Below, piece after piece: positions 1 to 64,000 of a stretch of 64,000 bases of DNA. The notes under the pieces are model-generated. The model saw only the letters and a list, made by a program, of their open reading frames with translations. It was not told where the DNA came from and made no database searches. Location: contig NZ_JANFPI010000002.1 in NCBI RefSeq assembly GCF_026552795.1, positions 558,001 to 622,000 on the forward strand. The letters run 5' to 3'. A program made the position numbers and the translations under genes. How positions within the stretch are numbered: the first letter of the stretch is position 1; each line of letters begins with the position of its first letter. Origin of the DNA: Ectorhizobium quercum (GTDB lineage Bacteria > Pseudomonadota > Alphaproteobacteria > Rhizobiales > Rhizobiaceae).

Positions 1-305
1 AGAAGCGCCAGGAAGAAGCCGATGCCGGCGGCGACGCCGAGGGACTGGAGCGGCTTGGCGCGGATCCGGTCTTCGAGATCGGCCTGCGCCGCGCAGACCT
101 GATCGCGCGCCGCCTCGAAAGCATTGGAGGATGCTTCGGCCACATCGCTGCCGGCCTTGAGGGCGTGCGCCTTCACCTCTTCGGCCTTGCCCGCCGCCAG
201 CGAGGTGATCGTCTCGGTCAGTGCGGAAATATCCTTGCGGATCTGTTCGACCTGCTGTTCGAGGTCCGCCGTCGTCGCGGGTTCGCCGTCCTTGCCAATT
301 GCCAT
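1..305 (-). CDS. DUF883 (ElaB/YqjD-like) membrane-anchored protein, C-terminus cut by window edge
   Basis: About 101 codons are visible and the reading frame runs off the window start. The protein starts MAIGKDGEPATTADL, continues with a charged, Ala/Glu/Lys-rich helical stretch (residues about 15-80, likely coiled coil), and reaches a hydrophobic segment (SLGVAAGIGFFLALL) typical of the C-terminal anchor of the DUF883/ElaB/YqjD family. Members are small inner-membrane proteins linked to stationary phase or stress; some bind ribosomes. An AAGGAG ribosome site lies just upstream of the ATG at 305. The 25-residue membrane peptide upstream (367-444) is only 61 bases away on the same strand, so the two are probably co-transcribed. 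Family assignment rests on pattern and layout; function here is inferred. Confidence 0.7.
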   Translation of the reverse strand, partial: MAIGKDGEPATTADLEQQVEQIRKDISALTETITSLAAGKAEEVKAHALKAGSDVAEASSNAFEAARDQVCAAQADLEDRIRAKPLQSLGVAAGIGFFLAL

Positions 306-366
306 GATGATCTCCTTGTAAGGTCAGATAAGAAACGCCGGTGAGGTATCGAGGTTCCCGCCAGCC

Positions 367-444
367 TTAGAGATAGCCCAGAAACCAGAGGACGAGAATA
401 ATCGGAATCGGAATTCCTACCAGCCACAGAACAATGCCTCTCAT
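367..444 (-). CDS. 25-residue single-span membrane peptide
   Basis: A short reading frame encodes MRGIVLWLVGIPIPIILVLW followed by FLGYL, almost entirely hydrophobic with one N-terminal Arg, so one transmembrane helix. The ribosome site AAGGAG sits 7 bases before the ATG at 444. The Gly-Ile-Pro-Ile-Pro core resembles very small proteobacterial membrane proteins of unknown function. It is in tandem with the DUF883 gene, suggesting a shared stress-linked transcript. No function is assigned. Confidence 0.6.
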   Translation of the reverse strand: MRGIVLWLVGIPIPIILVLWFLGYL

Positions 445-511
445 AGCGCTTCTCCTTTTCGCTTTCACTCAGGAAAATAAACGCATCAGGAGGCGTCAGG
501 TTCCGAAACCG

Positions 512-1906
512 TCAGGTCGACGGCGGCTCCGGCCAGACTTTTACGCCGCCTCCCCAGCTTTCGTAAAGCCGCGCCAGTTGCAGAACCTGCAAATCGGCGA
601 AGCGGGGGCCGACGATTTGCAGGCCGATGGGCATGCCGGAGGCCGAAAAGCCGCAATTGATCGACGCCGCCGGCTGGTCGGACATGTTCCACGGCACGGT
701 GTAGGCGATATGCTCGAACGGCAGGGCCGGATCGTTGGTCGGCGAAGCCCAGTCGGCGGGATAGGAAACGATGGGGTTCACCGGCGACAGCAGTGCGTCG
801 ATCTTCGTGAAGAGAACGCTGGCCGCGCGGCGCATGTCCAGCATGCGGCTGAAGCCGCGCGCCGCCTCGACGCCCGAGACATCCGCCCCGCCCCGGGCCC
901 AATCAAGAATATAGGGCAGGATCGAGGCCTTGCGCTCGTCGGAAAGCCCTTCGATATCGCCCCAGAACTTGGCGCGCCAGAACTTGTCGAGACCGTCGAG
1001 CATCTCGCGCGTCAGCACCGGATCGACCGGAATCACCACGGCTCCGGCCTTCTCGAAGCGCCGGGCAGCCTTTTCCACCGCCGCGGCCACCTCGGCGTCG
1101 AGCGGCAATCCGCAACCGGGCTCCATCATCAGGCCGATCTTCATGCCGCGCACATTGGCGGCGAGGTCGCTCCAGTCGATATCTTCGGGCGGCAGGCTCG
1201 TCGCATCGCGCCAGTCGGGACGCGCCAGCGTGAACATCGACCAGGCTGCATCCTCCACCGTGCGCGCCATCGGGCCGGCGCACCGGCCGGGATAGTACGG
1301 ATCGACCGGAATGCGGCCCTGGCTGGGCTTGAAGCCGAACAATCCCGTCCAGCCGGCCGGAAGCCGCACCGAGCCGCCGATATCCGTGCCGATATGCAGC
1401 GGCCCGAAGCCCGCGGCCCCGGCAGCCGCCGCCCCGGCGCTGGAACCGCCGGGATTTTCCGAAAGCTTCCAGGGATTGCGCGACAGGGGATGGAAGCTGG
1501 AAAGCCCCGAGGACAGCATGCCGTAATCCGGGCAGGTGGTCTTGGCGAAAATGACCGCGCCGTCCTCCCGCAGCCGCGCCGCCACCGGCGCATCCTCCGC
1601 AGCCGGCACCTTTTCGGTCGCCGCCGTGCCGAGCGGCACCGGCACCCCTTTGGTGGCCACCAGTTCCTTCACCGAGACGGGAATGCCGTCGAGGGGGCCG
1701 AGCGGCGCATGGCGCACCCAGCGCTCGGTGGACCGCGCCGCCTGCGCCCGCGCCTCTTCGGGGTCGTAGGCATAAAGCGCCCGCACATGCGGTTCGAAGG
1801 CGTCGATGCGCTTTTCGACCGCCTGCCAGTATTCCGAAGGGGAAAGCGTGCCCGCTTCATAGTGCTGCAACAGGTCCTTGATCGAAAGGGAGATGAGATC
1901 ATTCAT
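512..1906 (-). CDS. Amidase-signature family hydrolase
   Basis: The 464-residue protein belongs to the amidase signature (AS) family, hydrolysing amide bonds by a Lys-cisSer-Ser triad. The lysine is in PVSVKELV; the Gly/Ser-rich signature GGSSAGAAAAG supplies the cis-serine, and DIGGSVRLPAG supplies the nucleophilic serine. GatA and the nylon-oligomer enzyme NylA belong to this family. No GatB or GatC neighbour exists, so a catabolic role is more likely than tRNA amidation. ATG at 1906 is preferred over an upstream TTG at 1951. It follows dppC by 51 bases and is the last gene of the peptide-importer operon, so its substrate may be what the importer brings in. The exact amide is not predictable. 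Confidence 0.85.
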   Translation of the reverse strand: MNDLISLSIKDLLQHYEAGTLSPSEYWQAVEKRIDAFEPHVRALYAYDPEEARAQAARSTERWVRHAPLGPLDGIPVSVKELVATKGVPVPLGTAATEKVPAAEDAPVAARLREDGAVIFAKTTCPDYGMLSSGLSSFHPLSRNPWKLSENPGGSSAGAAAAGAAGFGPLHIGTDIGGSVRLPAGWTGLFGFKPSQGRIPVDPYYPGRCAGPMARTVEDAAWSMFTLARPDWRDATSLPPEDIDWSDLAANVRGMKIGLMMEPGCGLPLDAEVAAAVEKAARRFEKAGAVVIPVDPVLTREMLDGLDKFWRAKFWGDIEGLSDERKASILPYILDWARGGADVSGVEAARGFSRMLDMRRAASVLFTKIDALLSPVNPIVSYPADWASPTNDPALPFEHIAYTVPWNMSDQPAASINCGFSASGMPIGLQIVGPRFADLQVLQLARLYESWGGGVKVWPEPPST

Positions 1907-1957
1907 GGCAGAGGTCTTCTTTGAAGGTTGGAACGGCGGCGATGGCGGCAAACCCGC

Positions 1958-2788
1958 TCATCCGCTGTCTTCGCGCGGATCGATGATGTCGCGCAGACCG
2001 TCGCCGAGCATGTTCAGCCCGAAGACGGCAAGGGCGATGGACAGGCCCGGCAGGATGGCGAGCCAGGGCGCGAGCCCGAGATAGGTCTGCGAATCCGCCA
2101 GCATCCGCCCCCAGCTCGGCGCCGGCGGCGCCATGCCGAGCCCGAGGAAGGAAAGCCCCGCTTCCGTCAGGATGGCGAGCCCGAGCTGGATCGTCGCCTG
2201 CACGATGATCTGCCCGGAAATGTTCGGCAGGACATGGACGAGGGTGATGCCGAGCGGCCGCTTGCCGATGCTCTGCGCCGCCATGACGTAGTCCCGCGAC
2301 CATATCTGAAGGGCCGACGCCAGCACGACGCGGGCGAAGACCGGCACCATGAAGGTGGCGATGGCGACGATGGCGGTGAACCGCCCCGCCCCGAGAAACG
2401 CGCCGAGCATCATCGCCGACAGGATGGGCGGCACGGCGAAGATCACGTCGCAGATCCGCATCACCAGCGCTTCGGCCCATCCGCGTCGGGCGGCAGCGAA
2501 CAGCCCGACCGCCGAGCCGACGGCGCCGCCGATCGCAACCGCGGCAAGCGCGGTGGACAGCGAGTTCCACGCCCCGACCATCAGCATGGAGGCGACATCG
2601 CGCCCGAACTGGTCCGTGCCGAGAAACCCGTGTTCCAGCGGCGCCTTCAGCTTGTGGACGATCTGCATCCGCGTCGGGGAAAGCGGCGTCCAGACGAGGG
2701 AAACGAACGCGGCCGAAAAGAGCAGCGCCGTGACGGCGGCACCAAGCCAGAGTTGAGGCCGACGGCGGAGGGAGGCAAGCGCGCTCAT
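1958..2788 (-). CDS. Peptide/nickel-type ABC importer permease (DppC-like)
   Basis: A 276-residue inner-membrane permease of the DppC/OppC type. It has an N-terminal helix (LWLGAAVTALLFSAAFVSLV), the LGTDQFGRDV motif that follows it in DppC proteins, and the EAA-loop region (MAAQSIGKRPLGITLVHVLPN) contacting the ATPase. The ATG at 2788 overlaps the dppB stop by four bases (ATGA), indicating translational coupling; the longer upstream reading frame is an out-of-context extension. It should form a heterodimeric pore with the DppB-like partner. No ATPase gene of the DppD/DppF type is found nearby. Confidence 0.88.
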   Translation of the reverse strand: MSALASLRRRPQLWLGAAVTALLFSAAFVSLVWTPLSPTRMQIVHKLKAPLEHGFLGTDQFGRDVASMLMVGAWNSLSTALAAVAIGGAVGSAVGLFAAARRGWAEALVMRICDVIFAVPPILSAMMLGAFLGAGRFTAIVAIATFMVPVFARVVLASALQIWSRDYVMAAQSIGKRPLGITLVHVLPNISGQIIVQATIQLGLAILTEAGLSFLGLGMAPPAPSWGRMLADSQTYLGLAPWLAILPGLSIALAVFGLNMLGDGLRDIIDPREDSG

Positions 2789-3738
2789 CGCCCCGCCTCC
2801 CGCCTGAGCCGCGGATCGATGAACAGATAGGCGATATCGACGACGAAATTCATCAGGATGACCAGCGCGCAGAAGAACAGGACCACATCCTGCATGACGA
2901 CGATGTCGCGCTGGGCGAGCGCCTGATAGGCCAGCCGCCCGAGGCCGGGCAGGTTGAAGACGTTCTCCACCAGCACCGCCCCGGCGATCAGGAAGGTGAA
3001 TTGCAGGCCGATGATGGTGACGACCGGGATCAGCGCGTTCGGCACCGCATGCTGCCACAGCGCCGCGCGCGGCGTCAGCCCCTTGGCGCGGGCCGTGCGG
3101 ATGAAATCCTCGCCGAGCACGTCGAGCACGGCGGCCCGCGTCACCCGCGTCAGCACGCCGGCCTGCGGCAGCCCGAGCGCCACCGCCGGCAGGATCAGAG
3201 CCTTGAGCGCCGGCCAGAGGCCGGCCTGCCAGCCCGGAAAGCCGCCCGCCGGCATGATGCCGAGCGTGGTGGAAAACAGGATGATGAGCAGAAGCCCCAC
3301 CCAGAAACCCGGCACGGCGATGCTGACATGCGAGAACATCCCGACCAGGAAATCGGCGAAACCGTTCCTGCGCGCCGCTGCCAGAACGCCGAGCGGAATG
3401 GCGAGCCCGACGGAAATGACGATGGCGAACAGGGCAAGCGGAATGGTAACGTGAAGCCGCTCGACGATCAGCCCGGCAACGGGAACGCCGTAGGTGTAGG
3501 ACATGCCGAGATCGCCGGTCAGCGTGCCGCCCAGCCAGTGCAGGTAGCGCAGCAGGAAGGGCTGGTCGAGCCCCATTTCCCGCCGGAGCGCGGCCAGCGT
3601 TTCCGCGCTGGCGGAAGTGCCGAGCATGACTTCGGCGGGATCGCCCGGCAGGATTTCCATGACCGCGAAGATCAGGAAGGAAACCGCAAGAAGCGTGATG
3701 AGAAGCCCGCCCGCACGGCGCGCCAGAACCGCAATCAT
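2785..3738 (-). CDS. Peptide/nickel-type ABC importer permease (DppB-like)
   Basis: A 317-residue permease. The N-terminus (LITLLAVSFLIFAVMEILPG, then DPAEVMLG) and the RYLHWLGGTLTGDLGMS motif are diagnostic of DppB/OppB proteins. About six transmembrane helices are visible, with an EAA loop near RTARAKGLTPRAALWQHAVPN and a C-terminal VLVENVFNLPGLGRL motif. It lies 88 bases after the solute-binding protein gene and overlaps dppC by four bases. Substrates of this class include di/oligopeptides, nickel and modified sugars; the neighbouring peptidases favour peptides or amide-linked oligomers. Confidence 0.88.
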   Translation of the reverse strand: MIAVLARRAGGLLITLLAVSFLIFAVMEILPGDPAEVMLGTSASAETLAALRREMGLDQPFLLRYLHWLGGTLTGDLGMSYTYGVPVAGLIVERLHVTIPLALFAIVISVGLAIPLGVLAAARRNGFADFLVGMFSHVSIAVPGFWVGLLLIILFSTTLGIMPAGGFPGWQAGLWPALKALILPAVALGLPQAGVLTRVTRAAVLDVLGEDFIRTARAKGLTPRAALWQHAVPNALIPVVTIIGLQFTFLIAGAVLVENVFNLPGLGRLAYQALAQRDIVVMQDVVLFFCALVILMNFVVDIAYLFIDPRLRREAGR

Positions 3739-3826
3739 TCCCGTTTCCCGCTCGTCCGCCGGCCCTGATGTTTCGCCCGCCTGCTCATGGATGGAAGGTG
3801 CATGTGGAAGCCGGAAGCGTGCCGGA

Positions 3827-5344
3827 TCACTCTTCCCAATGGACCTCGTTCAAGACATTCGAGGGGATCGGCTCGTTCTCCCACAGGCCCTTGACCTTAG
3901 CGTTCCACACCCCGAGCTTCGGCATCACGAAGAGGTAGAGGGCCGGCACGTCATCCGCCAGAATGGTCTGGGCCTCTCCATAGAGCCTCGCCTGCTCGTC
4001 CGCATCGGCGGTCGCTTCGACCTTCTTCAGAACCTCGTTGAAGGCCGGGTTGCTGTAATTGAAGTAGTAGGGATCGCGGGCGTAGATATCGATATCCATC
4101 GGCTCGGCATGGGCGACGATGGTCATGTCGTAATCGCCGCCCCTGAAGACGTCGGCCACCCACTTGGCCGGAAATTCGGTCGTCTCGATATTCATCGTCA
4201 CGCCGATTTCCGCAAAAAGTGCCTGAAGGATCTGCGAGGACCGCTGCGCATACTGCATCTGCGGCGCCTTGATGGTGAAGGTGAAGCCGTTCGGATAGCC
4301 GGCCTCGGCCAGAAGCGCCTTCGCCTTCTCCACATCGTAGGGATGGACGCCGGTCAGGTCGATGTATCCGGGATCGTTCGGCGTGTAGTGGCTGCCGATC
4401 GGCGTGCCGAAGCCGGACCAGGCGCCGTCCACCACGGTGGCGCGGTCGACAGCCATCATCAGCGCCTGGCGCACGCGCTTGTCGTCGAAGGGCTTGCGGG
4501 TGTTGTTCATGCCCGCGACGACCTTCAGTTCCGTATGGCCGATGACGACGGCCAGCTTCTCGTCGGTGCGGAGATCCTCGATCAGCTCGGGCGCCGCGAA
4601 TTCCGGGAAGGCATCGACATCGCCGGACTTCAGCGCCGCCGACTGGGCCTGCGGATCGGCGATGAAGCGGAAGGACGCGGTTTCGAGCCGGGCGGCCTTT
4701 TCCTTATCCCAGTAGTCGTCGTTGCGGACGAGTTCGACCTTGTCGCCCTTCGTCCAGCTCTTGAACCGGAAGGGGCCGGTGCCGACCGGGGTCGTCCTGT
4801 TGTCGTCGGCGGAAGCGGTGCCGACGATGGATGACGACGGCCAGCCGAGCCAGTAGAGAAGGCTGCCGGTCGGCTCCTTCAGCGTCAGCACCAGCGTTGC
4901 GGCGTCCGGTGCCTCGACCGTTTCGATGGTGGCGAAATAGCGCTTCTGCGGATTGACGGAATCCTCGCCCCGCGCCCGGTCGATGGAAGCCTTGGCGACA
5001 GAGGCGTCGAAGATCTCGCCGTCATGGAAGGTGACGCCGGACCGCAGCTTGAACGTATAGGTCAGCCCGTCCTCGGAAATCTCCCAGCTTTCGGCAAGCT
5101 GCGGCTGGATCTTGCCGTCGCGGTCGATGGTCACGAGACCCTCGAAGATATTCTGCCAGGTCACTTGCCCGATGGCCACCGGCGCCGCAACGGTCGGGTC
5201 GAGACCGGCAGGCTCGATCGTCATGCCGAGCACGAGCGAGGTCTTGGCGGCCTCGGCGGCGCCCGCGGACGACACGGCGAGCGTCAGCCCGAGAAGGACA
5301 TTCCTCACCCAGACGCGCGAAGCCGAAATGATTGCCTTCGTCAT
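3827..5344 (-). CDS. Family-5 ABC solute-binding protein (peptide/oligoamide)
   Basis: A 505-residue periplasmic binding protein of the DppA/OppA class. A signal peptide covers the first about 35 residues (VLLGLTLAVSSAGAAEA). Family-5 features follow: LVLGMTIEPAGLDPTVAAPV, QPQLAESWEISEDGLTYTFK and GVTFHDGEIFDA. Two in-frame ATGs exist (5350 and 5344); 5344 gives better spacing to the GGAAGGGG ribosome site. It is the first gene of SBP-dppB-dppC-amidase, with a LysR gene 190 bases upstream on the same strand. The ligand cannot be read from sequence. Confidence 0.88.
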   Translation of the reverse strand: MTKAIISASRVWVRNVLLGLTLAVSSAGAAEAAKTSLVLGMTIEPAGLDPTVAAPVAIGQVTWQNIFEGLVTIDRDGKIQPQLAESWEISEDGLTYTFKLRSGVTFHDGEIFDASVAKASIDRARGEDSVNPQKRYFATIETVEAPDAATLVLTLKEPTGSLLYWLGWPSSSIVGTASADDNRTTPVGTGPFRFKSWTKGDKVELVRNDDYWDKEKAARLETASFRFIADPQAQSAALKSGDVDAFPEFAAPELIEDLRTDEKLAVVIGHTELKVVAGMNNTRKPFDDKRVRQALMMAVDRATVVDGAWSGFGTPIGSHYTPNDPGYIDLTGVHPYDVEKAKALLAEAGYPNGFTFTIKAPQMQYAQRSSQILQALFAEIGVTMNIETTEFPAKWVADVFRGGDYDMTIVAHAEPMDIDIYARDPYYFNYSNPAFNEVLKKVEATADADEQARLYGEAQTILADDVPALYLFVMPKLGVWNAKVKGLWENEPIPSNVLNEVHWEE

Positions 5345-5533
5345 GCACATGCCCCTTCCAGTTTGCCGCAACGGCTGTTCCCATCCGCCGTCTGCGGCTT
5401 TCGTTCCCGAAACTGTGTCATCGGATCGGCGCACACACAATCGCAATTTTGTGTGCCCCGCGTAACCGAAAGAGCTACACGAAAGCTCTCCCCGTTCCCA
5501 TAGCGAAAATGCCTCACATGCGACGAACCGCGC

Positions 5534-6433
5534 TCATGCAACCGGCTGGCGCATGAAGCGCTCGATGAAATCGGCAAGCTTGCTCGCCGCGAAGGAGAGC
5601 GGCCTGTCCGGCGCGACGCAAAGCTCGACCGGCGTGCGCACGGCCTTGCCCTCAGCAACCGGCACGGCCCTCATCAGCCCGGCATCCAGTTCCCGCTTGA
5701 CCGTCAGCGCCGGCAAAAGCGTGATCGCCGCGCCGCGCAGCACCAGTTCGCGCAGCATTTCCAGCGACCCGGTGACGAAGACCGGGTCGAGGGAGAGCCC
5801 CTCCGCCGCAAACAGCGCGTCGAACGCCTGCCGGGCGGCGAAGCTCTTGTCCGGCAGGGCAAGCGGCTGCGCGGCGAGAGCGGCGAGCGTCACCGTCTTG
5901 CATCCGGCCAGCGGATGGCCCGAAGACACGATCGCATCGTAGAGAATGTCCGAGCGCATCCGCACCTTCACGCCCGATATCTTCGGCGAAAACAGCGTGA
6001 CCGCGATATCGGCCTCGGCGCTGCCCAGCGCCTCGATGGCGGCGCGGGCGCTGGTGATCGTCACCTCGCAGCGCAACTTCGGATATCTGAGGCTGAACTC
6101 CGCCAGAACCGGCGCGATCAGCGTGGCGACCGCCGCCCCGTTGGCGTGGATCGAGACATGACCGCGCTGAAGCCCCTTGAGGTCGTCGATCAGGCGGTGA
6201 ACATGCTCCAGTTCGCGCAAGGTCCGCCCGGCATGCGCGGCAAGCAGTTCGCCCGCTGCCGTCAGCTTCACGCCCCGGTTCGAGCGCTCCACGAGCTGCG
6301 CGCCGAAATGATATTCGAGGTTTTCGATCTGGCGGCTGATCGCGGTCGGAGCCACGTTCAGGTTCTCCGCCGCCGCGCGCATCGAGTTCGTGCGCACCAG
6401 CTCGTCAAAATACATCAATGCCCTGAGCTGCAT
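5534..6433 (-). CDS. LysR-family transcriptional regulator
   Basis: 299 residues. The N-terminal winged helix-turn-helix is clear (NSMRAAAENLNVAPTAISRQ, residues about 15-34), followed by a periplasmic-binding-like effector domain. It lies between the M19 dipeptidase gene and the peptide-importer operon, all on the minus strand, so it likely controls the importer and perhaps the upstream hydrolases. The effector is unknown; a peptide or its hydrolysis product is inferred only from context. Confidence 0.88.
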   Translation of the reverse strand: MQLRALMYFDELVRTNSMRAAAENLNVAPTAISRQIENLEYHFGAQLVERSNRGVKLTAAGELLAAHAGRTLRELEHVHRLIDDLKGLQRGHVSIHANGAAVATLIAPVLAEFSLRYPKLRCEVTITSARAAIEALGSAEADIAVTLFSPKISGVKVRMRSDILYDAIVSSGHPLAGCKTVTLAALAAQPLALPDKSFAARQAFDALFAAEGLSLDPVFVTGSLEMLRELVLRGAAITLLPALTVKRELDAGLMRAVPVAEGKAVRTPVELCVAPDRPLSFAASKLADFIERFMRQPVA

Positions 6434-6493
6434 TCGCCCTCCCGCAAAGGCACCGGCCCTGCCTGCTCCCCTCGCGCCTAGGGAAGCCGCATC

Positions 6494-7546
6494 TTACCGC
6501 TCGTGCCAGGCCGCGCCCAGCACCCGCAGCCAGTTTTCCCGGCAGATCTTCGCCAGATCGGGCCCGGTGTAACCCGCTTTTTCCAGCGCCGCCACCAGAG
6601 CCTGGTTGCCCGCCGCATCATCGATCTCCGCGGGGATCGTCGCGCCGTCGAAATCCGAACCGAGCGCCACGCAGTCGATTCCCATGCGCTCCACGAGATA
6701 ATCGATATGCCGCACCATGTCGGAAAGCGGCGTCGCTGCATTCTCCAGCCCGTCCGCCCGCAGCATCGTCGTGGCGTAGTTCAGGCCGACGAGGCCGCGG
6801 CTTTCCGCAATGGCGTCGAGCTGCCGGTCGGTGAGGTTGCGGGCGACCGGCGTCAGCGCGTGCACGTTGGAATGGCTGGCGATCAGCGGCTGGTCCGTCG
6901 TTTTCGCCACGTCCCAGAAGCCTTTTTCGGTGATATGCGCAAGGTCGATCAGGATGCCGAGGCGGTTGCAGGCCTTCACCAGTTCGAAACCCGCATCCGT
7001 CAGGCCGGGCCCGATGTCGGGCGACATCGGATAGGCGAACGGCACGCCATGACCGAAGATGTTGTGGCGGCTCCACACCGGACCGAGCGAGCGCAGCCCG
7101 GCGGCATAAAAGACATCGAGCGCAGCAAGATCCGCGCCGATCGCCTCGCAGCCTTCCATGTGCAGAACCGAGGCGAAAACGCCGTCCGCGATAGCCGTGC
7201 GGATATCGGCGGTCGAGCGGCAGATCCGCCAGGCCCCCGCCCGCTCCAGCTTCAGCGCGATGGAGGCGAATTCCAGCGCCGTGTCGAGCGAGGACTGTCG
7301 CGGCAGCGGCGCGGCCAGCGGCGTCACGTAGTGGCCGTCGGCGTCGGCGTCCTTGACGACCAGGTCGCCGGAAGGAATGTAGATGGCGGAAATACCGCCG
7401 ACGAGGCCGCCCCGCCGGGCGCGGGGGCCGTCGATGTGCCCGTTCGTCGTGCCGTCGACGAATTCCGCGACCGGGTCGCCGCCGGCCCGCATCGTATTCC
7501 AGAGCCGCAAGAGCACATCGTTATGGCCGTCGAACACCAGTTCCAT
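6494..7546 (-). CDS. Membrane-dipeptidase family (M19) metallopeptidase
   Basis: 350 residues, matching the renal-dipeptidase/M19 family length. Zinc ligands are visible: the N-terminal DGHNDVL (His, Asp), the bridging Glu in LHMEGCEAIG, and His residues in LIDLAHITEKGFWDV and LIASHSNVHAL. Bacterial M19 enzymes hydrolyse dipeptides, often with a D-residue at the C-terminus, and act in the cytoplasm. The gene is 16 bases downstream of the NylB-like hydrolase and 60 bases upstream of the LysR gene. This grouping suggests stepwise degradation of imported peptides or non-standard amides. Confidence 0.87.
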   Translation of the reverse strand: MELVFDGHNDVLLRLWNTMRAGGDPVAEFVDGTTNGHIDGPRARRGGLVGGISAIYIPSGDLVVKDADADGHYVTPLAAPLPRQSSLDTALEFASIALKLERAGAWRICRSTADIRTAIADGVFASVLHMEGCEAIGADLAALDVFYAAGLRSLGPVWSRHNIFGHGVPFAYPMSPDIGPGLTDAGFELVKACNRLGILIDLAHITEKGFWDVAKTTDQPLIASHSNVHALTPVARNLTDRQLDAIAESRGLVGLNYATTMLRADGLENAATPLSDMVRHIDYLVERMGIDCVALGSDFDGATIPAEIDDAAGNQALVAALEKAGYTGPDLAKICRENWLRVLGAAWHER

Positions 7547-7562
7547 GATTTTGAGATCCGTA

Positions 7563-8747
7563 TCAGAAGGAGCGCGCGCTCACGGCGCGATAGAAGGCAA
7601 GGTTACGGGCTTTCAGGTCCTCGTCCAGCGGATTGGGCTGCGAGGACTGCTTGACGACGACCGTGCCGCTCGGCCGGTCGACGTAAAGCCATTGGCCGTG
7701 GATGCCGATGGCGCAGAACGCCCCTTCCGGCTCGCCGAACTGATACCACTGGCTGCGATAGCGGCCCCTGGTGATCAGCACGTCGCCGTTCGGCTTCCAT
7801 GCCTCCGGGTCGCCGTTGGAAAACATATCCTCGATCCAGGCCGGCGGCACGATCTGCCGGTCTCCGGCAGCGCCGCCGGTGCGGATGAGTTCGCCGACCC
7901 GGGCGAGGTCGCGGGCCGAGACCGACACGCCGCCGGCCGAACGCGCCGTGCCGGCACTGTCGACGGTCACGGAGGCGTGGGTTTTCGCGCCGAGCGGCTT
8001 CCACAGCAGTTCCGACATCAGCCGGGCATAGCGCTCGCCCGAGGCTCGTTCGGCCAGAACGCCGAGCAGATCGGCATTCGGCGACACATAGTAGAAGGGG
8101 CCGCCATGCTCCTCGCCGGCCTTCTTCTTCAGGCTGCACAGAAAATCGAGCAGCGGCTCGACCGTGGCGCCCGGCTCCGGCGGGTTCCACAGCATCGCCC
8201 GGCGATAGCGCGCGAAGGAACCGTCCGGGTCGAGGTAGGCTTCCTCGAAATCGAGCGCGACACGCATGTCGAGCACGTCACGGCAGGAGCAATCGCCATA
8301 GGCGCTGCCGGCGGCTTCGGGAATGTAATCCGTCACGGGCCGCGACGGATCGAACAGCCCCTGCCCTTCCAGAATGCCGAGCAGAACCGCCGTCAGCGAT
8401 TTGCTGATCGAAAAGACGACATGCGCGGCATTCGGACCGGACCACGGCGCATAATATTCGGCGACGATCCGGCCCTGCCGCATCACGACGAAGGAATCCG
8501 TATGGGTCGCCTCCAGATAGGCGCGAACCGTCGGCTCTGCCTCCCCCTCGACGCCAACCGGCGAGGCGAGGAAGGCATCGGATGGAACAGCGACCTCGGT
8601 TTCCTCCCTCTTCGCCGCAATCGGCGCGGAGGGCACGAGTTCGCAAACATGCTGGAAGGCAAAGCGGCTGTAGGGCGTCGTACGCCAGCTGGCAAGCGTC
8701 ACATCGCTGCGGGAAAATCCATAGGTTTCGGAGAAGCGGTCTGTCAT
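7563..8747 (-). CDS. Serine hydrolase of class-C beta-lactamase fold, NylB-like
   Basis: 394 residues from the ATG at 8747 (a GTG at 8792 would add 15). The catalytic SxxK is S113-I-S-K116 and the YxN motif is Tyr220 (YVSPN). The pattern closely follows the 6-aminohexanoate-dimer hydrolase NylB as I remember it: LASWRTTPYSRFAFQHV, IVAEYY, SISKSL, VTDYIPE, VLDMR, VSARDLARVGEL and IGIHGQWLYVD all have clear counterparts, and NylB Ser112/Lys115/Tyr215 fall at nearly the same positions. Family members also include carboxylesterases (EstB) and D-peptidases, so nylon-oligomer activity is inferred, not shown. No signal peptide is seen, so it is cytoplasmic. It is the first of the minus-strand hydrolase genes. 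Confidence 0.85.
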   Translation of the reverse strand: MTDRFSETYGFSRSDVTLASWRTTPYSRFAFQHVCELVPSAPIAAKREETEVAVPSDAFLASPVGVEGEAEPTVRAYLEATHTDSFVVMRQGRIVAEYYAPWSGPNAAHVVFSISKSLTAVLLGILEGQGLFDPSRPVTDYIPEAAGSAYGDCSCRDVLDMRVALDFEEAYLDPDGSFARYRRAMLWNPPEPGATVEPLLDFLCSLKKKAGEEHGGPFYYVSPNADLLGVLAERASGERYARLMSELLWKPLGAKTHASVTVDSAGTARSAGGVSVSARDLARVGELIRTGGAAGDRQIVPPAWIEDMFSNGDPEAWKPNGDVLITRGRYRSQWYQFGEPEGAFCAIGIHGQWLYVDRPSGTVVVKQSSQPNPLDEDLKARNLAFYRAVSARSF

Positions 8748-8827
8748 GCGTGATCCCGGGGCATCGGCTGGAGAGGTCCGTACCTTTTCCACTTATCGCC
8801 CCCTTGGCAAGCGGAAAAACACACTTC

Positions 8828-9751
8828 TCACCAGGCCGCGACTTCCTGCTGCGCCGTGTAGCGCGACACCTCGTCCAGCAGCCAGTCGCGGAAGCGCAGG
8901 ACCGGCTCGTAGCCCGCCTTCTTCTGCGGAACGGCCAGATAATAGGCGCTGGCGCTCCTGACCGGCAGGTCGCAGGCGATGACCAGTTGACCCGCGCGCA
9001 ATTCAGTGTCGATCAGGAAAAGCGGCATCAGCGCCACGCCCAGCCCCGCCATGCAGGCCTGCGCGACATTGGAGAACTGCTCGAAACGCATGCCCTGCGC
9101 CGGAGGCGACGACAGGCCGGCGTGATCGAACCAGTGCCGCCAGGCGCCGGGCCGCGAGGCCATGTGCAGAAGCGGCAGGCGGCCCACATCCGCCGCGCCC
9201 GTGATCGGGTGTTCCGCCAGGAAGGCGGGGCTTGCGACCGGGGCGACCGTCTCACCCATCAGATAGACGCATTCCGCGCCCGGCCAGTCCGGCTGGCCGA
9301 CATGGATCGCCGCATCCAGCCCTTCCCTGTCGAAGTCGAAGACGCCGATGCGGGTCGCGAAATTGAAGGTGATCTGCGGATGGGCCGAGACGAAGCCGGG
9401 AACACGCGGCAGGAGCCAGCGCGTGCCGAAGGTCGGCAGGATGGCGAGATTGAGCGTGTTGCTATGAATTCCCGTCATGGCGTTGAGCGAGGCGGCACGG
9501 ATTTCCAGGAGCGCCGCGCCGATCGCCCGCGCATAGGTGCCGCCCGCCTGGGTCAGCCCGACACCCCTGCTCGTCCGCTCGAACAAGCGAACGCCGAGCT
9601 GCTGCTCCAGGGTCTGAATCTGGCGGCTGATCGCCCCTTGCGTCAGCGAAAGCTCATCCGCCGCAGCCGAGAAACTGCCGAGCCGCGCCACCGAATCGAA
9701 GGCGGCAAGCGCGCTGGTCGAAGGGAGAAGCTTGCGGCTGAGGATGCTCAT
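8828..9751 (-). CDS. LysR-family regulator (GcvA-like), probable regulator of gcdH
   Basis: 307 residues. The helix-turn-helix (GSFSAAADELSLTQGAISRQ) and the PLLHMASRPGAWRHWFDHAG stretch are typical of the GcvA subgroup. It is divergent from glutaryl-CoA dehydrogenase with a 103-base AT-rich gap. In pseudomonads a LysR protein beside gcdH (GcdR/GcdH pair) activates it with glutarate; the same role is inferred here from position. Confidence 0.85.
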   Translation of the reverse strand: MSILSRKLLPSTSALAAFDSVARLGSFSAAADELSLTQGAISRQIQTLEQQLGVRLFERTSRGVGLTQAGGTYARAIGAALLEIRAASLNAMTGIHSNTLNLAILPTFGTRWLLPRVPGFVSAHPQITFNFATRIGVFDFDREGLDAAIHVGQPDWPGAECVYLMGETVAPVASPAFLAEHPITGAADVGRLPLLHMASRPGAWRHWFDHAGLSSPPAQGMRFEQFSNVAQACMAGLGVALMPLFLIDTELRAGQLVIACDLPVRSASAYYLAVPQKKAGYEPVLRFRDWLLDEVSRYTAQQEVAAW

Positions 9752-9854
9752 CCGATATGATTATATGTAATAGAAAAATGAGTAAAGATCGCTTGTCCGA
9801 AGCGCGGCGTTTTCCGATAGTCGCCCCACGCTTCAATATGTGGAGGAACCGACG

Positions 9855-11042
9855 TTGAGCACTCTCGCACCGTTCAAATGGGACGACCCCTTCCTGCTGG
9901 AAGACCAGTTGCAGGACGACGAGCGGATGATCCGCGATGCCGCCGCCGCCTTTGCGGAAGCCGAGCTTCTGCCGCGCGTGCAGGAGGCCTATCTGCATGA
10001 GGAGACCGATCCGGACCTTTTCCGCCTGATGGGGCGCGCGGGCCTGCTCGGCGTCACGCTTCCCGAAAAATACGGCGCCGCCGGCGCCAGCTATGTCGCC
10101 TACGGCCTCGTCGCCCGCGAAGTCGAACGCATCGATTCCGGCTACCGTTCGATGATGAGCGTGCAGTCCTCGCTGGTCATCTACCCGATCCACGCCTACG
10201 GCTCCGAGGAACAGCGCGACAAGTATCTGCCGGGCCTCGTGTCCGGCGAGCTGATCGGCTGTTTCGGCCTGACAGAGCCGGATGCCGGCTCCGATCCGGG
10301 CGGCATGAAGACCCGCGCCGAGAAGATCGACGGCGGCTACCGGCTGCGCGGCACCAAGATGTGGATCTCGAACGCGCCGATCGCCGACGTCTTCGTCGTC
10401 TGGGCGAAGTCCGAGGCCCACGGCGGCGCGATCCGCGGCTTCATTCTCGAAAAGGGCATGAAGGGGCTTTCCGCACCGAAGATCGGCGGCAAGCTTTCCC
10501 TGCGCGCCTCGATCACCGGCGAGATCGTCATGGACGGCGTGGAAGTGGGCGAGGATGCCCTGCTGCCGAACGTTTCCGGCCTCAAGGGCCCGTTCGGCTG
10601 CCTCAACCGCGCCCGCTACGGCATTTCCTGGGGGGTGCTCGGCGCCGCCGAGGATTGCTGGTTTCGCGCCCGGCAATACGGCCTCGACCGCAGGCAGTTC
10701 AACAAGCCGCTCGCCGCCACGCAGCTCTACCAGAAGAAGCTCGCCGACATGCAGACCGAAATCACCCTCGGCCTTCAGGCGTCGCTGCGCGTCGGCCGCC
10801 TGATGGACGAGGACAGGATGGCCCCGGAAATGATCTCCATCGTCAAGCGCAACAATTGCGGCAAGGCGCTGGATATCGCCCGTCAGGCCCGCGACATGCA
10901 TGGCGGCAATGGCATCCAGATCGAGTATCATGTGATGCGCCATGCCCAGAACCTCGAAACGGTGAACACCTACGAGGGCACGCACGATGTCCACGCCCTG
11001 ATCCTCGGCCGCGCCCAGACCGGCATTCAGGCCTTCTTCTGA
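9855..11042 (+). CDS. gcdH: Glutaryl-CoA dehydrogenase
   Basis: 395 residues. Oxidatively decarboxylates glutaryl-CoA to crotonyl-CoA using FAD and electron-transfer flavoprotein, in lysine/glutarate degradation. The signature [13 protein letters not shown] contains the arginine that distinguishes this enzyme from other acyl-CoA dehydrogenases; [12 protein letters not shown] and [10 protein letters not shown] are FAD/substrate loops; the catalytic Glu is about residue 374 in [17 protein letters not shown]. The start is probably TTG at 9855, because TGGAGGA lies 8 bases upstream; the alternative GTG at 9840 falls inside that ribosome site. A LysR gene is divergent. TTG starts lower translation efficiency. 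Confidence 0.92.
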
Positions 11043-11109
11043 GCGTTGAGGGCCGTATGAAACGCAAGGGATGACAATCGCCCCGGCCTCTGCGATAAAG
11101 GCTTCGTTG

Positions 11110-11192
11110 AGACAGGGGCGGTTGCTTGAAAGACGAGCGACCTGAGAAGCACCCTTCGAACCTGAACCGGATAATGCCGGCGGAGGGAGTCT
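11110..11192 (+). ncRNA. TPP riboswitch (thi box) upstream of thiMED
   Basis: The conserved thi-box segments are present in order: GACAGGGGCGG, GACCTGAGAAG, ACCCTTCGAACCTGA and GGATAATGCCGGCGGAGGGA. A short closing stem P1 can form between 11110-11113 (AGAC) and 11189-11192 (GTCT). It precedes thiM by 69 bases. TPP binding normally shuts off salvage genes; here the platform looks translational (see hairpin 11237-11258). Confidence 0.95.
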
Positions 11193-11236
11193 GACGGGTC
11201 TTCACGGCGCATCCGGCGCCCGAAGGACCGCCCGGC

Positions 11237-11258
11237 CGCCCCCGCCTGAAAAGGGGCG
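11237..11258 (+). promoter_or_regulatory. Ribosome-site sequestering hairpin of the thiM riboswitch
   Basis: CGCCCC (11237-11242) is exactly complementary to GGGGCG (11253-11258), with a 10-base loop. The right arm is the thiM ribosome site (GGGGCGAG), three bases before the ATG at 11262. No T-run follows, so this hairpin fits translational rather than transcriptional control by the riboswitch. The alternative ligand-free pairing was not worked out. Confidence 0.7.
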
Positions 11259-11261
11259 AGA

Positions 11262-12074
11262 ATGACAATCCCGAGCGAACTCCACACCACACCGGGCGCT
11301 GCCCTGACGGCCATGCGCGCCGCCCGGCCGCTCGTTCACTGCATCACCAACTACGTCGCCATGAACGTCGCGGCCAACACGCTGCTGGCCGCGGGCGCCT
11401 CGCCCGCGATGATCCACACGCCCGAGGAGGCCGGCGACTTCGCCCGCATCGCAGCCGCGCTGACGGTGAATATCGGCACGCTTTCCCCGCACTGGGTCGA
11501 GGGCATGAAGCGCGCGGCGGAAAGCGCGAACGAGGCCGCAACGCCCTGGGTCTTCGATCCCGTCGCCCATTTCGCAACGGCCTATCGCGCCGGGGTGACG
11601 GCGGAACTGCTGGCGCTGGCCCCCGCCGTCATCCGCGGCAACGCCTCCGAAATCATCGGGCTTTCCGGCGGCGGCAGCGCGGCGCGCGGCCCCGATGCCG
11701 CCGATCCGGTGGACGCTGCCGAAGCGGCAGCCCGCGCCCTCGCGGCCGGGCAAAAGGCGGTCGTCGCCGTCACCGGCGAGACCGACTTCGTCACCGACGG
11801 CTTCCGCGCCGTGCGCATCCACGGCGGTTCGCCCCTCATGCCGCAGGTCACGGCGCTCGGCTGCTCTCTGACCTGCCTCGTCGGCGCCTTCGCCGCCACC
11901 ACGCAGGACGCCTTCGAGGCCACGGTCGCCGCCCTTGCCTTCTACGCCGTCGCCGGTGAAACCGCCGCCGAACGGGCGGACGGTCCTGGCTCCTTCGGCT
12001 GGCGCTTTTCGGATGCCCTCGCGGCCCTGACACCGGAGGAACTCGACGCCCGCGCCCGGATCGACGCCGCATGA
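11262..12074 (+). CDS. thiM: Hydroxyethylthiazole kinase
   Basis: 270 residues. Phosphorylates 4-methyl-5-(2-hydroxyethyl)thiazole, the thiazole half of thiamine, in salvage. Family landmarks: VHCITNYVAMNVAANTLLAAG, SPAMIHTPEEAGDF, IRGNASEI and MPQVTALGCSLTCLVGAF, where the cysteine is the conserved active-site-region Cys and TALGCS replaces the more usual TGxGC. First gene of a three-gene operon with four-base overlaps, behind a TPP riboswitch, so repressed by thiamine pyrophosphate. Confidence 0.95.
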   Translation: MTIPSELHTTPGAALTAMRAARPLVHCITNYVAMNVAANTLLAAGASPAMIHTPEEAGDFARIAAALTVNIGTLSPHWVEGMKRAAESANEAATPWVFDPVAHFATAYRAGVTAELLALAPAVIRGNASEIIGLSGGGSAARGPDAADPVDAAEAAARALAAGQKAVVAVTGETDFVTDGFRAVRIHGGSPLMPQVTALGCSLTCLVGAFAATTQDAFEATVAALAFYAVAGETAAERADGPGSFGWRFSDALAALTPEELDARARIDAA

Positions 12075-12709
12075 GGGTACCGCTTGACCTCTCGCTCTAT
12101 CTCGTGCTCGACCCGGATCTCTGCGCCGTCCACGGTCTGGTGGAAACCACCCGCGCCGCCGTCGCCGGCGGCGTGACCGCCGTGCAACTGCGCGACAAGA
12201 AGGCCGATACCGCCCATCTGGTGGAAACCGGCCGGGCGCTGAAGGCGGCACTTGCCGGCGCGGGCGTCTGCCTGATCGTCAACGACGATGTGCAGGCCGC
12301 CATCGCGCTTGAGGCGGACGGCCTGCACATCGGCCAGGACGACATGACCGCGCTAGCGGCAAGGCGGATGATCGGCCCGGACATGGTGCTCGGCCTCTCC
12401 GTCGAAACGCCCCAACTGGCCGCCGCCATCGATCCCTCCATCGTCGACTACGCCGGCGCCGGCCCGGTCTTCGCCACCGCCACCAAGCCCGGACACAAGG
12501 AACCCGTCGGCTTCCCCGGCCTTGCGGAGATGGTCGCCGTCGCTCCGGTTCCCGCCGTCGCCATCGGCGGTCTCAAGGCGAACCACGCCCGCCCGGTTTT
12601 CGCCGCCGGCGCCGCCGGTCTCTGCGTCGTGTCCGCCATCTGCGGCCAGCCGGACCCCGAAGCCGCCGCACGTCTTCTTGCCGATGCCATCCGAAAGGTG
12701 CGCTCATGA
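12071..12709 (+). CDS. thiE: Thiamine-phosphate synthase
   Basis: 212 residues. Joins hydroxymethylpyrimidine diphosphate and thiazole phosphate into thiamine phosphate. A TIM-barrel with [13 protein letters not shown] (diphosphate-binding region), [25 protein letters not shown] and [11 protein letters not shown]. Overlaps both thiM and thiD by ATGA, so translation is coupled through the operon. No de novo genes (thiC, thiG) are in this window, so the operon serves salvage. Confidence 0.94.
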
Positions 12710-13533
12710 TATTCAACGTTCTTTCCATCGCCGGCTCGGACCCTTCGGGCGGCGCCGGCATCCAGGCCGATCTCAAGGCGTTCTCGGCGCGCGGCGTTTT
12801 CGGCATGGCTGCCCTGACGGCGCTGACCGCGCAGAACACGCAAGGCGTATCCGCCGTTTATGTCCTGCCGCCCGACTTCGTGGCCCGGCAGATCCGCGAC
12901 GTCTTTGCCGATATCCGCGTCGATGCGGTGAAGATCGGCATGATCGCCAATGCCGAAATCGCCGACGCCGTGGCCGGGGCGCTCGCCCCCCAACACGGCG
13001 TTCCGGTCGTGCTCGATCCGGTGATGATCGCCAAGGGCGGCGCCGCCCTTCTCGATCCGCAGGCGGTCGACACGCTGAAGCGCCGGCTTCTGCCGCTCGC
13101 CACGCTGGTCACGCCCAACCTGCCGGAGGCCGCGGCGCTGACCGGCCTGCCGGAAGCCGCCGACCGCGACGGCATGGCCCGCCAGGCCCGCGCCATCCTC
13201 GCCCTCGGCCCGGCGCTGGCGCTGGTCAAGGGCGGGCATCTCGGCGGCCCGGCCAGCCCCGACATTCTCGTCGGCGCCGAAGGCGAACACTGGTTCGAGG
13301 CCCCTCGTACCGAAACGAAAAACACCCACGGCACCGGATGCTCGCTTTCCTCCGCCATCGCCGCCGAACTGGCGAAGGGCGCAAGTCCCGCCGAAGCGGT
13401 CGCCCGCGCCAAGGCGTGGCTGGCGCAGGCCGTCGCCCGCTCCGGCGACCTGACGGTCGGCTCGGGCCACGGGCCGGTTCATCATTTCCACGCCCTCTGG
13501 AACGCCGGGCCGGATGGCAAAGGCGACCCATGA
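12706..13533 (+). CDS. thiD: Hydroxymethylpyrimidine/phosphomethylpyrimidine kinase
   Basis: 275 residues. Phosphorylates HMP to HMP-P and HMP-PP. Family landmarks: the N-terminal [20 protein letters not shown], then [12 protein letters not shown], and the anion-hole motif [19 protein letters not shown]. The stop codon lies inside a strong inverted repeat (13525-13557). Together with ThiM, ThiE and the ThiXY uptake genes at 45.7-47.5 kb it completes thiamine-precursor salvage. Confidence 0.95.
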
Positions 13534-13557
13534 CGCGCGGAAATTCGCGCATGGGTC
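13525..13557 (+). terminator. Hairpin overlapping the thiD stop codon
   Basis: GACCCATG (13525-13532), a one-base bulge and CGCG (13534-13537) pair with CGCG (13546-13549) and CATGGGTC (13550-13557) around an 8-base loop: 12 pairs. There is no downstream T-run, so it may stabilise the mRNA 3' end or act with Rho rather than be an intrinsic terminator. Confidence 0.5.
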
Positions 13558-13785
13558 ACGTTCGGATGCACGCCTTGCGGGAACGGCTTTCGAAACGTGT
13601 TTTTTCGGGCCAAGACGGTTGCCAGCACCGGGAATATACACAATATATCGCTGAAATCCCGACAACGTGGCAGCCGCGCTCCCTTCCGGACCCGGCAGCC
13701 CGCGTTCCCTGTCCGCCAAACGCCTTACCCGGCATGCGCAACAGCGCGTTCGCCGGAAATCCGATACAACACAAGGGGTTCCTTC

Positions 13786-15222
13786 ATGCCTAGCTATCCT
13801 GACGTAAAGCTTTTCATCGACGGCGAATGGCGCGATGCCATCGGCGGCCGCACCATTTCCGTCTTCGATCCGGCCACGGAAGAGAAGATCGGCACCGTCG
13901 CCCATGCGGAAAAGGCCGATCTCGACGCCGCCCTGGCCGCTGCGTCCAAGGGCTTCAAGCTCTGGCGCGAGACCTCCGCTTTCGAACGCTCGAAAATCAT
14001 GCGCCGCGCTGCCGACATCCTGCGTGAACGCAGCGCCGATATCGCCGTGCTGATGACGCTGGAGCAGGGCAAGCCGCTGGAACAGTCGAAGGCCGAACTC
14101 GCCGGCGCCGCCGACGTCATCGACTGGTTCGCCGAAGAGGCCCGCCGCACCTACGGCCAGATCATCCCGCCGCGCGGCGCCGGCGTCTCGCAGATGGCGA
14201 TCAAGCTGCCGGTCGGCCCGGTCGCCGCCTTCACGCCGTGGAACTTCCCGGTGAACCAGGTGGTGCGCAAGCTGTCCGCAGCCCTTGCCACCGGCTGCTC
14301 GATCATCGTCAAGGCCCCGGAAGAAACCCCGGCCTCCCCGGCCGAACTCATCCGCGCCTTCGTCGACGCCGGCGTTCCGGCCGGGGTCATCGGCCTCGTC
14401 TACGGCGTGCCGGCGGAAATCTCCGAATACCTCATCGCGCATCCGGTCATCCGCAAGCTCACCTTCACCGGCTCCACGCCGGTCGGCAAGCAGCTCGCGG
14501 CCCTCGCCGGCCTGCACATGAAGCGCGCCACGATGGAACTCGGCGGCCACGCGCCCGTCATGATCTTCGACGACGCCGACGTCGAGAAGGCGATTAGCGT
14601 CATGGGCGCCACCAAGCTGCGCAATGCCGGCCAGGTCTGCGTCTCGCCCACCCGCTTCCTCGTGCAGGAAGGCGTGGCGGACCGCTTCACCGAAGGCTTC
14701 ACCAAGATCCTGGCGGAAGCGAAGATCGGCAACGGCCTCGACCCGCAAACGGTCATGGGGCCGCTCGCCAACGAACGGCGCATTCCCGCCCTCGAAACGC
14801 TCATCAACGATGCCGTTTCACACGGCGCGACGCTGAAGACCGGCGGCCGGCGCATCGGCAACAAGGGCTATTTCTTCGAGCCGACCGTTCTGACCGACGT
14901 GCCGAAAACGGCGCGCATCATGAACGAGGAGCCGTTCGGCCCGGTCGCCATCGTCAACCGTTTCTCGACGGTGGACGATGCCATCGAGGAAGCGAACCGC
15001 CTGCCCTTCGGCCTCGCCTCCTATGCCTTCACGACCTCCACCCAGACGGCCCACCGCCTCGGCCAGCAGGTGGAAGCGGGCATGCTGACGATCAACCACA
15101 ACGGCCTCGCCCTGCCGGAAGTCCCCTTCGGCGGTGTCAAGGATTCGGGCTACGGCACGGAAGGCGGCTCGGAAGCCGTCGAGGCCTATCTCGAAACCCG
15201 CTTCGTCACGATGGCAAGCTGA
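13786..15222 (+). CDS. NAD(P)-dependent aldehyde dehydrogenase (succinate-semialdehyde-dehydrogenase-like)
   Basis: 478 residues. ALDH superfamily: Asn of TPWNFPVN, the general base Glu251 in MELGGHAP and the catalytic Cys285 in [25 protein letters not shown] and [10 protein letters not shown] fit the succinate/glutarate semialdehyde dehydrogenase subgroup. ATG at 13786 follows AAGGGG; the longer upstream frame is not supported. It is monocistronic: a hairpin separates it from thiD and a terminator follows. The presence of gcdH 3 kb away makes glutarate semialdehyde one possible substrate, but this is only contextual. Confidence 0.85.
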
Positions 15223-15253
15223 TTTGCCCTGACCGGGCATGAGAAAGGCTCTT

Positions 15254-15341
15254 TTCCGTCATGGTCGGGCTTGCCCCGACCATCCACCGCGCCGCTCGCG
15301 GCGTGGAGCCTTGGGACTCGAGCCCGAGGGTGACGAAGGAG
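15254..15341. repeat. Rhizobial-type palindromic intergenic repeat
   Basis: The element starts near TTCCGTCATGGTCGGGCTTG and includes the palindrome GGTCGGG...CCGACC, a GC-rich arm (GCGCCGCTCGCGGCGTGG), and ends near GAGCCCGAGGGTGACGAAGG. This combination resembles a repeat scattered between genes in many Rhizobiaceae. It lies between the convergent aldehyde dehydrogenase and siderophore-interacting genes. Confidence 0.55.
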
Positions 15342-15361
15342 ATGGGGTTGTCGAAACACTG

Positions 15362-15392
15362 AGGCGGGAAGAGCGATCTTCCCGCCTTTTCC
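15362..15392 (+). terminator. Intrinsic terminator after the aldehyde dehydrogenase gene
   Basis: A perfect 11-base-pair stem, AGGCGGGAAGA (15362-15372) with TCTTCCCGCCT (15377-15387), has a GCGA loop and is followed by TTTCC. It lies between convergent genes and may also block the opposing transcript. Confidence 0.75.
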
Positions 15393-15412
15393 TTGCCCGG
15401 TTTCAACCGGCT

Positions 15413-16174
15413 TCAGTCGTCCACATGGTCGTGGCCGCCCTCGCGGCCCGGGCGCCAGTAGCCTTCCGACGCGATCCGGTCCTTCGTCATGCCGCGCGAC
15501 ACGAGATGGTGGCGCTGGGCGCGGACATTGCTGGTCTCGCCGATGATATAGGCCTGCCCCTGCCCTTCCGGCAGTTCGAAGGTCTTCAGCCGTGCGAGGA
15601 TCAGTTCGTTCGGCCCGGCAGGAACGTCGCCGCGCAGGACCCATTCCACCGTGACGTCGGCAGCAGACGTTATCTCCTCGATGTCGGCTTCGGACCGGAC
15701 CTCCAGGAAGACGAACGCCCGGCTTCCCGCAGGCATGGTTTCCAGAATGTGCAGGATCGCCGGCAGGCAGGTTTCGTCACCGGAAAACAGGTGCCAGTCG
15801 GCGTCCTCACGCAGGACGGTGCGCCCGCGCGGACCCTTCGCCGCCACCACGTCGCCGGCTTTGGCGTTGCGCGCGAATTCGGGTCCCGGCGTTGCGCCGT
15901 GCATGAAGAAATCGACGGCGATCTCGCCCTTCTCCCGGTCGATACTGCGGACCGTGTAATGGCGGCGGCCGACCTCGCCATTGCCCAGCGGCAGGAAGAA
16001 GGCGAAGTCCTGACCCGGCTTGTAGGCGAGTTCGGCGATATTGGCGGTGGTGAACAGGACCCGCCGGAAAGACCCGCCGATGTCGAAGGCGTCGGTGACG
16101 ATGAAGGTCCATGACGGAAGATTGGGGCGCCCGCCCGGACGACGGCCGGCCGGTTCGGCAACGATCTGGTTCAT
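15413..16174 (-). CDS. Siderophore-interacting FAD-dependent ferric reductase
   Basis: 253 residues. SIP/ViuB family: reduces ferric siderophores in the cytoplasm to release iron. The FAD-binding motif is RHYTVRSID; other landmarks are SFRRVLFTT, GATPGPEFARNAKAGD, LFSGDETCLPAI and the C-terminal YIIGETSNVRAQRHHLVSRGM followed by a G-Y-W-R-P-G motif. No siderophore receptor or transporter genes are adjacent. I could not find a convincing Fur or Irr box in the 191-base gap towards ftsH. Confidence 0.87.
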   Translation of the reverse strand: MNQIVAEPAGRRPGGRPNLPSWTFIVTDAFDIGGSFRRVLFTTANIAELAYKPGQDFAFFLPLGNGEVGRRHYTVRSIDREKGEIAVDFFMHGATPGPEFARNAKAGDVVAAKGPRGRTVLREDADWHLFSGDETCLPAILHILETMPAGSRAFVFLEVRSEADIEEITSAADVTVEWVLRGDVPAGPNELILARLKTFELPEGQGQAYIIGETSNVRAQRHHLVSRGMTKDRIASEGYWRPGREGGHDHVDD

Positions 16175-16365
16175 ACTTTCCTCCTTTACTCATGTTTTAC
16201 ACCGGACGTATCACGGAAAATGCACAAACGCACGCCGCCGGACGGTTAAATTTGCGCGAGGGCGGCAAATCGACGCCGTGCGCTCCATCCGCGGTTGAGC
16301 TTTGCGGCGCTCTGTCGCAAAGTCCGGGGCGACGCTTGCCCGGCTTGAAAGATCATTGGACTGAC
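16175..16365. promoter_or_regulatory. Divergent promoter region between the siderophore reductase and ftsH genes
   Basis: The 191-base gap holds a 7-base inverted repeat CTTTGCG (16300-16306) and CGCAAAG (16316-16322) spaced by 9 bases, 44 bases before the ftsH ATG. It could be an operator or a 5'-leader hairpin. No sigma-32 promoter was convincingly recognised. Confidence 0.35.
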
Positions 16366-18180
16366 ATGAACAAACAGACGCAATTCCACATCTGGTACTG
16401 GATCGCCGCCTTCTTCGGCATTCTCATGCTGCAATACGTCTTCGTAACGGCCCAGCAGGTCGCCGAAGTTCCCTACAGCGATTTCGAGAGATACCTCAAG
16501 GAAGGCAGGATCGCCGAAGTCGCGGTCTCGGACAATTACCTCCAGGGCACCCTGAAGGAAGCGCTTCCCGGCGGCCAGACGCAGTTCATCGCCACCCGTG
16601 TCGAACCGGATTTCGCCGAAAAGCTGGACCAGTACGGCGTCAGGTTCGCCGGCCGCATCGAAAGCACCTTCCTGCGCGACATCCTGTCGTGGATCATCCC
16701 CGCCGTCTTCTTCATCGGCATCTGGATGTTCATCCTGCAACGCATGGGCGCGGGTGCCGGCGGCGGCCTGATGCAGATCGGCAAGAGCAAGGCCAAGGTC
16801 TATGTCGAGGCGGATACCGGCGTCGATTTCTCCGATGTCGCCGGCGTCGACGAGGCCAAGGACGAACTGAAGGAAATCGTCGACTTCCTGCGCGACCCGG
16901 ACGGCTACGGACGGCTCGGCGGGCGCATGCCCAAGGGCGTGCTGCTGGTCGGCCCGCCCGGCACCGGCAAGACCCTTTTGGCCAAGGCCGTGGCCGGCGA
17001 GGCGAAGGTGCCGTTCTTCTCGATCTCCGGTTCGGAGTTCGTCGAAATGTTCGTCGGCGTCGGTGCGGCCCGCGTCCGCGATCTGTTCGAACAGGCCCGC
17101 GCCCGGGCGCCGGCCATCATCTTCATCGACGAGCTGGATGCGGTGGGCCGCGCCCGCGGCATCGGACCCTTCGCCGGCGGCCACGACGAGAAGGAGCAGA
17201 CGCTGAACCAGCTTCTGGTCGAACTCGACGGCTTCGATTCCAGCTCCGGCCTCGTGCTGCTGGCCGCGACCAACCGTCCCGAGATTCTCGACCCCGCCCT
17301 TCTGCGCGCCGGGCGCTTCGACCGGCAGGTTCTGGTCGACCGGCCCGACAAGAAGGGCCGCATCCAGATCCTCGAGGTGCATCTGAAGAAGGCGAAGCTC
17401 GGCGTCGATGTCGATCCCGAACAGATCGCCGCCCTGACCCCGGGCTTCACCGGCGCCGACCTTGCCAATCTCGTCAACGAGGCGACGCTTCTCGCCACCC
17501 GCCGCGGCGCCGACGCCGTGACGATGGAGGACTTCAACAACGCCGTGGAGCGCATCGTCGCCGGCCTGGAAAAGCGCAACCGCCTGCTCAACCCGCGCGA
17601 ACGCGAGATCGTCGCCTACCACGAAATGGGCCATGCGCTGGTGGCAAGCCTGCTGCCCGGTTCAGACCCCGTTCACAAGATCTCCATCATCCCGCGCGGC
17701 GTCGGCGCGCTGGGCTACACGATCCAGCGCCCGACCGAGGATCGTTTCCTGATGACGCTGGAGGAATTGCAGAACAAGATGGCCGTGCTGCTTGGCGGCC
17801 GCGCCGCCGAATGGGTGGTCTACGATCACCTGTCGACCGGCGCCGCCGACGATCTTGCCCGCGTCACCGATATCGCCCGGGCGATCGTCACCCGCTACGG
17901 CATGACGGAAAAGCTCGGCCATGTGGCGCTCGACCGCGACCGCCAGTCCTTCCTCCAGCAGGGCGAGGCCGCCTATGGCCAGCCGCAGCACGATTACTCC
18001 GACGAGACCGCCGATGCGATCGACGGCGAGATCCGGCGCATCATCGACGAGGCCTTCAACCATGCCGTCCGGCTGCTGAAGGCACACCGCGAACTGCTGG
18101 AAAAGACCGCCCGGGCGCTGCTTGCCAAGGAAACGCTGGACGCCGCGGACCTGAAGAACCTGATGGGGGAAAGCGCCTGA
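16366..18180 (+). CDS. ftsH: Accessory ATP-dependent zinc metalloprotease FtsH
   Basis: 604 residues. Two N-terminal membrane helices (about residues 8-28 and 108-128) flank a short periplasmic domain. The AAA domain shows Walker A GPPGTGKT (196-203), Walker [11 protein letters not shown] and the second region of homology [20 protein letters not shown]. The protease motif is HEMGH (419-423) instead of the usual HEAGH, with the third zinc ligand Asp in STGAADDL. The Met variant, the shortened C-terminus and the [12 protein letters not shown] stretch fit an accessory FtsH paralogue, not the housekeeping copy normally beside tilS. ATG at 16366 gives a standard N-terminus; the longer upstream frame is not supported. 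Confidence 0.9.
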
Positions 18181-18192
18181 CGCTTCGCCGTC

Positions 18193-18221
18193 GAAGGGGT
18201 CGCCGGTTGGCGACACCCTTC
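18193..18221 (+). terminator. Stem-loop after ftsH
   Basis: GAAGGGGTCGCC (18193-18204) pairs with GGCGACACCCTTC (18209-18221) around a GGTT loop with one bulge/mismatch. No T-run follows. It separates ftsH from the small membrane gene. Confidence 0.45.
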
Positions 18222-18293
18222 CCGGAAAGTCGCAGTATGCACCGGCCGGCGGTCGTCCTATAGTGCCCGCCCGACATGGAGAGGAGGAGCCCC

Positions 18294-18485
18294 ATGCTGC
18301 CGGACGTGACGTCACCCGCACTCTATCTCGCGATCCTGATCGCCGCGATCCCCTATGCCGCGCGCTATTTCGCCGACCGCAGCGAGACTGCCGCAGCGGA
18401 ACGTGTCTCGATCCTGACGCGCCACCCGTTCACGGTCGGCACGTTCATGACGGCAGCGCTCGGCGTCTATCTCTTCAACGCCTGA
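18294..18485 (+). CDS. 63-residue small membrane protein
   Basis: The frame starts at ATG 18294, four bases after a very strong ribosome site (GGAGAGGAGGAG); an upstream ATG at 18276 overlaps that site and is unlikely. Two hydrophobic segments (LYLAILIAAIPYAARYF and PFTVGTFMTAALGVYLF) flank a charged middle. I do not recognise the family. It is 113 bases downstream of the accessory ftsH on the same strand, so it may be co-expressed, although a stem-loop lies between. Confidence 0.6.
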   Translation: MLPDVTSPALYLAILIAAIPYAARYFADRSETAAAERVSILTRHPFTVGTFMTAALGVYLFNA

Positions 18486-18515
18486 AACTTGGTTTTGCGA
18501 TCTTCCGCTTCCGCG

Positions 18516-19217
18516 TCAGGCGTCGGGCGCGCAGGGGATGCCCGGATCGTCCTCGCCCTTCGTGAGGTCGAACAGGGTGGCGTCGTCTCCATTCACCCAC
18601 CAGACGAGCGCATCGCCGGCATATTTCGCCCCGGAGGCGGCGATGACGTTCGCCGCGACGGTGAAGGTCTCGCCGCGCGTCAGCGTCACCAGCGACACGG
18701 CGCCGGCATTGATATAATCGGCGATGACGGTTTCCTCGCCGCAGCGATAGGCGACCTGGTTGCGCTCTACGGCATCCGCGCCCGGCACCGCGATCGAGAT
18801 CTGTGCCCGCTCGTCGCTGCGTGCCAGAACGGCCAGCGGCTTGCCTGCATCGTCGGAAAGCGTCAGCTTGCGGGTTTCCTCGTCATAGGAAAAACCGGCA
18901 GCCCCGGTCAGAACCTCGAAGAACCGCGCCTCCTGGTCCATCGCCGCCGGCGGGCAGGCCATGCGCGTCGCCGCCGCAGGACCGAAGTCGATCGCAGCAC
19001 CTTCCGCCGTCAACTGGCCGCGGTAGCGATTGCAGCCGCCCTGGCCGAAAAACGTGCCGTCGGCGGAAATCTCCAGCGTCGTCTGCAACCGGTCGACGAC
19101 ACCGCCGCCACCGATATCCTCGGCAAGCCAGCGCCCTTGCAGCGTGGCGGGAACATCGGCGGCGACGGCCGACGAGGCGGCAAGCAGGCCGAGGCAAACG
19201 GCGAGAACGGACTTCAT
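18516..19217 (-). CDS. Secreted META-domain / MliC-like fusion protein
   Basis: 233 residues with a signal peptide (MKSVLAVCLGLLAASSAVAA). Residues about 23-130 are a META domain (HslJ-type): LQGRWLAEDI, GGCNRYRGQ and MACPPAAMDQEARFFEVL are its hallmarks. Residues about 150-233 look like a C-type lysozyme inhibitor (MliC): VAYRCGEE, VTLTRGETF, ASGAKYAGDALVWWVNGDDA. The two domains usually occur in separate proteins. It probably acts in the periplasm, protecting peptidoglycan or responding to envelope stress. No lipobox is seen. Confidence 0.8.
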   Translation of the reverse strand: MKSVLAVCLGLLAASSAVAADVPATLQGRWLAEDIGGGGVVDRLQTTLEISADGTFFGQGGCNRYRGQLTAEGAAIDFGPAAATRMACPPAAMDQEARFFEVLTGAAGFSYDEETRKLTLSDDAGKPLAVLARSDERAQISIAVPGADAVERNQVAYRCGEETVIADYINAGAVSLVTLTRGETFTVAANVIAASGAKYAGDALVWWVNGDDATLFDLTKGEDDPGIPCAPDA

Positions 19218-19360
19218 GGGGCATTCCTTCGGTTACGTGTCCGGGCAGATGTGGGGCGCGGCGCGCGAAAGTCAAAGCCTGAAATTCGCACTTTCGCCTT
19301 GTGGGACGCCCGTATCGGGGTTAGATCGGGGCCGAAAAGCAAAGCAGACGGTATTTTCCC

Positions 19361-20533
19361 ATGACTGAGGCTGCATCTTCCCGGCGCCGGATCACCATCC
19401 TCGGCTCCACGGGCTCCATCGGCACGAATACGCTCGATGTCGTCGCCGGCCTCGGCGGCCGCGAGGCGTTCGACGTGATGGCCCTGACCGGAAACGGCAA
19501 TATCCGCCTGCTCGCCGAACAGGCGAAGACCTTCGGCGCCCGCCTCGCCGTCACCGCCAGCGACGACCATTACGCCGACCTGAAGGATGCCCTGTCCGGC
19601 ACCGGCATTGCGGTCGCCGCCGGCAAATCCGGTCTGGCGGAAGCCGCCGCCGCGGACGCGGGCTGGGTCATGGCCGCCATCGTCGGCACCGCCGGTCTTG
19701 CCCCGACGCTGACCGCGGCGCGGCGCGGCGCGGATATCGCGCTCGCCAACAAGGAATGCCTCGTCTCGGCGGGCCGGCTGTTCGTCGAGGCCGTCAGCAA
19801 GGGCGGCGGCAGGCTCCTGCCGGTCGACAGCGAGCACAATGCGATTTTCCAGGTGCTGGAGGAAAACCAGCGCCACGCGCTGGAGCGCATCATCCTCACC
19901 GCCTCGGGCGGCCCGTTCCGCAACTGGACCTTGCGGCAGATGGGATCCGTCACCGTCGAAACGGCCCGCGCCCACCCGAACTGGTCGATGGGCCTGAAAA
20001 TATCCATCGACAGCGCCTCCCTGTTCAACAAGGCGCTGGAGATGATCGAGGCCCAGCAGCTTTTCCGTCTCAGGCCTGACCAGATCGAGGTCGTCGTGCA
20101 TCCGCAATCGGTCATCCACTCGATGGTGGGTTATGCCGACGGTTCCGTGCTTGCCCAGCTCGGCTGTCCGGACATGCGCACTGCCATCGGCTATGCGCTG
20201 ACCTATCCGCGGAGAACCGCCCTGCCCGTCGAGCGGCTGGATTTCGCCCGGATCGCCCGGCTCGATTTCGAAGCGCCCGATCCCGAGCGATTTCCCGCCC
20301 TGCGCCTTGCCCGGGAAGCGATGGAAGCCGGCGGGGTGGCCGGCGCCGTGCTGAATGGCGCCAAGGAAGTGGCGCTCGATGCCTTCATCGCTGAGCGCAT
20401 CCGCTTCCTCGACATGCCCCGCATCGTCGAGCGGACGATGGCGATGCTGTCGCAGATGCCCGCCGCCGCCTCGATAGAGGATGTGTTCGCCGCCGACGAA
20501 AAAGCCCGGCAGGTGGCCGCCGGGCTTCTGTAA
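19361..20533 (+). CDS. dxr: 1-deoxy-D-xylulose 5-phosphate reductoisomerase
   Basis: 390 residues. Converts DXP to 2-C-methyl-D-erythritol 4-phosphate with NADPH and a divalent metal, the second step of the non-mevalonate isoprenoid pathway. Landmarks: NADPH-binding ILGSTGSIGTNTLDV, ALANKECLVSAG, VDSEHNAIFQ, ILTASGGPFR, NWSMGLKISIDSASLFNKAL and VVVHPQSVIHSMV. It stands outside the rseP-bamA cluster where dxr is often found. Its last codons contain a stem-loop that looks like the terminator of the converging hemA gene. Confidence 0.95.
   Translation: MTEAASSRRRITILGSTGSIGTNTLDVVAGLGGREAFDVMALTGNGNIRLLAEQAKTFGARLAVTASDDHYADLKDALSGTGIAVAAGKSGLAEAAAADAGWVMAAIVGTAGLAPTLTAARRGADIALANKECLVSAGRLFVEAVSKGGGRLLPVDSEHNAIFQVLEENQRHALERIILTASGGPFRNWTLRQMGSVTVETARAHPNWSMGLKISIDSASLFNKALEMIEAQQLFRLRPDQIEVVVHPQSVIHSMVGYADGSVLAQLGCPDMRTAIGYALTYPRRTALPVERLDFARIARLDFEAPDPERFPALRLAREAMEAGGVAGAVLNGAKEVALDAFIAERIRFLDMPRIVERTMAMLSQMPAAASIEDVFAADEKARQVAAGLL
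20500..20527 (-). terminator. Probable hemA intrinsic terminator embedded in the dxr 3' end
   Basis: AAGCCCGGC (20502-20510) and GCCGGGCTT (20519-20527) form a perfect 9-base-pair stem with an 8-base loop. Read on the minus strand the stem is followed by TTTTT-C (GGGCTTTTTC), the form of an intrinsic terminator, 55 bases past the hemA stop. On the plus strand the T-run is weak (CTTCTG). Confidence 0.7.
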
Positions 20534-20535
20534 TC

Positions 20536-20561
20536 GCCGGAGGCCTTCGGGGCTTTCCGGC
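20536..20561. terminator. GC-rich stem-loop between dxr and hemA
   Basis: GCCGGA (20536-20541) pairs with TCCGGC (20556-20561), with partial pairing inside. It lies just after the dxr stop in the 48-base gap between convergent genes. No T-run; weak evidence for termination. Confidence 0.3.
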
Positions 20562-20581
20562 CGGTCTCGTCGTGAGTGGTT

Positions 20582-21796
20582 TCAGGCAACCGCCCGGGAA
20601 AGCGCACAGCGCGACCACAGGCTGTGCAGCGCGCCGACCAGATGCTCGATATCGGCATCCGTATGCAGCGGCGTCGGCGTGAAGCGCAGGCGCTCCGTCT
20701 TGCGCGGCACCGTCGGGAAGTTGATCGGCTGCACGTAGATATTGAAGTCGTCCAGCAGGATATCCGAGATCCACTTGCACTTCGCCGCATCGCCGACCAT
20801 CACCGGAACGATGTGGCTCGGGTTCGGCATGTGCGGAATGCCCTTGGCCTCGAGGGCGGCACGCAGCTTGCGCACCCGGTCCTTATGGCGGGCGCGTTCC
20901 ATCTGGCTGACCTTCAGGTGGCGGATCGAGGCGAGCGCGCCGGCGGCCAGCGCCGGCGGCAGCGCCGTCGAGAAGATGAAGCCGGAGCCGAAGGAGCGGA
21001 TGAAGTCGCACACCGCGGCCGAGCCCGTGATGAAGCCGCCCATGACGCCGAAGGCCTTGCCCAGCGTGCCTTCCAGAATGGTGACGCGGTCCATCAACCC
21101 CTCGCGCTCGGCGATGCCGCCGCCGCGCGGGCCGTACATGCCGACCGCATGAACCTCGTCGAGATAGGTCATGGCGCCGTATTTGTCGGCAAGGTCGCAG
21201 ATTTCCTTGATGGGCGCGATGTCGCCGTCCATCGAATAGACCGATTCGAACGCGATCAGCTTCGGCGCCGCCGGATCGGCAAGCCGCAGCTTTTCCTCGA
21301 GATCGGCCAGATCGTTGTGCTTGAAGATCACGCGCTCGCACTTGCCGTAGCGGATGCCCTCGATCATCGACGCATGGTTCAGCGCATCGGAAAAGATGAT
21401 GAGGCCGGGGACCTTCGCGCCGAGCGTGCCGAGCGCCGTCCAGTTGGACACGTAGCCGGAGGTGAACGTCAGGGCGGCTTCCTTGCCGTGCAGGTCGGCG
21501 AGTTCCTGCTCCAGCAGGACATGATAGTGAGTGGTGCCAGAAATATTCCGGGTGCCTCCCGCACCCGCGCCACAGTGCTCGATGGCCTGTTTCATAGCCT
21601 CGATCACGGTCGGATGCTGGCCCATGCCGAGATAATCGTTGGAACACCACACCGTGACTTCGCGTTCGCCGTCGCTTGTGTGGCGGGTCGCCCTCGGAAA
21701 ATTGCCGCGATGCCGTTCGAGATCGGCGAAAATGCGGTAGCGCCCTTCCTGGTGCAGGCTATCCAGCTCGCTTTTGAAAAATGCTTCGAAATCCAT
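20582..21796 (-). CDS. hemA: 5-aminolevulinate synthase
   Basis: 404 residues. Condenses glycine and succinyl-CoA to 5-aminolevulinate with PLP, the first step of haem synthesis by the C4 route typical of alphaproteobacteria. Landmarks: [54 protein letters not shown] and the PLP-lysine motif [16 protein letters not shown] at 21796 gives the standard [11 protein letters not shown] start; the upstream in-frame extension is not plausible. A consensus FNR/FixK box lies 147 bases upstream, suggesting low-oxygen induction. Confidence 0.96.
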
Positions 21797-22173
21797 GACA
21801 GTCTCCAAACTTCGGCGTCCGTTTTCGATTCTGGGGGCCGGAACGTCAAGTCCGGATACCAGAAAGGCCGCCACCTGCGGCAAAAGGCGCATGCTTTTGA
21901 ATTATTCCAAACGGAACCTAGCCGAAAGACAGTGAAGAAAAATTGATTCACATCAAGGTCGGATTCTGTGTGAACCGCATCGCAACAAGACGCAATCGCT
22001 GCGAGATACGCCAAATTTTAAGAATATTAACCTAGTTTGAGTGGACTTCGATAAAAGGCACGATATTTATGGACCAACCGTGCGGCATGAAGAAACGCCC
22101 ATGCGTGCATCGGAGCAACGCTGAAAGGCGGGGACGAAGGTTAGGATATCGAGCTTCACCTGAGGAGAGTAAC
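21797..22173. promoter_or_regulatory. Divergent intergenic region between hemA and a lipoprotein gene
   Basis: The 377-base AT-richer gap carries the hemA control region and the promoter of the lipoprotein gene. The only clear motif is the FNR/FixK-type box at 21943-21956. AT-rich sequence around 22015-22035 (AATTTTAAGAATATTAACC) could hold a promoter for the plus-strand gene. I see no convincing gene in it. Confidence 0.5.
21943..21956. promoter_or_regulatory. FNR/FnrN/FixK box (anaerobox)
   Basis: TTGATTCACATCAA matches the consensus TTGAT-N4-ATCAA in all ten fixed positions. It is 147-160 bases upstream of the hemA start codon. A class II activator centred at -41.5 would put the hemA transcript start near 21908. 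Oxygen-responsive control of hemA by FNR-type proteins is established in several alphaproteobacteria. Confidence 0.75.
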
Positions 22174-22440
22174 ATGAAGAAAGCTCTTGTTGTCGTGCTG
22201 GCGGGCCTGACGCTCGCAAGCTGCACGCAAACCGAAAGAGGCGCCACGATCGGTGCCGCGTCCGGTGCCATCATCGGCGGTGCCGTGGACAATAGCTGGC
22301 GTGGCGCCGCTGTCGGCGCGGCCGTTGGCGGTGCTGCGGGCGCGGTCCTCGGATCGGTCTCCGAGCAGCCCGGCCAGTGCTACTACCGTGACCGCTACGG
22401 CCGCCGTTACATCGACGCCTGCCCGCGCGGCTATCGCTGA
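22174..22440 (+). CDS. Small glycine-zipper outer-membrane lipoprotein
   Basis: 88 residues. A lipoprotein signal peptide with lipobox LTLASC gives Cys as the mature N-terminus. The middle is a glycine zipper (GAASGAIIGGAVDNSWRGAA and GAAVGGAAGAVLG), as in SlyB/Rick_17kDa-like proteins that insert in or near the outer membrane. The C-terminus has a Tyr/Arg/Cys-rich tail (CYYRDRYGRRYIDACPRGYR). The ribosome site GAGGAG is close to the ATG. Followed by an intrinsic terminator. Confidence 0.8.
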   Translation: MKKALVVVLAGLTLASCTQTERGATIGAASGAIIGGAVDNSWRGAAVGAAVGGAAGAVLGSVSEQPGQCYYRDRYGRRYIDACPRGYR

Positions 22441-22459
22441 CGACAAAAATAAGCCACAG

Positions 22460-22489
22460 GGACGCGCCTTCATGGGAGGCGCGTCCTTT
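22460..22489 (+). terminator. Terminator after the lipoprotein gene
   Basis: GGACGCGCC (22460-22468) and GGCGCGTCC (22478-22486) form a perfect 9-base-pair stem with a 9-base loop, followed by TTT. Confidence 0.65.
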
Positions 22490-22545
22490 CACCCGTGCCG
22501 AAAGGCGCTGTTTCTGCATGATGCGCAGAACGGATAAATGGCTTG

Positions 22546-24471
22546 ATGCTGAAAAGAGGGACACGTCCGGTTTTGAGTAATGCGTATTCTCGGGCAGGCC
22601 TCATCGGCACGCTCGCGGGGGCAGTGTTTCTGGCACCCGCACTTGCCCGGCCCGTTCAGGCCTTCGAACTGTTCGGCATCCACCTCTTCGGCAAACGCGA
22701 GGAAGCGGTGGTGGTCTCCGACCCCGTGCATTACGAGCTGACGCTCGAAGCGCCCGGCGCGGAGAGCGATCTCCTCGAAACGCTCCAGAACGCCTCCGAA
22801 CTCTACAACGGCCGCGAAGACCCGGTCTCCGGCGACCTCGGCGTCGTCGTGAAGGCGCGCGACGACCGCGAGCGCCTGATCGCGGCGCTGTATGAAAATG
22901 CCCGCTACGGCGGCGTGGTGCGGGTCAGCGTCGCCGGTCAGGATATCGATTCGCTGCCGCCGAACCCGACCTTTCCGCGAAACCGCCCGGTTCCGGTACG
23001 TGTGACGGTGGAGCCAGGCCCCGTCTTCCGGCTCGGCCACATCCATCTGGAAGGGGAAGCGGCGGGCCGCAATCCGGTGGATCTCGGGCTTGAGCCCGGC
23101 GGCGAAGCCGGTTCGCTGCGCATCCTGCGCGCCGGCGAGCGCCTGGTCGCCGCCTTCCGCAACGAAGGCCGTCCGCTTGCCAGGCTCGACAGGCGTGAAG
23201 TGGTGGCCGATCACGCGACGCAGACGGTGGACGTGACGCTTGCCGCAACCGGCGGGCCGGTCGCGCCGGTCGGCAGCGTCACCGTCACCGGCACGGAGAA
23301 GGTCGATAGCGGGTTCGTGCGGGATTATTCGCGCCTCAACGCCGGTCAACCCTTCAGCCCGGAAGACATGAAGAAAGCGGCGGATCGCCTGCGCAACCTC
23401 AGCGTTTTCTCCAGCGTCACCATCAAGGAGGCGAACGCGCTCGCCCCGGACGGCACCATCCCGGTCAGCATCGAGGTCGCGGAAGGCAAGCACCGCTATT
23501 TCGGCTTCGGCGCCCAGATGTCGACGACCGATGGCGCCGGCCTGTCCGGTTACTGGGGCCACCGCAACCTGTTCGGCAAGGCCGAAACGCTGAAATTCGA
23601 AGGCTCCGTGTCCCGTCTGGGCGAAACGACCGACGTAACCGGCCTCGACTATCTGGCGGGCGTCACGTTCTCCAAGCCCGGCATCTTCGTGCCCGAAGCC
23701 CGCCTCGACGCCAGCATCATCGCCAAGACGGAGCACCCGGATACCTACGAGGCGAACTCGATCACCGCCGCGACAAGCATCACCTACGAACTCAACGACC
23801 GCGACACGGTGAGCGGCGGCGGCGAAATCGACTGGTCGAAGACGACCGACGCCTTCGGCGAAAACGAATACCTGACCGTGTCCCTGCCGGTCACGGCCAA
23901 GCGCGACGCCCGCGACAACAAGCTCGACCCCGCCAATGGCTATACGGTCTCGCTGGCGGCGAAGCCGAGCTACGAAATCAACGGCGGAACCTTCTTCTCG
24001 TCGGTCGAGGGCACGGTGACGGGTTACAAGGGCCTCGGCGAGAACAACCGCGTGGTGCTGGCCGGCAAAGGCGCGCTCGGCACGCTCATCGGCACCGACG
24101 ATCTTGCGAAGATCCCGACGACACGGCGCTTCTTCGCCGGCGGCGGCGGCTCGGTGCGCGGTTATTCCTATCAGGAGATATCGCCCTACAACGATGCCGG
24201 CGACGCAACCGGAGGGCGTTCCTACGCGCTTGCCTCCGCCGAAGTGCGCATCAAGGTGACGGAGACGATCGGCGTCGTTCCCTTCATCGACGCGGGCACC
24301 GTCTCGACCGAAATGGTGCCCGATTTCTCCGACATCCGCGCGGGCGCCGGTCTCGGCGTGCGGTATTCGACACCTTTCGGCCCGCTTCGCCTTGATGTTG
24401 CCGTTCCGTTGAACAAATACGACAATGGCACCAAATACGGTATCTATGCGGGGATCGGTCAGGCATTCTGA
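22546..24471 (+). CDS. tamA: Translocation and assembly module outer-membrane protein TamA (Omp85 family)
   Basis: 641 residues from ATG 22546 (TTG at 22543 also possible). A signal peptide (LIGTLAGAVFLAPALARPVQA) is followed by POTRA repeats (about residues 40-290; YGGVVRVSVAGQDID and FRLGHIHLEGE regions) and a C-terminal 16-strand barrel. The conserved FFAGGGGSVRGYSYQEISP and the final Phe (GIGQAF) support Omp85 membership. With TamB it inserts a subset of outer-membrane proteins and supports envelope lipid homeostasis. Paired with tamB 28 bases downstream. Confidence 0.93.
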   Translation: MLKRGTRPVLSNAYSRAGLIGTLAGAVFLAPALARPVQAFELFGIHLFGKREEAVVVSDPVHYELTLEAPGAESDLLETLQNASELYNGREDPVSGDLGVVVKARDDRERLIAALYENARYGGVVRVSVAGQDIDSLPPNPTFPRNRPVPVRVTVEPGPVFRLGHIHLEGEAAGRNPVDLGLEPGGEAGSLRILRAGERLVAAFRNEGRPLARLDRREVVADHATQTVDVTLAATGGPVAPVGSVTVTGTEKVDSGFVRDYSRLNAGQPFSPEDMKKAADRLRNLSVFSSVTIKEANALAPDGTIPVSIEVAEGKHRYFGFGAQMSTTDGAGLSGYWGHRNLFGKAETLKFEGSVSRLGETTDVTGLDYLAGVTFSKPGIFVPEARLDASIIAKTEHPDTYEANSITAATSITYELNDRDTVSGGGEIDWSKTTDAFGENEYLTVSLPVTAKRDARDNKLDPANGYTVSLAAKPSYEINGGTFFSSVEGTVTGYKGLGENNRVVLAGKGALGTLIGTDDLAKIPTTRRFFAGGGGSVRGYSYQEISPYNDAGDATGGRSYALASAEVRIKVTETIGVVPFIDAGTVSTEMVPDFSDIRAGAGLGVRYSTPFGPLRLDVAVPLNKYDNGTKYGIYAGIGQAF

Positions 24472-24499
24472 CCGCAAGAGAGCGAAAAGAACGGGTTAG

Positions 24500-27400
24500 A
24501 TGGCTTCTCAAACGCGCCGCGCAGGCCGGTTTGCGCGAATCGCCGGCATCGTCCTGGCGTCCATTCTGGCAATCGTCGTCCTGGTCGTCGCGCTGACGGG
24601 CCTGCTGCCCGTCGGCGGGCAGCTCGTTGCCGGCCTCGTCTCGTCGCTCGCCTCCAACGAGGAGCGGTCCGTCACCATCTCGCCGCCGAGCGGCCTTCTC
24701 ACCGGCAGGCTGCGCATCGAAACCATCACCGTCGGCGACCGCGACGGCACCTATGCCGAAATCCGCGATCTCGCCGTCGACTGGTCGCCCCTGTCGCTCG
24801 TTCGCGGCGCCTTCCGCGCCAGCCTCGTCTCGGCCGAAAGCATATCGCTGTCGCGCCGGCCGCTGCCCTCCGAAACGACCAGCGAAAGCACCGGCTTCTC
24901 GCTTCCTCTCGCCATCGAGATCGAGCGGGTTTCCGTGCCCGACATCGCCATCGCCGAGGCCGTTCTCGGCCAGCCTTTCGCGCTGGCGCTGACCGGCGCC
25001 GTCGACGCGAACAACGAATCCGCCGGGCTGACGCTCGACATTGCCAGCCGCACGCAGCAGGATGCCCGTGCTTCGGCCAACATCGTCTACGCTCCCGCGG
25101 AAAACCGGCTGACGCTCGAAGCCTCCGTCGCGGAACCGGAAGGCGGCATGCTGGCGCGCCTCGCCAATCTTCCCGGCACGCCGTCCGTGGCCCTCGACCT
25201 GACCGGCGAAGGCCCGCTTTCCGACTGGAGCGGTCGCCTGACCGGCACGGTCGCCGGCGAGCAGGTTCTGGCCCTCGAAGGCCGGCACCGGTTGACGGAC
25301 GAGGGCAACGCCGTCACGGTCAGCGGCGGCGGCACGCCCTCGGAGCTTCTACCGCCCGTCTTCCGCCCGCTCTTTGCCGGCGAGACCCGCATCGACATCG
25401 CCGCCCTCCTCAAGAGCGACGGGGGATTGCGCATCGACACGGGACACATCGAAAACGAATCCTTCGGCCTGAACGCCGCCGGCACCTATGACCCGGCCGG
25501 CGGCGCCAACGACCTGCAAGCCGCGCTCACCGGCGTGAACGGCCCGATCGACTTCCGCTGGCCGCTGGAAAACGGCGAGGTTCGCGCGCTGATCCGCGAT
25601 TTCGGCTTCTCCCTTTCCGGCCCCTCCGACGCGGCGCGGCTGAGCGTGACGGCGAATGTCGACTCGACCGCCCTGCCGCCCGGCAGCCTGAGCGACCTGC
25701 GATTCACGGCAACGGGCGAAAACCTCGACCTCGCCAGCCGCACGGGCCGCATCCTCGCCGAACTGACGGCCGGCGGAAGCACGTTTTCCGACGAGAACCT
25801 GCAACGGCTCGTCCGCGCGCCGATCAGGCTGAACGTGCCGCTCGCGCTGGCCGGCGATGCGATTGCGATCGAGAGCGCCGGGCTGGAGAGCGCCTCCATC
25901 GGCGGTTCGCTGACGGGCAGCTACGCGCTGTCGGCACAGGACTTCACCGGCGACTTCCGTCTGTTCGCGCTTCCCGGCGTGCTGCCGCCCGGCATGGCCG
26001 AAAAGCTCTCGACGACCATCGCCGCCGAAGGCCGGATCGCGGCCGGAAACGGCTCTGTCGCGCTTACCGGGCTGACGGTGACATCCGACATCGTCGGCCT
26101 GTCGGGATCGGTAGCGCTGCAAGACAATACACTCGATGCCGCCCTTGAGGGCACCCTGCCCGATATCGGCAAATTCCTCTCCGACGCCTCCGGCACGGGT
26201 ACGTTCGATCTTTCGGCAACCGGCCCGCTCGACGCCCTCGGCTTCCGGGCTAACCTCGACACGCAGAACGCCGTGCTGGCCGGCAAGACGGTGGAGCGGC
26301 TTTCGGTGACAGCGGAAGGCTCCGCCGACCGGTCCGCTCCGAGTGCCGAAGTGACGGCCAACGGCACGCTCGACGGCCAGACGCTCCAGGCCGCCGCCAG
26401 CCTCGTCTCGACGCCGGAAGGCCCGCAGATCCCCCGCCTCAGCCTGGAAGCGGGTCCCAACCGCCTGACCGGCGCGCTGCGCCTCTCGCCCGATTTCCAG
26501 CCGCGCGAGGGCCGCGTCGATTTCAATTTCCCGGACGTGTCGCTTCTGGCGGCGCTGGCCGGCCAGACCGCATCGGGCAACCTGACGGGCGATGCCGCAC
26601 TGAATGTCGTTAACGGCGTGACGGGTCTGACGGCCAAGGCATCGGGCAGCGTCGCCAGCGCCGGCGCATCGCTCGAAGGGCTGGCGCTCGACCTGTCGAT
26701 GCCAGACATCACCTCCATTGCCATCGACGGCGTGCTGTCGGCGGCCCGCGCCGGCACGCCGGACGCCGCCATCCAGAACCTGAGGCTCGACATCGCCCAT
26801 TCGGGCAACAGCACCGGCTTCACCCTCGGCGGACGCTACGACAATGCGCCCGTCGCGCTGAAGGGCGACCTGACGCAGAACGCCGGCGTCGTCACGGTCA
26901 GGCTGGACAGTTTCTCCGCCGCGCCGAAGCAGATACCGGTCAGGCTTGCCGCGCCCACCACGATCCGCGTCGAAAACGGCACCGCCTTCCTCGACGGCCT
27001 GCGCATCGCCACCGGCAACGGCACGGTTACGGTGAACGGCAGCGCCGGCAGCACGCTGAACGTCACGGCGGCGCTTGCCGCCCTGCCCGCCAGCCTCGCC
27101 GATACCTTCGTGCCGGGGCTTGCCGCCGAGGGCGCGATCTCGGGCGAGGTCAAAGCCAGCGGCGCGGTCTCCAACCCCTCCGTCGCCTACCGGCTCGACT
27201 GGGGCAGCGCCGCCACCAGCCAGACGCGCAGCGCCGGTCTCGCCCCGCTTTCGATCCGGGCGAACGGCACCTTTGCGGGCGGCAGGCTCGGCCTCGACAC
27301 CGCGGTCGATGGCGGTGGTGGCCTCACGATCACCGGCGGCGGCGGCGTCGAGACGGCGGGCAACCGCGCGCTCAACCTCACCTTCCGCGGCCGGGTCCCG

Positions 27401-28663
27401 ATGGCCGCCCTCCAGGCGCAACTCACCCAGCAGGGCGTTACGGCCGAGGGCGCCGCCGATGTCGATGTGACCATCGCCGGCACGGCGGCCGCGCCCCTCG
27501 TCACCGGCACCGTCACGCTGAACGGCGCCAAGGTCATCGACCTGCGCCGCAACCTGACGCTCGACAATCTTACCGGCACGGTGCGCTTCGACGGCCAGCA
27601 GGCGACGATCACCTCGCTGTCGGGCCAGCTCGGCGGCGGCGGAACGGTCAGCGCCAGCGGCACCATCGGCATCACGCCGCAAAGCGGTTTCCCGGCCGAT
27701 ATCACCGTGAGGCTCAACCGCGCGACCTATGCCGACGGCACGCTGTTCACGACCTCGGCCACCGGCGACCTGGCCCTCAGGGGGCCGCTGCTTGGCGATC
27801 CGGTCCTTTCCGGGCGCATCACGCTTGCCAATACCTCGATCACCATTCCGGAAAAACTGCCGGCCTCGCTTGCGGAAATCGACATCCGCCACCGGAATGC
27901 GCCGCCGGGCGTGACCGCCCAGATGCGTGACATCGGCGGCAGCAGGGAAGCCGGCGGCTCCTCCTCCACCATCGGGCTCGATCTGGTCGTCAACGCCAAT
28001 TCCGGCATCTTCGTGCGCGGCCGGGGCATCGACGCCGAACTGGGCGGCGAACTCACCATCCGCGGCACGGCGGTGGACCCCGTCGTCTCCGGCGCCTTCA
28101 CCATGCGGCGCGGACGCCTGACGATCCTGGCGCGCCGGCTGGATTTCTCCTCCGGCACCATCACCTTCGGCGGCGCCATGATCCCCGTCCTCAATCTGGA
28201 GGCGACGAGCACGGTCAATTCCACCACCATCACCGTGGGCGTGACCGGGCTTGCCAACGATCCCGCCATCGTCTTCTCCTCCTCGCCGGCGCTGCCGCAG
28301 GATGAAGTCATCGCCCAGCTCATCTTCGGCCAGTCCATGTCGAAACTGTCGCCGTTGCAGATCGCCCAGCTCGCCGACGCCGTCAGCCAGCTCGCCGGCG
28401 GTCGCTCGTCGTCGCTGTTCGAATCGCTGCGCAGCAATCTCGGCGTCGACGATCTCGACATTTCGACGGACGAAAAGGGCGACGCCAGGGTTTCCGCCGG
28501 CAAATACCTCAACGAGCGCACCTATATCCAGATCGAGCAGAGCGGCTCCTCCGGCAGCAAGGCAATCATCAATCTCGATGTCGGCCGGGGCGTGAAGCTG
28601 CGCGGCGAGGCCGGGGCCGACGGTTCCGGCGCGGCGGGCGTGTTCTACGAACGCGAATACTGA
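24500..28663 (+). CDS. tamB: Translocation and assembly module inner-membrane protein TamB
   Basis: 1387 residues, usual for alphaproteobacterial TamB. One N-terminal membrane helix (IVLASILAIVVLVVALTGLL) is followed by a very long repetitive beta-rich region of the AsmA-like/repeating-beta-groove type, and the conserved C-terminal DUF490 domain (about 1000-1387; GELTIRGTAVDPVVSGAF, MRRGRLTILARRLDFSSG, LPQDEVIAQLIFGQS), ending in Tyr. It spans the periplasm and contacts TamA; AsmA-like relatives move phospholipids. A GC hairpin follows the stop. Confidence 0.94.
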   Translation: MASQTRRAGRFARIAGIVLASILAIVVLVVALTGLLPVGGQLVAGLVSSLASNEERSVTISPPSGLLTGRLRIETITVGDRDGTYAEIRDLAVDWSPLSLVRGAFRASLVSAESISLSRRPLPSETTSESTGFSLPLAIEIERVSVPDIAIAEAVLGQPFALALTGAVDANNESAGLTLDIASRTQQDARASANIVYAPAENRLTLEASVAEPEGGMLARLANLPGTPSVALDLTGEGPLSDWSGRLTGTVAGEQVLALEGRHRLTDEGNAVTVSGGGTPSELLPPVFRPLFAGETRIDIAALLKSDGGLRIDTGHIENESFGLNAAGTYDPAGGANDLQAALTGVNGPIDFRWPLENGEVRALIRDFGFSLSGPSDAARLSVTANVDSTALPPGSLSDLRFTATGENLDLASRTGRILAELTAGGSTFSDENLQRLVRAPIRLNVPLALAGDAIAIESAGLESASIGGSLTGSYALSAQDFTGDFRLFALPGVLPPGMAEKLSTTIAAEGRIAAGNGSVALTGLTVTSDIVGLSGSVALQDNTLDAALEGTLPDIGKFLSDASGTGTFDLSATGPLDALGFRANLDTQNAVLAGKTVERLSVTAEGSADRSAPSAEVTANGTLDGQTLQAAASLVSTPEGPQIPRLSLEAGPNRLTGALRLSPDFQPREGRVDFNFPDVSLLAALAGQTASGNLTGDAALNVVNGVTGLTAKASGSVASAGASLEGLALDLSMPDITSIAIDGVLSAARAGTPDAAIQNLRLDIAHSGNSTGFTLGGRYDNAPVALKGDLTQNAGVVTVRLDSFSAAPKQIPVRLAAPTTIRVENGTAFLDGLRIATGNGTVTVNGSAGSTLNVTAALAALPASLADTFVPGLAAEGAISGEVKASGAVSNPSVAYRLDWGSAATSQTRSAGLAPLSIRANGTFAGGRLGLDTAVDGGGGLTITGGGGVETAGNRALNLTFRGRVPMAALQAQLTQQGVTAEGAADVDVTIAGTAAAPLVTGTVTLNGAKVIDLRRNLTLDNLTGTVRFDGQQATITSLSGQLGGGGTVSASGTIGITPQSGFPADITVRLNRATYADGTLFTTSATGDLALRGPLLGDPVLSGRITLANTSITIPEKLPASLAEIDIRHRNAPPGVTAQMRDIGGSREAGGSSSTIGLDLVVNANSGIFVRGRGIDAELGGELTIRGTAVDPVVSGAFTMRRGRLTILARRLDFSSGTITFGGAMIPVLNLEATSTVNSTTITVGVTGLANDPAIVFSSSPALPQDEVIAQLIFGQSMSKLSPLQIAQLADAVSQLAGGRSSSLFESLRSNLGVDDLDISTDEKGDARVSAGKYLNERTYIQIEQSGSSGSKAIINLDVGRGVKLRGEAGADGSGAAGVFYEREY

Positions 28664-28669
28664 AGCCAT

Positions 28670-28694
28670 GCGGCCGGCAATCGCATCCGGCCGC
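28670..28694 (+). terminator. Stem-loop after tamB
   Basis: GCGGCCGG (28670-28677) and CCGGCCGC (28687-28694) form a perfect 8-base-pair stem with a 9-base loop. No T-run, so intrinsic termination is uncertain. Confidence 0.45.
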
Positions 28695-28822
28695 CGCTTC
28701 GTATAGGAATCCTTCAGGTCTTTGCTGCATGATCGCACGGTCTGCGGGCGGCCTTCCCGGCATTGCCGCTGCTTGCGCATCGCGCGCACCGCATCGCCAG
28801 CCGGCGCAACAGGGAGGTTTCT

Positions 28823-29302
28823 ATGGTCGCGACACCAAGCACTGCCAGCAACACGGGCGAACCGCTCGAAATCATCGCGTTCCGCGTTCAGGATCAGGAA
28901 TTCTGCATGCGCACCACGTCCATCCGGGAAATCCGCGGCTGGTCCCCGGCCACGCCCATTCCGCAGTCGCCGCCGGAAATGCTCGGCGTCATCAACCTGC
29001 GCGGCTCGGTCATCCCGATCATCGATCTGTCGCGCAAGCTCGGCATGGGCTCGACCACCTCCCACGAACGCAGCGCCATCATCGTCGGCGAGGTCCATAA
29101 CATGGTCGTCGGCATGCTGGTCGACCGCGTTTCCGATATCCTCACCGTGGCCGCGTCCAGCATGCAGCCGGTCCCGGAAATCTCCACCTCCTTCGACAAG
29201 TCCTTCGCCGAGGGCATCATCGCCGCCGAAAGCGGCATGATCTGCTTCCTGAACCTTCAGCGACTGTTCCGCGACAAGGAACTGGACGACATCGCCGCCT
29301 GA
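28823..29302 (+). CDS. cheW: CheW-type chemotaxis coupling protein
   Basis: 159 residues of a single CheW domain: IIAFRVQDQEFCMRTTSIRE, LGVINLRGSVIPIIDLSRKL, VGMLVDRVSDIL and the C-terminal MICFLNLQRLF. CheW links chemoreceptors to the CheA kinase. The ribosome site AGGGAGG precedes the ATG; an upstream in-frame ATG at 28763 lacks one. No other che genes are in the window, so it is an orphan coupling protein, perhaps feeding a second array or replacing the main-cluster copy. Confidence 0.88.
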   Translation: MVATPSTASNTGEPLEIIAFRVQDQEFCMRTTSIREIRGWSPATPIPQSPPEMLGVINLRGSVIPIIDLSRKLGMGSTTSHERSAIIVGEVHNMVVGMLVDRVSDILTVAASSMQPVPEISTSFDKSFAEGIIAAESGMICFLNLQRLFRDKELDDIAA

Positions 29303-29316
29303 TGCGGCAATCATGA

Positions 29317-29371
29317 AAGCGATAGAATTTTCAACGATTCTATCGCTTGAAATTGCGATTTTCACGCAATT
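29317..29371. promoter_or_regulatory. Inverted repeats upstream of the alanine racemase operon
   Basis: Two AT-rich inverted repeats lie side by side in the 157-base gap: AAGCGATAGAA (29317-29327) with TTCTATCGCTT (29338-29348), perfect over 11 bases, and AATTGCG (29351-29357) with CGCAATT (29365-29371). They could be a cheW terminator (no T-run) or an operator array for the nearby Lrp-type regulator, whose relatives control dad genes. Confidence 0.4.
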
Positions 29372-29459
29372 ATTCGAAGTTTCATCGGCCTTATGATGAA
29401 TCATTCGACGATATTTCCAATAGTGTTCTTGCGGGGAACAATTCGCGGGAACAAGAACC

Positions 29460-30611
29460 ATGAACGACACGATGCGTAGCGTGAGCGCCGACCTTCCGGC
29501 CGCGCTCGGGGCCGCGGGCCTTCTCACCATCGATCTCGGCGCGCTGAGGGAAAACTACATCGCGCTCGACCGCCGCGCCGCGCCGGCCCGGGCGGCCGCC
29601 GTCGTCAAGGCGGACGCCTACGGCCTTGGAGCCGACAAGGTCGTGCCGGTGCTTCTCGACGCCGGATGCCGCGATTTCTTCGTCGCCCATTTTTCCGAAG
29701 CGCTCAGGCTTCGGCCGCTGATCGGTCAGGATTGCCGCCTTTTCGTTCTGAACGGCCTGCTGCCGGGCGACGAGCCCGTTTGCGCCGACGCAGGCGTGAT
29801 CCCGGTTCTCAACGGTTTCGAACAGGTCGAGGCGTGGAAGGCCGAGGCAAAACACCGGGGCGCGGTTCTGCCGGCCGCCCTGCAATTCGACACGGGCATG
29901 GCCCGTCTCGGCCTGTCCCTTGACGAGGCACGGGCGCTTGCCGCCGACCCGGCCGGCCTCGAAGGCATCCGCCTCGAAATCGTCATGAGCCATCTCGCCT
30001 GCGCGGACGAGCCGGACAACGCCGCCAATGCCGGCCAGCTTGCCGCCATGCTGACCGCCGCCGCCCTCTTTCCGGAAACGCCGGTCTGCTTCGCCAATTC
30101 CGGCGGCCTGTTCCTGTCGCCGGATTATCGCGGCGCGCTCTGCCGTCCCGGCATCGCGCTCTATGGCGGCAATCCGCAGAACGGCGCGGCAAACCCCGGC
30201 AAACCCGTGGTGACGCTCTCCGTCGCCGTCGTCCAGGCCCGAACAGTGCCCGCCGGCACGGCCATCGGCTATGGCGGCACGCTCGTCGCCGACAGGCCGA
30301 TGCGCCTCGCCGTCATCTCCGCCGGCTATGCCGACGGCATTCCGCGGTCGCTGAGCAACCGGGGCTCGGCCTGGTACGACGGCGTGCGCCTGCCGATCGC
30401 CGGCCGCGTGTCGATGGACAGCATCATCCTCGACATCACGGCCCTGCCGGAAGGCACGCTGAAGCGCGGCGACATGGTCGAACTGATCGGCGACCACCAG
30501 ACACTGGAACAGATCGCTGCCGATGCCGGCACGATCTCCTATGAAATCCTCACCTCGCTCGGCAAGCGCTACCGCCGGGTCTATCGCAATCCGCAGCCTC
30601 TCAAGGCTTGA
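29460..30611 (+). CDS. alr: Alanine racemase (DadX-type)
   Basis: 383 residues. PLP enzyme interconverting L- and D-alanine. The PLP-lysine motif is [16 protein letters not shown]; the catalytic Tyr region is [14 protein letters not shown] and the C-terminal domain has [12 protein letters not shown]. It sits 14 bases before dadA on the same strand; this pairing indicates the catabolic racemase (DadX) feeding D-alanine to DadA. An Lrp-family gene lies convergent after dadA. Confidence 0.93.
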
Positions 30612-30625
30612 AAAGGGTTCCAGCC

Positions 30626-31882
30626 ATGAAAATCGTCATTCTCGGTTCGGGCGTGGTGGGCGTCACCTCCGCCTGGTATCTGGCCAAGGCCGGCCATGAC
30701 GTCACCGTCATCGACCGCCAGCCCGCAGCCGCTCTCGAAACCAGCTTCGCCAATGCCGGCGAGATTTCCCCCGGCTACTCCACGCCCTGGGCAGCGCCCG
30801 GCATCCCGCTGAAAGCGGTGAAGTGGATGTTCCAGAAGCACGCGCCGCTGGTCATCCGCCCCAGGGCCGGCCTTGCCGCCTGGCGCTGGATGGCGCAGAT
30901 GCTGGCCAATTGCACCCAGGCCCGCTACGCCGTCAACAAGGGCCGGATGGTGCGCGTCGCCGAATACAGCCGCGACTGCCTGATCGCGCTGCGCGAGGAG
31001 ACCGGCCTCGAATACGACCACCGCACCCGTGGCACGCTGGAAGTGTTCCGCAACCAGCAGGCGATAGACGCCGTCGCCAAGGACATCGAGATTCTGAAGG
31101 CTGGCGGCGTTCCCTTCGAGATGCTGGACCGGGCAGGCTGCGTCGCCGCCGAGCCGGGCCTGAAGGCCGCGAGCCACAAGCTGGTCGGCGGCCTGCGCCT
31201 GCCGGGCGACGAGACCGGCGACTGCCACATGTTCACCACCGCGCTCGCCGAAAAGGCCGCCGCACTCGGCGTGAAGTTCCACTACAACACCGCGATCAAC
31301 CGCGCCCGCGCCGACGGCAACCGCATCGTGGCCGTCGAAACCTCGATGGGCGACGTGACGGCGGACATCTTCATCGGCGCGCTCGGCAGCTACACACCGG
31401 CCTTCCTCAAGCCGCTCGGCCTCGATCTGCCGGTCTATCCCGTCAAGGGCTATTCGATCACCGTGCCAGTCGTCGACGAGACGAAGGCGCCGGTCTCCAC
31501 CGTCATGGACGAAGCCTACAAGGTGGCGATCACCCGCCTCGGCAGCCGGATCCGCGTCGGCGGCATGGCGGAAATCGCCGGCTTCGAGATGGACCTGCCC
31601 AAGGCCCGCCAGGAAACCCTGACCCTTTCGGTCGAGGACCTGTTCGGCGGCGCCGGCGACCAGTCGCAGGCCGTTTTCTGGAGCGGGCTTCGCCCGATGA
31701 CACCGGATGGCACGCCGGTCATCGGCCCGACGCGCTATGGAAACCTCTACCTGAACACCGGCCACGGCACGCTGGGCTGGACCATGTCCTGCGGCTCGGC
31801 CCGCGTCCTTTCCGATTTGATTTCAGGCGTGAAGCCGGAAATCGAGGCGTCCGACCTCGCAATCAGCCGTTACGCGGCCTGA
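30626..31882 (+). CDS. dadA: D-amino-acid dehydrogenase small subunit
   Basis: 418 residues. FAD enzyme that oxidatively deaminates D-alanine and other D-amino acids to 2-oxo acids, passing electrons to the respiratory chain at the inner membrane. Landmarks: [20 protein letters not shown] (dinucleotide fold), [37 protein letters not shown]-like [12 protein letters not shown], and the C-terminal [23 protein letters not shown] at 30626 gives the standard start; the upstream TTG is not needed. Forms an operon with the racemase. Confidence 0.94.
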
Positions 31883-31899
31883 TCGCTGCGTTGCGGCCA

Positions 31900-31936
31900 G
31901 CCGGGGCGGGTTCTCTTTCCATCCGCCCGCTCCGGC
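31900..31936. terminator. Stem-loop between convergent dadA and lrp-type genes
   Basis: GCCGGGGCGGG (31900-31910) pairs with CCCGCTCCGGC (31926-31936) over 11 positions including one G-T pair. It can serve either strand; no T-run. Confidence 0.45.
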
Positions 31937-31963
31937 GGTTGACTCCGTTGCGCTCCATCGCTC

Positions 31964-32425
31964 TCACCGCGCCCTCTTCGGCGCGGCCAGCACGTTGCGG
32001 ATCGAGAAGGACGAGTGGATGCGCAACACGCCGGGAAGGCCGGACAGGATTTCCTTGTGGATCCGCTCGAAGTCCTGGGCGCTTTCCGCCTCGACCCGCA
32101 GGAAATAGTCGGAATCGCCGGTCATCAGGTAACATTCGCGGATTTCCGGGAATTTGCGCACGGCCGCTTCGAAGCGGTTCAGATATTCCTCCGTCTGCCG
32201 GTCGAGGGTGATCTGCACCATGACGGCGATGCCGTCGCCGCCCGCGGTGCTGGCGACGATTGCGGTATAACCGCGAATGATGCCTTCCTGTTCGAGGATA
32301 TGGATGCGTCTCAGGCAGGCCGAAGGCGAAAGCCCCACCTCCTCCGCAAGCCGGGCATTGCTCATCCGCGCATTCAGGCGAAGAAGGCGGATGATGTTGC
32401 GGTCGATGGCGTCGAGACCGGACAT
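31964..32425 (-). CDS. Lrp/AsnC-family regulator (DadR-like)
   Basis: 153 residues. N-terminal helix-turn-helix (NARMSNARLAEEVGLSPSAC) and a C-terminal RAM/ligand-binding domain (CYLMTGDSDYFLRVEAESAQ). The adjacent alr-dadA operon suggests a DadR-like activator that senses alanine, but Lrp proteins also act at distant genes. It is divergent from the SDR gene with a 134-base gap that contains the palindrome ATTGGCCAAT (32503-32512). Confidence 0.85.
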   Translation of the reverse strand: MSGLDAIDRNIIRLLRLNARMSNARLAEEVGLSPSACLRRIHILEQEGIIRGYTAIVASTAGGDGIAVMVQITLDRQTEEYLNRFEAAVRKFPEIRECYLMTGDSDYFLRVEAESAQDFERIHKEILSGLPGVLRIHSSFSIRNVLAAPKRAR

Positions 32426-32559
32426 GGAAAGGCTTTCAATACGGCGAATACTGCCCTGCCGGGGCTTTATGACTTGCCATCCGGTCGCAGGCTTTTAAAA
32501 CAATTGGCCAATCTTTCGCACACCCGTCCAACACCCGCAACCACCACAGGAATCGAAGC

Positions 32560-33309
32560 ATGACCAAGACCGTTCTGATCACCGGCGCCACCGCCGGCTT
32601 CGGCGCCGCCAGCGCCCGCCTTTTCGCCCAAAACGGCTGGAACGTCATCGGAACCGGCCGCCGCGCCGACCGCCTTCAGGGCCTCAAGGACGAACTGGGC
32701 GACGCCTTCCATCCTGCCGTATTCGACATTACCGACGAGGAGGCGATCCTTGCCGCCCTCGAAACCCTGCCGGAAACGTTCAAGGGCATCGATCTCCTGA
32801 TCAACAATGCCGGCCTTGCGCTGGGCACCGCGCCGGCGCCCGGCACCAAGCTGTCCGAATGGAAGACGATGATCGCCACCAACGTCACCGGGCTGGTCAC
32901 GATCACCCATCACCTTCTGCCGACGCTGATCGAGCGCAAGGGCGCCGTCATCAACATCGCCTCCGTCGCCGCGACCTATCCCTATACGGGCGGCAACGTC
33001 TATGGCGGCACCAAGGCCTTCGTCCGGCAGTTCTCGCTCGGCCTGCGCTCGGACCTCAGCGGCACGGGCGTGCGCGTCACCTCCATCGAGCCGGGCATGT
33101 GCGAGACGGAATTCACGCTCGTGCGCACCGGCGGCAACAAGGAAGCCTCCGACGGCCTCTATCGCGGCGTGAACCCGCTGACCCCCGCCGACATCGCCGG
33201 CACGCTCTACTGGGTGGCGACGCTGCCCGCCCACATGAACGTCAACGCGCTGGAACTGATGCCGGTGAACCAGTCCTTCGCCGGCTTCCAGGTCTTCCGC
33301 GAAGGCTGA
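32560..33309 (+). CDS. ydfG: YdfG-type SDR, 3-hydroxy acid / malonic semialdehyde reductase
   Basis: 249 residues. Classical SDR: NAD(P) motif TGATAGFGAAS, NNAG, and the catalytic Ser and YxxxK in NIASVAATYPYTGGNVYGGTK. The C-terminus (TPADIAGTLYWVATLPAHMN, VNALELMPVNQSFAGFQV) is the hallmark of YdfG, an NADP-dependent serine/3-hydroxy-acid dehydrogenase that also reduces malonic semialdehyde. Convergent with the dehydratase gene with only two bases between stops. Confidence 0.88.
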   Translation: MTKTVLITGATAGFGAASARLFAQNGWNVIGTGRRADRLQGLKDELGDAFHPAVFDITDEEAILAALETLPETFKGIDLLINNAGLALGTAPAPGTKLSEWKTMIATNVTGLVTITHHLLPTLIERKGAVINIASVAATYPYTGGNVYGGTKAFVRQFSLGLRSDLSGTGVRVTSIEPGMCETEFTLVRTGGNKEASDGLYRGVNPLTPADIAGTLYWVATLPAHMNVNALELMPVNQSFAGFQVFREG

Positions 33310-33311
33310 TC

Positions 33312-34289
33312 TCAGGCCGCCTGACGCTCGAGGGCGGCGCGGAACATCGCGCCGTCCACATTGCCGCCGGAGGCGACAACGATCACCGCCTCCCCGGCAA
33401 GCGCGTCCGGATGGAACAGCGCCGCCGCCAGGGCGACCGCGCCGCCCGGCTCGACGACGATCTTCAGCCGGTTGAAGGCGAGCGTCACCGCATCGAGCGC
33501 CTGCTCCTCGGAAACCACGATCCCCGGCCCGCACAGCCGCTTCAGGATCGGAAAGGTGATCTCGCCCGGCTGCGGCGTGATGATCGCATCGCAGATCGAG
33601 CCCGAAAGCCGCGCGTTGCGCTGGATCGTCCCCGCTGCCAGCGACCGGGCCACGTCGTCGAACCCTTCCGGCTCGCAGGGCCGCACCGTGAAGCCGGGTG
33701 CTTTCGCCTCGAGCGCAAGCGCGATGCCACTCGTCAGCCCGCCGCCGCCGCAAGGCACCAGCACCTCCGCTGCCGAAATGCCCTCCCCGGCCGCCTGTTC
33801 GGCGATTTCCAGCCCGATGGTGCCTTGTCCGGCGATCACCTGCGGCTCGTCGAAGGGCTTTATCAGCGTCAGTCCCCGTTCGGCGGCCAGTCGCGCGCCG
33901 ATGGCGTCGCGGTCTTCCCGCGCCCGGTCGTAAAGCACCACCTCGGCCCCGAAGGCGCGGGTGTTGTCGATCTTCAGCTTCGGCGCATCGGATGGCATGA
34001 TGATCACGCAGGGAATACCGTGCAGCTTCGCCGCATAGGCCACGCCCTGCGCGTGATTACCCGAGGAAAAGGCGATCACGCCGCGCCGGCGCACCTCGGG
34101 ATCGAGAGCGGACACCGCAGACCATCCGCCGCGGAACTTGAACGAGCCGGTGTGCTGGAGGCATTCCGGCTTGACGAAAATGCGCCGCCCGGCGATCTCG
34201 TCGATAAACGGAGAGGACAAAAGGGGCGTGCGGCGCGCGCGGCCGGCAAGACGGTCCGCTGCGGCTTCGATCATGGCAAGGCTGGTCAT
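33312..34289 (-). CDS. PLP-dependent serine/threonine dehydratase family protein
   Basis: 325 residues, fold-type II. The PLP lysine is in TGSFKFRGG; SSGNHAQGVAYAA and the phosphate loop CGGGGLTSG are standard. The protein lacks the C-terminal regulatory ACT-like domain of biosynthetic IlvA, so it fits catabolic threonine/serine ammonia-lyase, serine racemase or hydroxyaspartate ammonia-lyase. These cannot be separated by sequence here. Divergent from the isomerase gene at 34507. Confidence 0.87.
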   Translation of the reverse strand: MTSLAMIEAAADRLAGRARRTPLLSSPFIDEIAGRRIFVKPECLQHTGSFKFRGGWSAVSALDPEVRRRGVIAFSSGNHAQGVAYAAKLHGIPCVIIMPSDAPKLKIDNTRAFGAEVVLYDRAREDRDAIGARLAAERGLTLIKPFDEPQVIAGQGTIGLEIAEQAAGEGISAAEVLVPCGGGGLTSGIALALEAKAPGFTVRPCEPEGFDDVARSLAAGTIQRNARLSGSICDAIITPQPGEITFPILKRLCGPGIVVSEEQALDAVTLAFNRLKIVVEPGGAVALAAALFHPDALAGEAVIVVASGGNVDGAMFRAALERQAA

Positions 34290-34506
34290 GGAGGCTCCGG
34301 GTCTCGGCAGGATAGGACATGGAAAAGATCCGGCCGGTAAGGTGCTGCCTCGCCGCGGGCTTGTCCAGCCGGCGATTGTCGCGGAGACAAAACGGAACGC
34401 AAGTGCCGCCGTGGAGCGAACCCGTCTTGCGTTCGGAGCCCACTGGTGTCATTACCCGGCAAAGATGGCGTCCGGACGCCGGCCCGTGCATGAAAGGCTT
34501 TCAACT

Positions 34507-35460
34507 GTGAGCAATTCTCTCGATATCGCCCGCCAGACGATCCGAAATGAAATCGAAGCGCTGGACGCAATGATGGGCCGTCTCGACGGCAATTTCGAGA
34601 AGGCGATCGATATCATCGTCGAGGCGCGCGGCCGCGTCATCGTCGCCGGCATGGGCAAGTCCGGCATCATCGGCCAGAAGATCGCCGCGACGCTCGCCTC
34701 CACCGGCACACCGTCCTTCTTCGTCCATCCGGGCGAGGCCTTCCACGGCGATCTCGGCATGATCAAGCCCATCGACGTCGTGCTGCTCATCTCCAACAGC
34801 GGCGAGACGGAGGAGGTCATCCGCCTGCTGCCCTTCATGCAGCATCAGGAAAACCGGATCATCGCAATGACCGGCAAGGCATCCTCGACACTCGGACGCA
34901 ATGCCCATGTCGTGCTCGACGTCTTCGTCGAGCGCGAGGCGTGCAACAACAATCTCGCGCCGACCAGTTCCACCACCGCGACACTCGTCATGGGCGACGC
35001 CCTTGCGATTGCACTCGCCGACCGCCGCAACTTCCGCCCGGAAGATTTCGCCCGCTTCCACCCCGGCGGCAGCCTCGGCCGCAAGCTGCTCACCCGCGTG
35101 AGCGACGTGATGCACAAGGAGGCCCTGCCGGTCTGCTCCCCGGATGCGAGCTTCCGCGCCATCGTCAACGAGATCGGCCAGGGGCGGCTCGGCCTGGTGC
35201 TGGTCATGGACGGCGACGCGCTGCGCGGCATCATCACCGATGGCGACGTGCGCCGCGCCTTCGACCGTTTCGAGGACATCACCGCCATCACGGCGGACAT
35301 GATCATGACCCGCACGCCGAAGACGGTCGCGCCCGACAAGCGCTTCGCCGAGGCCGAGCAGGAGATGCTCGACCAGAAGATCAACTCGCTGGTCGTGACC
35401 GGCGCCGACGACAGGGTTCTCGGCGTGCTCCAGATCTACGACGTCAACCGCAAGTTCTGA
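34507..35460 (+). CDS. kdsD: Arabinose-5-phosphate isomerase (KdsD/KpsF/GutQ family)
   Basis: 317 residues. An N-terminal SIS domain (RVIVAGMGKSGIIGQKIAAT, SNSGETEEVI, LAPTSSTTATLVMGDALA) and two C-terminal CBS domains (about 200-317). It converts ribulose-5-phosphate to arabinose-5-phosphate, the precursor of Kdo for lipopolysaccharide or capsule. The start is GTG at 34507, giving MSNSLDIARQ; GAAAGG lies 9 bases before. A long upstream in-frame extension is not supported. No kdsC/kpsS-type neighbour is present. Confidence 0.9.
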   Translation: MSNSLDIARQTIRNEIEALDAMMGRLDGNFEKAIDIIVEARGRVIVAGMGKSGIIGQKIAATLASTGTPSFFVHPGEAFHGDLGMIKPIDVVLLISNSGETEEVIRLLPFMQHQENRIIAMTGKASSTLGRNAHVVLDVFVEREACNNNLAPTSSTTATLVMGDALAIALADRRNFRPEDFARFHPGGSLGRKLLTRVSDVMHKEALPVCSPDASFRAIVNEIGQGRLGLVLVMDGDALRGIITDGDVRRAFDRFEDITAITADMIMTRTPKTVAPDKRFAEAEQEMLDQKINSLVVTGADDRVLGVLQIYDVNRKF

Positions 35461-35478
35461 GAACCACGGCAGCGGGGC

Positions 35479-36195
35479 TCAGGCCTCGCCGCTGGTCTGC
35501 TCGGCATGGATGAGCAGGCCCTTGCCGCCGTTCTCGATATCGCAGCAGATCGCCGCGCTCGCCGCCTCTGAATCCCGCTCCCTCAGCGCCTTGACCACCA
35601 GGACATGGGGATGCGGCTCCCAGTCCGGCACGCCGGCATCGTAGAGATGCGACAGGATCGGGCCGCAACGCACCCACAGGCTTTCGACGATATCGTAAAG
35701 GACGGGCATTCCGCCGAGGCTGCACAGCGTCAGGTGAAACTGCGTGTTCAGATCGATTGCCCGGACAAAATCCCGCTCGCGGTGACAGACGGCGATCTGA
35801 TCCTGAATGGCTTCGAGCGCATCGGTCTCCGCCTTGTCGGCCAGTTGAGCCGCCTGCGCCGCCGCCCGGCCTTCCAGATCCATGCGGATCGCCCGGATTT
35901 CCAGCAATTGCGCCAGCGTCAGCGACGGAACGACCACCGTGCCGCGCTGGTCGAGTGTCAGCGCCTTCTCGCTGACGAGCCTGAGCAGGGCCTCCCGCAT
36001 CGGCGTCGCGCTGATTCCGAACCGTGCCGACATGGGCCGCAGCCGCAGCCGCTCCCCCGGACGAAGCTGGCCGCGCATCAGGGCGCTGCGCAGATCGAGA
36101 TAGGCCCGCTCGCTCAGATTTTCCTTCACCAGCGGCCGCGCCCAGTCGCCGTTTTCGGATGAAGTTTCGCCAATCTGAAAAGTAGGTCTTGACAT
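35479..36195 (-). CDS. GntR/FadR-family transcriptional regulator
   Basis: 238 residues from ATG 36195 (GTG at 36201 adds two). N-terminal winged helix (AYLDLRSALMRGQLRPGERL, RFGISATPMREALLRLVSEK) and a C-terminal FCD ligand-binding domain (MDLEGRAAAQAAQLAD, NTQFHLTLCSLGGMPVLYDI). Divergent from the quinone oxidoreductase/Liv operon, which it likely represses until its substrate appears. A perfect palindrome lies 18 bases before its start. Confidence 0.87.
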   Translation of the reverse strand: MSRPTFQIGETSSENGDWARPLVKENLSERAYLDLRSALMRGQLRPGERLRLRPMSARFGISATPMREALLRLVSEKALTLDQRGTVVVPSLTLAQLLEIRAIRMDLEGRAAAQAAQLADKAETDALEAIQDQIAVCHRERDFVRAIDLNTQFHLTLCSLGGMPVLYDIVESLWVRCGPILSHLYDAGVPDWEPHPHVLVVKALRERDSEAASAAICCDIENGGKGLLIHAEQTSGEA

Positions 36196-36212
36196 CGTCA
36201 CCCCATCGGCTG

Positions 36213-36226
36213 TTTGTTATAACAAA
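36213..36226. promoter_or_regulatory. Perfect 14-base palindrome, candidate GntR operator
   Basis: TTTGTTATAACAAA is a perfect inverted repeat in the promoter region of the GntR gene, with flanking AT-rich sequence. FCD-type GntR proteins bind short palindromes of this kind in their own promoter. It would control the regulator and possibly the divergent operon. Confidence 0.5.
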
Positions 36227-36326
36227 TTACATATCACGATTTCCGGTCCGTGCGAAACCGAAAATGCACGGGCAAACAGGCAGGGAGGCCTGGGAAATCG
36301 GGTTATCGACAGGGAGGAGGCGCAGC

Positions 36327-36602
36327 ATGATTGCGCTGGGAGAAGCCGCGACCGCTTTCGGCGCGGAACGTGTTTCGCCTGCCGGGCCAAAAGCGCCGGC
36401 GGGACATCGCATCATTCCCGGAATCGGCCACGGTGCCATGCCTGCACGCATGGGGACACCCGGCTTCGCCATTCCCCTCATCCGCCCCCTCACCCACATG
36501 ACGACCCCGCGCCGGCCGCAGGCCGAAAGCGTCGGACACGCCTGCCGGCAGCGGCCCGTGCAGGTCCCCCATCATCCCCGCAGTCAAGGAGAACGTCCAT
36601 GA
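36327..36602 (+). CDS. Possible small ORF (91 residues) in the leader of the transport operon
   Basis: The frame begins at ATG 36327 six to eight bases after a very strong ribosome site (GGGAGGAGG) and its TGA overlaps the ATG of the quinone oxidoreductase (ATGA at 36599). This layout suggests coupling. Against it, the product is Pro/Arg/Gly/His-rich, has no recognisable domain, and the next gene has its own AAGGAG site. The rest of the gap between 36227 and 36326 shows no gene. Confidence 0.3.
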   Translation: MIALGEAATAFGAERVSPAGPKAPAGHRIIPGIGHGAMPARMGTPGFAIPLIRPLTHMTTPRRPQAESVGHACRQRPVQVPHHPRSQGERP

Positions 36603-37600
36603 GCGCCGAAACCCGCGCCGTGATCGCCCCCCGCCCCGGTGGCCCGGAAGCGCTTGAAATCGTCAGCCGCCCGCGCCCGGTTCCCGGGGAAGGCGAACTG
36701 CTCGTGCGGGTTGCCGCCGCCGGCATCAACCGCCCGGACGTGATGCAGCGCCAGGGCAACTATCCGCCGCCGCCCGGCGCCTCCGACGTCTTCGGACTGG
36801 AGCTTTCCGGCACCGTCGTCGAGGCCGGTCCCGGCGTTGCCCGTTTCAAGGCCGGCGACCGGCTGATGGCGCTCGTCCATTCCGGCGCCTATGCCGAATG
36901 GGCCGTGGTGCAGGAGGCCTCGGCGCTTCCCGTGCCCGACGGCATGTCGATGATCGAGGCGGGCGCGGTGCCCGAAACCTATTTCACCGTCTGGAGCAAC
37001 GTCTTCGAGCGCGCCGGGCTGAAGCCGGGCGAAACCCTGCTCGTTCACGGCGGCACGTCCGGCATCGGCACGACCGCGACGCTGCTGGCCAAGGCCTTCG
37101 GCTCCAAAGTCATCGTCACCGCCGGCTCGGCCGAAAAATGCACGGCCAGCCTCGCGATCGGCGCCGATGCGGCCATCAACTATCGCGAACAGGACTTCGT
37201 GGCCGCCGTGAAGGACCTGACGGACGGCAAGGGCCCGGACGTGATCCTCGACATGGTGGGCGGCGACTACATCGCCCGCAATCTCCAGGCCGTCGCCGTC
37301 GACGGCCGCATCGCCCAGATCGCCTTCCAGCAGGGCTCGAAGGCGGAGGTCGATTTCATGCCGCTGATGATGAAGCGCGTGACGCTGACCGGCTCGACGC
37401 TGCGCGCCCGCCCACTGGCCATGAAGGCGAAACTCGCGGCGACACTGGAGGAGAAGGTCCTGCCGCTGCTCGCCGCCGGCCGCGCCCGCCCGCTGATCGA
37501 TTCCACCTTCCCGTTCGAGAAGGTCGCCGATGCGCATGCCCGCATGGATCGCGGCGAGCATGTCGGCAAGATCGTGCTCGTGATGGACGAAACCGCATGA
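36599..37600 (+). CDS. NAD(P)H quinone oxidoreductase, PIG3/zinc-free MDR family
   Basis: 333 residues. Medium-chain dehydrogenase/reductase fold without the structural zinc cysteines. N-terminal VAAAGINRPDVMQRQGNYPP and VFGLELSGTVVEAG mark the PIG3/QOR group; the NADPH site is LVHGGTSGIGTTATLLAKAF. First confident gene of the operon; it may reduce a quinone or enone product of the pathway. Confidence 0.88.
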   Translation: MSAETRAVIAPRPGGPEALEIVSRPRPVPGEGELLVRVAAAGINRPDVMQRQGNYPPPPGASDVFGLELSGTVVEAGPGVARFKAGDRLMALVHSGAYAEWAVVQEASALPVPDGMSMIEAGAVPETYFTVWSNVFERAGLKPGETLLVHGGTSGIGTTATLLAKAFGSKVIVTAGSAEKCTASLAIGADAAINYREQDFVAAVKDLTDGKGPDVILDMVGGDYIARNLQAVAVDGRIAQIAFQQGSKAEVDFMPLMMKRVTLTGSTLRARPLAMKAKLAATLEEKVLPLLAAGRARPLIDSTFPFEKVADAHARMDRGEHVGKIVLVMDETA

Positions 37601-37678
37601 TCCCGGCACCCGGCCCCGCAAAGCCCACCGGGCACTGAGCATCATTCACCGCTTGCGACCCTGTTCAAGGAGGAGAAC

Positions 37679-38881
37679 ATGAAACTGTCGTATCTGCTGA
37701 AAGCCACCGCCGCGGCCGTCGTGCTGACGGCCAGCGCCGCGCATGCCGATGTCAAGATCGGCGCGCTTTTTCCGTTCAGCGGCCAGCTTGCGCTTCTCGG
37801 GGAGGAGAGCGCCCGCGGCCTCGAAATCGCGGTCGACGAACTCAATGCCGCCGGCGGCCTCCAGGGCGAGAAGATCGTTCTGGTGCGCGGCGACGCCGTG
37901 GACAACAATCAGGCCATCGGCGAAGCCCGCCGTCTGATCTCGCTGGAGAACGTTGCCGCCATCTTCGGCTCCTATTCCTCGGCCCGGTCGATCGCCGCCA
38001 GCCAGGTGGCCGAACTGTCCGGCATTCCCTATTTCGAACTCGGCGCCGTTGCCGACGAGGTGACGGGACGCGGCCTGCAATACCTGTTCCGCACGAACCC
38101 CTACGCCCTCCACATGGGCAGGATGATCATCGAGATGACGGTCGAGAAGGTCGCCCCGGCGCTTGGCAAGGCCCCGGAAGACCTGAAGATCGGCATCATC
38201 TACGAGGATTCGAGCTACGGCACCTCGGTCGCCAGGCACCAGCAGGATTACGCCAGGGAAAAGGGGCTGAACGTCGCCGTCTACTCCGGCTACCCCTCGA
38301 ACACGGTGGACATGTCCTCGCTGGTGCTCGAACTGAAACAGGCCGGCGTCGACGTCGTCTTGCAGACAGCCTACCAAAACGATGCCGTCCTGTTCCTGCA
38401 ACAGTCCGGCGAACAGGGCTTCCAGCCCGGCGCCGTCATCGGCGGCGGCGGCGGCTATTCCATCCAGCAGACCGCCGATGCGGTGGGCCATGACAAGATC
38501 GAAGGCGTCCTCGACGTCGACTTCACCCAGTATCTCGTCAACACCTCGGCAACCCCCGGCCTCGAGGAATTCGTGGAAGCCTACAGGAAAAAGTACGGCA
38601 TCTTCCCGCGTTCCGGCCACTCGCTGACCAACTACATGGGCTCGAAGGCGATCCTCGAGGCCATCAACGGCGCCGAGGGCTTCGAACCCGACACCATCGT
38701 GGAAGCCGTCAAGGCCATCGACATCCCCGACGGCACGACCTCGACCGGCTACGGCCTCAAGTTCGGCGAGAACAACCAGAACGAACGCGCCTCTATGATG
38801 GGCATGCAGTGGCAGGACGGCAAGCTCGTGACCGTCTATCCGGATGCCGCCGCCACCGCGCCGATGAAGCTCGGCAACTAA
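37679..38881 (+). CDS. Branched-chain-amino-acid-type ABC solute-binding protein
   Basis: 400 residues. Signal peptide MKLSYLLKATAAAVVLTASAAHA, then a type I periplasmic-binding fold (VKIGALFPFSGQLALLGEES, IAVDELNAAGGLQG). Family members bind leucine/isoleucine/valine but also amides, aromatic acids and other small acids. It is followed by a strong intercistronic hairpin, which often keeps binding-protein mRNA more abundant than that of the permeases. Confidence 0.9.
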   Translation: MKLSYLLKATAAAVVLTASAAHADVKIGALFPFSGQLALLGEESARGLEIAVDELNAAGGLQGEKIVLVRGDAVDNNQAIGEARRLISLENVAAIFGSYSSARSIAASQVAELSGIPYFELGAVADEVTGRGLQYLFRTNPYALHMGRMIIEMTVEKVAPALGKAPEDLKIGIIYEDSSYGTSVARHQQDYAREKGLNVAVYSGYPSNTVDMSSLVLELKQAGVDVVLQTAYQNDAVLFLQQSGEQGFQPGAVIGGGGGYSIQQTADAVGHDKIEGVLDVDFTQYLVNTSATPGLEEFVEAYRKKYGIFPRSGHSLTNYMGSKAILEAINGAEGFEPDTIVEAVKAIDIPDGTTSTGYGLKFGENNQNERASMMGMQWQDGKLVTVYPDAAATAPMKLGN

Positions 38882-38887
38882 GCGCAC

Positions 38888-38919
38888 AGCGGGGCGGCGC
38901 CCGATGGTGCCGCCCCGCT
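38888..38919 (+). terminator. Intercistronic hairpin between binding protein and livH-like gene
   Basis: AGCGGGGCGGCGCC (38888-38901) pairs with GGTGCCGCCCCGCT (38906-38919) over 14 positions with one G-T pair and a CGAT loop. No T-run: likely an mRNA-stabilising or partial attenuation element within the operon. Confidence 0.6.
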
Positions 38920-38975
38920 CACCGTCAACCGCGCGAAGCCTTTCGGGGCCTTCGCACAACCGGCAGCGAGGCGTG

Positions 38976-39863
38976 ATGGAAACCTTCTTGCAAGTGCTCG
39001 CCAACGGTCTGATGCTCGGGGCGCTCTTCGCCATCGTCAGCATCGGCCTGACCCTGATTTTCGGTATCGTGAAGGTCGTCAACTTCGCCCACGGCGAATT
39101 CCTGATGGCCGGCATGTACCTGACCTTCGTCATCACCACCTGGCTCGGCATTCACCCGCTCTATACGGTCGCCCTCGTCGCGCCGCTGCTGTTCGTCGCC
39201 GGCGCGGCCACGCAGCGCTTCATCATCCAGCCGCTGATGAACGCCCGCGACGACCATATCCAGATCTTCGCGACCGTCGGCCTCTCGACCGCCATGATCA
39301 ACCTCGCCCTTCTGATCTTCGGCGCGGATATCGCCAACACGCCCTCCGGCGGCCTGCGCACGCCGATCCTGCTCGGCCCCGTGCGCGTCCTCAGCGGCCA
39401 GCTCATCATCCTGGCGGCCGCCGTCGCACTTGTCATCGGGTTGCACCTGTTCCTGCAAAAGACCCAGACGGGCCGCGCCATCCGCGCCGTGGCGCAGAAC
39501 CGCGCCGCCGCCCAGCTCATGGGCATCAACGTCAACCGCATCTACGTGCTGACCTTCGGCATCGGCGCGGCCTGCGTCGGGCTGGCGGCCTCGCTGATCG
39601 CGCCGCTTTACCCCACCTCGTCGAACATCGGCACCTATTTCGTGCTGACGGCCTTCGTGGTCGTGGTGCTCGGCGGCCTCGGCTCCATCGGCGGCGCCTT
39701 CGCCGGCGCGATGGTCATCGGGCTGATCGACGCCTTCGCCGGTTTCTACATCGGTTCGGACCTGCGTGAAGTCGCCGTCTTCGGTGTCTTCCTGCTGATC
39801 CTGATCCTGAGGCCCTCCGGCCTGTTCGGCAAGAACCTCAATCTCTCGCACGTATCGCCATGA
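38976..39863 (+). CDS. Branched-chain-type ABC permease LivH-like
   Basis: 295 residues with about eight membrane helices. Typical LivH start (LQVLANGLMLGALFAIVSIG, LTLIFGIVKVVNFAHGEFLM) and loop (GRAIRAVAQNRAAAQLMGIN). ATG at 38976 is chosen because upstream in-frame sequence is GC-rich intercistronic hairpin. Overlaps the next gene at ATGA if its first ATG is used. Confidence 0.9.
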   Translation: METFLQVLANGLMLGALFAIVSIGLTLIFGIVKVVNFAHGEFLMAGMYLTFVITTWLGIHPLYTVALVAPLLFVAGAATQRFIIQPLMNARDDHIQIFATVGLSTAMINLALLIFGADIANTPSGGLRTPILLGPVRVLSGQLIILAAAVALVIGLHLFLQKTQTGRAIRAVAQNRAAAQLMGINVNRIYVLTFGIGAACVGLAASLIAPLYPTSSNIGTYFVLTAFVVVVLGGLGSIGGAFAGAMVIGLIDAFAGFYIGSDLREVAVFGVFLLILILRPSGLFGKNLNLSHVSP

Positions 39864-39871
39864 GGAAGCCC

Positions 39872-41675
39872 ATGACAGATACCACCGCCGCCAACGTCCC
39901 GGCCGCCGCCGGGGAAACCGGCCTAGCCGGCATGCCGCGTCTTCATCTCGCAGCGCTCGCCGTGTTCCTGGCCGCGATCTTCATCACCCCCGTCGTGATC
40001 GGCGATCAGTTCATCTATCACGTCTTCATCACCATCTGCCTGTTCGCCGGCCTGTCCACCGCCTGGAACATCGTCGGCGGCTTTGCCGGCCAGCTCTCGC
40101 TCGGCCACGCGATCTTCTACGGCATCGGCGCCTATGCCGGCATCATCCTGATGAACCACGGCATCTCGCCCTGGATCGGCATGTTCGTCGGTGCCGCCGT
40201 CGCCGTCCTTGCCGCCGTCGTCATCTCCTACCCGTGCTTCCGCCTCAAGGGACCGTTCTTCGCGCTGGCGACGATCGCCTTTCTCGAAGTGTTCCGCGTC
40301 CTCGCGCTGCATTTCCGTGATTTCACCGGCGGCGCGACGGGCCTGATGATCCCGCTCAGGTTCGGCTGGGAATGGATGGTGTTCCGCGAACGCCTGCCGG
40401 CGCTCATCATCGCCTTCGGCATGATGCTAGTGGCGCTTGCCGCTGCCTGGTGGATCCGCTCGCACCGGCTGGGATTCTATCTGGTCGCCACGCGCGAGCG
40501 TGAAAGCGCCGCCCAGGCCGCGGGCGTCTCGACGGTCAGGGTCCGCCTCGTCGCCGTCTCGGTCTCGGCAGCACTCTGCGCCATGATCGGCACGTTCCAC
40601 GCCATGTACCTGACCTTCATCGAGCCGGCGGCCGTATTCTCGCTCACCATGTCCATCCAGATCGCCATGTTCGCGCTCATCGGCGGCATCGGCACCGTGT
40701 TCGGCCCGCTGATCGGGGCGGTCTTTCTCGTGCCGATCTCCGAACTGTCACGCGGTTGGCTGGGCGCCCATGCGCTCGGCCTGCACGGCTTCGTCTACGG
40801 CGTCGTCCTCGTGCTCGTCGTGCTGTTCATGCCGAACGGCCTGATGGGCGCGCTGAAACGCCTCACCGGCAAGGCCGATCCCCAACGTGGCGTTCAGGCC
40901 GGCGCCGTGGCGGCGGCCCCGCGCGCCGCCGAACGCCCGCCCATCGGCGGCGACATCCTGGTCGCGGAACGCCTCGACAAGCATTTCGGCGGCCTGCATG
41001 TGACCAATGACGTCAGTTTCTCCCTGAAGGAAGGCGAGATCCTCGCGCTGATCGGCCCCAACGGCGCCGGCAAGACCACCGTCTTCAACATGCTGTCCGG
41101 CTTCCTTGCCGCCGACAGCGGATCGGTCCGGGTCCGGGATGCGGACGGCAGCTTCCAGACACCGGTCACGCCCGGCGACTTCGCCGCCATAGGCGTCGGC
41201 CGGACCTTCCAGATCGTCCAGCCCTTCGCGGCCATGACGGTCGAGGAAAACATCATGGTCGGCGCCTTCCACCGCTTCCGCGACGTGGGCGACGCCCGCG
41301 AGGCGGCGCGGGAAACCGCGCACCGCATGGGCCTCGCTCCGTGGCTGGACGCCGAGGCGCGCGGCCTGACCATCGGCGGACTGAAGCGGCTGGAGGTCGC
41401 CCGCGTCATGGCCATGCAGCCGCGCATCCTCCTGCTCGACGAGGTGATGGCCGGCATCAACCAGACGGACGTGCGCCGCGCCATCGACCTGATGCTGTCC
41501 ATCCGCGACACCGGCGTGTCGATCATCGCCATCGAGCACGTCATGCAGGCCGTCATGTCGCTGTCCGACCGCGTGATCGTGCTGAACTCCGGCCAGATCA
41601 TCGCCGAGGGCAGACCGAACGACGTGGTGCGCGATCCGACCGTGATCGAAGCCTATCTCGGAAAGGAATTCACCC

Positions 41676-41689
<14 letters not shown>
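39872..41689 (+). CDS. Fused branched-chain-type permease and ATPase (LivM-LivG)
   Basis: 605 residues from ATG 39872, preceded by AGGAAG; an ATG at 39860 would add four. Residues about 25-330 are a LivM permease (STAWNIVGGFAGQLSLGHAI, RERESAAQAAGVSTVRVRL). After an Ala/Arg-rich linker (about 335-365) comes an ABC ATPase: Walker A GPNGAGKTT, Walker B ILLLDEVMAGI. The signature is LTIGGLKRLEVAR, without the usual LSxGxQR pattern. Such fusions are known in rhizobia. It overlaps livF by 14 bases. Confidence 0.9.
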
Positions 41690-42380
<691 letters not shown>

Positions 42381-42381
42381 C

Positions 42382-43191
42382 ATGCCGAAAAGAGAAGAAA
42401 ATCCCGCCGAAATCGCCCTCCGCCCCAGCCATGCCGGGCGAAGGGTTCTCGTGACCGGCGCCGGGCGCGGCATCGGCCGGGCGATCGCGCTCGGCTTTGC
42501 CGCCCGCGGCGCCACCGTCGGCGTCGCCGATGTGAACGAGGCCGATATCGCCGAGACCGTGTTGCTGATCGACGCCTCGGGCCACGGCAAGGGCATGCCG
42601 CTCATCCTCGACGTCGCGGATTACGGCGCGGTCGAAGCAGCGCTTTCGCAAGCCGCGAAGGCGATGGGCGGGCCGTTCGATACCGTCGTCAACAATGCCG
42701 GCATCTCGCCCAAGCATGACGGCGTCGCCCGCAAGGTCTGGGAGATGGACCCGGCGGAATGGAACCGCGTCGTGGCGGTCAACCTCACCGGTGCCTTCAA
42801 CACCATCCGGGCGCTGACCCCTTCCATGCGCGAGGCCGGGCGCGGCTGGATCGTCAACCTCTCCTCCGTGGCCGGCAAGACCTATTCGCCGGTGGTTGCC
42901 AGCCATTACGCCGCGACCAAGTCGGCGCTGATCGGCTTCACCAAGCACCTCGCCGCCGAACTCGGCCCCCACGACATCCGCGTCAACGCCATCGCCCCCG
43001 GCCGGATCGAAACGCCGATGGTGCGCGGCGTCGCCGGCCCGGTGAACGAGGAGCAGGTGCGGCTGACCCCGATGGGGCGCCTCGGCCAGCCGGAGGAAGT
43101 GGCCGATGTCGCCGTCTGGCTCACCTCGCCGGAATCCAGCTTCGTCACCGGCCAGACCGTCGACGTCGCCGGCGGCCTCTACATGACCTGA
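42382..43191 (+). CDS. SDR-family oxidoreductase (FabG-like, catabolic)
   Basis: 269 residues. Classical SDR: VTGAGRGIGRAIALGFAARG, NNAGISPKHDGVARK, VNLSSVAGKTYSPVVASHYA (catalytic Ser, Tyr) with YAATK, and the C-terminal VTGQTVDVAGGLYMT. One base separates it from livF, so it belongs to the import operon and probably oxidises the imported substrate. Substrate unknown. Confidence 0.87.
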   Translation: MPKREENPAEIALRPSHAGRRVLVTGAGRGIGRAIALGFAARGATVGVADVNEADIAETVLLIDASGHGKGMPLILDVADYGAVEAALSQAAKAMGGPFDTVVNNAGISPKHDGVARKVWEMDPAEWNRVVAVNLTGAFNTIRALTPSMREAGRGWIVNLSSVAGKTYSPVVASHYAATKSALIGFTKHLAAELGPHDIRVNAIAPGRIETPMVRGVAGPVNEEQVRLTPMGRLGQPEEVADVAVWLTSPESSFVTGQTVDVAGGLYMT

Positions 43192-43237
43192 GCCCGCCGC
43201 ATGTCCGACATGGCCCGCATACAATCCGGAGAATGAC

Positions 43238-44056
43238 ATGACCACCGCTTCCCCCCGCCAGATCACCGGCAACACCCGCATCTTCGGCATCGTCGCCGAT
43301 CCGATCTACCATGTGAAGACGCCGCAGGCGATCAACGCCGGTTTCGAACGCCTCGGCATCGACGCCGTGATGATCCCGATCCATGTGAAGCCTGCGGGGC
43401 TGGCCGCCGTCCTCGCCGGTCTGGCGCAGACGGAGAATTTCGGCGGCCTCGTCGCCACCGTACCGCACAAGCCGGCCATTCTCGACCTGTGCGACGAGGT
43501 GACGGAGGAAGCCCGCCACATCGGCGCGGTGAACTGCATCCGCCGCGATCCGGACGGGCGGATGATCGGCGCCATGCTGGACGGCACCGGCTTCGTGGAG
43601 GCGCTGAAGACCGTCACCGGCTTCGACCCGAACGGCCGGCGCGCCTTCGTGGCCGGGGCCGGCGGCGCGGCCTCGGCCATCGCCTTCGCGCTCGCCAAGG
43701 CGGGTGCGGCCCATCTCACCATCGCCAACCGCACGGCGGACAAGGCTGAAGCGCTCGGCGAACGCATCCGCGCCGCCTATCCCGCGCTTACGATTTCCAC
43801 CGATCCGTCCACAGTCGCCGATCACGACCTCATTGCCAACGGCACCTCGCTCGGCATGAAGGAGACAGATGCCCCGCCACTCGATTTCGACAGGCTGCAC
43901 AAGGATCAGGTCGTCGGCGACGCCATCATGGAGCCGGAGATGACGCCGCTGCTGAAAGCGGCGAAGGCTAAAGGCTGCCGCATCCAGCTCGGCAAGCCGA
44001 TGCTCGACTGCCAGATCGATCTGATGATCGAACATTTCAACGTCCTGCCGAAATGA
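43238..44056 (+). CDS. Shikimate-dehydrogenase-like protein with altered substrate motif
   Basis: 272 residues of the AroE fold. The catalytic Lys is in TVPHK, an Asp follows in MLDGTGFVEAL, the cofactor motif is GAGGAASAIAFAL, NRTADKAEAL follows, and the Gln of GKPMLDCQIDL is present. However the N-terminal shikimate-binding motif SxSPxxHN is replaced by DPIYHVKTPQAIN, so both hydroxyl-binding serines are gone. It therefore probably acts on another hydroxylated ring or acid. Located between an SDR and a GMC gene in the transport operon; not the biosynthetic AroE. Confidence 0.85.
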   Translation: MTTASPRQITGNTRIFGIVADPIYHVKTPQAINAGFERLGIDAVMIPIHVKPAGLAAVLAGLAQTENFGGLVATVPHKPAILDLCDEVTEEARHIGAVNCIRRDPDGRMIGAMLDGTGFVEALKTVTGFDPNGRRAFVAGAGGAASAIAFALAKAGAAHLTIANRTADKAEALGERIRAAYPALTISTDPSTVADHDLIANGTSLGMKETDAPPLDFDRLHKDQVVGDAIMEPEMTPLLKAAKAKGCRIQLGKPMLDCQIDLMIEHFNVLPK

Positions 44057-44069
44057 GCGGAGGGCCGCC

Positions 44070-45683
44070 GTGGCCACCTCACCAGAAACATTCGACTACA
44101 TCATCGTCGGCGGCGGCAATGCGGGCTGCGTGCTCGCCAACCGCCTGACCGAGAACGGGCGCCACAGCGTGCTGCTGCTGGAAGCCGGCGGCGAGGCGAA
44201 AAGCCCGTGGATCGGGGTTCCGGCGGGCTTTTCGAAGCTGCTGGTGAACCCGGTCTACAACTGGCGCTTCCAGACGGAGCCGGAGGAAGCGACGGGAAAC
44301 CGCGTGATCGCCGTGCCGCGCGGCAAGGGGCTCGGCGGCTCCACGCTCATCAACGGCATGATCTATGTGCGCGGCCAGCCGCAGGATTACAACGGCTGGG
44401 CACAGCGCGGCTGCACCGGCTGGGGCTTCGACGACGTCCTGCCCTATTTCCGCAGGATCGAGGACTATGACGGCCCGGCCGGCCCCTTGCGCGCCCACGG
44501 CGGCCCGCTGCCGATCACCACGGTTTCGGAACGGCCGGTGATCGGCGAGGCCTTCATCGAGGCGGCGCAGGCCGCAGGCTACGCCCGCAATCCGGACTAC
44601 AACGCCGAAAGCCAGGACGGCTTCGGCTATTATCAGGTCAACCAGAGAAACGGCCGGCGCGCCGACGCCGCGGCGGTCTACCTGAAACCGGCCCGCAACC
44701 GGCCCAACCTGCGCGTCATGACCGGCGCACACGTCCTGTCGATCGATCTCGACGGGCAGCGCGCGACGGGCGTCACCGTGCGCATCGGCGGCGCCAACCG
44801 GCGGTTCAGGGCGAATGCCGAAATCATCCTCACGGCGGGTGCCGCCCAGACGCCGCAGCTTCTCGAACTTTCCGGCATCGGCAATCCCGACCTGCTGCAA
44901 TCACTCGGCATCCCCGTGCGGTATGCCCTGCCGGATGTCGGGGAGAACTATATCGACCATTTCTGCACCCGCATGAACTGGCGAGTGAAACAGCCGGTGA
45001 CACTGAACGAGCAGACCCGCGGCCTGCCCCTTTTGACCGCCGTCGCGCGCTATGCGGCGACGCGCCGGGGCATCCTGACGCTCGGCACTGGTCTCGTCCA
45101 CGGTTTCGTGCGCACGCGCCCCGGCCTCGAAGGCCCGGATGTGCAGTATTTCTTCATGCACGCGAGCTATGCCAACGCCGCCGAGCGCGTTCTCGACCGC
45201 AAGCCGGGCATGACCATCGGCGTCTCGCAGATGCGCCCGCAATCGCGCGGCTCGATCCACGCGATTGCACCCGATCCCTTCGCCGCCCCGTCAATCCGGC
45301 CCAATTTCCTCGCCGCGGAGGAGGATCGCCGCGCGATGATCGAGGGGATGAAGATCGCCCGCCACATCGTCGACCAGGCCCCGATGGACGCCCTCCGGGA
45401 CGTGGAGATGAACCCCGGCCCGGATTGCCGCACGGACGAGGACTGGCTGGATTTCGCCCGCCGGGACGGCCAGACGATCTACCACATCTGCGGCACCTGT
45501 CGGATGGGCGGCGACGAGCGGTCCGTGACCGATCCGCACCTGCGCGTGCGCGGCATTGCCGGCCTGAGGATCGCCGACGCCTCGATCATGCCGGACATCG
45601 TCTCGGGCAATACGCAGGCCGCCGTCTTCATGATCGCGGAAAAGGCGGCCGACCTCATCTTGCAGGATGCGAAAGCCGCCTGA
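44070..45683 (+). CDS. GMC-family FAD oxidoreductase (choline-dehydrogenase-like)
   Basis: 537 residues from GTG 44070 (GGAGGG just upstream). FAD-binding [20 protein letters not shown], the GMC signature GKGLGGSTLINGMIYVRGQP, and the C-terminal catalytic region YHICGTCRMGGDERSVTDPH (His) and [17 protein letters not shown] (Asn). Oxidises an alcohol, passing electrons to quinone or oxygen. Last gene of the GntR-controlled operon; terminator hairpin overlaps its stop. Confidence 0.9.
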   Translation: MATSPETFDYIIVGGGNAGCVLANRLTENGRHSVLLLEAGGEAKSPWIGVPAGFSKLLVNPVYNWRFQTEPEEATGNRVIAVPRGKGLGGSTLINGMIYVRGQPQDYNGWAQRGCTGWGFDDVLPYFRRIEDYDGPAGPLRAHGGPLPITTVSERPVIGEAFIEAAQAAGYARNPDYNAESQDGFGYYQVNQRNGRRADAAAVYLKPARNRPNLRVMTGAHVLSIDLDGQRATGVTVRIGGANRRFRANAEIILTAGAAQTPQLLELSGIGNPDLLQSLGIPVRYALPDVGENYIDHFCTRMNWRVKQPVTLNEQTRGLPLLTAVARYAATRRGILTLGTGLVHGFVRTRPGLEGPDVQYFFMHASYANAAERVLDRKPGMTIGVSQMRPQSRGSIHAIAPDPFAAPSIRPNFLAAEEDRRAMIEGMKIARHIVDQAPMDALRDVEMNPGPDCRTDEDWLDFARRDGQTIYHICGTCRMGGDERSVTDPHLRVRGIAGLRIADASIMPDIVSGNTQAAVFMIAEKAADLILQDAKAA

Positions 45684-45712
45684 TATCCGGGCGGCTTTCG
45701 CGGGTCGTTTTG
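45669..45712 (+). terminator. Intrinsic terminator overlapping the GMC gene stop codon
   Basis: GCGAAAGCCGCC (45669-45680) and GGCGGCTTTCGC (45690-45701) form a perfect 12-base-pair stem; the loop contains the TGA stop. GGGTCGTTTTG follows. It ends the operon ahead of the convergent thiY gene. Confidence 0.65.
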
Positions 45713-45760
45713 TTAGCGCAATTCCGGACGGAAAACCGCTTTACGCTTTTCCCGGAATGA
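45713..45760. repeat. Rhizobial-type short intergenic repeat
   Basis: Begins TTAGCGCAATTCCGG and ends CCCGGAATGA, with arms ATTCCGG/CCGGAAT and the core ACGGAAAACCGCTT. It resembles a short palindromic element frequent at gene ends in Rhizobium and Agrobacterium. Lies between convergent genes, partly serving as 3' sequence of thiY. Confidence 0.5.
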
Positions 45761-45762
45761 CT

Positions 45763-46701
45763 TCAGCGCAGCTCGACAGCAATCTCCTCGACGGGCGGAA
45801 CCGTTTCGATCAGTTCGTTGTCCTTGAGAAACGCGCCGAAGCGGGCATAGCGTTCATGATCGAGTGCGGCGGGACGCTTGGCGAAGCGCGGCAGCGTATC
45901 CTTCCACGCCTGCCGGTTCAGGGCGTCGTCGAGGTTCGGATAGGCCTTGATGAACATTTCCCACGCCTCTTCCGGATGATTGGTCAGGAAGATCGCGCCT
46001 TGCTCGACCGCCGCGAGGAAGCGTTTCAGGCGATTGTCCTCCAGAAGCTCGGGACGGGTGATGTAGATCAGTTCGTCATAGACCGGAACGCCGTTTTCCT
46101 CCGGATAGAAGGACAGCGCCTGATGCCCCTCCAGCATCATCTGGGTGTGCTCGAAATTGCGGAAGCCGCCGACCGTCGCATCCACCTGGCCGGAAATCAG
46201 CGCTGGGGTCAGGGCGAAATTGACGTTGATGAGTTCGATATTGTCCATCCTCAGCCCGGCATTTTCCAGCATGCTCCCGAGCATGACCTGCTCGAACCCG
46301 GCGACGGAAAAGCCGACCTTCCTGCCGTCCAGGTCCTCCAGCGCCTTGATCGGCCCGTCGGCCAGCACCGTCACGGAATTGAGCGGCGTTTCGACCAGCG
46401 TGCCGAAGCGCACCAGCTTCACGCCGGCGGCATGGTCCAGATACAGGTTCGGCTGGTAGTGGATGCCGATCTCCACCTGACCGGAGGCAACGGCGCGCGG
46501 CACGAGGGACGGATCGGCCGGCGGCAGAAGCTCGACGTCGAGGCCCGCCTTCTCGAACAGGCCGCGCTCCTTCGCCACGACCAGCGGCGCATGGTCGGGA
46601 TTGACGAACCACTCGAGCAGGACGGTCAGCTTGTCGGCGGCCTGCGCCGCGGGGCCGGTGGCGAGGCAGAAGGCCAGCGCCAGTGCAATGGGTCGAAACA
46701 T
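45763..46701 (-). CDS. thiY: Thiamine-pyrimidine-precursor ABC solute-binding protein
   Basis: 312 residues. Signal peptide MFRPIALALAFCLATGPAAQA, then the NMT1/THI5-like fold: TVLLEWFVNPDHAPLVVAKE, PRAVASGQVEIGIHYQPNL, VGGFRNFEHTQM. ThiY binds formylaminopyrimidine, a thiamine breakdown product used for salvage. An AAAGGAGG ribosome site precedes its ATG, 28 bases after thiX. Transcribed behind a TPP riboswitch, which supports the thiamine link. Confidence 0.88.
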   Translation of the reverse strand: MFRPIALALAFCLATGPAAQAADKLTVLLEWFVNPDHAPLVVAKERGLFEKAGLDVELLPPADPSLVPRAVASGQVEIGIHYQPNLYLDHAAGVKLVRFGTLVETPLNSVTVLADGPIKALEDLDGRKVGFSVAGFEQVMLGSMLENAGLRMDNIELINVNFALTPALISGQVDATVGGFRNFEHTQMMLEGHQALSFYPEENGVPVYDELIYITRPELLEDNRLKRFLAAVEQGAIFLTNHPEEAWEMFIKAYPNLDDALNRQAWKDTLPRFAKRPAALDHERYARFGAFLKDNELIETVPPVEEIAVELR

Positions 46702-46729
46702 CGGTAATCCTCCTTTGGATGGGATCGGT

Positions 46730-47473
46730 TCAGGCGGCGGGCGCCCAGCGGATGAAAAAGGGGGCTGCGCGGTTCACGGCGGCGCGCAGGAAAATGGCTT
46801 CGGCAGCAAGAATCGCCATCGCGGCGAAGACGGTACCGGTCTGCATGCGGGCATTGGCCTCGACCATCACGTAGCCAAGGCCGGCCGAGGCGCCGACCCA
46901 CTCGCCGACAACCGCGCCGAGCGGCGCCAGCGGCGCGGCGACGCGCAGGCCGGAAAACAGCGCCGGCAAGGCGAGCGGAATGCGGATGTGGCGCAGCGCC
47001 TGCCAGCGGTTCGCCTCGGTGAGCGCGGCCGCGTCGAGAATGTCCTGATGAATGTTGCGAAGGCCGTCCGCAAAGGCCGAGGCCACCGGAAAGAAGATGA
47101 TGATCGTCGTCATCACCACCTTGGAGGCCATGCCGAAGCCGAACCAGAGCACGAGAAGCGGCGCGATGACGAAGACCGGAAAGCTTTGCAGCATCACCAC
47201 CGCCGGCCAGACGAGCCGTTCCACTTTCGGCAGGGCCGTGACGCCGATGGCGGTAATGACCCCGAGCATCGTCCCCGCGGCGAAACCGGCGAGGATTTCC
47301 GACAGCGTGATCAGTGCATGGGTGGCCAGGAAGGACGGCCGCGAGAGGAAGGCCTCGGCCACCGCCTGTGGCGCCGGCAGGATATAGCGCGGCGGCGTAA
47401 ACAGCCACACCACGACCTGCCAGAGGCCGATCAGGAAAACAGCATTGCGGAAAAACGCGCCGAGCGTTCGCAT
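46730..47473 (-). CDS. thiX: Thiamine-precursor ABC permease
   Basis: 247 residues with about six membrane helices and a BPD_transp_1 EAA loop (DAAALTEANRWQALRHIRIP). N-terminus MRTLGAFFRNAVFLIGLWQV, then FTPPRYILPAPQAVAEAF, as in ThiX/SsuC permeases. The ATG at 47473 has no ribosome site; a 14-codon leader ORF in the same frame ends in TGA two codons before it. The partner ATPase gene (thiZ) is not present here. Confidence 0.88.
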   Translation of the reverse strand: MRTLGAFFRNAVFLIGLWQVVVWLFTPPRYILPAPQAVAEAFLSRPSFLATHALITLSEILAGFAAGTMLGVITAIGVTALPKVERLVWPAVVMLQSFPVFVIAPLLVLWFGFGMASKVVMTTIIIFFPVASAFADGLRNIHQDILDAAALTEANRWQALRHIRIPLALPALFSGLRVAAPLAPLGAVVGEWVGASAGLGYVMVEANARMQTGTVFAAMAILAAEAIFLRAAVNRAAPFFIRWAPAA

Positions 47474-47476
47474 GAC

Positions 47477-47521
47477 TCAGCGCGCCGAGGAGTGGGGCGA
47501 AGGACGAGTGACGGACGACAT
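47477..47521 (-). CDS. 14-codon leader ORF in frame with thiX
   Basis: Reads MSSVTRPSPHSSAR then TGA, GTC and the thiX ATG, all in one frame. It has a good ribosome site (AGGGAG, 9 bases before the ATG at 47521), whereas thiX has none. The ribosome site is the target of a riboswitch-linked hairpin (47527-47555). Either thiX is translated by reinitiation after this leader, or the TGA is a nonsense change (for example from TGG) in a longer thiX. Confidence 0.5.
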   Translation of the reverse strand: MSSVTRPSPHSSAR

Positions 47522-47526
47522 GCGGC

Positions 47527-47555
47527 GATCTCCCTGCAACAAGGCCACGGAGATC
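47527..47555 (-). promoter_or_regulatory. Ribosome-site sequestering hairpin of the thiX riboswitch
   Basis: On the minus strand GATCTCC (47549-47555) is exactly complementary to GGAGATC (47527-47533), loop 15 bases. The right arm is the ribosome site of the leader ORF. It mirrors the arrangement before thiM and points to translational control. Confidence 0.6.
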
Positions 47556-47603
47556 CAGGACGAGCGAAGAAGAGGGAAAACCCGCGGGAAGGCGAGCCGC
47601 TTT

Positions 47604-47689
47604 TTCCGTTCCTACGCCGGTATGACCCGGATCAGGTTCAAGGGTCCGGCTCACCGCCATCTCAGCACCGTTCGGTGCTCCCCTCGGAA
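47604..47689 (-). ncRNA. TPP riboswitch (thi box) upstream of thiX-thiY
   Basis: On the minus strand the thi-box pieces occur in order: GGGGAGCACCG, GGTGCTGAGATGG, GACCCTTGAACCTGAT and CCGGGTCATACCGGCGTAGG. P1 can form between CGGAA (47685-47689 on plus) and TTCCG (47604-47608). The 254 bases beyond it towards serA (47690-47943) show no convincing gene and hold both promoters. Confidence 0.94.
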
Positions 47690-47943
47690 TGATCTGGAAA
47701 ATGCGCGAGGCGGGCACGGATGTCAAGCGCCGCCCGCGATGCGGACGACGTGGCGAAAAAATCGGCAAGGGGAACAAATTTCCGCCAGATAGACCTGTTC
47801 GCGCGGCATATCCGGTGCTATTGGGACCGCGTGATCAAGCCCGGCATCCCCGGCTTCGCTTCCGGCCCATCGGACCGCCAGCGACCGGTTGCCATGTCGC
47901 CGCCTGGTTCATCATCTGACAATCCACTGCTGGAAGTATCGCT

Positions 47944-49182
47944 ATGACCCAACGCCTTTCCCTGCCGCGTGACCGTATTTCCGTTCTCCTTCTCGAGGGC
48001 ATCAGCCAGACGGCGGTGGAATATTTCAAGTCCTCCGGGTACACCAACCTGATCCATCTGCCCAAGGCGCTCGACGAAGCCGAGCTGAAGGCGGCGGTCG
48101 CCAACGCCCACATCATCGGCATCCGTTCGCGCACCCACTTGACGGAAGAGATTTTCGCCGCCGCGAACAAGCTGATCGCCGTGGGCTGCTTCTCCGTCGG
48201 CACCAACCAGGTGGATCTGGACGCCGCCCGCAAGCGCGGCATTCCGGTGTTCAACGCCCCCTATTCCAACACGCGCTCGGTCGCCGAACTGGTGATCGGC
48301 GAGATCGTGATGCTGACGCGCCGCATCTTCCCGCGCTCGGTCGCGGCCCATGACGGCGGCTGGGAGAAGTCGGCCGTCGGCAGCCGCGAGGTGCGCGGCA
48401 AGACGCTCGGCATCGTCGGCTATGGCAATATCGGCTCGCAGACCTCCGTTCTGGCCGAAGCGATGGGCATGCGGGTGCGCTACTTCGACATTGCCGACAA
48501 GCTGCGCCAGGGGAATGCCGAGCCGACCGCGACGCTGGACGAGCTGCTGGCCATTTCCGATTTCGTGACGCTGCATGTGCCGGAAAACAGTTCGACGCAG
48601 AACATGATCGGCGAAGCCGAATTGCGGAAGATGAAGAAGGGCGCCCTGCTCATCAACAACTCCCGCGGCACGGTCGTCGACCTCGAAGCTCTGGCCCGGG
48701 TGATCGACGACGGCCACCTGGCCGGCGCGGCCATCGACGTCTTCCCCGTCGAGCCCGCCTCCAACAAGAACCGTTTCGACACCCCTCTCCAGGGCGTCGA
48801 CAACGTGATCCTGACGCCGCATATCGGCGGTTCCACCGAGGAGGCGCAGGAACGCATCGGCACGGAAGTCTCCCGCAAGCTGATCGAATATTCGGATGTC
48901 GGCTCCACGCTCGGCGCGGTCAATTTCCCGCAGGTCCAGCTTCCGCCGCGCCCGAACGGCACGCGCTTCATCCACGTCCACGAGAACCGGCCGGGCATGC
49001 TCAACAGCCTCAACACGGTCTTCTCGTCACGCGGTCTCAACATCGTCGGCCAGTTCCTGCAAACGGACGGCGAGACCGGCTATGTCGTGATCGAGGCCGA
49101 AGGCGCCAGCGAAAGGGCGGACGAGGTTCTGGAGGCGCTGCGCGCCATACCGGGCACGATCCGCAGCCGCCTGCTGTACTGA
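47944..49182 (+). CDS. serA: D-3-phosphoglycerate dehydrogenase
   Basis: 412 residues, the E. coli-like short form with one C-terminal ACT domain. First step of serine synthesis: 3-phosphoglycerate to 3-phosphohydroxypyruvate with NAD. Landmarks: GIRSRTHLTEEI (substrate Arg), cofactor motif GIVGYGNIGSQTSVLAEAMG, INNSRGTVVDL, ILTPHIGGSTEEAQERIG (catalytic His), and ACT FIHVHENRPGMLNSLNTVF, so serine feedback is likely. GGAAG precedes the ATG. Ends at a strong terminator. Confidence 0.95.
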   Translation: MTQRLSLPRDRISVLLLEGISQTAVEYFKSSGYTNLIHLPKALDEAELKAAVANAHIIGIRSRTHLTEEIFAAANKLIAVGCFSVGTNQVDLDAARKRGIPVFNAPYSNTRSVAELVIGEIVMLTRRIFPRSVAAHDGGWEKSAVGSREVRGKTLGIVGYGNIGSQTSVLAEAMGMRVRYFDIADKLRQGNAEPTATLDELLAISDFVTLHVPENSSTQNMIGEAELRKMKKGALLINNSRGTVVDLEALARVIDDGHLAGAAIDVFPVEPASNKNRFDTPLQGVDNVILTPHIGGSTEEAQERIGTEVSRKLIEYSDVGSTLGAVNFPQVQLPPRPNGTRFIHVHENRPGMLNSLNTVFSSRGLNIVGQFLQTDGETGYVVIEAEGASERADEVLEALRAIPGTIRSRLLY

Positions 49183-49190
49183 CAGATCCC

Positions 49191-49229
49191 GCGCCCGCCC
49201 GGTTTTTCCCACCGGGCGGGCGCTTTTTT
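49191..49229 (+). terminator. Rho-independent terminator of serA
   Basis: GCGCCCGCCCGGT (49191-49203) and ACCGGGCGGGCGC (49211-49223) form a perfect 13-base-pair stem followed by six T. Confidence 0.93.
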
Positions 49230-49274
49230 CGCCCATACCCGACCGCCATAGTGATGCGCCCGTCCGCCCGCGTC

Positions 49275-50180
49275 TCAGCGGAACATGGCGAAATAGTCGG
49301 TCAGTTCCCGGCTCATCGGAATATCGAGCCCGAACGCCAGGCCGGGCAGCGTGTTCCTGAACCACCGGTCGTAGAGCTGGTCGATCTGCGGCGTCGCATA
49401 GATCCGGCCGAGAGCCGCATTGACCGCCGCGTGGAACGGCGTGTCGTCCTTGCGCATCATGAAACCGTAGGGAAGCATAGCCGAAACGGTATCGTCCGAC
49501 ACGGTGTACAGCGCCGGCTGGCCGGTCTCGCGGATCATGGCTTCGAGCAGGATATCGTCCATCACGAAGGCGGAAGCGCGCCCCGTCGTCACCATGTCGA
49601 AGGCCTGCTGAAGGGATTCGACCGGGATCAGGGACAGTTGCAGGCGCCTTTCACGGTTGATCCGGCCGATCTGCGCGATGTTTACGGTGCCGAGCGCGGC
49701 GGCAATGCTGTGCCCCCTCAGATCGTCGATCCGGTGCAGGCCGTTCTTCGCCAGGCTGACGAAGCGCGTCGCGGTGAAAAAGTGGCTGAGCGCGAAGGCC
49801 GCGCTCCTGCGCCGCTCCTCGGTGTTGGTGCTCGCCTCGCATTCCAGATCGTATTCCCCCTCGTTCAGCAACTGGACGCGATCGATAGGCGTGCGGGGAA
49901 CGTAAACGATGTCAAGCGCGTCGAGGCCGAGCTGCCTCTTCAGATCCTCGGCCACCAGCTTGCAGATCTCGACCGAGTAACCGGTCACGTTGCCGTCGGC
50001 ATCGCGATAGGAGAAGGGCGGCGTCGTTCCGTAGCCGAGACGCAGCACCCCGTCGCGGCGGATGCGATCCAGCGTGCCGGCCGTCGCATCGGCCTGCGCC
50101 GGCGGGCTGGACGTGAGAAGAAGAATACCGGCCAGAGCCAGCAGAAAACGGAGCGGTTGCAGGCCGGAGATAAGGTTCAT
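49275..50180 (-). CDS. GltI-like family-3 solute-binding protein (second of tandem pair)
   Basis: 301 residues with a signal peptide (LLALAGILLLTSSPPAQADA). Family-3 fold close to glutamate/aspartate-binding GltI: YGTTPPFSYRDADGNVTGYS, EICKLVAEDLKRQL, DLECEASTNTEERRRSAAF and ASAFVMDDILL. ATG 50180 overlaps the stop of the preceding gene by four bases. No permease or ATPase is adjacent, so it may borrow another importer or act as a sensor subunit. Confidence 0.85.
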   Translation of the reverse strand: MNLISGLQPLRFLLALAGILLLTSSPPAQADATAGTLDRIRRDGVLRLGYGTTPPFSYRDADGNVTGYSVEICKLVAEDLKRQLGLDALDIVYVPRTPIDRVQLLNEGEYDLECEASTNTEERRRSAAFALSHFFTATRFVSLAKNGLHRIDDLRGHSIAAALGTVNIAQIGRINRERRLQLSLIPVESLQQAFDMVTTGRASAFVMDDILLEAMIRETGQPALYTVSDDTVSAMLPYGFMMRKDDTPFHAAVNAALGRIYATPQIDQLYDRWFRNTLPGLAFGLDIPMSRELTDYFAMFR

Positions 50181-51076
50181 CGCTCCTCCACGCCATCGTC
50201 TTTCAGCACCGCCGCCAGCACCTCCTTCATTTCGCTGGCGAGCGGCATGTTCATGTTCCGGCCGTCCGGCGGCATCGGCTGCGTGAACCAACGGTCGTAG
50301 ATCTCCCTGATCTCGCCGCTTTCGAACAGCGCCCGCATTTCCCTGTTGAATGCCGTCTTGAAGGCGTAGTCGCCCGGCGGCATCAGAATGCCGTAGGGCT
50401 CAGGCTCGCTCAGGGCTTCCCGGGAAATCACGTATGCCGAAGGGTCGGGCGACGACGCGATCAGCCCGGCCAGCAGGATGTCGTCCATCACGAAGGCCGA
50501 CACGCGGCCGGAACTCACCATGTCGAAGGCTTCCTGATGCGACCGGCTGAGGATCACGGAAATGTTCAGCTTGCGCTCCCGGTTCAGCGCATTAAGCTGC
50601 TCGACATTGATCGTTCCCGTCGTCGACACCACGCTGCGCCCCGTCAGGTCGGCAATCGTCGCGAGACCGTCCACGCGGCGGGACACGAAGCGCGTCGCGG
50701 TGACGAAATGCGGATGGGAAAACTCCGCCAGCTTGCGCCGTTCCGCCGTATTGGTGGTGGCCGCGCATTCCAGATCGATCTTGCCCGTGCCGATCATGAT
50801 GAAGCGCGTGGCCGTGGTGACGGGTGTGAACGCGATGTCGATCGGCCCGAGGCCGAGCGTCCGGCGCATCCTCTCGATGACGTTGAGACAGATCTCGGTC
50901 GAATAGCCCGTCACCTCGCCGTCCGAGACGTAGGAAAAGGGCAGTTCGCCTTGCCTGTGCCCGATCGTGATCGTTCCGGTCCTGGCGATACGCTCCAGCG
51001 TATCCTCCGCACACACCGCTCCAGCCGCCAGGACGGCCACGGAAAACAGGGAAAAGAAGGCTGTCAATCTCGTCAT
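50177..51076 (-). CDS. GltI-like family-3 solute-binding protein (first of tandem pair)
   Basis: 299 residues with signal peptide (LTAFFSLFSVAVLAAGAVCA). Close paralogue of the next gene: TITIGHRQGELPFSYVSDGE, DLECAATTNTAERRKLAEFS, ASGR-type VSAFVMDDILLAGL, and a C-terminus YDRWFTQPMPPDGRNMNMPL strongly like GltI. ATG 51076; the upstream in-frame extension is rejected. Downstream of the GGDEF gene with a repeat-containing 187-base gap. Confidence 0.85.
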   Translation of the reverse strand: MTRLTAFFSLFSVAVLAAGAVCAEDTLERIARTGTITIGHRQGELPFSYVSDGEVTGYSTEICLNVIERMRRTLGLGPIDIAFTPVTTATRFIMIGTGKIDLECAATTNTAERRKLAEFSHPHFVTATRFVSRRVDGLATIADLTGRSVVSTTGTINVEQLNALNRERKLNISVILSRSHQEAFDMVSSGRVSAFVMDDILLAGLIASSPDPSAYVISREALSEPEPYGILMPPGDYAFKTAFNREMRALFESGEIREIYDRWFTQPMPPDGRNMNMPLASEMKEVLAAVLKDDGVEER

Positions 51077-51149
51077 TCCGAGGCATATCCCTTCATATCC
51101 GGTGCGGGGGTCGAGGCGGATGAAGCCGCCTGTCCCGCGATGTATTTCC

Positions 51150-51252
51150 AGAGCATTTCCAGCAGAAGTGCGCAGCAATCTTGCGCCCGGAAATGCGTAA
51201 AAACAAAGAGTTAGAGAATTTTCGCGATTCCGGGGAAAAGCGGAAATGCTCT
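51150..51252. repeat. Large palindromic intergenic repeat of rhizobial type
   Basis: Outer arms AGAGCATTTCC (51150-51160) and GGAAATGCTCT (51242-51252) are exact inverse complements. Inside are CAGCAGAAGTGCGCAGC, CCCGGAAATGCGTAAAAAC and AAAGAGTTAGAGAATTTTCG, all recognisable parts of a repeat common between genes in Rhizobiales. It lies between the GGDEF gene and the first binding-protein gene and would be transcribed as a long hairpin. Confidence 0.7.
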
Positions 51253-51263
51253 AGGGTCAGGAC

Positions 51264-52811
51264 CTAGGCGCCGAGGGCGCGGTATTTTCCTTCGTCTTCA
51301 AGAAGCGTGTCGCTGTAGAATGCATAGGTGCGGCGACCCTGCCGCTTCGAGGCATAGAGCGCCGCATCGGCACGTGTGAACAGTTCATGGGCGTCGCGTC
51401 CGGCCTCGGGGGCGCAGGCGATGCCAACGCTGCCACCGATGCTGAGCTGCAACCCGTCGACGACGAAGGGCCTGCCGAGCGTTTCGACGATCCGTTCCGC
51501 CAGCCGCCGCCCTTCCTTCTCGCTGTCATGGGAGACATGCTGGAGAATGGCGAACTCGTCGCCGCCCAGCCGCGCGGCGATATCGTCCGCGCCGAGCAGA
51601 AGCGACAGGCGGTTCGCCACGGCCACCAGGAGCGTGTCGCCCACGGCATGGCCGTGCGTGTCGTTCACCGGCTTGAACAGGTCGAGGTCGAGCATCAGGA
51701 AGTTGACCCGCTGACCGTCCGACAGGCTGTCCGTCGCCTTGGCCAGCGCCTTGTTGAGATAGGCCCGGTTCGGCAGTCCCGTCAGGCTGTCGTGATGCGC
51801 CATGTGCTCGAACTGAAGGGTCGCCTCCCTGACCTCGCGCAGATGCTCGCGCTCGACCACCGCCTCGCGAAGCGTCTCGATGGCATCCGCTAGATAGCCT
51901 ATCTCGTCGTTGCGCCCCCTGAACGGCGTGGCGACGCCCGTGTCGTTGTTGGCGATGCGCGTGAGCGCCTGGATGAGAACCGGCACCGGCCGGAACAGGC
52001 GCCGCATCAGGAAGGCGACGATGGCCGTCGTGACGACGAGCACCGCGATCAGCACGAGAAGCGACTGCTTGACGAGCGCGTTGCGGGTTTCGAACAGAGC
52101 GGCGCTTTGCCCGATGCTGGAAACGACGAGCCCATGCACCTCGCCCCTGCTGGCCACGACCGGCAGCGCGCTGACGAGATGCTGCACGCCGTCCACCGTT
52201 GCGAAACCGACGAAGAACGAGGCCCGATCCGGCGACGGCGCGTCGGAATCGTCGAAGGTGATGAGGACGCCGGCATGATTGTCGCCCGACCCGGCGGTGG
52301 AGACGAAACCGCTTCCGTCCTCGTTCTTCTGGAACAGCCAGACCTCGTTGCGGGTCTGCGCGGCGGCCAGCGCCAGCACGTCGACCGGGTTGAAGCCGGT
52401 GCTCAGAATCGAGGTCTCGTCGCCGATCGGCAGTTCGCTGACGATGCGCACGACCTGCCCTTCCGCGTCGGCCTCGACGACGAGCGCGGTGTAGATGCCG
52501 CGAATGACCGAGCTGACGATCTGCGCATTCATTTCCGCCTGGTTGCGCCATTGTTCGCGCATGCCGCGTTCCAGCATCAGGAAACCGGCGGCGGCGCCCG
52601 CGCCATAGGCGACGAAGACGCCGAGCAGCATGAAGACTGCCGCCTTGCCAAGCAGGGAATGACGCCAATGCGGCGCGGCCCGATCATTGTCAGGGCGTGT
52701 GCTTTCAGGCGGGTTGCCCGCAGCCTTCGCTGCCTCACTCTTCATGATTTGCGGCCCTGATGCGTCTCTGGGTTCACTCGCCTCACCATCATGCGGCGTC
52801 ACACATTTCAT
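51264..52811 (-). CDS. Membrane-bound GGDEF diguanylate cyclase with periplasmic sensor
   Basis: 515 residues (an internal ATG at 52745 would give 493). Helix 1 (about 56-78), a periplasmic Cache-like sensor (about 80-250), helix 2 (LLVLIAVLVVTTAIVAFLM), HAMP linker (RRLFRPVPVLIQALTRIANN), then GGDEF domain from HHDSLTGLPNRAYL. The active site is RLGGDEFAIL, so cyclic-di-GMP synthesis is expected. The product-inhibition I-site RxxD is absent: GADD occupies that position. It has no EAL domain. Upstream of the binding-protein pair on the same strand. Confidence 0.88.
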   Translation of the reverse strand: MKCVTPHDGEASEPRDASGPQIMKSEAAKAAGNPPESTRPDNDRAAPHWRHSLLGKAAVFMLLGVFVAYGAGAAAGFLMLERGMREQWRNQAEMNAQIVSSVIRGIYTALVVEADAEGQVVRIVSELPIGDETSILSTGFNPVDVLALAAAQTRNEVWLFQKNEDGSGFVSTAGSGDNHAGVLITFDDSDAPSPDRASFFVGFATVDGVQHLVSALPVVASRGEVHGLVVSSIGQSAALFETRNALVKQSLLVLIAVLVVTTAIVAFLMRRLFRPVPVLIQALTRIANNDTGVATPFRGRNDEIGYLADAIETLREAVVEREHLREVREATLQFEHMAHHDSLTGLPNRAYLNKALAKATDSLSDGQRVNFLMLDLDLFKPVNDTHGHAVGDTLLVAVANRLSLLLGADDIAARLGGDEFAILQHVSHDSEKEGRRLAERIVETLGRPFVVDGLQLSIGGSVGIACAPEAGRDAHELFTRADAALYASKRQGRRTYAFYSDTLLEDEGKYRALGA

Positions 52812-53169
52812 AGCGCTTAACGTCGGTGGAGAATATTGTTACAACCATTTCGACGCACCGCAACCATAACCATTGGTTGATGACTCGTTAAGTCGTAATT
52901 TGATTAATATCAGATTTTAACGGGACTTTGCGCACCGATCTCCCGCAAGATGCAGGAATCGTTGGCGAAACACCGGGTGCAACCGGTCGTGCAGCCGGCA
53001 GGCAGGCCGGAAACGCCCGATCTCTTTCAGGACAACCTCCGTGCGCATTGCTTCGATGCGTCGCAACAGGCAGGCCTCGAATGTGGCGAAACCGGGACGG
53101 CCGTAACACATATACGCCTGCCCTGACGACCCGAATCCCACCGGCGAAGACGGCAGCCGGCGCAAGGCC
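52812..53169. other. Gene-free region upstream of the GGDEF gene
   Basis: 358 bases. The part nearest the GGDEF gene (52830-52920) is AT-rich and probably its promoter; it contains TTGATTAATATCAG (52900-52913), matching the FNR/FixK consensus at nine of ten positions. The rest (52920-53169) is GC-rich with only short frames that match nothing I recognise. No terminator with a T-run was seen after the hydroxybutyrate dehydrogenase gene. Confidence 0.4.
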
Positions 53170-53961
53170 TCACTTCGCCGTCCAGCCGCCGTCGATGGAA
53201 ATCGTCGTGCCGGTGATCGACCGCGCCGGATCGCCCGCCAGATAGAACGCCATTTCGGCGATTTCCTCCGTCTGCACGAAGCGCCGGGTCGGCTGCGGGG
53301 CGAGCATGACCGTCCTGATCACCTCGTCCTCGCTCATGCCGTGGACCCGCGCCTGATCGGCGACCTGCGCGGCGACCAGCGGGGTCCAGACATAACCGGG
53401 ACAAATCGCATTGCAGGTGATTCCATGCTCGGCCACTTCCAGCGCCACGCTCTTCGTCAGGCCAACGACGGCGTGCTTGGTAGCGACATAGGCGGCCTTG
53501 AAGGGCGAGGCGCGCAGCCCGTGCGCGGAAGCGACATTGACGATGCGGCCCCAGCCGCGCGCCTTCATGCCCGGCAGGGCAAGGCGGATCGTATGGTAGG
53601 CGCTGTCCAGCGACACCGACACGATGCGGGCGAAATCCGCCGGCGCGATGTCCTCGATGGCCGCGACCTTCTGGATGCCGGCATTGTTGACCAGCACGTC
53701 GATGCGGCCGAACCGCTGGATGACGGACCGGGCAAGGGCCGCGCTCTGGTCGCCATCGGCCAGATCGGCGGGAAAATAGGCCGGTGCGTATTGCGCACCG
53801 GCTCCGATCTCCGCCAGGGCGGCACCCGCCCCGTCGGGCGTCTCGATGCCGTTGACGGCCACGACATGGCCCGCCTGCGCGTAGCGGCGGGCGATGGCGA
53901 GGCCGATTCCGCTCGTCGAGCCCGTCACCAGCACGATTTTGGGTTCCGGTGCGTCCGCCAT
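53170..53961 (-). CDS. bdhA: 3-hydroxybutyrate dehydrogenase
   Basis: 263 residues. SDR that oxidises (R)-3-hydroxybutyrate to acetoacetate with NAD. Landmarks: LVTGSTSGIGLAIARRYAQA, LVNNAGIQKVAAIED, VNVASAHGLRASPFKAAYVA with YVATK, CPGYVWTPLV and QPTRRFVQTEEIAEMAFYL, which together identify this enzyme among SDRs. Last gene of the nine-gene operon, three bases after acetoacetyl-CoA synthetase, the next pathway step. Confidence 0.92.
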   Translation of the reverse strand: MADAPEPKIVLVTGSTSGIGLAIARRYAQAGHVVAVNGIETPDGAGAALAEIGAGAQYAPAYFPADLADGDQSAALARSVIQRFGRIDVLVNNAGIQKVAAIEDIAPADFARIVSVSLDSAYHTIRLALPGMKARGWGRIVNVASAHGLRASPFKAAYVATKHAVVGLTKSVALEVAEHGITCNAICPGYVWTPLVAAQVADQARVHGMSEDEVIRTVMLAPQPTRRFVQTEEIAEMAFYLAGDPARSITGTTISIDGGWTAK

Positions 53962-53964
53962 GAT

Positions 53965-55916
<1,952 letters not shown>

Positions 55917-55920
<4 letters not shown>

Positions 55921-56801
55921 GTCCCGCCTCCCCTCAGCATTTCGACGATGGCGGAAAAATCGCGGTCGCCGCTGCCGCCGGTGATGAACGTCTCGTAGAG
56001 ACCGGCCGCCGCGGCGCCGAGCGGCGTCATCGCCCCGGAGGCGGAGGCCGCCTCGCGGGCAAGCTTCAGGTCTTTCAGCATCAGCGCCGCGGCGAAGCCC
56101 GGCCGGTAGCCGCTGTTGGCGGGCGTCGTCGGCACCGGCCCCGGCACCGGGCAGTAGGAGGTGAGCGCCCAGCACTGGCCGGACGAGGTGGAGGCCACGT
56201 CGAACAGCGCCTGATGCGAAAGCCCCAGACGCTCGCCGAGCACGAAGGCCTCGGAAACGGCGATCATCGAGATGCCGAGGATCATGTTGTTGCAGATCTT
56301 CGCCGCCTGTCCCGCACCCGCGCCTCCGCAATGCACGATCTTCCGGCCCATCGTCTCGAGGATCGGCGTCGCCGCCGCGAAGGCGGCCTGCGAACCGCCG
56401 CACATGAAGGTCAGCGTCGCGGCCTTCGCACCACCGGTGCCGCCGGAAACCGGTGCATCGACGGACAGGCAGCGCAGCGCGGCGGCAAGGCCGTGCGCCT
56501 TGCGGGCGCTTGCGACGTCAACGGTCGAGCAGTCGATCAGGAGCGTGCCCTCGGGCACGAGCTTCACGAGGTCGCCGTGAACCGCGACCACATGCTCGCC
56601 CTTCGGCAGCATCGTCACCACCGCATCGGCGCCGGCGACCGCCGCCTCCAGCGTCGCGGCGGCCGTCACCCCTTCGGCCGCAGCCGCGCGGCGGCTCGCT
56701 TCGGCAAGATCGAACCCCTTTACGGCATAGCCGGCACGGGTGAGATTGGCCGCCATCGGCAGGCCCATGTTTCCGAGACCGATGAAAGCGATGTTGCGCA
56801 T
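55917..56801 (-). CDS. 3-hydroxyisobutyrate-dehydrogenase-family protein
   Basis: 294 residues of the beta-hydroxyacid dehydrogenase family: cofactor motif IAFIGLGNMGLPMAANLTRAG, substrate motif DAPVSGGTGGAKAATLTFMC, catalytic Lys in GAGQAAKICNNM, and C-terminal KDLKLAREAA. Closest to MmsB of valine catabolism, but relatives use tartronate semialdehyde and others. Operon context (hydroxy-acid use) fits a 3-hydroxy acid. Confidence 0.88.
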
Positions 56802-56811
56802 GAGAGCCTCC

Positions 56812-58407
56812 CTATCGATTGTCCGCGAGGATCATGTCGGCGGCCTTTTCCGCGATCATGATGGTCGGCGAATTGGTGTTTCCGGACGTGATCGTCGGCA
56901 TGATGGATGCGTCGGCCACGCGCAGCCCCTTCAGGCGGCGCAGGCGCAGGCGCGGATCGACCACGCTCTCCTCGTCCGAGCCCATCCGCATCGTGCCGAC
57001 CGGATGGAAGATCGTCGTGCCGATGTCGCCGGCGGCCCGCATCAGGTCCTCGTCGTTTTCATAGGCCGGGCCCGGTCTGTATTCCTGCGGATCGAAGCAG
57101 GCGAAGGAGGGCTGGGCCACGATGCGGCGGGTGAGACGGATGGCGTTGACCGCCACCTGCCGGTCGCTCTCCGTCGAAAGATAATTGGGCCGGATATCCG
57201 GCTGCATGGCGAAATCGGCGCCCTTCACATGCACGGAACCGCGGCTTTCCGGCCGGAGATTGCAGACGCTCGCCGTCATGGCCGGGAAGGCGTGGACCGG
57301 ATCGCCGAACTTGTCGAGCGACACCGGCTGGACGTGATATTCGAGGTCCGCCGTCTCCTTTTCCGGCGAGGAACGGGTGAAGACGCCGAGCTGGCTGGGC
57401 GCCATCGACATCGGCCCGGACCGTCTCAGCGCATACTGGAAGCCGATCCGCGCCTTGCCGAACAACGTCGAGGCCTGCTCGTTGAGCGTCGGCACGCCGG
57501 CGACCTTGTAGACCATGCGCAATTGCAGATGGTCTTGAAGGTTTTCGCCAACGCCGCCGACCTCGTGCAGGACCTCGATGCCCGCCTTTTGCAGCACGTC
57601 CCCCCGGCCGACGCCGGACAGTTCCATGATATGCGGCGAGCCGACGGCGCCGGCCGAAAGCACGGTTTCCCGGCGCGCCCTGACCGTCCTGAACGTGCCG
57701 TCATGGTGGAACTCGGCGCCCTTGACCGCGCCGTCCTCGATGATGAGCCGCTTCACATGCGCCTTGGTCAGCACCGTCAGATTGGCCCGGTTGCGGGCGG
57801 GCCTCAGGAACGCCTTCGCCGTGTTCCAGCGCCAGCCGGAGCGCTGGTTGACGTCGAAGTAACCGGCGCCCTCGTTGTCGCCGCCGTTGAAATCCTCGGT
57901 CGCGGGAATGCCCGCCTCCGCCGCCGCCTTCTGGAAGGCGTCGAGCACGTCCCAGCGCACGCGGGCCTTTTCCACGCGCCATTCTCCGCCCGTGCCGTGC
58001 ACGTCGCTCTTGCCGCGATAGAAATCCTCTGACTTGAGGAACCACGGCAGCACGTCATCCCAGCCCCACCCCTCGCAGCCCATCTGCCGCCACTGGTCGT
58101 AGTCGCGCGCCTGGCCGCGCATGTAGATCATGCCGTTGATGGACGAGCAGCCGCCGAGCACCTTGCCGCGCGGGTAGAGGAGCGAGCGGCCGTTCAGCCC
58201 CGGCTCCTCGACCGTCGTGAAGCACCAGTCGGTGCGCGGATTGTTGATGCAGTAAAGATAGCCGACCGGGATATGGACCCAGTGGTAGTTGTCGCTGCCG
58301 CCCGCTTCGAGAAGCAGCACGCGGTTGTTCGGGTCCTTCGACAGCCGGTTTGCCAGAACGCAGCCTGCACTGCCCGCTCCGATGACGATGTAGTCGTAGT
58401 CGCCCAT
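56812..58407 (-). CDS. GMC-family alcohol dehydrogenase (choline-dehydrogenase-like)
   Basis: 531 residues. FAD motif [23 protein letters not shown] signatures [20 protein letters not shown] and [13 protein letters not shown], and C-terminal [20 protein letters not shown] with catalytic His and [17 protein letters not shown]. Membrane-linked quinone electron acceptor is usual. Not the betaine-pathway enzyme by context: it sits between Liv permeases and hydroxy-acid enzymes, so it may make the hydroxy acid from an alcohol. Confidence 0.9.
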
Positions 58408-58431
58408 GTTCTTCTCCGGGAGGGTGCCGTG

Positions 58432-58459
58432 CCCGCGTTCCGGGGTCGCCGGACGCGGG
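58432..58459 (-). terminator. Intercistronic stem-loop between livM and the GMC gene
   Basis: CCCGCGTTCCGG (58432-58443) pairs with CCGGACGCGGG (58449-58459) with one bulged T. It lies in the only sizeable gap (76 bases) of the operon and may dampen expression of downstream genes. No T-run. Confidence 0.45.
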
Positions 58460-58483
58460 TCGGGCGCTCCATGTCCTGCAACG

Positions 58484-59491
58484 TTACCTGCGGTGTTCGA
58501 AGCCGAGCTTCCGCCCCAGCCGCGAGGCGTAGAATTCGCCGACCAGCCCCCGGCGGAACACCAGCACGCAGGCCATGAAGACGAGGCCGGTGATGATCGT
58601 GACCGGGAAATCGGAGGTGGCGAGGTAGTTCTGGAGCGTCACCACCAGACCCGCGCCGAAAATCGGGCCGATCATGGTGCCGATGCCGCCGAGCAGCGTC
58701 ATCAGGATGACCTCGCCCGACATCTGCCAGGTCACGTCCGTCAGCGTGGCGAACTGGAAGACCAGCGCTTTCAGCCCGCCGGCGAGACCGGCGAGCGTCG
58801 CCGACATCACGAAGGCGCCGAGCTTGTAGTGCTGCACGCTGTAGCCGAGCGAGACGGCGCGTTGCTCGTTCTCACGGATCGACTTCAGGATCATGCCGAA
58901 GGGCGAGTGGACGAAGCGCCGGATGACCAGAAGCACGATCACGAAGGCGGCCAGAACCGTGTAGTACATGTTGGTCTGTACGTTGAGGTCGATGAAGCCG
59001 AACAGGTGGCCGCGCGGCACCGACTGCAAGCCGTCCTCGCCGTGCGTGAAGGGGGCTTGCAGGCAGAAGAAATAGAACATCTGCGACAAGGCCAGCGTGA
59101 TCATGGCGAAATAGATGCCCTGTCGGCGGATCGCGACGAAACCGATGACCAGGCCGAGCGCGGCCGCCCCCGCCATGCCGATCAGGATGCCGATCTCCGG
59201 CGGAACGCCCCAGACCTTCACCGCATGCGCGGTGAAATAGGCCGCGCCGCCGAAGAAGGCGGCATGGCCGAAGGAAAGAAGCCCCGTATAGCCGATCAGG
59301 AGGTTGAAGGCGCAGGCGAACAGCGCGAAGCACAGGACCTTCATGATGAAGATCGGGTAGATGAACATCGGCGCGGCGATCAGCGCTGCGAGCCCCGCGC
59401 CGATGAGCACCATCTTCACCGGGCCGAAGCCGGCGGGCGCCTCGGCGGGAACGATGGCGCGGGACGGATTGGTATCGATGGCTTTGGACAT
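58484..59491 (-). CDS. livM: Branched-chain-type ABC permease LivM
   Basis: 335 residues. Inner-membrane permease with [40 protein letters not shown] and the EAA loop ([20 protein letters not shown]) typical of LivM. Two bases after livH. Part of a complete SBP-livG-livF-livH-livM set. Confidence 0.91.
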
Positions 59492-59493
59492 GA

Positions 59494-60381
59494 TCAGGCG
59501 TCCTTTCCGAACAGGCCGGCGGGGCGGATGAGCAGGACGATCGCCATGATGACGAAGATGACGATGTTGGAGGCTTCCGGATAGAAGACCTTGGTGAGGC
59601 CCTCGGCGATGCCGAGCATGTAGCCGGTGACGATGGCCCCCATGATGGAGCCCATGCCACCGACCACCACCACCGCGAAGACGACGATGATGAGGTTCAT
59701 GCCCATCAGCGGCGAGACCTGGTAGATCGGCGCGGCCAGCACGCCGGTGAAGCCGGCGAGACCCGCCCCCAGCGCGTAGGTCAGCGTGAGCAGCACCGGC
59801 ACGTTGATGCCGAAGGCCTGCACCAGCGTCGGGTTTTCGGTGGCCGCGCGCAGATAGGAGCCGAGCCGGGTCTTTTCGATCAGCACCCAGGTGGCGATGC
59901 AGCCGAGAAGCGAGACGACGACCACGAAGGCGCGGTAGTTCGGCAGGAACATGAAACCGAGATTGGTTCCGCCCGAAAGCGCCGCCGGCACGGAATAGGG
60001 CTGCCCCGCCGCACCGTAGATCCAGCGGAACGTACCCTCGATGACCAGCGCCAGCCCGAAGGTGAACAGCAGGCCGTAGAGCGGATCGACCTTGTAGAGC
60101 CGCGACAGCAGGAGCCGCTCGACGATCGCGCCGAGGATCGCCACGACGATCGGCGTGACGACGAGCGCCACCCAGAAATTCATGCCGAAATGCTGCAAGC
60201 CGATATAGGCGACGAAGGCGCCCAGCATGTATTGCGCGCCGTGGGCGAAATTGATGACGCGCAGCAGGCCGAAGATGACGGCCAGCCCCAGCGACAGCAT
60301 GGCATAGAAGGAGCCGTTGATGAGACCGACCAGCAATTGCCCGAGAAGCGCCTGGACCGGAATGCCGAAGATCATGGTCAT
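59494..60381 (-). CDS. livH: Branched-chain-type ABC permease LivH
   Basis: 295 residues. Start at ATG 60381 (60375 also possible). LLGQLLVGLINGSFYAMLSL and GLAVIFGLLRVINFAHGAQY are diagnostic; the EAA loop is LRAATENPTLVQAFGINVPV. Three bases after livF. Confidence 0.91.
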   Translation of the reverse strand: MTMIFGIPVQALLGQLLVGLINGSFYAMLSLGLAVIFGLLRVINFAHGAQYMLGAFVAYIGLQHFGMNFWVALVVTPIVVAILGAIVERLLLSRLYKVDPLYGLLFTFGLALVIEGTFRWIYGAAGQPYSVPAALSGGTNLGFMFLPNYRAFVVVVSLLGCIATWVLIEKTRLGSYLRAATENPTLVQAFGINVPVLLTLTYALGAGLAGFTGVLAAPIYQVSPLMGMNLIIVVFAVVVVGGMGSIMGAIVTGYMLGIAEGLTKVFYPEASNIVIFVIMAIVLLIRPAGLFGKDA

Positions 60382-60384
60382 CGC

Positions 60385-61086
60385 TTAAACCCCCAGCACC
60401 CTGTTGAGATCGCCCATGCGGTCGGAAAGCTCGCCCACCGGAAAGTCGCCGACCATCTGGCCGTGATCCATCAGGTAGAAGCGATCCGCAATGCGACTGG
60501 CGAAACGGAAATTCTGCTCGACCAAAACCACGGTCATGCCGCGGCTCTTGAGTTTGCCGAGCACCTCGCCGATGCGCTGCACGATGACGGGCGCAAGCCC
60601 CTCGGTCGGCTCGTCCAGCAGCAGCACCTTCACCCCGGTGCGCAGGATGCGCGCCATCGCCAGCATCTGCTGCTCGCCGCCGGAAAGCTTTGTGCCAGGG
60701 CTGCCGCGCCGCTCGTGAAGGTTCGGGAAGAGTTCGTAGATCTCGTCGAGGCTCATGCCGCCGGGCGCCACCACCGGCGGCAGCATCAGGTTTTCCTCGA
60801 CGGTCAGCGTCGCGAAGATGCCGCGCTCCTCCGGCACGAAGCCCACGCCGTATTTCGCCGTCCTGTGCAGCGGCACCGGCATCAGGTCCTTGCCGGCAAG
60901 GCGGATCGTTCCCTTGCGGCTGCGGATGAGGCCCATGATGGTGCGCAGCGTCGTCGTCTTGCCGACGCCGTTGCGGCCGAGAATGGTGATCGTCTCGCCC
61001 TCGCCGACCGTCAGGTCGACGCCGTGGAGCGCCTGGCTTTCGCCATACCAGGCTTCGAGATTGGAAACTTCGAGAAGCGCGCTCAT
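60385..61086 (-). CDS. livF: Branched-chain-type ABC ATPase LivF
   Basis: 233 residues. Walker A GRNGVGKTT, signature LSGGEQQMLAMARIL, Walker B VLLLDEPTEGLAP, H-loop VVLVEQNFRFA. One base after livG. ATG 61086 replaces a longer out-of-place start. Confidence 0.92.
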   Translation of the reverse strand: MSALLEVSNLEAWYGESQALHGVDLTVGEGETITILGRNGVGKTTTLRTIMGLIRSRKGTIRLAGKDLMPVPLHRTAKYGVGFVPEERGIFATLTVEENLMLPPVVAPGGMSLDEIYELFPNLHERRGSPGTKLSGGEQQMLAMARILRTGVKVLLLDEPTEGLAPVIVQRIGEVLGKLKSRGMTVVLVEQNFRFASRIADRFYLMDHGQMVGDFPVGELSDRMGDLNRVLGV

Positions 61087-61087
61087 G

Positions 61088-61873
61088 TCAGGCCTCCTCC
61101 GTGCCCATGTAGGCGGTGCGCACGCGCGGATCGGCCGCGACCTCGGCATAATCGCCCTCGGCGAGGATTTCGCCGCGCTGGAGCACGGTGACGTGATGGC
61201 AGATATCCGCGACGACCGTCAGATTGTGCTCGACCATCAGCACGGCGCGGGTCTTCGCCACCTCGCGGATCAGGTCCGAGACATGGGCGACGTCCTCGCC
61301 GCCCATGCCGGCCATCGGCTCGTCGAGCAGCAGCACCTCGGGATCGAGGGCGAGCGTCGTTGCGATTTCCAGAACGCGCTTGCGGCCATAGGACAGATCG
61401 GCGGCCAGCGCATGCTTCTCGCGCGACAGCCCGACGGCGGCCAGCAGTTCCTCGGCGCGGGCGTTGAGCCGGTCGAGCGAGGACATGGGCAGCCAGAACT
61501 GGGTGGCGAGGTTGTTGGGCCGCTGAAGCGCGACCCTCACGTTCTCAAGCACGGTGAGATGCGGAAACACCGCCGAAATCTGGAAGGAGCGCACGAGACC
61601 CATGCGCGCCACCTTGTCCGGCGGCGTTTTCGTGATGTCGGTCCCCATGAGGGTGATCGTCCCGCCCGTCGGCTGGAGGAATTTGGTCAAGAGGTTGAAG
61701 ACCGTGGTCTTGCCGGCCCCGTTGGGACCGATCAGCGCATGCACCCTTGCATGACGGACGTCGAGATCGACGTTCTTCACGGCAGCGAAGGCGCCGAAAC
61801 TCTTGGAAAGACCGCGGGCGGCAAGTACGACCCGGGGTTCCTCTTCGGTGCGAAGGACGGGAGCGATCGTCAT
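61088..61873 (-). CDS. livG: Branched-chain-type ABC ATPase LivG
   Basis: 261 residues. Walker A GPNGAGKTT, signature LSYGRKRVLEIATTLA, Walker B VLLLDEPMAGMG, H-loop LMVEHNLTVV. Longer frames upstream overlap the binding-protein gene and are rejected. 11 bases after the binding-protein stop. Confidence 0.92.
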   Translation of the reverse strand: MTIAPVLRTEEEPRVVLAARGLSKSFGAFAAVKNVDLDVRHARVHALIGPNGAGKTTVFNLLTKFLQPTGGTITLMGTDITKTPPDKVARMGLVRSFQISAVFPHLTVLENVRVALQRPNNLATQFWLPMSSLDRLNARAEELLAAVGLSREKHALAADLSYGRKRVLEIATTLALDPEVLLLDEPMAGMGGEDVAHVSDLIREVAKTRAVLMVEHNLTVVADICHHVTVLQRGEILAEGDYAEVAADPRVRTAYMGTEEA

Positions 61874-61884
61874 GGCGGCCTCTT

Positions 61885-63093
61885 TTACTGCGTGACCAGC
61901 GGGCAGCCGCTCTTGGCCGGGTCCATGAAGGCTTCGTCGCCGGGGATCGTCGCGAGAACCGTGTAGTAGTCCCACGGGGTCTCGCTCTCGCCCGGCTTCT
62001 TCACTTCCATGAGGTACATATCGTGGATCATGCGGCCGTTGGCGGCCACCTTGCCGTCCCTGGCGAAGACGTCGTTGACCGGCGCCTCCTTCATGGCCTT
62101 GGCGACGGCGTCGGCATCGTCCGTGCCGGCCGCCTCGATGGCTTTCAGGTAATGCAGGACGGCGGAATAGGTGCCGGCATGCACCATGTTCGGCATGGCG
62201 CCCGTGCGTTCCTTGAAGCGCTCGCCGAAGGCGCGGGACTCGTCGTCGCGGTTCCAGTAGAAGCCTTCCGTCAGCGTCAGGCCCTGCGCGGCCTCGAGAC
62301 CGAGCCCATGCACCTCGGCCAGCGTGAAGAGAAGGGCTGCAAGCCGCTGGCCGCCGGCGACGATGCCGAATTCCGCCGCCTGCTTGATGGCGTTGGACGT
62401 ATCGAGGCCGGCATTCGCCAGGCCGATGACCTTCGCGCCGGAAGACTGGGCCTGCAACAGGAAGGACGAATAGTCGGTGGTGCCGAGCGGATGGCGCACC
62501 GCGCCGAGCACCGTGCCGCCATTCGCCTTGACGAAATCGCCGGTGTTTTCTTCCAGTGAATAGCCGAAGGCATAGTCGGCGGTGAGGAAATACCAGCTGT
62601 CGCCGCCCTCCTTCACCAGCGCGCCGCCGGTGCCGACGGCGAGCGAATAGGTGTCGTAGGCCCAGTGGAAGCCGTAGGGCGTGCATTGCTTGCCGGTCAG
62701 TTCGGTCGTCGCAGCACCCGTGTTGATGGTGATCTTCTTCTTCTCGCCCGAAAGCGCCTGCACGGCGAGGCCAACCGACGACGAGGTGAGTTCCATGATG
62801 GAATCGACCTGTTCGGTATCGTACCATTGCCGGGCGATGTTGGCCGCGACGTCGGCCTTGTTCTGGTGGTCGGCCGTCACCACCTCGACGGGTGCGCCGA
62901 GAACCGTGCCGCCATAGTCCTCGACCGCCATGCGCGCGGCCTCGTAGGAATATTTGCCGCCGAAGTCGGCGTAGACGCCGGACTGGTCGTTCAGGATGCC
63001 GATCTTCACCTTGCCGTCCGAAATTTCGGCGGCATGGACAGCGGTTCCCGCGGCCAGAGCGATGGCCGTGGACAATAGAATACCGTTACGCAT
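61885..63093 (-). CDS. Branched-chain-type ABC solute-binding protein
   Basis: 402 residues. Signal peptide MRNGILLSTAIALAAGTAVH then type I periplasmic fold (VKIGILNDQSGVYADFGGKY, SSVGLAVQALSGEKKK, WYFLTADYAFGYSLEENT). The subgroup with NDQSGVYAD is common in rhizobial Liv-type systems for non-amino-acid substrates. First gene of a tightly packed operon (SBP-livG-livF-livH-livM-GMC-HIBADH-AACS-BDH), so its ligand is likely an alcohol or hydroxy acid of four carbons; this is inference. Confidence 0.9.
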   Translation of the reverse strand: MRNGILLSTAIALAAGTAVHAAEISDGKVKIGILNDQSGVYADFGGKYSYEAARMAVEDYGGTVLGAPVEVVTADHQNKADVAANIARQWYDTEQVDSIMELTSSSVGLAVQALSGEKKKITINTGAATTELTGKQCTPYGFHWAYDTYSLAVGTGGALVKEGGDSWYFLTADYAFGYSLEENTGDFVKANGGTVLGAVRHPLGTTDYSSFLLQAQSSGAKVIGLANAGLDTSNAIKQAAEFGIVAGGQRLAALLFTLAEVHGLGLEAAQGLTLTEGFYWNRDDESRAFGERFKERTGAMPNMVHAGTYSAVLHYLKAIEAAGTDDADAVAKAMKEAPVNDVFARDGKVAANGRMIHDMYLMEVKKPGESETPWDYYTVLATIPGDEAFMDPAKSGCPLVTQ

Positions 63094-63315
63094 GACTTCT
63101 CCTCCCAGAGATCGATTGCGTGCAAAAAATCCGATCGGTGCGATTGCGCACGGATGCCCGATCCGGGGCATCCGCGCCAAGGCAACCGGGTGGAGCGCCA
63201 CCCTCCTCAAAGCAGCGCATCCAACGCCTAGAGTTCAGGAAATCCGGCGTTGACACAAGAGCGGGGCATCATCAAATTGCGAACAGGCTTCGTTCATTTC
63301 TGAACAGACGGGATC
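63094..63315. promoter_or_regulatory. Divergent control region between the Liv/hydroxybutyrate operon and a LysR gene
   Basis: The 222-base gap holds a 9-base inverted repeat CGGATGCCC (63151-63159)/GGGCATCCG (63166-63174), a hairpin GGGTGG/CCACCC (63188-63203), a TTGACA hexamer at 63250-63255, and GTTCA-N4-TGAAC (63292-63305) just before the LysR start, a possible operator for that regulator. Confidence 0.4.
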
Positions 63316-64000
63316 ATGACGAGCGCATTCACCTGGGACGACCTGCAACATTTTCTTGCCGTGGCGCGCACCGGCCAGCTTTCGGGCGCCGCCCGTTCGC
63401 TGCGCACCAGCCACGCCACCGTCTCGCGCCGCATAGATCGGCTGGAATACATGCTGAAGGTGAAGCTGTTCGAGCGCAACCCGCGCGGCTACGAACTGAC
63501 GACCGTGGGGCGGCGCCTGGTGGAAATGGCCGAACGCATAGAGGCGGAAACCGACCGGCTGCAAGCCGACATCTGTTCCGTGGGCAGCCTGCTGCGCGGC
63601 GTGGTGCGGCTGACCGCGCCGGAGGGCTTTTCCAATTTCTTCTTCGTGGAGAAGCTGAAGGAGCTTGCCCTCACCCATCCGCAGGTCACGGTGGAACTCA
63701 TCATCATCCAGCAGATCATGGCGCTCTCGCGCAAGGAGGCGGATGTGGCCGTCACGCTCGATCCGCCCAAGGCCGGACCCTATATCAGCGAGCGGATCAT
63801 GGACTACACGCTGCATATCTATGCGACGCGCTCCTATCTCGCCAGCCGTCCGCCGATCCGGCAGCGGGAGGACCTGCTCGGCCATTTCTTCATCGGCTAC
63901 GTGCAGGACCTGATCTTCTCGCCCGGCCTCGACTATCTGCGCGACGTGCATTCGGGCCTGCGGGCGAGCTTCCAGTCGTCGAGCATCTTCGCGCAGCTGA
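63316..64000 (+). CDS. LysR-family regulator, C-terminus cut by window edge
   Basis: 228 codons are visible with no stop. Helix-turn-helix TGQLSGAARSLRTSHATVSR, linker RIDRLEYMLKVKLFERNPRG, then an effector domain without an obvious subgroup. ATG at 63316. Divergent from the nine-gene transport and 3-hydroxybutyrate operon, which it presumably controls. Confidence 0.87.
   Translation, partial: MTSAFTWDDLQHFLAVARTGQLSGAARSLRTSHATVSRRIDRLEYMLKVKLFERNPRGYELTTVGRRLVEMAERIEAETDRLQADICSVGSLLRGVVRLTAPEGFSNFFFVEKLKELALTHPQVTVELIIIQQIMALSRKEADVAVTLDPPKAGPYISERIMDYTLHIYATRSYLASRPPIRQREDLLGHFFIGYVQDLIFSPGLDYLRDVHSGLRASFQSSSIFAQL

Follow-up and report, generated by a model that had tools for sequence, protein, structure and literature searches.

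A short leader reading frame as a candidate relay between a TPP riboswitch and thiX in rhizobia

In the usual description, a bacterial TPP riboswitch either ends transcription or masks the ribosome site of the gene that it regulates (PMC3738593). The thiX locus of Ectorhizobium quercum raises the question of how such a switch might reach a gene when the ribosome site predicted to be masked belongs to another reading frame. Within the window (the whole 64,000-nucleotide (nt) stretch analyzed, positions 558,001 to 622,000 of contig NZ_JANFPI010000002.1), the minus strand carries, in order, a TPP aptamer, a moderately pyrimidine-rich stretch, a predicted hairpin that holds a Shine-Dalgarno (SD) sequence, a 14-codon open reading frame (ORF), and thiX. 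Its parts are as follows.

47694-47592, minus strand: TPP riboswitch aptamer (RF00059; cmscan 76.1 bits, E 3.3e-13, full length)
47626..47633, minus strand: aptamer segment GATCCGGG, proposed partner of the switching arm without TPP (helix with 47559-47552)
47549..47559, minus strand: switching arm CCTGGATCTCC, predicted to pair through CCTGGATC with the aptamer and through GATCTCC with the SD
47527..47534, minus strand: GGGAGATC, leader ORF SD and 3' arm of the hairpin (from the predicted fold and the sequence)
47477..47521, minus strand: leader ORF, 14 codons plus TGA (from the sequence; the place of the stop is kept in relatives)
46730..47473, minus strand: thiX, ABC transporter permease without an SD of its own (PF00528, BPD_transp_1, E 6.3e-29)
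45763..46701, minus strand: thiY, NMT1/THI5-like substrate-binding protein, the gene after thiX (PF09084, E 1.5e-67)

The aptamer lies well above the RF00059 gathering score of 54.3 bits, which places it among TPP riboswitches in sequence and structure. The leader encodes the peptide MSSVTRPSPHSSAR, from an ATG at 47521-47519 to a TGA at 47479-47477, and its SD, GGGAG at 47534-47530, falls inside the predicted hairpin GGATCTCC/GGGAGATC. After the TGA come GTC and the thiX ATG (47473-47471), which opens an ORF of 247 amino acids in the same frame as the leader. An earlier note on this DNA had described a TPP riboswitch followed by a 14-codon leader that ends in TGA just before thiX and in its frame, and this description is confirmed. 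The names thiX and thiY derive from that note and from the Pfam families, all NCBIfam models having scored below cut-off.

Several features of the surroundings were also recorded. Those ORFs beyond thiY that look like genes run in the opposite direction in the window, and no ABC ATPase (thiZ) was seen by eye beside thiXY there; in three relatives (L003, L010, and L019), ORFs behind thiXY resemble thiM and thiE by eye. Between the aptamer and the SD hairpin, a pyrimidine tract (47561-47580; consensus TTCTCTTCTCCGC) recurs in the alignment of relatives and could be a site for Rho or S1. A simple consensus scan for intrinsic terminators between 47380 and 47900 found 0, shuffled sequences averaging 0.6, and so gave no indication of a transcriptional platform.

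The two starts differ in their SD sequences. The duplex energy of the leader SD is about -7.7 kcal/mol (-8.2 when another calculation window is used) and that of thiX is -1.7 kcal/mol. Because 642 internal ATGs of thiX genes have a median SD energy of -1.95 kcal/mol, thiX in the window has no SD above background. These energies and the predicted fold bear out the earlier view that the hairpin covers the ribosome site of the leader and that thiX lacks one.

The comparison with relatives drew on 80 named genome loci and on whole-genome searches of relatives and the family, yielding 172 loci: 11 duplicates, 103 with a TPP aptamer, and 58 without one under a strict regular expression, the last number being an upper bound in that some of these loci (e.g., L086) resemble TPP aptamers. 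All 20 of the pattern-found aptamers that were run against Rfam, out of the 103, exceeded the gathering score. The leader was taken as the first strong-SD start downstream of the aptamer, with ATG preferred and stops disregarded, a rule that returned 68 upstream ORFs (uORFs), 7 starts whose frame runs on into thiX, and nothing suitable in 28 loci. Curation changed the 68 uORFs to 65 by setting aside L031, L129, L130, L131, L135, L139, and L096 and by adding L036, L154, L159, and L160 by eye.

In 64 of the 65 curated loci, the leader-frame stop lies beside the thiX start; the two shifted frames score 2 and 11, and a Markov model gives an expectation of 11.0. The uncurated set gives the same picture, with 66 of 68 leader stops falling within a 35-nt stretch around the thiX start (2 and 8 in the shifted frames); this stretch was set after the data had been seen, and the shifted frames were scored on the same stretch. 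When loci are clustered at 80% ThiX identity, 24 of 25 clusters stop beside the thiX start, against 1 and 5 in the shifted frames. Gaps between the leader stop and the first in-frame start behind it range from -4 to 17 nt, with a mode of 10 nt (16 of 65 loci) and 58 of 65 at 2 to 12 nt, a measure that takes this first start as that of thiX and is therefore biased toward small gaps; the counts of 64/65 and 66/68 avoid this bias, being anchored on a codon conserved in thiX. The leaders thus combine an SD of their own with a stop a few nucleotides from the next start, as is typical of termination-reinitiation leaders, and the modal gap is close to the 10- to 11-bp peak that was read as pointing to reinitiation in a survey of bacterial leader genes (PMC4833913). 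The leader SD is stronger than that of thiX in 63 of 65 loci. In 44 of 65, the window among them, the thiX SD is weaker than -4 kcal/mol, leaving the downstream gene without a good SD; the other 21 of 65 do have a thiX SD, of -4 kcal/mol or better, which leaves room for looser coupling at some loci.

The place of the stop is conserved, and the frame in which it is reached is not. All three phases of leader relative to thiX occur (26, 21, and 18 of the 65 loci), the leader being in frame with thiX in 21 loci, including the window, and out of frame in 44. Mixed phases are found within 5 of the 25 clusters, one of which contains both the window and its nearest relative, Allorhizobium borbori (L001 and L082, which are one locus; ThiX identity, 87%). 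A. borbori shares the aptamer, the SD, and the leader length of 14 codons, but its peptide, MPLTVCRPFCVPVA, is quite unlike that of the window, and its TGA stands 2 nt ahead of the thiX ATG, putting the leader in a different frame from thiX.

Nor is there a sign that the peptide itself has a function. Leader pN/pS was 1.16 in the Agrobacterium-like group (13 loci), 1.06 in genus g135 (6 loci), 0.99 in the Pseudorhizobium-like group (3 loci), and 2.11 in Ensifer (4 loci); the corresponding values for thiX were 0.14, 0.12, 0.32, and 0.11. Reading the leader DNA one base off gave 0.92, 0.72, 0.70, and 0.52, and because these off-frame values (0.52 to 0.92) lie below those of the true frame (0.99 to 2.11), the leader frame is kept no better than a wrong one. 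Groups of two sequences carry little weight, their leader pN/pS being scattered from 0.41 to 3.27 with one value undefined, and the pair L088/L126, whose thiX pN/pS of 1.09 probably reflects misalignment at the anchor, was given none. Peptides vary between clades, and neither the conserved peptide nor the run of regulatory codons characteristic of an attenuation-type leader was found. A functional leader peptide is therefore unsupported by the four larger clades, which show no purifying selection on it, and the peptide seems not to matter. The earlier expectation that a conserved stop would reveal a leader peptide held for the position of the stop and failed for the peptide. The best explanation of these patterns is that selection keeps the site of termination close to the thiX start, irrespective of frame, and that the peptide is a by-product.

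Whether a switch could open and close the leader SD was addressed in 35 loci, one per cluster at 90% ThiX identity with L098 left out. The helix between GATCCGGG and CCTGGATC is paired in 98.9% of 280 cells across the 35 aligned loci, and the SD helix is paired in 92.7% of 245 cells. The last bases of CCTGGATC serve both helices, so that pairing with the aptamer competes with the anti-SD arm, and in 33 of 35 loci the two pairings have 4 nt or more in common. In 31 of 35 loci, the aptamer-arm helix scores better than 95 or more of 100 shuffles (91 in the window; 71 in A. borbori, where the best aptamer pairing lies elsewhere), and the SD hairpin reaches that level in just 9 of 35 (90 in the window). 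Covariation was sought as proof of both helices and not found, compensatory changes in either helix being no more frequent than in shuffles among the 35 loci, perhaps because the same bases have several partners. In folding models, the SD is more open with the aptamer-arm helix forced than with four P1 pairs forced in 35 of 35 loci (median openness, 0.43 versus 0.00). The unconstrained fold is closed, with a median openness of 0.00, so the ON state would need folding during transcription. The models thus predict a masked leader SD and two mutually exclusive helices, and an exchange of these helices between OFF and ON states is plausible.

Taken with the placement of the stops, this arrangement makes it quite probable that the TPP switch acts on the leader and that the leader relays its state to thiX by termination and reinitiation, the option in the earlier note that the comparison favors. 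With TPP bound, the GATCTCC portion of the arm would pair with the leader SD and the leader would go untranslated. In the absence of TPP, GATCCGGG would pair with CCTGGATC and free the SD; ribosomes would then translate the 14 codons, terminate at the TGA, 3 nt short of the thiX ATG, and reinitiate, and thiY, lying behind thiX, would come under the same decision. It is the switching between helices, the translation of the leader, and the reinitiation at thiX that we infer.

Two readings of the TGA as a feature of ThiX itself, both raised in the earlier note, are decided by the reading frame. The shared frame in the window would suit a recent nonsense change in which a TGG of an N-terminal ThiX extension became TGA and the ATG that follows took over as the start, as would the distant lineage L106, in which a masked SD opens an in-frame thiX extension. 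A. borbori, however, has its own TGA-ended 14-codon leader in a different frame, 64 of 65 loci stop at this place, and 44 of the 65 have the leader out of frame, which contradicts the nonsense reading and leaves it next to no probability. A sequencing error at 47477-47479, which the note had also entertained, cannot account for same-place stops in other genomes. Readthrough of the stop, giving a long and a short ThiX, could occur in the 21 loci with a common frame; as a general mechanism it is rejected because A. borbori, and 44 of 65 loci in all, have the leader and thiX in separate frames, and the type of stop codon also varies (33 TGA, 8 TAG, and 2 TAA in 43 loci). Since the A. borbori stop occupies the same place in another frame, the site appears to be neither a ThiX nonsense mutation nor a readthrough site, and readthrough, very improbable as the explanation, would at most yield a minor product in this genome.

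The remaining alternatives accept the riboswitch and change what the leader does. By analogy with metA of Sinorhizobium meliloti, a serious rival holds that the SD controlled by the riboswitch loads or parks ribosomes that then start at thiX, with the leader untranslated; in this precedent from the same family, governed by a SAM-II riboswitch, the SD was needed and expression was kept when AUG1 was changed to UAG (PMC9373788). Stops in an unread leader frame should drift, however, and since 64 of 65 are found next to the thiX start where about 11 would be expected, the frame would seem to be read, leaving this account unlikely. Leader translation might instead mainly protect the RNA against decay or against termination by Rho, thiX starting independently. 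Consistent with this are the moderately pyrimidine-rich stretch between the aptamer and the SD (median 0.62, range 0.49 to 0.68), an RNA of about 150 nt from the TPP riboswitch upstream of Atu3286, which may be thiX, in Agrobacterium tumefaciens C58 (PMC3738593), and the Rho-linked translational platform with a uORF reported for the Mycobacterium tuberculosis Mbox (PMC12810186). By itself, such protection requires no stop close to thiX and leaves the weak thiX SD unexplained; it is decidedly unlikely as the sole route, although it may act in addition to reinitiation.

How widely the proposed reinitiation relay extends was examined in a midpoint-rooted ThiX tree of the 103 aptamer loci. One group of 64 loci (support 100/98) includes 58 of the 65 leader loci, and its other six members, one of them named Martelella, are Martelella-like and stand beside the lineage of the window. 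The idea that the Martelella-like clade had lost its leader was considered and dropped, since five of the six (L031, L129, L130, L131, and L135) have an ORF of 22 to 25 codons whose TGA overlaps the thiX TTG as TTGA. In those five, the SD (GGAG) lies within the 3' strand of aptamer helix P1, and the arrangement looks like a different relay. In distant lineages, some thiX starts are led directly by the switch or carry an in-frame extension (e.g., L106). Of 394 genomes sampled from the family, 88 have ThiX of this kind (E below 1e-60), and the relay would thus be a trait of the carriers of the gene and not of the family at large.

Within the window genome, three other TPP riboswitches (at 11104 in the window, L114, and L115) lead straight into genes with SDs, which by eye resemble thiM, thiB, and tenA. 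A fourth (L112, minus strand; aptamer at about 1601-1501) precedes a gene that is thiO-like by eye. Between its aptamer and the gene lies a 22-codon ORF (1404-1336) that ends TGA-GCC-ATG, the next start being at 1332-1330, and the thiO-like gene, unlike thiX in the window, has a strong SD. In a relative (G018), the parts matching L112 are about 860 bp apart, so this ORF may be a deletion scar. The three plasmid-homologue stretches that were opened held no annotated features.

It is possible, though we put it forward only tentatively, that a mini-ORF free of constraint on frame and sequence has been selected across the large rhizobial thiX clade as an adapter and was rebuilt in the Martelella-like sister lineage. 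If so, the adapter would let a conserved TPP switch drive thiX while leaving the thiX start untouched, and a broadly conserved natural riboswitch would have as its output the place where ribosomes stop and not the start of a protein. In dozens of species, the start predicted to be masked lies one step away from the regulated gene, and inspection of the thiX start alone misses the likely control point. Changes of phase between close relatives offer a natural argument for termination-reinitiation that is independent of reporters, and the arrangement suggests a relay design in which the start of the regulated gene is kept free of the switch.

Control of a uORF by TPP has a eukaryotic counterpart. 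In the fungal NMT1 riboswitch, TPP sensing decides whether uORFs are translated, as proposed here, but the fungal system acts through splicing and its uORFs repress. Among bacteria, the matches listed from the open-licence literature, judged by title and the start of the abstract, included none on a leader ORF that separates thiX from a TPP riboswitch. The main text of a review of translational coupling does not mention riboswitches (PMC12548453), and that of a study of the S. meliloti small proteome does not mention a TPP leader (PMC10117765). The medium used for ribosome profiling in the latter contained 10 mg of thiamine per litre (PMC10117765), so the leader would be off.

The proposed relay is most readily compared with that of the M. 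tuberculosis B12 riboswitch, uPPE2, and ppe2 (PMC11260477). There, as is proposed here, the riboswitch masks the SD of a uORF, and ppe2, which lacks an SD, depends on translation of the uORF, mainly through termination-reinitiation. The ligand in that system is B12 and stop and start overlap as AUGA, whereas the rhizobial loci have a TPP aptamer and gaps of mostly 2 to 12 nt; the ppe2 coupling was shown by experiment, that of thiX is argued from sequence comparison. In Escherichia coli, CsrA likewise blocks a short leader ORF to which iraD is translationally coupled (PMC5574718), but the regulator is a protein, no riboswitch is involved, and the stop of the ORF shares bases with the iraD start codon. 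The S. meliloti metA SAM-II riboswitch, also from the Rhizobiaceae, provides a needed SD with the start codon that is used lying 74 nt downstream (PMC9373788); it differs in that AUG1 is in frame with AUG2 and dispensable, and the portion of that paper covered here reports no leader stop at the start site. The M. tuberculosis Mbox upstream of rv1805A also controls a small upstream ORF via a translational platform, but that uORF is described as highly conserved, the reported outcome is Rho-dependent termination, and the signal is Mg2+ and not TPP (PMC12810186). The type of relay is therefore already known, and the TPP-thiX relay appears to be a conserved variant of it that is well supported by comparison.
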